This document shows positions 1 to 33,026 of a stretch of DNA of 33,026 nucleotides, piece by piece. The DNA comes from Acidobacteriota bacterium (GTDB lineage: Bacteria > Acidobacteriota > JAAYUB01): the NCBI GenBank assembly GCA_012517875.1, contig JAAYUB010000161.1, positions 1 through 33,026 of the forward strand, written 5' to 3'. The translations under genes were made by a program, and so were the position numbers. The first letter of the stretch is position 1. Every line of letters starts with the position of its first letter. Below the pieces are notes generated by a model. It did not search any database and was not told the origin of the DNA. It was given only the letters and a program-made list of their open reading frames with translations.

Positions 1-115
1 CACCCATTCACCGATTCACCCATTCACCGATTCACCCATTCACCGATTCACCCATTCACCGATTCACCCATTCACCGATTCACCCATTCACCGACTCACC
101 GATTCACCGTTCCCC
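1..115. repeat. Short tandem repeat array, 8-bp units CACCCATT / CACCGATT
   Basis: Two 8-bp units alternate strictly, giving a 16-bp higher-order repeat present about six times. One further degenerate unit pair follows, and the array closes with CACCGTTCCCC. It runs off the left edge of the window, so its full size is unknown. It stops 16 bp from the stop codon of the adjacent minus-strand hydrolase gene, so it would lie in that gene's 3' untranslated region if read through. The same unit type and the same closing sequence recur near 1,585-1,615 and 24,962-25,016. Confidence 0.95.
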
Positions 116-131
116 GATGAAATTCAAACAA

Positions 132-1391
132 TCATCGGCACGCCGGATCGAAATGATTGCTCAGGTCCACTTCCGTCCAGTCGTGATGCTCCGGGACTCT
201 GAACCAGATTTTGAGGTCCGCCGGCACGACCACCATCTGGTAGCTGGTGTATGTGGGGAAAAACGGCCCGCCCTCCGAGGTTGGCGTGCTCATGAGCTGC
301 ATCATCCGTTGGGGTGTGATCGTTCCTTTATGTTTGTAGTTCATCATCATTAAATTGAACAACCGCAAGATGCTCTGGCCGGTATCGGTGGAACTTCCCG
401 GCGGGGGCAAGCTCAATCCCCACGACGGATCGATGAAGTCGTTGGTGGCCACCAGCGATTCGTTGTCAAACGGCGCCCGCTTCGTGTATTTGCCCGGGAT
501 CCATTCGTAGGAGAACGCGCCGTTCGTGTCGGCCGCATTGATGATGCAGCCGACCGTTGTGCGGGCCGACGCGAAGCGCCGGTCCAATTCCGCGGTGTCG
601 GCTGAGTGCTGGACCAGTTGGAAGAGCTCCAGGTAGGTGTCGATGTTTTTCGGGCTGGTCGCGATGTTCGCAGGTCCCTGTTGGGCCTGCCAGCGTGCAT
701 ACGGGACATCGCCGTTGTTCAATTCCAGAAACAACCCCGCCCGGTTGAAACCGGAGGTCAGATACACCGAGCCCACATATCCCACTTTGGCGACGGGGAT
801 GCTCCCGTCATCGGGGTTATAAACCACAATTTCCGTGTACCGGTTGATGACGTTGCTTAAATCAAAATTGCGCCCGGCGATCACCTTGGCGTCGGACGTA
901 TAGGGCCCCCACACGGCGTTGAACGAACAGCCACCCGGAGCCGGAGAGTCTGCCGTGAGAACATGGAACAGTTGGATGTAACTGCACACGAGATACGCCT
1001 GGTCACCCAGGCCCGATGTCTCCGCGATGCCCTTCATCATCGCGTCATACTGGGGATACGCCGCATAGACCGCCTGCAGTTCCTTCTCGCGCATCGCCAT
1101 GTCTTTTGCGGCCGATACCAGCGTTGGATTATTCATCATCTGCCGGTGCACCTCGTTCAAGACATCCTTGCGCATCACGCCGTACTGCCGACCCATTTCG
1201 CGATAATTCCCATGCAGTTCAACCACATGCAGCGCGCCGTATCGATACAGTTTCCCCTCGCCGCTGGTGCTGATCAATTGACCGGAGCCGCGATGACTGC
1301 TTCCTGTTGTATCCGCCGCCGGCACAGGTTTCGGGAAACTGACTGCCCAGAAAATTTCTAAGCAACATAGAAGCACAGACGTCCTTGTCAT
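132..1391 (-). CDS. Secreted C45-type autoproteolytic acyltransferase/hydrolase
   Basis: The 419-residue product resembles the C45 family (acyl-CoA:6-aminopenicillanate acyltransferase-like Ntn hydrolases). These self-cleave so that a cysteine becomes the N-terminal nucleophile, and they act on amide bonds. The start is ATG at 1391, preceded by AAGAGGGTG; an upstream in-frame extension to 1478 lacks hydrophobic signal character. Residues 1-26 look like a signal peptide. The region around 60-75 (HGNYREMGRQYG) matches the N-terminal family motif, and the likely nucleophile is Cys155 in GGCSFNAVWG, followed by GRNFDL, as in the family. The substrate cannot be told from sequence; peptides, N-acyl amino acids or acyl amides are possible. 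It is separated from the next gene by a repeat-bearing spacer and appears to be transcribed alone. Confidence 0.82.
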   Translation of the reverse strand: MTRTSVLLCCLEIFWAVSFPKPVPAADTTGSSHRGSGQLISTSGEGKLYRYGALHVVELHGNYREMGRQYGVMRKDVLNEVHRQMMNNPTLVSAAKDMAMREKELQAVYAAYPQYDAMMKGIAETSGLGDQAYLVCSYIQLFHVLTADSPAPGGCSFNAVWGPYTSDAKVIAGRNFDLSNVINRYTEIVVYNPDDGSIPVAKVGYVGSVYLTSGFNRAGLFLELNNGDVPYARWQAQQGPANIATSPKNIDTYLELFQLVQHSADTAELDRRFASARTTVGCIINAADTNGAFSYEWIPGKYTKRAPFDNESLVATNDFIDPSWGLSLPPPGSSTDTGQSILRLFNLMMMNYKHKGTITPQRMMQLMSTPTSEGGPFFPTYTSYQMVVVPADLKIWFRVPEHHDWTEVDLSNHFDPACR

Positions 1392-1528
1392 GTTGACACC
1401 CTCTTCATGATGATGGATTCGGGGTGCAGGGCGGCTTGCCCTTCGCCCACCCCACCGAGGCCGCTCCACCCGCGCCACTCAGCCCGCCGCCGACCCCAAG
1501 CCGCATGGCCGAGACCGGAATCATCCGA

Positions 1529-1615
1529 ATTGATCAATGGCAGATGACCAATGAAAAATGATCAATAGCAACGGCCTCGCCCCGATTCACCGATTCACCG
1601 ATTCACCGCTTCCCC
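1529..1615. repeat. Repeat cassette: ATTGATCAAT-like module then ATTCACCG units
   Basis: An imperfect TGATCAAT/GACCAATGA-type segment at 1529-1567 is followed, after a short spacer, by three exact ATTCACCG octamers (1585-1608) and a closing CTTCCCC. The stop codon of the M24 peptidase gene (TGA, minus strand, 1603-1605) lies inside the third octamer, so this array forms the very end of that coding sequence. The final octamer plus C-rich end matches the ends of the arrays at 1-115 and 24,962-25,016. Confidence 0.85.
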
Positions 1616-2988
1616 ACAAGGTGGAACTTCTCCTGCCGCGGCCGCACCCACTCGATCTCCGCGGCGGACAGAGAGGCGTCCTCCTCCAGCATCATCCGCA
1701 CCTCCTGGCCGTCCCACTCGGGCACCGCGGCGGCGGCGTACAGCTCGACGGACCACCAGGTGTCGGCCAGGATCATCCGGTCGCCGCGGACCGGGATGAC
1801 CTCCTGGCGGTCCCACAGGCCCACCACCGGCCCCGCGCCGTGGCCGTGGTCGCCCACGGGATGGGAGTAGACCGCCCCCATGATCCCCTCGGCGCGCATC
1901 GCCGCCAGCGCAGCCGTCAATGCCTCGTTGCCGGTGCGGCCCGGACGCAGCTCGGCCATGACGATGTCCTGGAGCCGGTTGCCCGCCGCCAGCGCCCGTT
2001 TCAAACCCGGCGGCGCGTCTGTCTCGTCCGGCCGCAGCACGTAGCCCATGTGCTGGGTGTCGGTGGCCAGCCCCGCGGCGGTGAGGCCCAGGTCCACATG
2101 GATCACGTCGCCCGTCTCGATGACGGTCTCCGTGTCGTCGGGGGGCTTGAATCCGCCGCCCATTCCGCGCCGCTGCACGTCCACCGTGGGGTGGAACCAG
2201 ACACCGCAGCCGAGGCGGGCCGCTTCTTGCCGCAGCCACCACACCACGTCGGTGGTGGTGGTCCGACCGGGCGTGATCACCTCAGCCGAGAAGGCCCGCC
2301 CGATCAGGTGGTGCGCGACACCCATCAGCGTCCGGTAGAAGGGGAGCATCTCTGGCAGGCGCAGGGAGAGGTACTCCACCGCCAGGTTGTCGTTCCGGAC
2401 CAGGCGGGCAGCCCAGGACGGCCCGAGCGCTGCCTCGAGCAGCTCGCGGTCGCCGGCGGACAGGCCGTCCGCCAGCGCCGTGCCCGTGGAGATGTTCACC
2501 GCGATGGCCGCCGGCTGCCGTTCCTCCACCAGCCGCCGTAGGAGTGCCCAGGAGAGCCGTTCGCGGGGCGCCTGTTTGGCCAGTTCCGGATCGCGGTACG
2601 GCTGGTACAGTCCGCCGCTGGCGCTGCCGCCGATCACCCGCCGCTCCACACCGGCCTCACCGCGGTCGCAGAAGACGAGGATGGAACGCCGGTGCGCCGA
2701 CAGCTCGGTGGGCGCCACCAGCGAGAAGAACACCGGGTCCTCGTTGTACTCGCTGGCGACCACGAGCCACATGGGCACGCCCGCTCGGCGCATGACCGCC
2801 GGCAGGTTCCGTTCCAGGCGGAGCCGCAACCACTCCTGGCGGAGGGCCGCCTGCTCGCGGAGCGTCGGCATGGCCGTGGCCGGATCGGCGGCGCCGGTGA
2901 TGGAGGCGCCGGTTTCGGCGACGATCACAATGCCAAGAACACCCAGGGCCAGGACGGCCCCGACGACGACGGCAAAGGGTCGGCTCAC
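1603..2988 (-). CDS. Exported M24-family metallopeptidase (Xaa-Pro aminopeptidase-like)
   Basis: The 461-residue product has an N-terminal hydrophobic segment (residues 5-25), a substrate-domain-like middle and a C-terminal creatinase/aminopeptidase ('pita bread') domain. Candidate metal ligands in the expected order are Asp299 (HVDLG), Asp310 (LATDTQH), His383 (GHGAGP), Glu415 (SVELYA) and Glu435 (MMLEED), the D-D-H-E-E pattern of dinuclear M24 enzymes. The start is a GTG at 2988 with AGGAG eight bases upstream; the frame is open much further upstream, but that part is the complement of the preceding gene. It lies 32 bp after the beta-propeller gene and is probably the last gene of the minus-strand run. 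It is likely a periplasmic or membrane-anchored peptidase removing N-terminal residues next to proline; substrate specificity is inferred from family only. Confidence 0.85.
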   Translation of the reverse strand: MSRPFAVVVGAVLALGVLGIVIVAETGASITGAADPATAMPTLREQAALRQEWLRLRLERNLPAVMRRAGVPMWLVVASEYNEDPVFFSLVAPTELSAHRRSILVFCDRGEAGVERRVIGGSASGGLYQPYRDPELAKQAPRERLSWALLRRLVEERQPAAIAVNISTGTALADGLSAGDRELLEAALGPSWAARLVRNDNLAVEYLSLRLPEMLPFYRTLMGVAHHLIGRAFSAEVITPGRTTTTDVVWWLRQEAARLGCGVWFHPTVDVQRRGMGGGFKPPDDTETVIETGDVIHVDLGLTAAGLATDTQHMGYVLRPDETDAPPGLKRALAAGNRLQDIVMAELRPGRTGNEALTAALAAMRAEGIMGAVYSHPVGDHGHGAGPVVGLWDRQEVIPVRGDRMILADTWWSVELYAAAAVPEWDGQEVRMMLEEDASLSAAEIEWVRPRQEKFHLVGKR

Positions 2989-3020
2989 GGAATTTCTCCT
3001 CACGATGGGCTGTCGACGGG

Positions 3021-5321
3021 TCACTTGAGCGGCGGCTCCACGGCCAGCACCGCAACGTTGCCGGCATAATCCATGGCCCGCACCAGAAGCTGCCGCACCT
3101 CGGCGGCCAGCGCCGACACGACCAGCTTCGACCGTTCCACCGTCTGGTCGCAGATGCCATCCTCGGGGAAGAGCGGTTCCCAGCGCCGTCCGCCGTCCGC
3201 CGAATACTCCAGCGCGTGGATGGGGCTGCGCTCGTCGGCCGCCTCGATCCGGACCTCCAGTCCCTGGGCGGTCCGGCCCGATTCCAGCGCCCGGAGCCGC
3301 GGCGGCCGCGTGTCCACGGTAACCACCGGGCTCACCAGCGTGTCGGTACCGGCCTCGCCCGGCGGATTGGCCGGGGCGTCCGAAACGGTCACCCGGAACA
3401 GGTAGTCGCCGTCGGCCAGCACGTCCGGGTCGATGTTGAGGAACTGCTCCCGCATCCCGGCGGCCAGGCGGGTCCAGGCCGTGGCGCCCACGGAACGCAT
3501 GTCCACGGCGTATTCCCGCAGGTCGCCGTTGGGGTCTTCGTCGGTCCAGCTCAGCGACACCTGGCCGGTCTTGAAGACTTTGGGCAGTTGCATGGCGCCG
3601 CTCATCCGGGTCAGCGCCGCCAGGATGTGGGGCGGCAGCTCCAGCGTGGACGCGGCGCCGTAGTCGGGCGGTTCGCCCGGCTGCATCATGGGCGGCTGCT
3701 TCTGGAAGACCACACCCGGCGGATTCACCGCCACGGCCAGCAGCCGGGGCGCCTGGTTCCGCTGGGCGTAGCTCACCGCCAGGCGCTCCACCCACAGCCC
3801 CGCCAGGCCGGGTGCCTTCCCGCCGCCGGCGGTCAGGGTGACCCGTACCTGGAAATAGCGCGCCGGCGGGGCGCCGATGACATAGACGGCATCGCCGCCC
3901 GACAGCGCCTGCCAGTCGGTCCACGTGGCGTCGGGCCGGGCGGTGTTGCCGCAGCGGAACGCGTACTCGCCACGCACCCCTTCGGGCAGCGGCGCCGTCA
4001 CGGTTCGGAGCACGCCGAACCGGGCGACGGTGCCCGCATCGGCCACATCGGACACCCACTCGCCGGCGCCCGCCGCCTCGGCGCCCAGCCGATACACCCG
4101 GCCCTGGTTCGACGTGAACACCAGGATGCCGTCGGCGCCCGGGAGCAGCGCGGTCACCTGCTCCTGACCCGACTCGGCCAGCACCAGCCGCGACCGGTCG
4201 GGCTGCCGGGCCAGCAGCCGCCCCCGGGTGCCGGTGCCCAGAATCACCGTGCCGTCCGGCTGCAGCGCGAAAGCGAACGCCTTGTCCTCCTCGGACCGCC
4301 AGATCGGCACCGCGCCGCCGGTTTTGTCCAAACGGTAGACGGCCGCCACGTCGGCTGACGCAGTCGCCGCCGTGCCGATGGCGGCGGCCATCGCGTCGGT
4401 CTTGGTCCGCTTGGCCTTGGGCGTCTCGTCCCGTTGGAACACCGACACCACCACGTCGGCCGCGACCGCTTCGGCGGCCCCGGTGGTTTTCGTCTCGCCG
4501 TCTGCCGACTCCTTGCCATAGGCCAGCGCGTACACCACCCCGTAGCGATCCACGGCGATCTGGCGGATCTCGGCCAGCGGGGCGTCGAACAGCGACACCG
4601 CTCGGCCGTCGGTGCCGATGCGCAGCAGATAGCCCGCCGGCGCCGTGCCCGCCAGAAACTGCCCGTCGGCCTCCGTCACCAGGCTCAGTACGTGGGTCTG
4701 GTCCGAGTCGAACACCACGGCGGGCTCACCCTCGCCCACGCGGTAGATGCGCCCCTCCACGCCGGTGCCGGCGTAGAGCGCGCCGTCGCGGCCCAGGGCC
4801 AGCGCCCAGACATACTTGCACTTGAGCTCGGCCAGCACCGCGCTCTTGCCGTCGCGGCCCACGCGGTATATCCGGCCGCCGGGGCTGCCCGCGACGTACA
4901 GCGTGCCGTCGGGCCCGGCCGCCAGCGCGAAGATGTCGGGCTCTTCGGCGTCGAACACCTCGGTCACGCCGCCCTGGGGCTGGAGCTTGAAGACCTTGCC
5001 GTCATGCCCTGTGCCGAAATAGACCGTCCCGGACGCATCGCGCACCGCCGACAGGATGTACGGCTGACCCGAATCACCCAGCTCGCGCAAGCCGGGGGCG
5101 GGCACCAGCCGCCCGTCGTCGGTGACCGCCAGGCCCTTGACCTTGCCTGCGCTGAAATCCTCATACGAATCCAGCTCGTACCAGCTGGGCCGGACCGCCT
5201 GCGCCGCCGCCGGCAGCGCCGCCAGGACCAGCAGCGCGACGACCAAGGTGCGCGCGGCGCGGGACCTTCGATTATTCGGGACGGATATCCAATTGGAAGT
5301 TCTGGGCGCCGGTGATGACAT
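3021..5321 (-). CDS. Secreted beta-propeller protein with C-terminal Ig/FnIII-like domains
   Basis: The 766-residue product begins with a basic stretch and hydrophobic signal (about residues 25-42, ending AAAQA). About residues 70-420 contain repeated blade-like motifs such as DGTLYVAGSPGGRIYRV and DGALYAGTGVEGRIYRV, typical of NHL/SMP-30-type propellers. The C-terminal third has Ig/fibronectin-like beta domains (LSWTDEDPNGDLREYAVD; LEYSADGGRRWEPLF). No catalytic motif is recognised, so a binding or surface role is the safest reading. The start is taken as ATG at 5321 with GGAG nine bases upstream. This makes the gene overlap the end of the S55 peptidase gene by 50 bp, since no good in-frame start is seen after that gene's stop. 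It sits between two peptidase genes, suggesting co-expression. Confidence 0.8.
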   Translation of the reverse strand: MSSPAPRTSNWISVPNNRRSRAARTLVVALLVLAALPAAAQAVRPSWYELDSYEDFSAGKVKGLAVTDDGRLVPAPGLRELGDSGQPYILSAVRDASGTVYFGTGHDGKVFKLQPQGGVTEVFDAEEPDIFALAAGPDGTLYVAGSPGGRIYRVGRDGKSAVLAELKCKYVWALALGRDGALYAGTGVEGRIYRVGEGEPAVVFDSDQTHVLSLVTEADGQFLAGTAPAGYLLRIGTDGRAVSLFDAPLAEIRQIAVDRYGVVYALAYGKESADGETKTTGAAEAVAADVVVSVFQRDETPKAKRTKTDAMAAAIGTAATASADVAAVYRLDKTGGAVPIWRSEEDKAFAFALQPDGTVILGTGTRGRLLARQPDRSRLVLAESGQEQVTALLPGADGILVFTSNQGRVYRLGAEAAGAGEWVSDVADAGTVARFGVLRTVTAPLPEGVRGEYAFRCGNTARPDATWTDWQALSGGDAVYVIGAPPARYFQVRVTLTAGGGKAPGLAGLWVERLAVSYAQRNQAPRLLAVAVNPPGVVFQKQPPMMQPGEPPDYGAASTLELPPHILAALTRMSGAMQLPKVFKTGQVSLSWTDEDPNGDLREYAVDMRSVGATAWTRLAAGMREQFLNIDPDVLADGDYLFRVTVSDAPANPPGEAGTDTLVSPVVTVDTRPPRLRALESGRTAQGLEVRIEAADERSPIHALEYSADGGRRWEPLFPEDGICDQTVERSKLVVSALAAEVRQLLVRAMDYAGNVAVLAVEPPLK

Positions 5322-7077
5322 AGTTCTGGTCTCCAAGGCTTTTCTCCAAAAAATGGATGTACCGCAACGGCACGCTGGCTCCCTGGGTGCGGGAGCCGCT
5401 GAAGATGTCGAGCCAGGACGCCGGCAGGGCCGGGAACGAGTGGCCGCGGGAGAAGATCCCGTCGCCCTTCCGGTACAGCTTGACGTAGACGGTGGCGTTC
5501 TGGCGCAAGTTCCGGAGCGCCCCCACGAGCTGCCGGGCCGTGGACACGGTGAACAGGCCTGGCTCCAGCTGGCGGTCCAGCTGGGTCAGCGTCGCCCCGT
5601 CACCGACGAACACCTGCACCGGGCCGGCAGGCAGGTCCGCCGGCAGGTGCAGCGGGAAGCCCATGGCGGTCATCCGCCCGTCCTGCTGTTGGAGGTTGAT
5701 TTTCAGGTTGACGGTTTCGCCCGCCCGGACCTCCGCCCGATCCACCTGCACCGAATCGATCCGGGCAGCGCTCAGCTCGTCGCGGATGACGGCCTTGACG
5801 CGGACACCAGCCACGTCGAGATCCTTGTACCCGGAGCTGAAGATGTACTGCAGCGGCACCGCCACGAACAGCGCCGCCTGCTGGGCCGCGGTGAGCGGGC
5901 TCGAAATGACGTTGCGGATCGGAATCGTCTCGCCGCCGGTCAGGGTGATCTCCGCGGTGATGTCGATGGTGGCGGCGCCGATGGCCCGCTCTTCGGCCTG
6001 CAAGAAATTGAACAGGGCGTAGTTGACCAGGAACGGCGTCAGGAACGGGTCGCGCACCACCTCGATCGCAAACGCCGCGGGCGGCTTGCGCGGCGTCTCG
6101 ACGGTGACCGCGACCGGGATCAAGTCCGGCCGGGCACCGAGCCGACCCATGACCCCGAGGAGGCGGTCTTGGAGCACGGCGCCCACCGGCTGGCCGGTGG
6201 TGAAGAATTTGAACGAGTTGTTCAGGTTGCGGACGACGGCGAGAATCTCGGAATCGTGCAGCGGCATGGCGGTCCGCCCCGCCTGCAGGAACGGATGGCC
6301 GAAGGCATACACGGTCTCGCCGTCCACCTCGGTCACGGTGCCGCCGGCGCCCATGCCGATGTCGCCCCGCACCAGGGTGACCACGGCCCCCGCCCCGGGC
6401 GCCAGGGGCGGGGATCCCGCCGCGGCGCCGCCGGTGGCGCCGGCGGAGGCACCGCCCAGCACCGGCACGAAACCGAGGTCGCGGAAGACGTCCCGAAACT
6501 GCTCCAGCACCGCCGGCGTGCAGCCGGACAGCATGAGCGGCGTCCCGATGGGCCGCAGCGCGGCCGCCTCACCGCCGCCGAGGGGCGGCGGCAGCGCCAA
6601 CGCCGTGCGCATGTCCGGACTGGCCATGCGATCCAGCATCGTCCCCACATCCAGGACGCCGCCCGGACCTCCGGCGGCGACCGGGCCCGGCTCGGTGCCG
6701 AACAGCGCCCGCATCTGCTCGAACGGCGTGACGCCGGCGACCGGGTCGGTGGTGTACGGGAACGAGTACGCCAGCGCCCCCATGAGCTTGCCGTCGATGT
6801 AAACCGGCGAGCCGCTCATGCCGGAGAACGGGCCCGTCCGCTCGATCTCGGCGCCGCTCAGCCGGATGAGCACCACGTCGTAGCCGGAGATCGACTTCTC
6901 CAGCACCCCCAGCACCTCCGCCGGGAATTCCACGACCTGGCGGCCCTCGAGACAGGTGCGGACGGTGGCGCTCTGGCCCCGTTTGACCTGGGCCAGGGGA
7001 TACACCTCCGCCGCGGCGGCCGGACCGGCCAAGGCGGCGATCGTTGCGATGGCGAACCAGACGCGCAGCTTGTTCAT
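5272..7077 (-). CDS. Exported serine peptidase with SpoIVB-type S55 domain
   Basis: The 601-residue product has a clear signal peptide (residues 1-23, ending AAAAE) followed by an S55-like domain. The serine motif GMSGSPVYIDG lies at about 86-96, the hallmark seen in SpoIVB-type peptidases, and is followed by GALAYSFP. A second conserved-looking stretch, VYAFGHPFLQAG, lies further on. Many related proteins occur in non-sporulating bacteria, so a sporulation role should not be assumed. The C-terminal half contains a beta-rich region around KAVIRDELSAARIDSV. The start is ATG at 7077 with a GGAAAGGA ribosome-binding site. It follows ispF by 50 bp and overlaps the downstream propeller gene by 50 bp, indicating an operon and possible translational coupling. 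Assignment of the catalytic histidine and aspartate is uncertain. Confidence 0.82.
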   Translation of the reverse strand: MNKLRVWFAIATIAALAGPAAAAEVYPLAQVKRGQSATVRTCLEGRQVVEFPAEVLGVLEKSISGYDVVLIRLSGAEIERTGPFSGMSGSPVYIDGKLMGALAYSFPYTTDPVAGVTPFEQMRALFGTEPGPVAAGGPGGVLDVGTMLDRMASPDMRTALALPPPLGGGEAAALRPIGTPLMLSGCTPAVLEQFRDVFRDLGFVPVLGGASAGATGGAAAGSPPLAPGAGAVVTLVRGDIGMGAGGTVTEVDGETVYAFGHPFLQAGRTAMPLHDSEILAVVRNLNNSFKFFTTGQPVGAVLQDRLLGVMGRLGARPDLIPVAVTVETPRKPPAAFAIEVVRDPFLTPFLVNYALFNFLQAEERAIGAATIDITAEITLTGGETIPIRNVISSPLTAAQQAALFVAVPLQYIFSSGYKDLDVAGVRVKAVIRDELSAARIDSVQVDRAEVRAGETVNLKINLQQQDGRMTAMGFPLHLPADLPAGPVQVFVGDGATLTQLDRQLEPGLFTVSTARQLVGALRNLRQNATVYVKLYRKGDGIFSRGHSFPALPASWLDIFSGSRTQGASVPLRYIHFLEKSLGDQNYVITGAQNFQLDIRPE

Positions 7078-7127
7078 CGTGTTCCTTTCCGGATTGTTCC
7101 CCGGGATGCCCCGCCGGCGGCGTCCCG

Positions 7128-7652
7128 TCAGCGGATCTTCTGCAGCAGGATCACGGCCTGCGCCATGATCCCTTCCTCACGGCCGGTGAAGCCGAGCCCC
7201 TCGAACGTCTTGGCCTTGATGCCCACCCGGGCGGGGTCCACGCCGAGGCCCTCGGCCACACGCCCCGTCATACGGGGGATGTGCGGGGCGAGTTTCGGGC
7301 GTTCGGCCACAATGACGCCGTCCACGTTGACGATGGCCCAGCTCCACCGGGCCAGCAGATCGCGCATGTCCTCGAGGAACCGGATGCCCGGATAGCCGCG
7401 CCATCGCGCCTCGCCGGGCGGGTAGTGGCAGCCGATATCCCGCTGCCCCAGCGCGCCCAGGATGGCGTCGGTGATCGCGTGGGCCAGCGGGTCGGCGTCG
7501 GAGTGCCCCTCGAGCCCCGCGGGGTGGTCGATCTGGACGCAGCCCAGCCAGAGGGGGCGGCCCGGGACCAGGCGGTGCACGTCCATGCCGGTGCCGATCC
7601 GGAGTTCGCCCGGCGCGGCGGCCGGGCCGGCGCCGTCAACGGGATTTGCCAT
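7128..7652 (-). CDS. ispF: 2-C-methyl-D-erythritol 2,4-cyclodiphosphate synthase
   Basis: IspF catalyses the cyclisation of CDP-methylerythritol 2-phosphate to MEcPP, releasing CMP, in the non-mevalonate isoprenoid pathway in the cytoplasm. The 174-residue product is the usual length plus a short N-terminal extension. It contains the zinc-site Asp24 and His26 (GMDVHRL), the [15 protein letters not shown] block with His58, [13 protein letters not shown] and the C-terminal [17 protein letters not shown]. The start is ATG at 7652 with GGAG seven bases upstream. It overlaps the end of the membrane PIN-TRAM gene by 17 bp, so the two are surely co-transcribed. The usual partner ispD is not next to it. 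Confidence 0.96.
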
Positions 7653-8667
7653 TTTTCTGCTCCGCGGCGGTCGGGCTCAGCACCCGGCCGATCTTGCCGA
7701 AGATCATCTTGCCGGCGGTGGTCTGGAGCAGGCTGGTCACCACGATCTCCACGTTGCGGCTGATCAGGGACCGCGCCTCGTCCACCACCACCATCGTGCC
7801 GTCGTCCAGGTAGGCCACCCCCTGGTTTTCTTCCTTCCCTTCCTTCAGGATGAACACCTTCATGGTCTCGCCGGGCAGAACCACCGGCTTGAGGGCGTTG
7901 GCCAGCTCGTTGATGTTCAGCACGCTGACGCCCCGCAGCTGGGCCACCTTGTTCAGGTTGAAGTCGTTGGTAATGATCTTCCCCTCCATCTCGCGGGCCA
8001 GCTCGATGAGCTTGAGGTCCACTTCCTTTACTTCGGGAAAGTCCTTCTCGACGATCTGTACGTTGACCCCCACCGTCTTCTGAATGCGCTGCAGGATATC
8101 CAACCCGCGGCGGCCGCGGTTGCGCTTGATGGAGTCCGATGAATCGGCGATCATCTGCAGCTCGTGCAGGACAAACTGCGGCAGCACCAGCACGCCGTCG
8201 AGGAAGCCGGTCTCGCAGATGTCGGCGATGCGGCCGTCGATGATCACCGAAGTGTCGATGATCTTGGGGCAGACCAGCGGCGACCTGTCGGCGGTGAACA
8301 GCCCCTCAAACACTTTCGCGTTCAGGAGATTGCCCTTGTCGGCGCCCACAATGAGGCCCACATAGGCCATGAGCATGATGATCAGCACCTGGAGGAAGGT
8401 GCCGGCCGAGGCGGGGATGGCGGTCATCCGGCTGAGCACCAGCGAGATGAGCGTCGCGCCGATGATGCCGGTGATGGAGCCGATCAGCGCGCCGATCAGC
8501 GTCCGGAGACTCAGCCGGCGGATCCGGATCTCGAACAGGATGATGGCCAGCGCCAGCACGCCCCCCGCGATCAGATTGGCGGGCAGGTTGCTCCCGAACG
8601 GCCGGAGGGCGAAGGAGGCATAGACGAGCAGACAGCAGAAGATGACGCGGATGAACCAGATATCCAT
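7636..8667 (-). CDS. Membrane PIN-TRAM domain protein (YacL-like)
   Basis: The 343-residue product has four predicted membrane segments (about 5-22, 29-47, 55-78, 90-108). A PIN nuclease-like domain follows, about residues 133-255, with acidic residues in [15 protein letters not shown] (Asp138), LHELQ (Glu169), RGLDIL (Asp190) and ITNDFNLN (Asp235). A TRAM RNA-binding domain follows at about 262-325. This is the architecture of YacL of Firmicutes, a membrane protein presumed to be a ribonuclease; activity here is inferred from the acidic residues. The start is ATG at 8667 with GGAGG nine bases upstream. The gene leads the minus-strand run, behind an extended -10 promoter. In Firmicutes yacL is also found close to ispD and ispF, so the neighbourhood is partly conserved. 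Confidence 0.9.
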
Positions 8668-8762
8668 GGGATGAATCCTCCGAAAGAAAAAAATATGAAC
8701 CGGTATGATGAGTCGTCTGTTATCAAATAACCGTGGAGGCGGTCCGGCCGAAAATTGAACAC

Positions 8763-8771
8763 ATTATAACA
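8763..8771 (-). promoter_or_regulatory. Extended -10 promoter for the PIN-TRAM/ispF operon
   Basis: On the minus strand the sequence reads TGTTATAAT: a perfect TATAAT preceded by TG one base away. No convincing -35 hexamer lies 16-18 bases further upstream, which is typical of extended -10 promoters. The predicted start site near 8756 gives a leader of about 90 bases before the PIN-TRAM ATG. The same TGnTATAAT form occurs before two other minus-strand genes in this window. Confidence 0.6.
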
Positions 8772-8803
8772 GAGTCGCCGAATCTGCCCGCGGGGTAAAA
8801 CGC

Positions 8804-8832
8804 TTGCGGGCGCCGCCGGGACCTGTGATACA
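8804..8832 (+). promoter_or_regulatory. Possible promoter for the membrane acyltransferase
   Basis: TTGCGG (8804-8809) and GATACA (8827-8832) are separated by 17 bases, and the -10 is preceded by TG at 8824-8825. The match to consensus is moderate. It would give a leader of about 115 bases before the GTG start. The minus-strand promoter before the receiver/PilZ-like gene has the same TGTGATACA form, which mildly supports the call. Confidence 0.4.
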
Positions 8833-8953
8833 CTTTGGATGCAAAGCCGGCGCTCCCGATTCGCCCGAGACGTCCGGCCCGCCGACCTGTGCGGCGCCGC
8901 CACCGGTTTCGTATCCGCCGGCCCGCACGGGAGAATCTGCCAGGCAGGCTTCC

Positions 8954-10072
8954 GTGACCACCGGCATTGTTCAGGATTCCTCCAGCCAGCGTCTGCTCTT
9001 CGTGGACATCGTCCGGGCCTATGCCTGCGTGATGATGGTGTTCGGCCACACGTTCAACGATCTGCTGAGCGAGTCCATCCGTCGCACCACCCTGTTCGCC
9101 GAATGGCAGCATTTCCGCGGCCTGACTGCGCCGACGTTCCTGTTTGTGAGCGGGTTCGCCTTCTACGTGGCCACCACCCGCTACTGGGACGACTACCTGC
9201 GCTGGTCGCCGCGCCTCTGGCGGCGCCTCCGCCGCGTGGCGCTGCTCCTGTTCATCGGCTACATGCTCCACCTGCCGTTCAGCAACCCGCTACAGATTTT
9301 CACGATGCCGCTGACCGCCACCCAGTGGCTCTCCTGGATGAACGTGGATATCCTGCAATGCGTCGCCGCCAACCTGCTGAGTCTGCACATCCTCATCGCC
9401 CTGCTCCGCAGCCGCCGGCGGTTCTTCACCTACATCGGGATTGCCATGCCGCTCCTCTTCCTGCTCAGCCCGCTGATCTGGTTCCTCAACGGCCAGGTGG
9501 TGTCACCGCAGTTGTGGAACTTCTACATCGGCGGTAATTTCAACTCGTACTTTCCCATGGTGCCGTGGGTGGGCTTCATGTACGGCGGCTTCCTGGCCGC
9601 CCACTGGCACCAGTCCCGCTTCAGGGCGCGCGACGACTGGCACGGTTCCTTCTTCCTGGCGGGGCTCGCCGTGCTGGCGATCGGGCTGCCGATTTACTGG
9701 CTGTTCCTCAGGCTGCCGCCCGAGCTGAAGTTCGGGACGCTGGCCGCCCACAGCCTGTGGCTCCGGCTGGGCTGCGTCATGCTCATCTTCACCGGCATCT
9801 CGGCGCTGGCACGCAAGGTCCGGTCGGTCCCCTGGATCATCCGGCTGGTGGGCTCGGAAACGCTGACGATCTACTGGCTGCACCTGCTCATCATCTACGG
9901 CTCGGCGTGGAATATCGGGCTGGTGCGCCGGTTCGGGCAATCCCTCAGCCTGTTGGAGGCGTTTGCTGTCTTCGTGCCCATGTTTCTGACGCTGGTGCTG
10001 CTGGTCGTGGTCAAGGACAAGGCACTGCACTGGTGGCGCGCCCGCCGGCCATCACCCGCGGCCGCCGACTGA
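8954..10072 (+). CDS. Multi-pass membrane acyltransferase (DUF1624/acyltransferase-3-like)
   Basis: The 372-residue product has about ten hydrophobic segments. It opens with RLLFVDIVRAYACVMMVFGHTFND, the start seen in heparan-alpha-glucosaminide N-acetyltransferase-like and acyltransferase-3 membrane proteins; the GH pair in the first membrane segment is a conserved family feature. Later segments include LTAPTFLFVSGFAF and, near the end, GSETLTIYWLHLLII, also typical. Such proteins transfer acyl groups across or at the membrane to sugars or cell-surface polymers; the acceptor here is unknown. The start is placed at GTG 8954 because the frame upstream is not hydrophobic and no ATG precedes the domain; the ribosome-binding site is weak. 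It converges with rnhA, with a gap of ten bases and no visible terminator. Confidence 0.78.
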   Translation: MTTGIVQDSSSQRLLFVDIVRAYACVMMVFGHTFNDLLSESIRRTTLFAEWQHFRGLTAPTFLFVSGFAFYVATTRYWDDYLRWSPRLWRRLRRVALLLFIGYMLHLPFSNPLQIFTMPLTATQWLSWMNVDILQCVAANLLSLHILIALLRSRRRFFTYIGIAMPLLFLLSPLIWFLNGQVVSPQLWNFYIGGNFNSYFPMVPWVGFMYGGFLAAHWHQSRFRARDDWHGSFFLAGLAVLAIGLPIYWLFLRLPPELKFGTLAAHSLWLRLGCVMLIFTGISALARKVRSVPWIIRLVGSETLTIYWLHLLIIYGSAWNIGLVRRFGQSLSLLEAFAVFVPMFLTLVLLVVVKDKALHWWRARRPSPAAAD

Positions 10073-10082
10073 CCGCCGGACC

Positions 10083-10592
10083 TCAGCTCGGATCGTCCGG
10101 AATTTCCGTCGTCGCCCCACCCCCTTCCTCTCTCTCCATGGCCGCGATCGCGGCGCGGGCCAGTTCGTCGCAGCGGGCATTCTCCGGATGGGAGGCGACC
10201 GGATCGTCATGGTGGGCCGGGATCCAGCGCCACATCACCGCATGGCGGCCGGCCAGACGATGCAGTTCCTCCCAGAGCGTGCGGTTGGCCACGGTACCGC
10301 CCGGCCGGCGCCACCCCTTCCGAATCCAGTTGGGCAGCCACTCGGTCATCCCCTGCACGAGGTAGCGGCTGTCGGAGAACAGCGTGACCCGGCTGGGGGC
10401 GCGAAGCTGCCGGAGCGCCTGAATGGCGGCGGTCAGCTCCATGATGTTGTTCGTGGTGTGGCGCGCGGCGCCGCTGATCTCCTTGCGATGCTCGCCGGAC
10501 TGGAGCACGGCCGCCCAGCCACCCGGCCCGGGGTTGCCGCTGCAGGCGCCGTCGGTGTAGATCGTGACCGCGTGCTTAAAGGGCGATGTCAC
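10083..10592 (-). CDS. rnhA: Ribonuclease HI
   Basis: Ribonuclease HI degrades the RNA strand of RNA-DNA hybrids in the cytoplasm. The 169-residue product shows the four carboxylates: Asp14 in YTDGACSGNPGPGGW, Glu52 in NNIMELTAAI, Asp74 in LFSDSRYLVQGM and Asp142 in ENARCDELAR. The flexible-loop region reads PAHHDDPVASHPEN, longer and more divergent than the common GHxGHPEN form. The start is taken as GTG at 10592, 22 bases before the first core strand, and overlaps the end of folE2 by 17 bp; the ribosome-binding site is weak, so translation may be coupled. The C-terminus carries an acidic, glycine-rich tail of about 20 residues. Confidence 0.93.
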   Translation of the reverse strand: MTSPFKHAVTIYTDGACSGNPGPGGWAAVLQSGEHRKEISGAARHTTNNIMELTAAIQALRQLRAPSRVTLFSDSRYLVQGMTEWLPNWIRKGWRRPGGTVANRTLWEELHRLAGRHAVMWRWIPAHHDDPVASHPENARCDELARAAIAAMEREEGGGATTEIPDDPS

Positions 10593-11367
10593 CGTCGTGC
10601 TCTTTGTCCATCTCGATGAAGGCGTATGCGGAATGGTTGTGGATGCTCTCGAAGTTCTCGGCTTCCACCGTGAACCAGGCGATCCGCGGGTCTTCGCGCA
10701 GTTTGAGGGCGACGTTGCGGACCAGGTCTTCGACGAACACCGGGTTCTCGTAGGCGCGCTCGGTGACGTGCTTCTCGTCCTCGCGCTTGAGCAAGGCATA
10801 GAGTTCGGAGCTGCCGCAGGATTCCACGAGTCCGATCAGCTCCTCCAGCCAGATGAAATCGCGGCTCCGCACCTGCACGGTGACCAGCGAGCGCTGGTTG
10901 TGGGCGCCGTAGCGGCTGATTTCCTTGGAGCATGGGCACAGGCTGGTCAGGGGCACCCGCACGCCCAGGATGAAATCCAGCTCGGCGCCCAGCGTGCCGA
11001 GAAAGAAGCACTGGTAGTCCATCAGCGAGCGGGCCCGACTGGCCGGCGCCTCCTTCTCGATGAAGTAAGGGAACTCGATTTCGATGTGGGCGGTCTCGGC
11101 CTCAAGACGGTCGCGCATCGCTTGCAGCAGCTCGGGCATCTTGTGCACGGTCATCTCGCCGCGGTATTCGTTGAGGATCTCGATGAACCGCGACATGTGG
11201 GTGCCCTTGAAGTGGTGAGGCAGGTCCACGTACATGTTGATGGCGGCCACCGTCGACTGGGTTTCCCGAGCGCGGTCCAAAACGATGATGGGGTAGGTCA
11301 CTCCCTTGACCCCGACCTTCTTGATATCGAGTTTGCGGTGATCGCGCATCCGCTGCACATCAATCAT
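10576..11367 (-). CDS. folE2: GTP cyclohydrolase IB (FolE2 type)
   Basis: FolE2 converts GTP to 7,8-dihydroneopterin triphosphate, the first step of folate and queuosine-type deazapurine synthesis. It is the form that replaces FolE1 in many bacteria and can use metals other than zinc. The 263-residue product contains the family signature TSLCPCSKEISRYGAHNQRS with Cys144, Cys146 and His156, and an N-terminal region with TVAAINMYVDLPHHFKGTHMSRF typical of COG1469. The start is ATG at 11367 with GGAGG nine bases upstream. It overlaps rnhA downstream. No other folate or queuosine gene is adjacent. Confidence 0.95.
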   Translation of the reverse strand: MIDVQRMRDHRKLDIKKVGVKGVTYPIIVLDRARETQSTVAAINMYVDLPHHFKGTHMSRFIEILNEYRGEMTVHKMPELLQAMRDRLEAETAHIEIEFPYFIEKEAPASRARSLMDYQCFFLGTLGAELDFILGVRVPLTSLCPCSKEISRYGAHNQRSLVTVQVRSRDFIWLEELIGLVESCGSSELYALLKREDEKHVTERAYENPVFVEDLVRNVALKLREDPRIAWFTVEAENFESIHNHSAYAFIEMDKEHDGDIAL

Positions 11368-11433
11368 GACGTTTCGCCTCCGCGGCCAGTCAAGCCGGGT
11401 ATTGTAATCCTTCACCCGGCGGATGGCCACCAG

Positions 11434-11460
11434 AAAAACTGAGCCCGCCGGAGCAGGCGG
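11434..11460 (-). terminator. Weak candidate intrinsic terminator after the receiver/PilZ-like gene
   Basis: Read on the minus strand, CCGCC and GGCGG can pair around a six-base loop, and a run of five T follows after a five-base spacer. The stem is only five pairs, so this is a weak call. It lies between the stop of the receiver/PilZ-like gene and folE2. Confidence 0.3.
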
Positions 11461-11532
11461 CCGCTTCGCTGCCGACCGCGATGGATGCGGCGGCGGCGGT
11501 TCAGGATTCGTCGGGACGGGGGGATGGCGGGC

Positions 11533-12975
11533 TCAGACCCGCGACCGTTTGAGCGTGTCCAGCACCTTCCGGTGACGGTCCAGTGACAGGTCGCGCAGAC
11601 GCTGGAACTTGTCGAAGGGAATCAGGTTGTCGAATTCCACCGCCGTGCCGCCGGCGGCGTTGTAGATCACCCGGCCGCCGAAGGTGTCCTCGAATCCGGC
11701 CAGCGGGTCGCGCAGGGTTACCTCGGCGCGGGTGAACACCGGCACCGACTTGTGGGTCTTGATGAAGGTGCCGCCGGGGCTGACCGGCGTCGCCCGGGTG
11801 TGCTCGACGCCCTGACGCAGTGCAGCCTCGCATTCCATGTTCAGCGGCAGGCGGACAAAGCGGCGGCGGAAACCCTGCACCTTGGTCAGGGTGAATTCCA
11901 GGTTCTGGATGTTCTCCGGGCTGATGGCCTGGACGAATTCACAACCCGGGAAAAGCAGGCTGCGGTCCTTGACTACCTTGAAGAAGAGCGGCTCGGCGAA
12001 GATGATCACCGGCGCGCCCATGTTGGCCCGGGTCAGCTTGTGGCGGACAATGGCCGAGATGACGTCGAAATCGTTGAAGGAGACGTAACAGATGAAGGCA
12101 CCCACCCCGCCCTCATCCTGACCCAGGTACCCCTCGAGGAGTTCCAGGTCCTGGATCTGGAGGGTGGCGTAGTTGCGCATGGTGGAGCTGATTCGCTGCC
12201 CCACGGTGTAGTCGCGGGAGAAAATCACCCAGACCAGGTCGCTGACCTTGCCGCTGGAGGGGAAGTAGCGCGGCATGTCGAGCGTCTCCAGCTTGGCGAT
12301 GAGCGAGCGGATGAAATCGTCGAACTTCCCCTTGATGCCGTGGTACCACTCCTTGGGCAGGTTGCTTTGGGGCTGGATCAGCGACCAGCTCAGGCGGCCG
12401 GTGAGTTCCTGGTTCAGAATGGAGTGATGGTTCTCCCAGTGAAAGCTCAGGCCGAACTCGATGGCCTGCTGGAAGGCGATCTGGAGGAAGAGGTCGCGGA
12501 ACGACTCGTTGGCGAAGCGGACGATCACGTCCTCCTCGAAGGTGATCCGGGCGTCGGTCTTGTGGAGCATGCACTCCCGATAGTCGCCGATCTCGGCGAA
12601 GAACGAGCGCAGGGTGCGCAGCAGCGAGGCGAAGGCGGGCCGGGCGTTGTCATAGTAGCTGTTGAGCCGGAGGCCCATCATGGACAGTTTCTTGTAGCGG
12701 ATGTAGTTGATCTTCTGCCGGTCCACCGGGTAGTCGAGCTCCTTGAGCGCCGCCAGACAGCGGGTGGCGGTGATGGCGTCGCCGAGGAAGGTCTCATCGT
12801 ACAGGTATTTCATCAAGGAGGGGAGGTCAACGATGTCCTCGATGATGGAGACATCCACCTGGTGGCCGTTTTTCTTCAGATGGTGGATCTGGTCGATCCC
12901 GGACAGGACCCGGCCCTGCAGGATCTCCATCCGGGCCTGTTCCACGCAATAGGTCAACCGAGTCAGGTCAAACAT
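11533..12975 (-). CDS. Hypothetical protein with receiver-like middle and PilZ-like C-terminal domain
   Basis: The 480-residue soluble protein has no signal peptide. Residues 1-235 are mostly helical and unrecognised. Residues 245-365 show alternating strands and helices like a response-regulator receiver (LVWVIFSRD, GAFICYVSF, APVIIFAEP, CEFVQAIS), but the usual phospho-acceptor Asp after the third strand is absent, so it would be a pseudo-receiver. Residues 369-452 resemble a PilZ c-di-GMP-binding domain: FRRRFVR supplies the RxxxR element, TPVSPGG sits where (D/N)xSxxG is expected, and GGRVIYNAAGGTAVEF matches the closing strands. The second motif lacks its first D/N, so ligand binding is uncertain. 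The start is ATG at 12975, preceded by AAGGGTGG. A TTGACA promoter lies upstream. Domain calls are by eye and need profile confirmation. Confidence 0.6.
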   Translation of the reverse strand: MFDLTRLTYCVEQARMEILQGRVLSGIDQIHHLKKNGHQVDVSIIEDIVDLPSLMKYLYDETFLGDAITATRCLAALKELDYPVDRQKINYIRYKKLSMMGLRLNSYYDNARPAFASLLRTLRSFFAEIGDYRECMLHKTDARITFEEDVIVRFANESFRDLFLQIAFQQAIEFGLSFHWENHHSILNQELTGRLSWSLIQPQSNLPKEWYHGIKGKFDDFIRSLIAKLETLDMPRYFPSSGKVSDLVWVIFSRDYTVGQRISSTMRNYATLQIQDLELLEGYLGQDEGGVGAFICYVSFNDFDVISAIVRHKLTRANMGAPVIIFAEPLFFKVVKDRSLLFPGCEFVQAISPENIQNLEFTLTKVQGFRRRFVRLPLNMECEAALRQGVEHTRATPVSPGGTFIKTHKSVPVFTRAEVTLRDPLAGFEDTFGGRVIYNAAGGTAVEFDNLIPFDKFQRLRDLSLDRHRKVLDTLKRSRV

Positions 12976-13040
12976 GATAACCACCCTTTCCTACATCACG
13001 CGACCTTATCATATGCACATCTCCGGGTCAAAGTATGACC

Positions 13041-13070
13041 TGTATCACAATTTCGTGAAATAATTGTCAA
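13041..13070 (-). promoter_or_regulatory. Promoter for the receiver/PilZ-like gene
   Basis: On the minus strand a perfect TTGACA (13065-13070) is followed after 18 bases by GATACA (13041-13046), which is preceded by TG one base away. This would start transcription near 13034, about 60 bases before the ATG at 12975. The -10 is only a half match, but the -35 is perfect and the TG element compensates. Confidence 0.5.
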
Positions 13071-13106
13071 ATCATCGGAAACACGGGAATTGGGCGAGGT
13101 TGGATG

Positions 13107-13345
13107 GTTCACAGGTTCGCAGGTTCACAGGTTCGCAGGTTCGCAGGTTCGCAGGTTCGCAGGTCCACAAGTTACCGGTTCGCGGGTTCGCAGACGTTTG
13201 ATTGTTGATCGTTCGTTCTGCTCGTCTAACTTCTCTCGTCTACACTTTCTCGTCTCCCGTTTCCCATTTACCATCTCCCGTTTCCCGTCTCTCGTTTCCC
13301 GATTCCCATTTTCTGTCTCCCGTTTCCCGATTCACCCTTCCACCG
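13107..13345. repeat. Degenerate multi-module tandem repeat cluster
   Basis: Eight-base GTTCRCAG units run from 13107 to 13193 (seven near-exact copies, then decayed ones). A short TTGATTGTTGATCGTTCG segment comes next. A pyrimidine-rich stretch (13221-13330) of CTCCCGTTTCCC-like seven-base steps follows, and it ends in GATTCACCCTTCCACCG. The order of modules is the same as in the cluster at 24,708-25,016. No gene is supported here; reading frames across it on either strand are low-complexity artefacts. It fills most of the otherwise empty stretch between the promoter at 13,041-13,070 and the tRNA promoter at 13,383. Confidence 0.9.
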
Positions 13346-13382
13346 TAATCGCCTGCCTCCTATCTTCCGAGTACTGTCCCTC

Positions 13383-13411
13383 TTGACATCCTCCTCCTGC
13401 GGCGGTATAGT
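13383..13411 (+). promoter_or_regulatory. Sigma70-type promoter of tRNA-Gln
   Basis: A perfect TTGACA (13383-13388), a 17-base spacer and TATAGT (13406-13411) form a strong promoter. The predicted start near 13418 lies about ten bases before the mature tRNA 5' end, as expected for a monocistronic tRNA gene. Confidence 0.85.
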
Positions 13412-13427
13412 GCGCCTTCGGTCCTGC

Positions 13428-13501
13428 TGGGAGGTCGTCCAATGGTAGGACTGCGGACTCTGGATCCGCCTATCGGGGTTCGAATCCCTGCCTCCCAGCC
13501 A
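13428..13501 (+). tRNA. tRNA-Gln (anticodon CUG)
   Basis: The acceptor stem TGGGAGG (13428-13434) pairs with CCTCCCA (13491-13497). The D arm contains CCAATGGTAGGA. The anticodon stem GCGGA/TCCGC encloses the loop CTCTGGA with CTG as anticodon, and the T arm contains GGTTCGAATCC. The discriminator is G and CCA is encoded in the DNA at 13499-13501. The U1-A72 pair is typical of glutamine tRNAs. It has its own promoter and terminator and so is an independent unit. Confidence 0.96.
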
Positions 13502-13509
13502 AATTTTCA

Positions 13510-13540
13510 GCCGCCGGCTTCCACCGGCGGCGTTTTTTTT
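13510..13540 (+). terminator. Intrinsic terminator of tRNA-Gln
   Basis: The stem GCCGCCGG/CCGGCGGC has eight perfect pairs around a six-base loop. One G and then eight T follow (13533-13540). It starts nine bases after the tRNA CCA end. Confidence 0.93.
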
Positions 13541-13668
13541 CAGCATCTCGGGATTTTTTTCGGTGAAATCAGGGCATCCAGCTTTTCACTCTAGACTTTC
13601 CCATCCCGGCTACGAACCGCAACGGCTGACTCCTCTCCGTCGTTCGCCGCATCTCAACGGCGACAGAA

Positions 13669-13701
13669 CCCGCAAGCTGCCGGCGACCGGCAACCTGCGG
13701 G
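13669..13701 (+). other. Hairpin in the leader of the SDR gene
   Basis: CCCGCA (13669-13674) can pair with TGCGGG (13696-13701), and inside it GCCGG (13679-13683) pairs with CCGGC (13687-13691) around a CGA loop. No T-run follows, so it is not an ordinary terminator. It lies about 70 bases before the SDR start and could be a leader structure or a chance palindrome in GC-rich DNA. Confidence 0.4.
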
Positions 13702-13771
13702 CTTGCGCGCCGGGCGGAATCGGATGACAGACGAAGCCGTCTTGCCCCGTCCCGAGACAATGGAGGAGGTC

Positions 13772-14500
13772 ATGGCAGAAAAAATTCTGATCTACGGCGG
13801 GACAGGCGGCATCGGCTCCGCGACGGCCCGCACCCTGAAAGCGCGTGGGTACGACTTGCACCTCGTAGGCCGCGACCGCACCCGTCTGGAGGCACTGGCG
13901 GCGGTACTCGGCGCCGGCACCACGGCGGGCGATGTCACCGACACCGGGCTCTTCGCCCGGGCAGCGGCCGACGCCGGCGACGTTCTGGCGGGTCTTGTGT
14001 ACGCCGTGGGCACCATCACGCTGCGCAACCTGTCGCGCCTCACCGAGACCGATTTTCTGAACGATTTCAGAATCAACGCGGCGGGGGCGGCCCTGGCAGT
14101 GCAGGCGGCATTGCCGGCGCTCCGCAAAGGCGGCGAACCGTCGTCTGTGGTGCTGTTTTCCAGTGTGGCGGCCCGGCAAGGATTTTCCCTTCATGCCTCA
14201 GTGGGCATGGCCAAGGCGGCGGTTGCGGGCCTGACCCTGTCGCTCGCCGCGGAACTGGCGCCTCAGGTCCGCGTCAACGCCATTGCTCCCTCGTTGACCC
14301 GGACGCCCCTCGCCGCCGGTATTCTGGCCAACGAGCAGACCGCAACCGCCATCGCCAACCTGCACCCCCTGCCCCGGTTGGGTGACGCCGCGGAGGTCGC
14401 CGCCTTGGCCGCATTTCTGATTTCACCGGAAGCCGGCTGGATCACCGGCCAGGTCATCGGCGTCGACGGCGGGCGCTCCACCCTGCGGGTCAGGAGTTGA
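13772..14500 (+). CDS. Atypical short-chain dehydrogenase/reductase family protein
   Basis: The 242-residue product has the Rossmann nucleotide-binding motif GGTGGIG (residues 9-15), Asn102, Ser131 in LFSSVAARQG and the C-terminal GQVIGVDGG seen in classical SDRs. The catalytic region reads FSLHASVGMAKAAVAGL: Lys148 is present, but the Tyr four residues before it is Val144. The FabI-like position seven residues before Lys is His141. It is therefore either a divergent reductase or a nucleotide-binding protein without normal dehydrogenase chemistry. The start is ATG at 13772 with a strong GGAGGAGG site just upstream; earlier in-frame starts lack such a site. The gene stands alone, convergent with the next gene across a palindrome-rich spacer. 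Confidence 0.85.
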   Translation: MAEKILIYGGTGGIGSATARTLKARGYDLHLVGRDRTRLEALAAVLGAGTTAGDVTDTGLFARAAADAGDVLAGLVYAVGTITLRNLSRLTETDFLNDFRINAAGAALAVQAALPALRKGGEPSSVVLFSSVAARQGFSLHASVGMAKAAVAGLTLSLAAELAPQVRVNAIAPSLTRTPLAAGILANEQTATAIANLHPLPRLGDAAEVAALAAFLISPEAGWITGQVIGVDGGRSTLRVRS

Positions 14501-14571
14501 GCGGCTGAAGCATTCCGCGATCACGAGACTCCGCGACCATGGGCGGCTCCGGATGGAACGGCGTGAAGAAG

Positions 14572-14758
14572 TGTGACGGCATGACGGTCTGGAGTGCGGC
14601 GGCATGACGCCGCTCTGGATGGGCGCGGGACGCGCAAGGCAACATCGCGGAGTGCGGTGACGCGCGCAAAGCACAATCTCGACGCCCGCGTCCCGCGGGA
14701 ATCCAAAGCGCCGTCCTGTCCGCGCACTCCAAACAGGCGGGACGCCTGCGCCACCCGG
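14572..14758. repeat. Palindrome-rich intergenic element between convergent genes
   Basis: This 259-bp gap between convergent genes (14,501-14,759) carries no plausible gene. It contains GCGGCG-GCATGA-CGCCGC (14596-14613), CCCGCG/CGCGGG palindromes near 14,690 and AGGCGGGACGCCT near 14,732, with recurring words such as GGAGTGCGG and GACGCG. The layout resembles dispersed palindromic intergenic repeats common in high-GC genomes, and its position between two 3' ends fits that. A second copy in this window was not found by eye. Confidence 0.45.
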
Positions 14759-14759
14759 A

Positions 14760-15674
14760 TCAGCGGACTACCTGTTCCTCGCCGTTGGACTGCCAGTAAC
14801 GGTCGATGACCGGCCGGAGCGCGGCGCGAACATCGTCCAGCGTGCGCGCGTGGTTGCGGCCCCACCAGGCCGGCCAGTCGGCCACCCGAAACATCCGCCC
14901 GACGCGGGGCGGGTGGGCGCCCGCCTCGAACGGGGACCGATAACCGCGCGGGGTGATGATGGCGTAGAGCAGGTTTTCGCAGGTTTGGCCCAGGGGCTGA
15001 GCCACGGTGCCCGCAACCGGGTCAGACGCGGCCGCGGGACACGGCGTTCCGGGCGCCTGGCCATACTCCCGCAGCTTCGTTTCCCAAAGCACCGGGCGCT
15101 CGTCCCCCAGGTGGGCAATGAGCACCGGCACCGCGTCCATCCCCACGGCACCGATCCGGTTCACCAGATCCAGGCGGTCCACCGGCGGCAGCGCCGGATC
15201 GGCCAGGCGGGTCAGGAGTTCCGGCCCTTCGGTCCAGCGCACACACCCCCAGGCATCGACCGCGAGCTGATGCTCCGTCACGGCGGACGGATCACCGGGG
15301 CGTTTGGATCGCCCCCGGGCCGCCTCCATTCTCCCCAGCAGCCAGGCGGGACCGGGACACGCCAGGCCGCCCTGGATGTACGCCACAATCTGACCGCCGC
15401 CGGCCAGGTCCACGTACACGGCGTCGGCCGCGCGATCGGGGTCGATGAGGTGCTGCCAGGGGACGCGCGATTCCCGCCCCAGCATCACCACCTGACGGTC
15501 CGTCTGCTGTGATGGTGACATCACCGGTTGGCTGCCTCCCTGCCCGAATGCCCGCGTGGCCGTCCCGCCGGCCACCAGCATGACCACCCAAGCGGCGCCG
15601 GCCATCCACCGACCCGTTGTGCGGATGCACTCTGCCGCCCGACCCGTGATCGCCGAATGGATGGAGTTCGCCAT
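14760..15674 (-). CDS. Exported protein of unknown function
   Basis: The 304-residue product has a long N-region followed by a hydrophobic segment (about residues 23-44, MAGAAWVVMLVAGGTATRAF), consistent with a signal peptide ending near FGQ. The rest is soluble. A HEAT-like stretch may be present around RLDLVNRIGAVGMDAVPVLIAHLGDERP, followed by a segment with Cys residues and a Trp-rich end (ADWPAWWGRNHARTLDDVRAAL). I recognise no enzyme motif. The start is ATG at 15674 with GAGGGG close upstream; an in-frame start at 15716 lies right at the predicted transcription start and is rejected. It is divergent from the next gene. Confidence 0.7.
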   Translation of the reverse strand: MANSIHSAITGRAAECIRTTGRWMAGAAWVVMLVAGGTATRAFGQGGSQPVMSPSQQTDRQVVMLGRESRVPWQHLIDPDRAADAVYVDLAGGGQIVAYIQGGLACPGPAWLLGRMEAARGRSKRPGDPSAVTEHQLAVDAWGCVRWTEGPELLTRLADPALPPVDRLDLVNRIGAVGMDAVPVLIAHLGDERPVLWETKLREYGQAPGTPCPAAASDPVAGTVAQPLGQTCENLLYAIITPRGYRSPFEAGAHPPRVGRMFRVADWPAWWGRNHARTLDDVRAALRPVIDRYWQSNGEEQVVR

Positions 15675-15720
15675 AGCCCCTCGCCGATCATGCCGAATGC
15701 GCCTGGATGCCCACAACCCG

Positions 15721-15729
15721 ATTATAACA
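15721..15729 (-). promoter_or_regulatory. Extended -10 promoter for the exported unknown protein
   Basis: The minus strand reads TGTTATAAT, a perfect TATAAT with TG one base upstream and no clear -35. The predicted start near 15714 gives a leader of about 40 bases to the ATG at 15674, which also supports that start choice. Confidence 0.65.
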
Positions 15730-15832
15730 AACTCGATGGTCAGAAGGTGGCGCCGCGAGTTCGGCCCGATCGACCGGCTGTCACCAAATCATTCGCGAGG
15801 TCCATCCCAGACAACCGGGGGCAAACGATCCA

Positions 15833-15861
15833 TTGACACCTCCGGTGAAGATTGTCAGAAT
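15833..15861 (+). promoter_or_regulatory. Sigma70-type promoter for the beta-propeller-like exported protein
   Basis: A perfect TTGACA (15833-15838) and CAGAAT (15856-15861) are spaced by 17 bases. Transcription would begin near 15868, about 60 bases before the ATG at 15929. Confidence 0.6.
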
Positions 15862-15928
15862 TGGAGCGGCGGGGCGCAGTCACACCCCCACACGGCCGGT
15901 GCCCCAATCCGCACGCGGAGGAACCCGT

Positions 15929-16747
15929 ATGATGCATCGGACCCGTCACCTGCCGCCTATCCTGTTGGCCGTGCTGCTGGGCGGCCTGACGACAACGGGC
16001 CCGGCTGCCGGCGGCGATCCCGTTCCCTCCCGGCTGATCCAGGTCTCGCGGCAACCCATCGACTCGGTGACGGACCTGGCCGCGCTCGGCCTGGGCTCGG
16101 CCAACAAGCCGAACGGCCGCATCTACCGCCTGCGCGAAACCCCCGATGGGACCCACCCCATCCAGGTGCCGCGGCTGTGGGGCGGACTGGAACTGGGAAT
16201 CGTCGACCCCATTGAGTCCGGCTTCGCCGTGCTGTACCGCGCGCCGGTCATGTCCGGGCCCCAGAGCCGGGAAACGCAGGTGGTCCTATTCGACGCTGAG
16301 GGCCGTCCGACGCGCGAGCTGGACCTGACGCCGCTGCTGTCCAGTCCCGACCACCTGGAGGTCCAGGACTTCCGGTACCACGGCGGGCGGATCTACTTCA
16401 ACGAAGCCTGCCAGTCCTACTCCCGGGAGGCCGGCGGCCGGTGCTCGGCCCTGGTCTGCGTCGATCTCGACACCGGACGGGTGCTGTGGCGGACGGCGCC
16501 GCTCGTTTCAAACAACATCTTTATCATCGACCGGAACCGGGTGTTCTGCGGCTACGGCTTCACCGCCGAGCCGGATTTCCTGTTCATCCTTGATGCCGAC
16601 ACGGGGCGCGTGCTCAGCCGGACCCCCATCGACAGCGCCCACGACTACATGGAGTTCCAGGACGGACACCTCCTGGTGACAACCTATCGAAGCCTCTACC
16701 GGTTCCGCATCGACCCGGCGGTGTTCGGGGAACCGGCGAACCGATAG
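15929..16747 (+). CDS. Exported beta-propeller-like protein of unknown function
   Basis: The 272-residue product begins with a signal peptide (about residues 5-27, ending PAAGG). The mature part has repeated beta-strand patterns with DxDTGRVL motifs (VCVDLDTGRVLWRTAPL; FILDADTGRVLSRTPI), which are typical of PQQ/WD-like propeller blades. It may be a small or partial propeller. Two cysteines, in NEACQSYS and GGRCSALVC, could form a disulphide. There are no catalytic residues to name. The start is ATG at 15929 with GGAGG seven bases upstream; a second ATG follows directly. A good promoter lies upstream, and 120 bp separate it from the zinc peptidase gene, so read-through is possible but not shown. 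Confidence 0.72.
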   Translation: MMHRTRHLPPILLAVLLGGLTTTGPAAGGDPVPSRLIQVSRQPIDSVTDLAALGLGSANKPNGRIYRLRETPDGTHPIQVPRLWGGLELGIVDPIESGFAVLYRAPVMSGPQSRETQVVLFDAEGRPTRELDLTPLLSSPDHLEVQDFRYHGGRIYFNEACQSYSREAGGRCSALVCVDLDTGRVLWRTAPLVSNNIFIIDRNRVFCGYGFTAEPDFLFILDADTGRVLSRTPIDSAHDYMEFQDGHLLVTTYRSLYRFRIDPAVFGEPANR

Positions 16748-16867
16748 GCGGCAGTCCGAGCGGGCGGTTAGACCTTTTGTCGACTGGCCGCATCCAATTC
16801 AGCGCGGCGGCACCAGCCGCCGCCAATCCGTACCGGCCCGGGGCCGGACGCACAATGTGAGGTGGGT

Positions 16868-17563
16868 ATGTTCGGAATCGATCCCCTGTACTGGATGCTC
16901 ATGCTCCCCGTGATGCTGCTGTCGTTCTTCGCCAGCTTCCGGGTCAAGAGCGCTTTCAAGAAATATTCGCAGGTCCGGACAGCCTTCGGGATCACCGGCG
17001 CCCAGGCTGCCCGTCAGATCCTGGACCGCAACGGTCTGGGTCACGTCGAGGTGGTGGAGACCCACGGCTTCCTTTCGGACCACTACGATCCGACGAAGAA
17101 GGTGGTCCGGCTCTCGCCCGAGGTGTACCGCAGCCCGTCGCTGGCCTCCGTCGGCATCGCCGCCCACGAAACCGGCCACGCCGTGCAGCATGCCAAGTCG
17201 TACGCGCCCCTCATGCTTCGGAACATGATGGTCCCCGTCGCCTCGATCGGCTCCAACTTCGCCTGGATCGCCATCATGGCGGGATTCGTCATCGGCCTGA
17301 TGGGCCTGGTCAAGATCGGCATCCTGCTCTTCAGCGCCGTGGTGGTCTTCCAGCTCCTGACCCTGCCGGTGGAGTTCAACGCGTCCGCCAAGGCCAAGGA
17401 GATGCTCACCGGCTACGGGCTGGTCTCTACCGGCGAGCTGGCGGGCGTGAACAAGGTGCTCTCCGCGGCGGCCATGACCTACGTCGCGGCGGCCGCATCA
17501 GCCATCGTGACGCTGCTCTACTTCCTCCTGCGGGCCGGCCTCATCGGCGGCCGCGATGACTAG
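16868..17563 (+). CDS. Membrane zinc metallopeptidase, YugP type
   Basis: The 231-residue product starts with a membrane segment (residues 5-24) and carries the zinc motif HETGH in IAAHETGHAVQHAKSYAP. Two or three further hydrophobic segments follow, with LPVEFNASAKA between them, where the Glu is the likely third zinc ligand. This is the pattern of the neutral zinc metallopeptidase family that includes YugP. Substrates of the family are not well established. The start is ATG at 16868 with GAGGTGG immediately upstream. Its stop is 90 bp before the ATPase-transglutaminase gene on the same strand, with no terminator between, so the three genes to 21,554 may be one transcript. Confidence 0.9.
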   Translation: MFGIDPLYWMLMLPVMLLSFFASFRVKSAFKKYSQVRTAFGITGAQAARQILDRNGLGHVEVVETHGFLSDHYDPTKKVVRLSPEVYRSPSLASVGIAAHETGHAVQHAKSYAPLMLRNMMVPVASIGSNFAWIAIMAGFVIGLMGLVKIGILLFSAVVVFQLLTLPVEFNASAKAKEMLTGYGLVSTGELAGVNKVLSAAAMTYVAAAASAIVTLLYFLLRAGLIGGRDD

Positions 17564-17652
17564 GGCGCCCGCGGCCGAACCCGTTCCTGCCGCCGACCTC
17601 CGCACCGTCCAATCGCGCGGGCGCGGCCGTCTGCGCCGTCCCATGTCCGGCC

Positions 17653-20409
17653 ATGCCTGTTGAAGCGGCCGACGCCGGCGCCTTCTTCGAGCGGGCCCGC
17701 CTCGAGGCGGAGCGTTATGGCGAGGACGGCTGGGTCTTCCTGCGGGAGCTCGTGCAGAACGCCCGCGACGCCCGCGCCACCCGGATCGACTTCGAGACCG
17801 TCGCCGCCGGCGGTGACGAGCAACTCATTTGCCGGGACAACGGCGCCGGCATGTCGCCCGACGACGTGGACCGCTTCCTGCTCCGTCTGTACGCCTCCAG
17901 CAAGGAGGAGGCCCGGGACACGGTGGGCTTCTTCGGCGTCGGCTTCTGGTCGGTGCTGCTGTTCGAGCCGCGCGAGATCCGTGTCGTCACGCGCAACGGC
18001 GGGACGGTGTCAGCGTTCACCATCGATTGCATCGGCCGCCGGATCCGGCCGCTGCCGCCGCCGGCTGACCCGGTGCCGGGCACGATCATCACCCTGGTCC
18101 GGCCCGCGCCGGACGGAGCTGCCCCCGACGCGCTCGCTGTAACCGTCCGCGAGCAGCTCGACCGCTACGCCGGCTACGTCCGACCTCTACCGGGGATCCG
18201 GACCCTGGAACTGTTCTGCAACGGCGCCAGCGTCAACCGCGGCTTCGCGCTGCCCCACCGCCTGGGCCGCCGCTTCCGCACCCGCCGCTTCGACGGCGTG
18301 CTGGGCTTCGGCCCGGCGCCGTCGGTGCGGATCTACAAGGGCGGCATCCTGGTGCGCGAGACGGCGGGGCTCGACGAGGTGATTCCCTCCCGCCCCGTCC
18401 GCCTGCCCCGTTCCGGCTGGGGCTTGTTCCCCGTGGTAGCCATCAACATCGACGGGCTGCGCCTGCTGATGGACCGCCATACCATCTGCGAGGACCCGCT
18501 GCTCCACGAGGCGGTGCGCTACTGCGAGCGGGAGCTGCTGCGGATCCATCGGCGGCTGCTGAGCCGGCTGTTCCCGCTGGACTGGCGCAATGCCATGGCC
18601 AGCCTCTGGGCGCGCGGACGGACCCGCCTCGCGGGCGTCGCCGCCGGATTGGCGCTGGCGGTGGTCGCATTCGCCGCGCTGGTGTGGGCGGCGCCGCACC
18701 TCGCCCCCGGGCTGCCCGCTTGGGGCGGCGGCGATCTGCCGGGCCTACCGTCCACAGGCGGAGCGCCGCCGGCGGTGATGCGCACGGTGGACACGCTGTT
18801 TGCGAACTGGGGCGGCACCCGGACCGACCGCTCCGCCGACACTGGCCACCGCTGGGACTTCGAGTACCGCGGCCCCGACGGCCTGTTGTTCCAGGCGGGC
18901 GCGCTGGAGCGCTACGATCCGCGGCGTGGACCGGCGCCCGGCCCATTGCGGCTCGCCGGCCCTTATCCCGCCTTTGCCGACGACGCATCAGCGGGCCCGC
19001 CGGTGGCGGTCCGCCTCGGCGTGTCGGGGGGCGTCCCCCGCTTCGTCCTCCCGCTGCCGCCCGGTTACGTGCTGATTCCAGAAACACTCCGACTGGATGG
19101 CGCGCCCGTCGCGCCGGCGGGGCGGGACGCCTTCGGCGCGCCGGTCGTCGTGTTAACGCAAAGGGGTCATCTGGAATACCGCGCCCGGCCCGGCGCGGTT
19201 CCGTCCGCCGCACCCGATGAGCCGGAGCGGCCGGTCATCGACTGGCCGCCGGACGCCGCCGAAGCCTTGCAGCAGGTCGAAGGGCTGAATCCCGGAGACC
19301 GCGTGGAGCGCCTGGCCGCCTGGACGGCCGGCCGCCTGCGCTACTCCCGCGACCCGGCAACCGCCGCCGACCTGGCGGGCGGAACCGGCGAGTGGCTGGG
19401 GCGGGCGCTCCGCACCGGCGCCGGCGATTGCGACGTAATCAACGGCGCGCTCGTGCTGATGCTCCAGGGCGCCGGCGTGCCCGCCCATCTCCACGTGGGG
19501 CTGGTGGGCGAAGGGGGGGCGGCCCGGTCCGAGCTCCACGCCTGGGCCGCCTACTGGCACGACGGTTGGCGCACGCTGGACCTGACCCGACCCGACCCGT
19601 CCGCCCTGGGCGCCCCGCCGCCGCTGTGGGCCCCGGCGGTCGCGGCCCGGCCGCCGGCGACGGCCGCCGAGGCGGTGACGAAGCCATCACTCCCATTTCA
19701 GTTTTATCTCCTCGTCGGCGCGGCCGCCCTGGCTGCGGTCGGCCTGCTGGGCGCGCTCTGGCGTCGGCTGATCCGGCCGCGGCTGGACGAACCGCAGTTC
19801 GTCCGAGACATCTTCGAGCATTACTTCGCCTTCGGCTCCGGCCGCGACCCGCTGCGGCTGCGCTGCCGGCCGGTGCTGCCGACGCTCGGCGGGCGCCGTC
19901 TCAGCCTGCACCAGGCCCAGCGGCTGGCGGACCGGGGCCGGCTGCTGGGCGCCCGGCCGGGCTGCCCGCTGCTGCCGGGGCTGAACCGGCGCCGCGACAC
20001 GCTGGACCACGCGGCTCCGGTGGTCGAGCTGCTGGAGCCATACCTGCCTCCCGTGACCTGGCTCGAGGATGTGGCGGGGATCCTGGCGGCTCCGCCGCTG
20101 CCGCCGGTGCTGCGGGAGGCGGAGGCGCTCATCCGCCGGCGGGACCCGTTGTTCCGGCTGCACCTTCTGCCCGGCTCGACGGACTTCCGCGAGGTGTACC
20201 TCCCGTTTCGCGCCGCGGCAGCCGGCCGCCGCCACGTGGTGGTGGGCGACCAGCATCCGGTCGGCGCCGCGATGCTCGGAGACGGCGCGGCCGGAAACGG
20301 CGATGGCGCCCGGCGCGCCGCGGCGCGGGTGCTGGCCAGAACCACGTTCTACCTGGGCGAGGCGGCCCCCGAGGTCGCTGCCGGCCTTCCGGACAGGAGC
20401 GGGCGATGA
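17653..20409 (+). CDS. GHKL/Hsp90-like ATPase - membrane - transglutaminase-like fusion protein
   Basis: The 918-residue product combines domains rarely joined. Residues 1-130 form a GHKL ATP-binding domain: FLRELVQNARDA with Asn36 (N box), CRDNGAGMSPDD at 60-71 (G1) and VGFFGVGFWS at 91-100 (G2). Residues 130-320 continue with an Hsp90-middle-like region. A membrane segment lies at about 326-347. Residues 350-680 hold a transglutaminase-like domain with Cys593 (AGDCDVINGALVL), His629 (ELHAW) and Asp643 (WRTLDLTRP). A second membrane segment lies at about 683-703, followed by a basic C-terminal region of about 215 residues without a recognised domain. Two segments predict ATPase and tail inside the cell and the transglutaminase domain outside. 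The enzyme may be a peptidase, amidase or cross-linker. The ribosome-binding site is weak. The stop overlaps the next start (ATGA). Confidence 0.85.
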   Translation: MPVEAADAGAFFERARLEAERYGEDGWVFLRELVQNARDARATRIDFETVAAGGDEQLICRDNGAGMSPDDVDRFLLRLYASSKEEARDTVGFFGVGFWSVLLFEPREIRVVTRNGGTVSAFTIDCIGRRIRPLPPPADPVPGTIITLVRPAPDGAAPDALAVTVREQLDRYAGYVRPLPGIRTLELFCNGASVNRGFALPHRLGRRFRTRRFDGVLGFGPAPSVRIYKGGILVRETAGLDEVIPSRPVRLPRSGWGLFPVVAINIDGLRLLMDRHTICEDPLLHEAVRYCERELLRIHRRLLSRLFPLDWRNAMASLWARGRTRLAGVAAGLALAVVAFAALVWAAPHLAPGLPAWGGGDLPGLPSTGGAPPAVMRTVDTLFANWGGTRTDRSADTGHRWDFEYRGPDGLLFQAGALERYDPRRGPAPGPLRLAGPYPAFADDASAGPPVAVRLGVSGGVPRFVLPLPPGYVLIPETLRLDGAPVAPAGRDAFGAPVVVLTQRGHLEYRARPGAVPSAAPDEPERPVIDWPPDAAEALQQVEGLNPGDRVERLAAWTAGRLRYSRDPATAADLAGGTGEWLGRALRTGAGDCDVINGALVLMLQGAGVPAHLHVGLVGEGGAARSELHAWAAYWHDGWRTLDLTRPDPSALGAPPPLWAPAVAARPPATAAEAVTKPSLPFQFYLLVGAAALAAVGLLGALWRRLIRPRLDEPQFVRDIFEHYFAFGSGRDPLRLRCRPVLPTLGGRRLSLHQAQRLADRGRLLGARPGCPLLPGLNRRRDTLDHAAPVVELLEPYLPPVTWLEDVAGILAAPPLPPVLREAEALIRRRDPLFRLHLLPGSTDFREVYLPFRAAAAGRRHVVVGDQHPVGAAMLGDGAAGNGDGARRAAARVLARTTFYLGEAAPEVAAGLPDRSGR

Positions 20410-21554
20410 ACGGGAATCACCTGCAGCTGTCCATCGATCTGGAAGCCGAACTCCGCAAGATCACGCGGGAGCAGCACCTCAACCAGGTGCATTACCTGGT
20501 GCAGCTCGTGCGACACGCCCTGACGCACCGGCCGCGGACCATCGCCATCGCGAGCACCCGCCGCCGCCTGGAACTGGCGCAGGACGGCGACGCCTTCGAC
20601 GACGGCGAGTGGCAGATCCTGAAACTGCTGTTGCTCCGGCGCGACGCGCCGCCGGATCTGGTGCAGGCGGCGCTGTCCCGCCTCGAGGAGTGTCACGGCG
20701 TCGCCGTGCTGTCGCTCTTCCACCTGTTTTCCGCCGTCGAGGTGGCCACGGCCGGCAAGCGCCTCGCACTGACCGACGGCGCGGTGCACCTCCACACAGG
20801 CCGGCGGTATCTGGACGGCTACCGCATCCGGCTGGCTCGCGACCAGCGGGATCTCGGCGCCGAGCGGCGCGAGCTGGAGTTCTTCTGCGCCGGCGCCGCC
20901 GCCGAGATCCGCTACAACGGCCGGCGCATCAACCGGCCGGTGAAGCTGGATGACGCCCTCCTGAAGGTGCCGTTCGCCTTTGACTTCGGACTGGGCGCCG
21001 TGGGCATCCCGGCGGCAGGGGACATGAGCCGCTTCACCTACTACAAGTGCGGCGTCCGCTTCGGGTACAAGCGGATCGCCGCCGCCGACGGCCGCCTCGT
21101 GGCCGGCGTCTGGGACGACGCCCGGCCCGGCTTCGAGCCGTACTTCGCCCGCTCCATCCGCACAGGCGAGTTCTGCTTGCGGGCGCACGGCGAGCTCCCG
21201 TACCGCGCCGCCGCCGCCCGCTTCGGCGAGCTGGACGACGCGCACCGCCGCCGCGTCAAGCAGGTGCTCTTCACCCTGCCCGCCGACGGGTGGCCGGTCC
21301 GGTACGGCGCCTTGCCCCTGTTCCACTCGGTGCGGCGGGAATTCGCCTTGAGCCTGCGGGACCTGGACGCGCTGCGCGAGCGGTACGAGGCGGTGCCGTT
21401 CGTGTCGGCGCCTGACCGGACACTGCCCGACGCCATCCCCTGCCTCTCCAGCGAGGACGTCCACTTCCTCCGCGCCCGCCTGGGCCGGCCCCTCAAATCG
21501 TGCCTGCGGCGGCCCCGCGGCCGCATCGCCCGGTTCTTCGGACGATGCGGATAA
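20406..21554 (+). CDS. Degenerate GHKL-like (pseudo-ATPase) partner protein
   Basis: The 382-residue product starts at ATG 20406, overlapping the stop of the ATPase-transglutaminase gene by four bases, so translation is likely coupled. It has no signal peptide or membrane segment. By eye its first 130 residues align with the ATPase domain of its neighbour: LVQLVRHALTHRPRTI matches LRELVQNARDARATRI with His37 in place of the N-box Asn; LELAQDGDAFDDGE matches LICRDNGAGMSPDD; HGVAVLSLFHLFSAVEV matches VGFFGVGFWSVLLFEPREI without the glycines. It therefore looks like an ATPase fold that has lost ATP binding. Residues 130-382 are unrecognised, with a basic, Arg-rich end. It may dimerise with the neighbour's ATPase domain as a regulatory subunit. 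The alignment is by inspection only. Confidence 0.6.
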   Translation: MNGNHLQLSIDLEAELRKITREQHLNQVHYLVQLVRHALTHRPRTIAIASTRRRLELAQDGDAFDDGEWQILKLLLLRRDAPPDLVQAALSRLEECHGVAVLSLFHLFSAVEVATAGKRLALTDGAVHLHTGRRYLDGYRIRLARDQRDLGAERRELEFFCAGAAAEIRYNGRRINRPVKLDDALLKVPFAFDFGLGAVGIPAAGDMSRFTYYKCGVRFGYKRIAAADGRLVAGVWDDARPGFEPYFARSIRTGEFCLRAHGELPYRAAAARFGELDDAHRRRVKQVLFTLPADGWPVRYGALPLFHSVRREFALSLRDLDALRERYEAVPFVSAPDRTLPDAIPCLSSEDVHFLRARLGRPLKSCLRRPRGRIARFFGRCG

Positions 21555-21598
21555 CCGCCCGCGTGAAAGAACCTGTAGCCGATCGGCCGCGATCCCCG

Positions 21599-21604
21599 TA
21601 CAAT
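21599..21604 (+). promoter_or_regulatory. Possible -10 element upstream of the C69 dipeptidase
   Basis: TACAAT followed by AAGCG lies 57 bases before the ATG. No good -35 hexamer is seen at 16-19 bases, so the call is weak. A small hairpin (CGGTCC/GGACCG) sits in the presumed leader just downstream. Confidence 0.35.
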
Positions 21605-21660
21605 AAGCGTTCGGTCCTCCGGGACCGGCGGCGTTGACAATTCCAAACACGGAGAACGAC

Positions 21661-23298
21661 ATGATGCGCATCACCCGGACAGTCCTGCTCGCGGCGGCCT
21701 GCCTGACGCTGGCGCTCACGCCCGCTCTGGCCTGCACCAACTTCATCGTCACCAAGGGAGCCTCGGCCGACGGCTCCGTCATGATCACCTACTCGGCGGA
21801 TTCGCACACCCTGTACGGCCAGCTCAACTTCATCCCCGGCGGCCGCCACATCGAGGGGTCGCTCATCGACATCATCGACGACGACTCGCAGAAGTACGTC
21901 GGCAAGATCCGGCAGGTGGCCGAGACGTTCACCGTGGTGGGGCTCATGAACGAGCATCAGGTGGCCATCGGCGAGACCACCTACGGCGGCCGCGAGGAGC
22001 TGGTGGACCCGAAGGGGGGCATCGACTACACCAGCCTGATGACCGTGGCGCTGCAGCGCGCCCGCACCGCCCGCGAGGCCGTTCAAATCATGGGCGAGCT
22101 GGTGGCGGAGTACGGCTACTTCAGCTCCGGCGAGACGTTTTCCATCAGCGATCCCCAGGAAGCCTGGATCATGGACATGATCGGTAAGGGGAAGGAGAAC
22201 AAGGGCGCCGTCTGGGTGGCGCTCCGCGTGCCCGACGGCTATGTCTGCGCCCACGCCAACCAGGCGCGCATCCGGCAGTTTCCCCTCAACGACCCGGCGA
22301 ACTGCCTCTACGCACCGGATGTCATCTCCTTCGCTCGGGAGAAGGGCTATTTCAAAGGGGAGGACAAGGACTTCAGCTTCGCCGACACGTACGCGCCGCT
22401 CGACTTCGGCGCCCTGCGTGCCTGCGAGGCGCGGGTATGGAGCTTCTTCCGCCGCGTGGCGCCGTCGCTGAACCTGCCCATCGACTACGTCAAGGGCATC
22501 CCGGGCGCCACCCCCCTACCCCTCTGGATCAAGCCCGACCGGAAGCTCTCCGTCCGCGACCTGATGGAGCTGATGCGCGACCACTTCGAGGGGACTGAAT
22601 TCGACCTGTCGCTGGGCGTGGGCGCCGGCCCGTACAAGCTCCCCTACCGCTGGCGCCCCATGACCTTCGAGGTGGACGGCGTCAAGTACGTCAACGAGCG
22701 CGCGGTGGCCACCCAGCAGACCGGGTTCTCCTTCGTCGCGCAGTCCCGGTCCTGGCTTCCCGGCCCCATCGGCGGCATCTTCTGGTTCGGCGTGGACGAC
22801 ACCGCCAGCACGGTCTATACGCCGATGTATTGCGGCCTGCGCGCCGTGCCGACGAGTTTCGCGGCGGGCACCGGCGACTTCAACGCGTTCTCCTGGGACT
22901 CCGCGTTCTGGGTGTTCAACTTCGTCTCGAACTACACCTATTCCCGGTACTGCGACATGATCCGGGACGTCCAGGCTGTCCAGCGCGAGCTGGAGGGCGC
23001 TTTCATCGCCCAGGTGCCCGAAGTGGACAAGGCCGCGCTGGCGCTCCACCAGCAGTCGCCCGAGCTGGCCCGCGAGTACCTGACCCGGTACTCCGTGGAC
23101 CAGGGCGAGATGGTGGTGCGGCGCTGGCGAAAGCTGGGCGAGTTCCTCATCTGGAAGTACCTGGACGGCAACGTCCGCGACTCTCAGGGCAACGTCACCC
23201 ATCCCGGCTACCCAGCCGACTGGTACTGCCGCATCGCCGAGGAACGGGGCGAAGTGCTCAAGGTGCGGCCCCTGCCGGGCGAGAAGTCCTCGCACTGA
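21661..23298 (+). CDS. Exported C69-family dipeptidase (PepD-like Ntn hydrolase)
   Basis: The 545-residue product has a signal peptide (residues 1-24, ending PALA) followed directly by Cys25 in CTNFIVTKGASADGSVMITYSAD. This is the C69 signature, in which an N-terminal Cys is the nucleophile. Signal cleavage after Ala24 would expose the catalytic Cys with no further propeptide. Other family-like stretches are VVGLMNEHQVAIGETT, SFSISDPQEAWIMDMIG, PDGYVCAHANQARI and the late segment WFGVDDTASTVYTPMYCG. Family members hydrolyse dipeptides; here it would act in the periplasm. The start is ATG at 21661 with GGAG seven bases upstream; a second ATG follows at once. It is followed by a hairpin and a good terminator. 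Confidence 0.92.
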   Translation: MMRITRTVLLAAACLTLALTPALACTNFIVTKGASADGSVMITYSADSHTLYGQLNFIPGGRHIEGSLIDIIDDDSQKYVGKIRQVAETFTVVGLMNEHQVAIGETTYGGREELVDPKGGIDYTSLMTVALQRARTAREAVQIMGELVAEYGYFSSGETFSISDPQEAWIMDMIGKGKENKGAVWVALRVPDGYVCAHANQARIRQFPLNDPANCLYAPDVISFAREKGYFKGEDKDFSFADTYAPLDFGALRACEARVWSFFRRVAPSLNLPIDYVKGIPGATPLPLWIKPDRKLSVRDLMELMRDHFEGTEFDLSLGVGAGPYKLPYRWRPMTFEVDGVKYVNERAVATQQTGFSFVAQSRSWLPGPIGGIFWFGVDDTASTVYTPMYCGLRAVPTSFAAGTGDFNAFSWDSAFWVFNFVSNYTYSRYCDMIRDVQAVQRELEGAFIAQVPEVDKAALALHQQSPELAREYLTRYSVDQGEMVVRRWRKLGEFLIWKYLDGNVRDSQGNVTHPGYPADWYCRIAEERGEVLKVRPLPGEKSSH

Positions 23299-23310
23299 GC
23301 CTGCTCCCAC

Positions 23311-23343
23311 CGCCTGGCCGAGTGCGACGAACGCGGCCAGGCG
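23311..23343 (+). other. Perfect ten-pair hairpin downstream of the C69 gene
   Basis: CGCCTGGCCG (23311-23320) and CGGCCAGGCG (23334-23343) pair perfectly around a 13-base loop, 13 bases after the C69 stop codon. There is no T-run. It may protect the mRNA 3' end or act as a Rho-related or REP-like structure. The true terminator is about 100 bases further on. Confidence 0.6.
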
Positions 23344-23443
23344 ACCGGCCGAGTTGGACGGTCCGGTTCCGCGGATATCAAAATCCTGCCGGAGCACGGG
23401 TGACGGCGACAATTCCTAACAGCGACAATCGAAGATGATCAGG

Positions 23444-23471
23444 GCCCGGATCAGGACGATCCGGGCTTTTT
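23444..23471 (+). terminator. Intrinsic terminator for the C69 transcript
   Basis: The stem GCCCGGATC/GATCCGGGC has nine perfect pairs around AGGAC, followed at once by five T. On the minus strand no T-run follows, so it serves the plus strand. The remaining part of the 23,299-23,620 gap shows no gene. Confidence 0.88.
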
Positions 23472-23620
23472 CGTCCCCTGGCTCAGCCCGTCGTCCTCGC
23501 CCAAGGCGGAGCTGCTTTGCTGCACTTGGGATGGCAGCTGAATCCCACACGAATCCCTGCCCCGCGGGCGCGCAGCGACGGCGATCGCCGTTTTCGAATC
23601 GGCCGGAAAGAATCTTCCCA

Positions 23621-24580
23621 TCAAGACATCACGCGCCAGAGGGCGAGCCAGAAGGGGAGGGCCAGCAGGCAGCCGGCGTAGGCCACGAGCATGACGCCGC
23701 CGACCTTCTCTGCGTCGCCGCCGTAGCGGCGCACCTGCAGGATGAGGGCCACGGCGGGCGCGGCCGCCGCCTGGATTAGAAAAAACGACACCAGCAGCGG
23801 GTCGGTGCGGCCCAGGCCGGTCCACGCCAGCACGGTCGCCGTGAGGAGCGGCAGCAGCACGAGCTTGGCCAGCATCACCCGCGCCGCGTCGGGCAGGATC
23901 GCCCGCGGGCGGAACGGGATGCTCCCGAGCACGGCGCCGAGGATGAACGTGGCCACCGGCACCGCCGCCGTCCCCAGCAGGTGAACGCCCCGCTGCAGCA
24001 CCTCGGGCACCAGCGCCTTCCCGCCGGACAGCGCCAGCGCGATGGCCGCGACGTTGGCCACGAGCGGCGGCGTGAGCAGCGCCCGCCACATGGGCACCCC
24101 CGGCTGTCCGCGGGTGGCGAGAAGCTTGCCCACACTCCAGAGCACGAGGCTGTTCCCCAAGATGAACAGGAAGCAGTAGAGGGCGAAACGGTCGAATTCA
24201 TCCGGGAAGAGCGCCAGCCCTACCGGCAGAACCAAGTAGCCCGCATTCTGCATGCTGGCGAGCGCCAGCATGTTCCGCTTCATCGGCAGTTCGCGCGCGA
24301 ACAGCGCCGCTCCCAGCGCCAGGCCCGCCACGGCCATGGCCACCGCCGCCAGCGGCAGTGTCCACCAATACGGAAGCTTGGCCGGATCCAGGTTGCGCAG
24401 CACGCTGTCGAAGGTGAGGCACGGCAGGAAGACCACCACCGTGGCGGTGGACAAAGCGTCGATGTGTGCCTGGGTGACGACGCGGCGGCGCACCAGCAAA
24501 CCGGCGACGAGGATGATCAGAAAGATGTCCAGCACCGCCATGAAGGTGCCGCCGAAGGCCTGGAGAAATGTCTGCAGCAT
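23621..24580 (-). CDS. AEC-family transporter (auxin efflux carrier-like permease)
   Basis: The 319-residue product has about ten membrane segments in two halves. The features FLPCLTFDSVLRNLD in the first half, ASMQNAGYLVLPVGLALF in the middle, and PPLVANVAAIALAL with GTAAVPVATFILGAVLG in the second half are typical of the AEC family. Members export or import small organic anions such as malate, or auxin-like compounds. The substrate here is unknown, and no metabolic gene beside it helps. The start is ATG at 24580 with AGGA nine bases upstream. It is isolated: convergent with the C69 gene, and separated from the next minus-strand gene by 450 bp of repeats. Confidence 0.9.
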   Translation of the reverse strand: MLQTFLQAFGGTFMAVLDIFLIILVAGLLVRRRVVTQAHIDALSTATVVVFLPCLTFDSVLRNLDPAKLPYWWTLPLAAVAMAVAGLALGAALFARELPMKRNMLALASMQNAGYLVLPVGLALFPDEFDRFALYCFLFILGNSLVLWSVGKLLATRGQPGVPMWRALLTPPLVANVAAIALALSGGKALVPEVLQRGVHLLGTAAVPVATFILGAVLGSIPFRPRAILPDAARVMLAKLVLLPLLTATVLAWTGLGRTDPLLVSFFLIQAAAAPAVALILQVRRYGGDAEKVGGVMLVAYAGCLLALPFWLALWRVMS

Positions 24581-24649
24581 GGTGCCGGTCCTGACTCAGG
24601 AGCTCCGGGCTAGAGGCTCGAGACCGGAGGCTCGTGCCTGTTCCTGCTG

Positions 24650-24697
24650 TTCGTGCTCGTTATCGTCATCGTCATCGTAATCGTGATCGTGATTGAG
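24650..24697. repeat. Degenerate hexamer repeat ATCGTN
   Basis: After TTCGTGCTCGT, five in-phase hexamers (ATCGTC, ATCGTC, ATCGTA, ATCGTG, ATCGTG) and a decayed sixth run from 24662 to 24697. It lies in the presumed upstream region of the AEC gene and just left of the large repeat cluster. It appears to be an additional module of that cluster, not present at the other three loci. Confidence 0.85.
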
Positions 24698-24707
24698 CCG
24701 TTTAAAT

Positions 24708-25016
24708 GTTCACAGGTTCACAGGTTCACAGGTTCTCAGGTTCTCAGGTTACAGGTCCAGAATCAGTTGATAGTTGATAGTTGATGGTTGATGGTTGATG
24801 GTTGATGGTTGATGGTTGATGGTTGATGGTTGATCCGTCTCCCGTCTCCCGTCTTCCATCTCTCATCTCCCATCTTCCATCTCCCGTCTTCCACCTCCCG
24901 TCTTCCATCTCCCGTCTTCCATCTCCCGTCTTCCGTCTCACATCTCCCGTTCCCGTCTCTCGATTCACCCACCCACCTATTCACCCATTCACCTATTCAT
25001 CTATTCACCGTCTCCC
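24708..25016. repeat. Large four-module tandem repeat cluster
   Basis: Four modules follow each other with almost no spacer. GTTCACAG-type octamers occur five times, then decay (24708-24760). TTGATAG/TTGATGG heptamers occur nine times plus one decayed copy (24767-24836). Heptamers of consensus CRTCTYC occur sixteen times in exact phase and then drift (24836-24958). ATTCACCC/ATTCACCT octamers run from 24962 to 25008 and close with CCGTCTCCCC. Only the AEC start and TerB stop bound this 450-bp gap; no gene is supported inside. The apparent proteins rich in Glu-Thr-Gly-Asp-Gly-Arg are translations of the heptamers. Confidence 0.95.
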
Positions 25017-25030
25017 CAATTGTCCCCCTC

Positions 25031-25549
25031 TCACTTCAGCACATCGAGATACTCGCGGTAGCGCAACCGGATCCGGATATAGTCGTCGTGGGACAGAAAC
25101 AACCCGGTGGCGATGATCCGCAGCTCCGCCTCCTCCTTGGCGCAAATGGACCCGTTGGCGGCGGCGACGGCGAACAGCGTGTCGAGGATCTCCAGCTTGA
25201 GCGGCGCCTCGGCCGCCGCGTTGACCAGCCGGGTGTAGTACACGTTCTCGGAGCCGAAGTAGCGGTCGGCGTCCTGGTCCACCAGGGTCATGATGCGGCT
25301 CACGCGGTCTGCGTCCAGCGTGGTGCGCCGCCGGAGGATCTCCCGAATCTTCTCCCGCTCGGAGTCCTCGAGCTTCATGTCGCTGTACGCCACCCGCCAC
25401 AACAGGCCGGCGAAGCCGGCGATGAGCTTCACCTCGGACTCCGGCAGGTCCGCCAGGCACCCTTCCAGGCGGCCGAACAGGCTGCCCCACTCGTAATCGC
25501 CGCGGACGCTCCGCTTCGCCTCGAGACCCATGATCTTGAGAAAGTTCAT
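25031..25549 (-). CDS. TerB-like (tellurite-resistance/DjlA-type) domain protein
   Basis: The 172-residue soluble helical protein contains LIAGFAGLLWRVAYSDMKLEDSEREKI at about 42-68, which matches the first TerB helical hairpin with its acidic cluster (YSDxKLxxSE). A second, similar motif is LDTLFAVAAANGSICAKEEAEL near residue 125. TerB-like domains are proposed metal-binding or membrane-stress modules; the true role is not established, and no other ter genes are here. The start at ATG 25549 overlaps the methyltransferase stop by four bases, so it is the last gene of a coupled three-gene unit. Its 3' end borders the repeat cluster. Confidence 0.8.
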   Translation of the reverse strand: MNFLKIMGLEAKRSVRGDYEWGSLFGRLEGCLADLPESEVKLIAGFAGLLWRVAYSDMKLEDSEREKIREILRRRTTLDADRVSRIMTLVDQDADRYFGSENVYYTRLVNAAAEAPLKLEILDTLFAVAAANGSICAKEEAELRIIATGLFLSHDDYIRIRLRYREYLDVLK

Positions 25550-26556
25550 GCGCCGCCCTCCCCTGCCGCCGCCGGCGTGCGGGCGGCGATGAGCCCATCC
25601 ATGCGCTCGCGGCCGGACCGCAGCCACGTCACCTCGACGAATCCGGCGGCCTCGAGGTCGCGGCGGTACTCGGCGAAGGTGTACGTGTCGCCCCCCGCCG
25701 TGCTCACCAGCATGTTGATGGCGAACTGCGCGCCGGCCGCCGGCTCGGTACGGCTCTCGTCCATGACGTGGTCGCGGACGAGCAGCGTGCCGCCGGGTTC
25801 GAGGGCGCGGCGGATCTTGGCGAACAGCGCCCGGTTCTCCTCGGGTGAGTTCTGATGGGTGATGGCCGAAAGCAGCGCCAGGTCGCAACCGCCGGGCAGT
25901 TCGTCGCACTCGAAGTTGCCCCCCACCAGGGTGACCCGGTCCAGCAGCCCCTCGGCACGGAGCCATTCCACCGCCATCATGGTCACCCGGGGCAGGTCGA
26001 ACAGCACGCCGGTCAGCCGGGGATTCCGCCGCAGGAACGCCATGGTGTAGACGCCCGAACCGCCGCCCACGTCCAGGAGCCGGCGGTACAGCGTCAGGTC
26101 CAGCGCCGCGGCCACGTCGTCGGCCACACGGCGGCCGATGGCGTGCATGGCGCCGATGAAGGCGGCCAGCGCGTGGTCGTCCTTGTCGTCGGCGGTGTGC
26201 CGGGCGGGGCTCACCCCCGTACGGACCGTCTCGGTCAGGTGGCTCCAGGTCCGCCACATCACGGCGCTGTGCAGGGCCATGGCCCGCACCGGCGCCGGGT
26301 GCCGGTCCGAGAGCGCCGCCGCCGGCGCGGCGGTGCGGTAGCGGCCGTCCGCCTTCTCCAGCAGCCCATAGGTGACGAGGCAGTCGAGCACGCGGGTCAA
26401 CGGCCGCTCCGCGGCGCCGATCGCCCGGGCCAGCGCCGGCGCATCCATGGAGGCGCCGTCGAGGCGGGTAAAGAGATCCAGCTCGGCGGCGGTGAGGATC
26501 ACCCGGCTGCGCTGGAAACTCCGGATGTCGTCCAACACGTCGTAATCCGGCTTCAT
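25546..26556 (-). CDS. SAM-dependent O-methyltransferase-like protein
   Basis: The 336-residue product has the layout of the plant-COMT/hydroxyneurosporene methyltransferase group. An N-terminal winged-helix dimerisation domain (residues 1-90; FTRLDGASMDAPALARAIG) precedes a Rossmann SAM domain with LLDVGGGSGVYTMAF as motif I. VLFDLPRVTMMAVEWL, GGTLLVRDHVMDES and the C-terminal EYRRDLEAAGFVEV also fit. It would methylate a small hydroxylated compound; no biosynthetic cluster is present to indicate which. The start is ATG at 26556 with GAGGAGG just upstream; the open frame before that lies over the end of the protease gene. The gap to the upstream protease stop is 38 bp, and it overlaps the downstream TerB gene. 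Confidence 0.87.
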   Translation of the reverse strand: MKPDYDVLDDIRSFQRSRVILTAAELDLFTRLDGASMDAPALARAIGAAERPLTRVLDCLVTYGLLEKADGRYRTAAPAAALSDRHPAPVRAMALHSAVMWRTWSHLTETVRTGVSPARHTADDKDDHALAAFIGAMHAIGRRVADDVAAALDLTLYRRLLDVGGGSGVYTMAFLRRNPRLTGVLFDLPRVTMMAVEWLRAEGLLDRVTLVGGNFECDELPGGCDLALLSAITHQNSPEENRALFAKIRRALEPGGTLLVRDHVMDESRTEPAAGAQFAINMLVSTAGGDTYTFAEYRRDLEAAGFVEVTWLRSGRERMDGLIAARTPAAAGEGGA

Positions 26557-26594
26557 CGGCCTCCTCGTTCCGGACCAGCTCCCGGACCGGCTGC

Positions 26595-29500
26595 TCAGAA
26601 CTTCTGCCGCGGGTACGGCGGATGTTTCGGCCAGGTCCGGGGCTCCGCTTCGATTTTCTTCAGAAGCACTTCGACGCCCTTCATGAGCTGGGCGTCGTAG
26701 CCGCGGGCCATCTCGGCGGGATCCAGGTCCACTTCGATGTCGGGGGTCACGCCGACGTTTTCCACCACCCAGTTGCCGTCGCGGTCGTAGATCCGGTAGT
26801 CGGGGGCCGTCAGGTAGCCGCCGTCCACCAGGTCGATGGTCATGGAAATGCCCACCAGTCCGCCCCAACTCCGGGTGCCGATGACGGGCCCCATCTTTTC
26901 CACCTGGAACTCATGGGGCAGCTCGTCGCCGCCCGAACCGGCCTGCCGGTTGGTCAGGCACACGAGGTGGGCCTGGGTCCAGACCGCCGGGGTCGCCGTG
27001 TCTTTGGAGTAGCGGCGGGTCCAGTAGGAGATCGCCCGCTTGCCCAGCCGCTGCAGGAAGATGTCCGGATCGAGGCCGCCGCCGTTGAAGCGTCCGTCGA
27101 CGACAATCCCGTCCTTCTGGGTCTGGGCGTAGAAGTACTTGGGGAATTCGCGCGCCGAAGCGGTGTAGGTGTCGGGCAGATGCAGGTAGCCGATCCGGCC
27201 GCCCGAGGCCTCCGCCACGACCCGGCGGTTGTGCTTCACCCAGTCGAGGTAGCGCAAGGTCCGCTCCGAGGCCAGCGGCTTGACGGTGTACTCGCGGGCG
27301 CCGACCCGGTCCGGTTTGTCATTGACCAGGATCTTCACCTGCTTGCCGGCCAGGTCCTGGAAGTACGCGTACACCTCGCGGTCGCCGCGGACATCCACGC
27401 CGTTGACGGCCAGGAGATAGTCGCCTTCGCGCACGCCGACGCCCACCGCGGCCAGGGGCGGCTGCACCTCGTCGGTCCAGTCGGGCACGCGGCAGATCTT
27501 CCGAAAACGGTAGCGCTGGCTCGCCGCGTCCAGCTCGTAGTCGGCCCCGAGCAGGCCCACCGCGATCTCTTCGGCCTTGCGCTGCTGGGCGCCGCCGCCC
27601 ACGTAGGTGTGCGACGCGTTGAGCTCGCCGATGAGCTCGCCGAGGATGTACACCACGTCCTGGCGGCAGGTGGCCCGCTCCAGGAGCATCCGATAGCGCG
27701 CGTGCATGGCGGGCCAGTCGAGCCCGTGCATGCCCGGCTCGTAGAAGAAGTCGCGCTCCATCCGCCACGACTCGTTGAAGATCTGCCGCCATTCGGCCCG
27801 CGGGTCGATCCAAAGCTTCAGGTCGGCCAGGGACAGCTCCTGCGCCTTCGGTTCCGGCCCCTTGAGCTCCAGCGCGGTCAGCCCGGTCCCCTTCCGGCAG
27901 ACGATCCACTTGCCGTCGCCGGAGAGCCGGTAATCGTCCACCCCCTCGAGCAGGCGATGCTCCTTGCGGGTGTCAAACGCGAAGGCATACAGGCTGCGGG
28001 CCTCGGGACCGCGGTACTCGAACCGGTTGAAGTCGCCGGCGGCGGCGTTGAGGTAGTAGAGCGCGCCCTCGCCGACGGTCAGCTGGCGGTAGTTACCTCG
28101 CGGCAGCGGAACGGCCTCGATCCGCTCGGCCAGGCCGTCGAAATCGATGACGACGCTGGGCGGAACCGCGGCGGCGGCTGGCGGTGCAGTCGGCGGCGCG
28201 GCCGGCGCGCCGGTCTCCTCGTCGCTCGCAAGCGGAAAGCGCGCCGCGCCGTCGCGGCTGAGTGTCAGGCAGTAGATCCCGGCCGCCTGCTTGTAGACCA
28301 TCTCCCACTCGAAGTCGCAGAAGGTGGGATCGAACCGGCGGTTGGAGATGAAGAACAGGTGCTTCCCATCGCGAGAGAACACCGGGCCGAAATCGTTGAA
28401 CAGACCGTTGCTGACGCAGCGGGAGCGTTTCTCCTGGAGCGAGTAAACGAACACCTTCGACACGAGGTCGGCTTCCATCTTGGAGTAGGCGAGATACGCG
28501 CTGTCGGGCGACCAGGCGTAGTCGGAGATGGGCTTGACGTTCAGCGACACGTCCATGGGCTCGTAGTCGGCCTTGTCGACGCGGGTCACGGCGCCGCTCG
28601 CCACGTCGAGGACATAGCAGGCCAGCGTCTGGTCGGCGAAGGCGATTTTCTTTCCGTCGGGCGACCAGCGCAGCGTGTGCCGATAGCCGTCCTTCGCGCG
28701 GGTCAGCTGGACCGGGTCGGCGCCGCCGCCGACTGCCGCCAGGTAGATGTTGTATTCGCCGCCGGCGTCGGAGATGTAGGCAATCTGCCGGCCGTCGGGC
28801 GACCAGACCCCCTCGCGGATCCGGGCGCCGCTGGCGCCGGCTACCAGCCGCGTGGCGCCGTCCTTGCGCGGCAGGCTGAAGAGGTGGCCGCGGGCGGTGG
28901 CGAGCACCCGGGCGCCGGACGGAGACACGTCGAAGTGGGTGAGCCGGTCGGCCACTCCGGCCAGGTACGGCCGGGTTTCCGGCGCATCGGCGCGCACGGC
29001 GATGGGGAGGGCGCGGGACTGGCGGCTGGCCAGATCCAGCAGCCAGACGGTCCCGCCCACCTCGTAGGCGATCCGGCCGTCGCCGAGGCTCGGCCGGCGG
29101 ACGTCGTGCTCCCGGTGGCGGGTGAGCTGCTCCGTCTTTCCCGTGGCGACGTTGTAGCCGTAAATGTTCAGCACGCCGTCGCTGTCGGCGGTGTAGTAGA
29201 TGGTGCCGCCGTGCCACATGGGCATCCGGTCGCCGCCGGGAAAGTCAGTGATCTTCCGGTCCTGCTTCGAGGCGAAATCGTAGATGTAGACGTCCGGAGC
29301 CAGCCCGCCGCGGTACCGCTTCCAGGTGCGCGTCTCGACGCTGATGCGGTTGTAGGCGATCTGCCGGCCGTCGGGCGAATAGCTGCCATAGGCCGCCTCA
29401 TGCAGGGGGAGCGGCTCCAGGCCTGTACCGTCGGGTGACACCAGGAACAGCTTCTCGAAACGGTTGAAGCTGTCCCGCATCGACTTGAACAGGATCTTGT

Positions 29501-29888
29501 CGGCCGTGGGATGCCAGCCCACCACCTCGTCGTCGCCCGGGTGCCAGGTGACCCGGGTGATCCCGCCGCCGTGCACGTCCATCACATAGACATCGGCATT
29601 GCCGTCGTAGTCGCCGGTGAAGGCGATCCGTGTCCCGTCGGGCGAGAGCTTGGGGTGGCGCTCCTCGCCGTCGTGAATGGTCAGGCGGGTGGCGGTGCCG
29701 CCCGCGACCGGCGCGGACCAGATGTCCTCGCCGCAGACGAACACGACGGTGTCGCCGCGCACGTCGGGGAAGCGCAGCAGCGGTTCGGCCGGGACCGCCG
29801 CCCAGAGGGCGGCCGTAAGGCCGAGTAGCAACCCGGCGCACAGGCTGCACCGGACGCTGGGGGCAGAACAGGTGGGGCGGTGGCTCAT
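26595..29888 (-). CDS. Exported tricorn-like S41 protease
   Basis: The 1,097-residue product has a signal peptide (about residues 12-33, LCAGLLLGLTAALWAAVPA). Two N-terminal beta-propeller regions follow, with TolB-type repeats such as LSPDGTRIAFTGDYDG and WSPDGRQIAYISDAGG, then a helical C1-like region (EWRQIFNESWRMERDFFYEP, about 700-760). A PDZ domain lies at about 796-865 (GVREGDYLLAVNGVDV), and a C-terminal S41 domain has Ser985 in QAGSGGDELP as the likely nucleophile. This is the tricorn protease layout. Archaeal tricorn is cytosolic, while signal-bearing bacterial homologues are periplasmic. An alanine/proline-rich insert of about 20 residues lies near residue 560. The start is ATG at 29888 with AGGAG upstream, about 50 bases after the promoter. 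Confidence 0.93.
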   Translation of the reverse strand: MSHRPTCSAPSVRCSLCAGLLLGLTAALWAAVPAEPLLRFPDVRGDTVVFVCGEDIWSAPVAGGTATRLTIHDGEERHPKLSPDGTRIAFTGDYDGNADVYVMDVHGGGITRVTWHPGDDEVVGWHPTADKILFKSMRDSFNRFEKLFLVSPDGTGLEPLPLHEAAYGSYSPDGRQIAYNRISVETRTWKRYRGGLAPDVYIYDFASKQDRKITDFPGGDRMPMWHGGTIYYTADSDGVLNIYGYNVATGKTEQLTRHREHDVRRPSLGDGRIAYEVGGTVWLLDLASRQSRALPIAVRADAPETRPYLAGVADRLTHFDVSPSGARVLATARGHLFSLPRKDGATRLVAGASGARIREGVWSPDGRQIAYISDAGGEYNIYLAAVGGGADPVQLTRAKDGYRHTLRWSPDGKKIAFADQTLACYVLDVASGAVTRVDKADYEPMDVSLNVKPISDYAWSPDSAYLAYSKMEADLVSKVFVYSLQEKRSRCVSNGLFNDFGPVFSRDGKHLFFISNRRFDPTFCDFEWEMVYKQAAGIYCLTLSRDGAARFPLASDEETGAPAAPPTAPPAAAAVPPSVVIDFDGLAERIEAVPLPRGNYRQLTVGEGALYYLNAAAGDFNRFEYRGPEARSLYAFAFDTRKEHRLLEGVDDYRLSGDGKWIVCRKGTGLTALELKGPEPKAQELSLADLKLWIDPRAEWRQIFNESWRMERDFFYEPGMHGLDWPAMHARYRMLLERATCRQDVVYILGELIGELNASHTYVGGGAQQRKAEEIAVGLLGADYELDAASQRYRFRKICRVPDWTDEVQPPLAAVGVGVREGDYLLAVNGVDVRGDREVYAYFQDLAGKQVKILVNDKPDRVGAREYTVKPLASERTLRYLDWVKHNRRVVAEASGGRIGYLHLPDTYTASAREFPKYFYAQTQKDGIVVDGRFNGGGLDPDIFLQRLGKRAISYWTRRYSKDTATPAVWTQAHLVCLTNRQAGSGGDELPHEFQVEKMGPVIGTRSWGGLVGISMTIDLVDGGYLTAPDYRIYDRDGNWVVENVGVTPDIEVDLDPAEMARGYDAQLMKGVEVLLKKIEAEPRTWPKHPPYPRQKF

Positions 29889-29944
29889 GATCACACTCCT
29901 GGAGGGCATTCCGCGCAGGGCGGAACCGGCGTTCAAAAAAGCTT

Positions 29945-29953
29945 ATTATACCA
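29945..29953 (-). promoter_or_regulatory. Extended -10 promoter for the tricorn/methyltransferase/TerB operon
   Basis: The minus strand reads TGGTATAAT: a perfect -10 with TG one base upstream and no clear -35. The predicted start near 29938 leaves a leader of about 50 bases to the ATG at 29888 and rules out the in-frame start at 29936. Confidence 0.65.
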
Positions 29954-29981
29954 GAGCAGGGCGGTCTGGGTTTCACGGAAC

Positions 29982-30010
29982 TTGGCCCGCCGCCCGCTTT
30001 GTGGCACAAT
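29982..30010 (+). promoter_or_regulatory. Sigma70-type promoter for urocanate hydratase
   Basis: TTGGCC (29982-29987) and CACAAT (30005-30010) are separated by 17 bases. Transcription would begin near 30017, giving a 23-base leader that holds GGGAGGA. No obvious operator palindrome is seen. It lies back to back with the divergent tricorn promoter, 28 bp away. Confidence 0.6.
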
Positions 30011-30039
30011 AGGCACTCATCCCCACCGGGAGGAACCCT

Positions 30040-32052
30040 ATGACCGACAACACCGCCATCGGCGCCGCCATGACCGTCCGCCTGCGCGGCAAGCTGCCGC
30101 CGCCGGCCGCGTTCGAGCCGGGCATCCGCCGCGCGCCGGACCGTGGTTACACCTTGAACCGGACCGAGACCCTCCTCGCGCTGAAGAACGCGCTCCGCTA
30201 CGTGCCGCCCCAGTGGCACGCGGCGCTGGCCCCGGAGTTCCTCGACGAGCTGAGGACGCGCGGCCGGATCTACGGCTACCGTTTCCGGCCCCCGGGCCGG
30301 ATCTGGGGGCGGCCCATCGACACGTACAAGGGCCGCTGCGTCGAGGGGAAGGCTTTCCAGGTGATGATCGACAACAATTTGGATTTCGACGTGGCGCTTT
30401 ACCCGTACGAGCTGGTGACCTACGGCGAGACCGGCCAGGTCTGCCAGAACTGGATGCAGTACCGGCTCATCCAGCGATACCTGGAGGTGCTCACCCGGAA
30501 GCAGACGCTGGTGGTCGAGTCGGGACACCCGCTCGGGCTCTTCGCCTCGCGGCCCGAGGCGCCCCGGGTCATCATCACCAACTCGCTCATGGTGGGCATG
30601 TTCGACAACCAGGCCGAGTGGCACCGGGCCATGCAGCTCGGCGTGGCCAACTACGGCCAGATGACCGCCGGCGGCTGGATGTACATCGGCCCGCAGGGGA
30701 TCGTGCACGGCACGTTCAACACCATCCTGAACGCCGCCCGGCTCCGGCTGGGGATCCGCGCCGACGAGGACCTGCGCGGGCACCTGTTCGTCTCGTCGGG
30801 CCTCGGCGGCATGAGCGGGGCCCAGCCCAAGGCGGTGGAGATCGCCGGCGGCGTCGGTGTCATCGCCGAGGTGGACCCGTCGCGCATCCGCACCCGCCAC
30901 GAGCAGGGCTGGGTGTCGGCGGTGAGTGCCGATCTGAGCGAGGTGTTCCGCCTGGCCCAGGCGGCGATGGCCCGCCGTGAGCCGCTCTCCATTGCCTACC
31001 ACGGCAACATCGTGGACCTGCTCCAGTACGCGGTGGACCACCGGATTCCCATCGAGCTGCTGTCGGACCAGACCTCCTGCCACGCCCCGTACGATGGCGG
31101 CTACTGTCCCCAGGGGCTGACTTTCGAGGCGCGCACCCGGATGCTATCGACAGACCGCGCCGCCTTCCGCGCCGCCGTGGACCGGAGCCTGCGGCGCCAC
31201 TTCGAACTCGTCCGCACCCTGGTGGAGCGGGGCACCTACTTCTTCGACTACGGCAACTCCTTCATGCGGGCGGTCTACGACGCCGGCGTGACGGAGATCT
31301 GCCGGAACGGCACCGATCCCCGCGAGGGCTTCATCTTCCCCTCCTACGTCGAGGACATCATGGGGCCCATGCTGTTCGACTACGGCTACGGGCCCTTCCG
31401 CTGGGTGTGCCTCAGCGGGCGGCCCGAAGACCTGGCCGCAACCGACCGGGCGGCCATGGCGGCCATCGATCCGAACCGGCGCGGGCAGGACCGCGACAAC
31501 TGGGTCTGGATCCGCGACGCCGAAAAGAACCGGCTGGTGGTGGGCACCCAGGCCCGCATCCTGTACCAGGACGCGCCCGGCCGCGCCCGGATCGCGCTGA
31601 AGTTCAACGCGATGGTACGCGCCGGCGAAATCGGGCCGGTGATGCTGGGCCGCGACCACCACGACTGCGGCGGCACCGACTCGCCTTACCGCGAGACGGC
31701 CAACATCAAGGACGGCAGCAACATCATGGCCGAGATGGCCGTGCAGTGCTTCGCCGGCAACGCCGCCCGCGGCATGAGCCTGGTGGCGCTCCACAACGGC
31801 GGCGGCGTCGGGATCGGCAAGGCCGTCAACGGCGGCTTCGGGCTGGTGCTGGACGGCAGCGCGCGGGTCGACGCAGTGATCCGCTCGGCCATGCCGTGGG
31901 ACGTGATGGGCGGCGTGGCCCGCCGCGCCTGGGCACGCTGCCCCAACTCCATCGACACCTGCGTGGCCTACAACCAGGGGGCGCCGGGCAACCATGTGAC
32001 CCTGCCCTTTCTCGCCGACGACGCGATGCTGGAGCGGCTGGTGGACGCCTGA
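30040..32052 (+). CDS. hutU: Urocanate hydratase (long form)
   Basis: Urocanase converts urocanate to imidazolone propionate in histidine degradation, using tightly bound NAD+ in the cytoplasm. The 670-residue product is longer than the common bacterial form of about 555 residues and is close to the longer type known from animals and some bacteria. Recognisable stretches include FQVMIDNNLDFDVA, MTAGGWMYIGPQGIVHGT, the NAD-binding SSGLGGMSGAQPKA (about 253-266), LLSDQTSCHAPYDGGY, YGPFRWVCLSGRPED and GRDHHDCGGTDSPYRET. The start is ATG at 30040 with GGGAGGA seven bases upstream. No other hut gene (hutH, hutI, ftcD) lies within the window, so the pathway must be completed elsewhere or from the unseen right side. 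Confidence 0.96.
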   Translation: MTDNTAIGAAMTVRLRGKLPPPAAFEPGIRRAPDRGYTLNRTETLLALKNALRYVPPQWHAALAPEFLDELRTRGRIYGYRFRPPGRIWGRPIDTYKGRCVEGKAFQVMIDNNLDFDVALYPYELVTYGETGQVCQNWMQYRLIQRYLEVLTRKQTLVVESGHPLGLFASRPEAPRVIITNSLMVGMFDNQAEWHRAMQLGVANYGQMTAGGWMYIGPQGIVHGTFNTILNAARLRLGIRADEDLRGHLFVSSGLGGMSGAQPKAVEIAGGVGVIAEVDPSRIRTRHEQGWVSAVSADLSEVFRLAQAAMARREPLSIAYHGNIVDLLQYAVDHRIPIELLSDQTSCHAPYDGGYCPQGLTFEARTRMLSTDRAAFRAAVDRSLRRHFELVRTLVERGTYFFDYGNSFMRAVYDAGVTEICRNGTDPREGFIFPSYVEDIMGPMLFDYGYGPFRWVCLSGRPEDLAATDRAAMAAIDPNRRGQDRDNWVWIRDAEKNRLVVGTQARILYQDAPGRARIALKFNAMVRAGEIGPVMLGRDHHDCGGTDSPYRETANIKDGSNIMAEMAVQCFAGNAARGMSLVALHNGGGVGIGKAVNGGFGLVLDGSARVDAVIRSAMPWDVMGGVARRAWARCPNSIDTCVAYNQGAPGNHVTLPFLADDAMLERLVDA

Positions 32053-32100
32053 CGGAAACGCGCAGTCCCAGCCACAGCGAGGGCGCTTCTTGCAGGCTGC

Positions 32101-32130
32101 GGACGCGGCCCACGGCAGGATTCCGCCGCG
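32101..32130. repeat. 30-bp direct repeat, copy 1
   Basis: This segment, beginning GGACGCGGCC and ending CCGCCGCG, matches 32,516-32,545 at 28 of 30 bases. It lies just after hutU, immediately left of a REP-like hairpin. The recurrence inside one intergenic region suggests a mobile or dispersed repeat family. Confidence 0.85.
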
Positions 32131-32146
32131 TCCACGGCGGCGGCGT

Positions 32147-32170
32147 GTAGCCCGGACCGACAGGTCCGGG
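32147..32170 (+). repeat. REP-like palindrome, copy 1
   Basis: GTAG is followed by the perfect eight-pair hairpin CCCGGACC-GACA-GGTCCGGG. A related copy lies in inverted orientation at 32,407-32,430 and agrees at 20 of 24 bases. Two of the four differences are one compensating base pair in the stem, and the other two lie in the loop. Confidence 0.8.
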
Positions 32171-32280
32171 TCAGCCGGGAGACTTGGTGAGACCGAGCTC
32201 CGCAGGAGCGACGGTAAGCGGCGAATGCGATTGGGCACCCCGCTTTCGGCCGCACTCAATGGCTGGGCCGAACGGCAGAT

Positions 32281-32332
32281 GGGGACATCCATCTTCTCTG
32301 TGCGGCAAATTGGGACAAATTGGGACATCCAT
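32281..32332. repeat. Short direct repeats GGGACATCCAT and CAAATTGGGA
   Basis: GGGACATCCAT occurs at 32282-32292 and again at 32322-32332. CAAATTGGGA is tandemly duplicated at 32306-32325. They lie between the two REP-like palindromes and may be internal parts of the same composite element. No coding signal is present. Confidence 0.75.
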
Positions 32333-32406
32333 GTTCCTCGTGTCAAAGGCTCTAATCCTTTTCCGCCGCCGCTGCGCGGCTCGCCCCGGCCGTCTGTTTC
32401 CGGTCA

Positions 32407-32430
32407 CCCGGGCCTCGCGGCCCGGGCTAC
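32407..32430 (-). repeat. REP-like palindrome, copy 2 (inverted)
   Basis: On the minus strand this reads GTAG followed by CCCGGGCC-GCGA-GGCCCGGG, a perfect eight-pair stem with a four-base loop. It is the inverted counterpart of the palindrome at 32,147-32,170. Confidence 0.8.
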
Positions 32431-32515
32431 ATGCCGCGGCCGCCGGCGCGGCCGGGCCTCGGAATCGAGCGATACGACTCCATGGATCGTGCGGATGCAA
32501 CGGGCCGCGTCCGGC

Positions 32516-32545
32516 GGACGCGGCCTACGGCAGGATCCCGCCGCG
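32516..32545. repeat. 30-bp direct repeat, copy 2
   Basis: It differs from 32,101-32,130 at only two positions, both C/T changes. The 649-bp gap between hutU and the last gene (32,053-32,701) is filled mostly by these repeats and palindromes. I see no RNA gene or supported coding sequence in it. Confidence 0.85.
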
Positions 32546-32573
32546 CGCAGCGGCCGTTCACCGTTTACAATAC

Positions 32574-32602
32574 TTGGAAGATAATCCGCACCGGGATACA
32601 AT
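32574..32602 (+). promoter_or_regulatory. Sigma70-type promoter for the last gene
   Basis: TTGGAA (32574-32579) and TACAAT (32597-32602) are separated by 17 bases. Transcription would begin near 32609, about 93 bases before the chosen ATG. Confidence 0.55.
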
Positions 32603-32701
32603 GTCAGCCTTGTGCTCCTCCTCCATGATCTCGGAAACACCGGGCTGGTTCCGCCGGGACCCGGGGAAAAGGAGCATGCACTCCGCGCATTCGAGAGGCG
32701 C

Positions 32702-33026
32702 ATGGAAGTCAATGTCGATGTGAACGGCGCTCGTCGTCCTGCCGGATCGGCACTCCTGTCCTGGCTCTATTTCCTCGCGGGCCTGCTCCTCGCCGCCGTC
32801 ATCCTGAGGATCGCCGCCTGGGACCCCGCCGCCGACGCTCGCTGGCTTCGGGTTGCGGCGGTGGCCTTTCTCGGCCTGAAGTACCGCTCCCTCCCGGCCG
32901 CCCTGGAACTCTACACCGTGTTCTGGCTCGGCGATATGCTGGGCGGCGGCGCGGTCCGCTTTCTCCCGCTGGTCGCCGCCGTGCCGCTCTACGCGGGCTG
33001 GGCCCCGCCGCGGCTCATGCGGGCCG
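32702..33026 (+). CDS. Integral membrane protein, cut by the window end
   Basis: The frame is open from ATG at 32702 to the window edge, giving the first 108 residues. The sequence begins MEVNVDVNGARRPAGS and then has hydrophobic segments at about 17-37 (LLSWLYFLAGLLLAAVIL), near 50-58 and at about 70-95 (FWLGDMLGGG, LPLVAAVPLYAGW). It contains LKYRSLPAALELYTVFW between them. No family is recognised. GAGAGG lies just upstream, and a promoter is at 32,574. Codon use is strongly GC-rich at third positions, as in neighbouring genes, which supports coding. The GTG at 32720 is an alternative start. Confidence 0.7.
   Translation, partial: MEVNVDVNGARRPAGSALLSWLYFLAGLLLAAVILRIAAWDPAADARWLRVAAVAFLGLKYRSLPAALELYTVFWLGDMLGGGAVRFLPLVAAVPLYAGWAPPRLMRA

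Follow-up and report, generated by a model that had tools for sequence, protein, structure and literature searches.

How can a single bacterial polypeptide carry an ATPase on one side of the membrane and a transglutaminase-like (TG-like) enzyme on the other, and what could one do for the other? This question is raised by one gene of the window, i.e., the whole stretch of 33,026 nucleotides that we analysed from an Acidobacteriota bacterium (contig JAAYUB010000161.1). The periplasm is devoid of ATP, and HtpG, TRAP1, and Hsp90, members of one of the best-studied chaperone families, are soluble homodimers. The protein described here, P0001, very probably has another architecture, that of a membrane-spanning Hsp90 with an extracytoplasmic TG-like domain. 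Its gene is laid out as follows:

17653..20409, + strand: main gene, P0001, 918 aa, Hsp90-family ATPase (favoured assignment) interrupted by a membrane segment, a TG-like domain, and a second membrane segment
17653..18192, + strand: GHKL/Hsp90 N-terminal ATPase domain, aa 1-180 (Pfam, invariant columns, HtpG profile, fold)
17746-17748, 17758-17760, 17836-17853, and 17926-17946, + strand: ATPase motif sites Glu32, Asn36, DNGAGM, and GFFGVGF, respectively
18193..18588, + strand: first part of the Hsp90 middle domain, aa 181-312 (hhalign to PRK14083-type Hsp90 and HtpG)
18475-18477, + strand: invariant Arg275, aligned with the arginine of the Hsp90 "LNvSRE" motif
18628..18684, + strand: predicted membrane segment 1, aa 326-344 (hydropathy, AF2)
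18775..19632, + strand: predicted extracytoplasmic part, aa 375-660, a beta-rich domain followed by the TG-like domain (AF2, alignment, TgpA match)
19285..19581, + strand: TG-like core (Transglut_core), aa 545-643 (Pfam, TgpA match)
19429-19431, 19537-19539, and 19579-19581, + strand: TG triad sites Cys593, His629, and Asp643, respectively
19702..19758, + strand: predicted membrane segment 2, aa 684-702, followed by WRRLIRPR (hydropathy, AF2)
19759..20406, + strand: predicted cytoplasmic C-terminal part, aa 703-918 (hhalign to HtpG and to the partner described below, reversed-sequence controls)

The open reading frame starts with ATG and its GC content by codon position (0.79/0.56/0.89) is coding-like; this composition, together with homologues sharing invariant motifs, rules out a frame or shadow-ORF artefact. 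Pfam recognizes two domains separately, HATPase_c_3 (7e-12, residues 30-125) and Transglut_core (1e-9, residues 545-643), both over their curated cut-offs, and NCBIfam covers the N-terminal ATPase stretch only. Profile searches thus bear out the two domains proposed by the first-pass annotation, and the residues on which that proposal was built, Asn36, DNGAGM (62-67), GFFGVGF (92-98), and the Cys593-His629-Asp643 triad, are in place, with the catalytic ones invariant in intact homologues.

Searches of genomes and related loci returned about 45 homologous loci with the same domain order in several phyla. The carriers are Acidobacteriota (including Aminicenantes and Vicinamibacteria), Myxococcota, and others titled Deltaproteobacteria, as well as Fermentibacterota, Eisenbacteria, and two uncultured proteobacteria; wherever the full fusion could be assigned to a named carrier, the genome is metagenome-assembled, and the match at two cultured Luteimicrobium loci is confined to the GHKL stretch. 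Both Pfam domains are present in all of the 35 homologues that we aligned. On the ATPase side, the columns invariant among the 35 include Tyr22, Phe29, Arg31, Glu32, Gln35, Asn36, Arg38, Asp39, Asp62, Gly64, Gly66, Ser82, Lys84, Gly92, Gly95, Gly97, and Arg275; on the TG side, the triad is invariant in 35/35. As overall identity among these proteins falls to 21%, this invariance indicates strong selection on each of the two active sites. In a maximum-likelihood tree, the main protein forms a family that is old and divergent and clusters broadly by lineage; the window copy groups with one acidobacterial and one fermentibacterial copy. Among the same-genus copies, one (L003) is partly masked with N, and a TGA found in another (L002) was not retained as a disruption, as it lies within the last residues. 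One further copy (L047), on a contig titled "Chrysiogenales", is nearly identical to an Aminicenantes copy (L046) and has the same neighbours, and may for this reason be a mis-binned contig.

Which GHKL family does the ATPase belong to? The first-pass annotation had spoken of an "Hsp90/MORC type", and it is the first of these two names that the evidence favours. Used as a profile against the PDB, the N-terminal 312 residues retrieve HtpG first (1.5e-11), followed by other Hsp90s and MORC2, and the top Foldseek matches of the predicted structure are TRAP1/Hsp90 (E 2e-12). With hhalign, the same profile aligns with HtpG over about 250 columns (prob 99.4-99.5, E 3e-23 to 5e-21) and with PRK14083-type Hsp90 over 260 columns (E 6.5e-15). 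The catalytic Glu32, Asn36, Asp62, Gly64/66, and glycine-lid Gly92/95/97 of an Hsp90-type N-domain are all invariant. In yeast Hsp90, the middle-domain arginine contacting the gamma-phosphate is R380; in P0001, the invariant Arg275 aligns by hhalign with its equivalent, the arginine of LNvSRE. This arginine acts as a sensor of the ATP gamma-phosphate and corresponds to R417 in zebrafish TRAP1 (PMC5550277). P0001 also passes the cut-off of the NCBIfam model P_loop_sacsin (53.6 vs 50 bits), which is consistent with a placement in the Hsp90/sacsin branch. MutL or MORC as the closest GHKL relative was considered and rejected: MutL does come first by single-sequence phmmer, but Hsp90 does so by family profile and by structure. 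As for canonical HtpG (PF00183), there is no match in the draft assemblies of the window genome and two genus mates, and three other genomes (G003, G037, and G082) have it besides the fusion.

The TG domain lies between two hydrophobic segments, as the first-pass annotation had it. These segments, at about residues 326-344 and 684-702 of P0001, border the TG region and its triad on both sides in 35/35 homologues (lowest 17-residue hydropathy 1.9 and 1.75); apparently missing peaks in one homologue (L030) turned out to be an effect of the length over which hydropathy was averaged. We then applied the positive-inside rule to the 35 aligned homologues. Lys and Arg are more abundant before than after the first segment (mean 4.5 vs 2.2; higher in 31/35, lower in 1) and after than before the second one (mean 5.1 vs 2.4; higher in 29/35, lower in 2), and the combined score favours a topology with the N-terminus inside and the TG domain outside in 34 homologues, with one tie and none opposed. 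This charge bias supports an N-terminus in, TG out, C-terminus in arrangement, which agrees with the earlier placement of the two domains on opposite sides of the membrane. The AF2 model of full-length P0001 has a mean pLDDT of 81.9 and predicts a continuous helix (311-350) running from the middle domain into the first membrane segment; the relative placement of the domains in it is not reliable, since the pTM of the whole model is 0.57.

The C-terminal 215 residues or so had been left unassigned. They can be assigned with some caution, as they match the C-terminal half of Hsp90, weakly yet well above reversed controls. By hhalign, the region following the second membrane segment aligns colinearly with HtpG, beginning with the stretch that follows the NvSRE helix and ending at the NPxHPxI tail, with E 8e-5 (score 42) against whole HtpG and E 2.7e-5 (score 41, prob only 74) against its C-terminal half, when reversed sequences score 15-16 and the TG profile against HtpG scores 15. 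The same region matches the C-terminal half of the partner protein (E 1.3e-5 and 1e-6). These C-terminal matches are weak to modest (prob 45-91 overall, 45-74 for those to Hsp90), and a single PRK14083 Hsp90 sequence, as opposed to the HtpG profile, gave nothing; echA6, the only PDB sequence match of the C-terminus (E 0.002), was judged to be due to chance. An uninterrupted Hsp90 N-M-C chain is not found in P0001, as the insert made of the two membrane segments and the TG region sits between about residues 312 and 738. Because the C-terminal match is colinear and begins where Hsp90 would continue, we take P0001 to be a single Hsp90 chain whose middle domain is broken by the insert.

The part predicted to lie outside the membrane has a single credible relative in the PDB, TgpA of P. 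aeruginosa (PA2873, PDB 6g49; 3e-5); the match covers the TG core and brings Cys, His, and Asp into register. In vitro, the periplasmic domain of this protein displays transglutaminase activity (PMC3507681). A TG-fold triad by itself would be compatible with cross-linking, deamidation, or amide or peptide hydrolysis, and its strict invariance suggests that the domain is catalytic and does more than bind. TgpA, like P0001, holds a membrane-anchored periplasmic TG domain, and in its MoxR-DUF58-TgpA operon a cytoplasmic ATPase is encoded with the TG protein. The resemblance has its limits: TgpA carries a multi-TM TgpA_N domain (about six membrane segments vs two in P0001) and its ATPase is a separate MoxR AAA+ protein, whereas that of P0001 is Hsp90-like and belongs to the same chain as the TG domain. 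Pfam finds no TgpA_N in P0001, and there is no MoxR or DUF58 among the neighbours of its gene. Moreover, a separate MoxR-DUF58-TgpA operon is present in this genome (G000:C111, L107:2044-6607), so that P0001 is not its TgpA. A more general role as a functional replacement of TgpA was also rejected, as TgpA is found in 7 of the 16 genomes that carry the gene pair described below; it is present in 60/119 genomes in the phylum. Weaker matches of the full-family profile in other genomes concern the TG part only; two, at G371:C12 and G043:C8, fall on TgpA_N genes.

The main gene does not stand alone. It overlaps a second gene that the first-pass annotation had missed, the start of which lies inside the stop codon of the first (ATGA at 20406-20409):

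20406..21554, + strand: partner gene, 382 aa, putative soluble, uninterrupted pseudo-Hsp90 without the ATP-site Asn

Whether the neighbours are conserved along with the fusion thus receives a double answer: the partner is, the other neighbours differ by lineage. The window partner (382 aa vs about 500 aa in most relatives) has no match in Pfam or NCBIfam; an alignment of the partner family, however, is homologous to the N-domain and middle domain of the main protein (hhalign E 7e-13) and matches HtpG (E 3e-8 and 8e-7), and the predicted structure (pLDDT 89.7) matches TRAP1/Hsp90 at 1e-12. The equivalents of Asn36, the ATP-site residue, and of Asp39 are both lost in all 34 partners examined, the Asp of DxGxG is missing in 16 of them, and none has a convincing membrane segment. 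Judging by these residues, the partner is probably an ATPase-dead paralogue of the GHKL/Hsp90-like type. It adjoins the main gene in 42 of the 43 loci with room for it (at least 480 nt downstream of the main gene), the sole exception being L036 (3559-5157), where 1.6 kb of downstream sequence holds no detectable partner. Of 396 genomes in the phylum, 16 carry the main gene and the same 16 a full-length partner, neither being found alone. One partner (G327:C96:29901-31397) has a single in-frame TAG, perhaps the mark of a broken copy or of an error in the assembly.

How do these genes relate to systems already described? Hsp90-family proteins (HtpG, TRAP1, PRK14083-type) share with P0001 the GHKL motifs, the gamma-phosphate Arg, and probably a colinear C-terminal half, which matches weakly; they differ in that the chain of P0001 is broken in the middle domain by the two membrane segments and the TG region, and in that its gene is paired with that of an ATPase-dead paralogue. 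Sacsin, MORC, paraMORC, and MutL have an N-terminal GHKL domain too, but neither Pfam nor NCBIfam finds any other sacsin, MORC, or MutL domain in P0001, and to our knowledge none of these proteins sits in a membrane with an enzyme on its outer side. The nearest analogue for control of a periplasmic TG-fold enzyme from inside the cell would be LapD-LapG, in which a cytoplasmic signal controls a periplasmic TG-like protease across the membrane (PMC4359373); there, the c-di-GMP receptor (LapD) and the protease (LapG) are separate proteins, whereas P0001 joins ATPase and enzyme in one chain. We found no description of such a fusion in a literature made of open-access full texts, with few subscription papers or preprints. 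The parts are known, but their arrangement and the pairing with a pseudo-Hsp90 appear not to have been known before.

Domain identity, active-site invariance, charge-bias topology, and near-universal gene pairing are all supported at the sequence level; an ATP-driven coupling to the outer enzyme is what we infer from the architecture alone. We favour, with modest confidence, a membrane-spanning Hsp90 whose clamp, regulated by the pseudo-ATPase partner, drives or gates the extracytoplasmic TG enzyme. The cytoplasmic N-domain and early middle domain would be joined by a helix to the first membrane segment, beyond which the chain would form the extracytoplasmic beta domain and the TgpA-like enzyme before returning through the second segment, and the late middle domain and C-terminal domain would complete the Hsp90 chain in the cytoplasm. 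ATP binding and hydrolysis would close and open an Hsp90-like clamp, made of either a homodimer of the main protein or a heterodimer with its pseudo-partner. The middle-domain hinge, where both membrane helices would leave and re-enter, could pass this movement through the membrane, and the movement transmitted would open, position, or cycle the TG enzyme, which would act on a protein or peptide of the envelope. The partner would set the cycle as an activator, a brake, or a client adaptor, by making the clamp asymmetric or by tuning it. That an active Hsp90 split by an outward enzyme and an ATPase-dead Hsp90 subunit together form an asymmetric clamp driving extracytoplasmic chemistry is a possible reading, which we hold only tentatively; we know of no other heteromeric bacterial Hsp90, and this would be the first. 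If this last reading is true, cytoplasmic ATP would power or gate an envelope enzyme in a manner not known before. More broadly, a conserved Hsp90 of the favoured kind, which spans the membrane with its enzyme outside and has a pseudo-Hsp90 as partner, would be one answer to how periplasmic enzymes are energised or gated. It would also couple the Hsp90 cycle to a defined enzymatic readout across the membrane, so that the asymmetry of Hsp90 and the contribution of an ATPase-dead protomer could be tested directly.

The fusion may also do no more than tether or co-localise the ATPase and the TG enzyme. The protein would then be a membrane chaperone handling clients inside, with the partner as a co-chaperone, and the TG domain would independently trim or cross-link envelope proteins. 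The Hsp90 relationship fits such a role, as do the envelope-related genes (SLT, SPFH/Band_7 pair, LiaF-like, YugP) located upstream in some lineages; these neighbours are not conserved, however, the domain order is kept across phyla without a split version in 396 genomes, and the insert lies inside the Hsp90 chain and not at its end. We consider this explanation unlikely on the whole, the last two points being those that make us favour mechanical coupling over tethering. The signal could conversely travel from the outside in, the TG-like domain binding a peptidoglycan peptide or a protein and controlling a cytoplasmic Hsp90-like dimer and its partner on a cytoplasmic target. Two membrane segments with an outer domain between cytoplasmic modules do resemble a sensor, of which the soluble partner would be the output module; such a sensor is nevertheless improbable given the invariant TG triad, which speaks for catalysis. 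We deem it very improbable that the pair is a conflict or defence module, in which an envelope-damaging TG effector would be restrained by the Hsp90-like proteins: its distribution is patchy (16/396 genomes), and GHKL ATPases and TG-like peptidases do both occur in predicted conflict systems (PMC3710099, PMC8195603), but the PADLOC matches (TmtA, MzaB, and a restriction enzyme model) reflect the shared GHKL stretch only (about 90 aa), and no defence-island neighbours were recognised at the loci examined. Finally, an ordinary member of the MoxR-DUF58-TgpA type that merely carries a GHKL domain is hardly credible: the TG part is closest to TgpA, but TgpA_N, the additional membrane segments, and MoxR/DUF58 neighbours are absent, and the genome has its own TgpA operon.

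Returning to the mechanism that we favour, envelope-directed and ATP-driven, the genes surrounding the pair give it a setting but name no single pathway or substrate, even if those upstream have an envelope flavour in some lineages. Two of them flank the pair in the window:

16862..17563, + strand: upstream gene, YugP-type zinc metallopeptidase (Zn_peptidase_2, E 4e-88)
21634-23298, + strand: C69-family dipeptidase, directly downstream of the partner

The YugP-type gene is syntenic within the genus (L020 and L003) but not in the next genus (L021), and likely represents the context of the pair. In L020, an ORF of equal length occupies the position of the C69-family dipeptidase. A conserved operon extending beyond the gene pair was rejected as a general feature, since it is seen only in Aminicenantes relatives and neighbours differ between lineages. 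There, the main gene is directly preceded by a secreted-looking metallo-beta-lactamase-fold gene, and the partner is followed by DUF3014 (in L046, for example, the flanking genes are at 1177-1905 and 6323-7108). Elsewhere, the upstream gene encodes an SLT lytic transglycosylase (two loci), an SPFH/Band_7 pair, or a LiaF-like protein; others are ABC1 kinase-like, EF-Tu-like, or an isochorismatase or methyltransferase. The rest of the window includes ordinary-looking neighbours, namely a TerB family protein (25034-25549, − strand), a Tricorn-like S41 protease with a PD40 propeller (26598-29831, − strand), and a urocanase (30040-32049, + strand).
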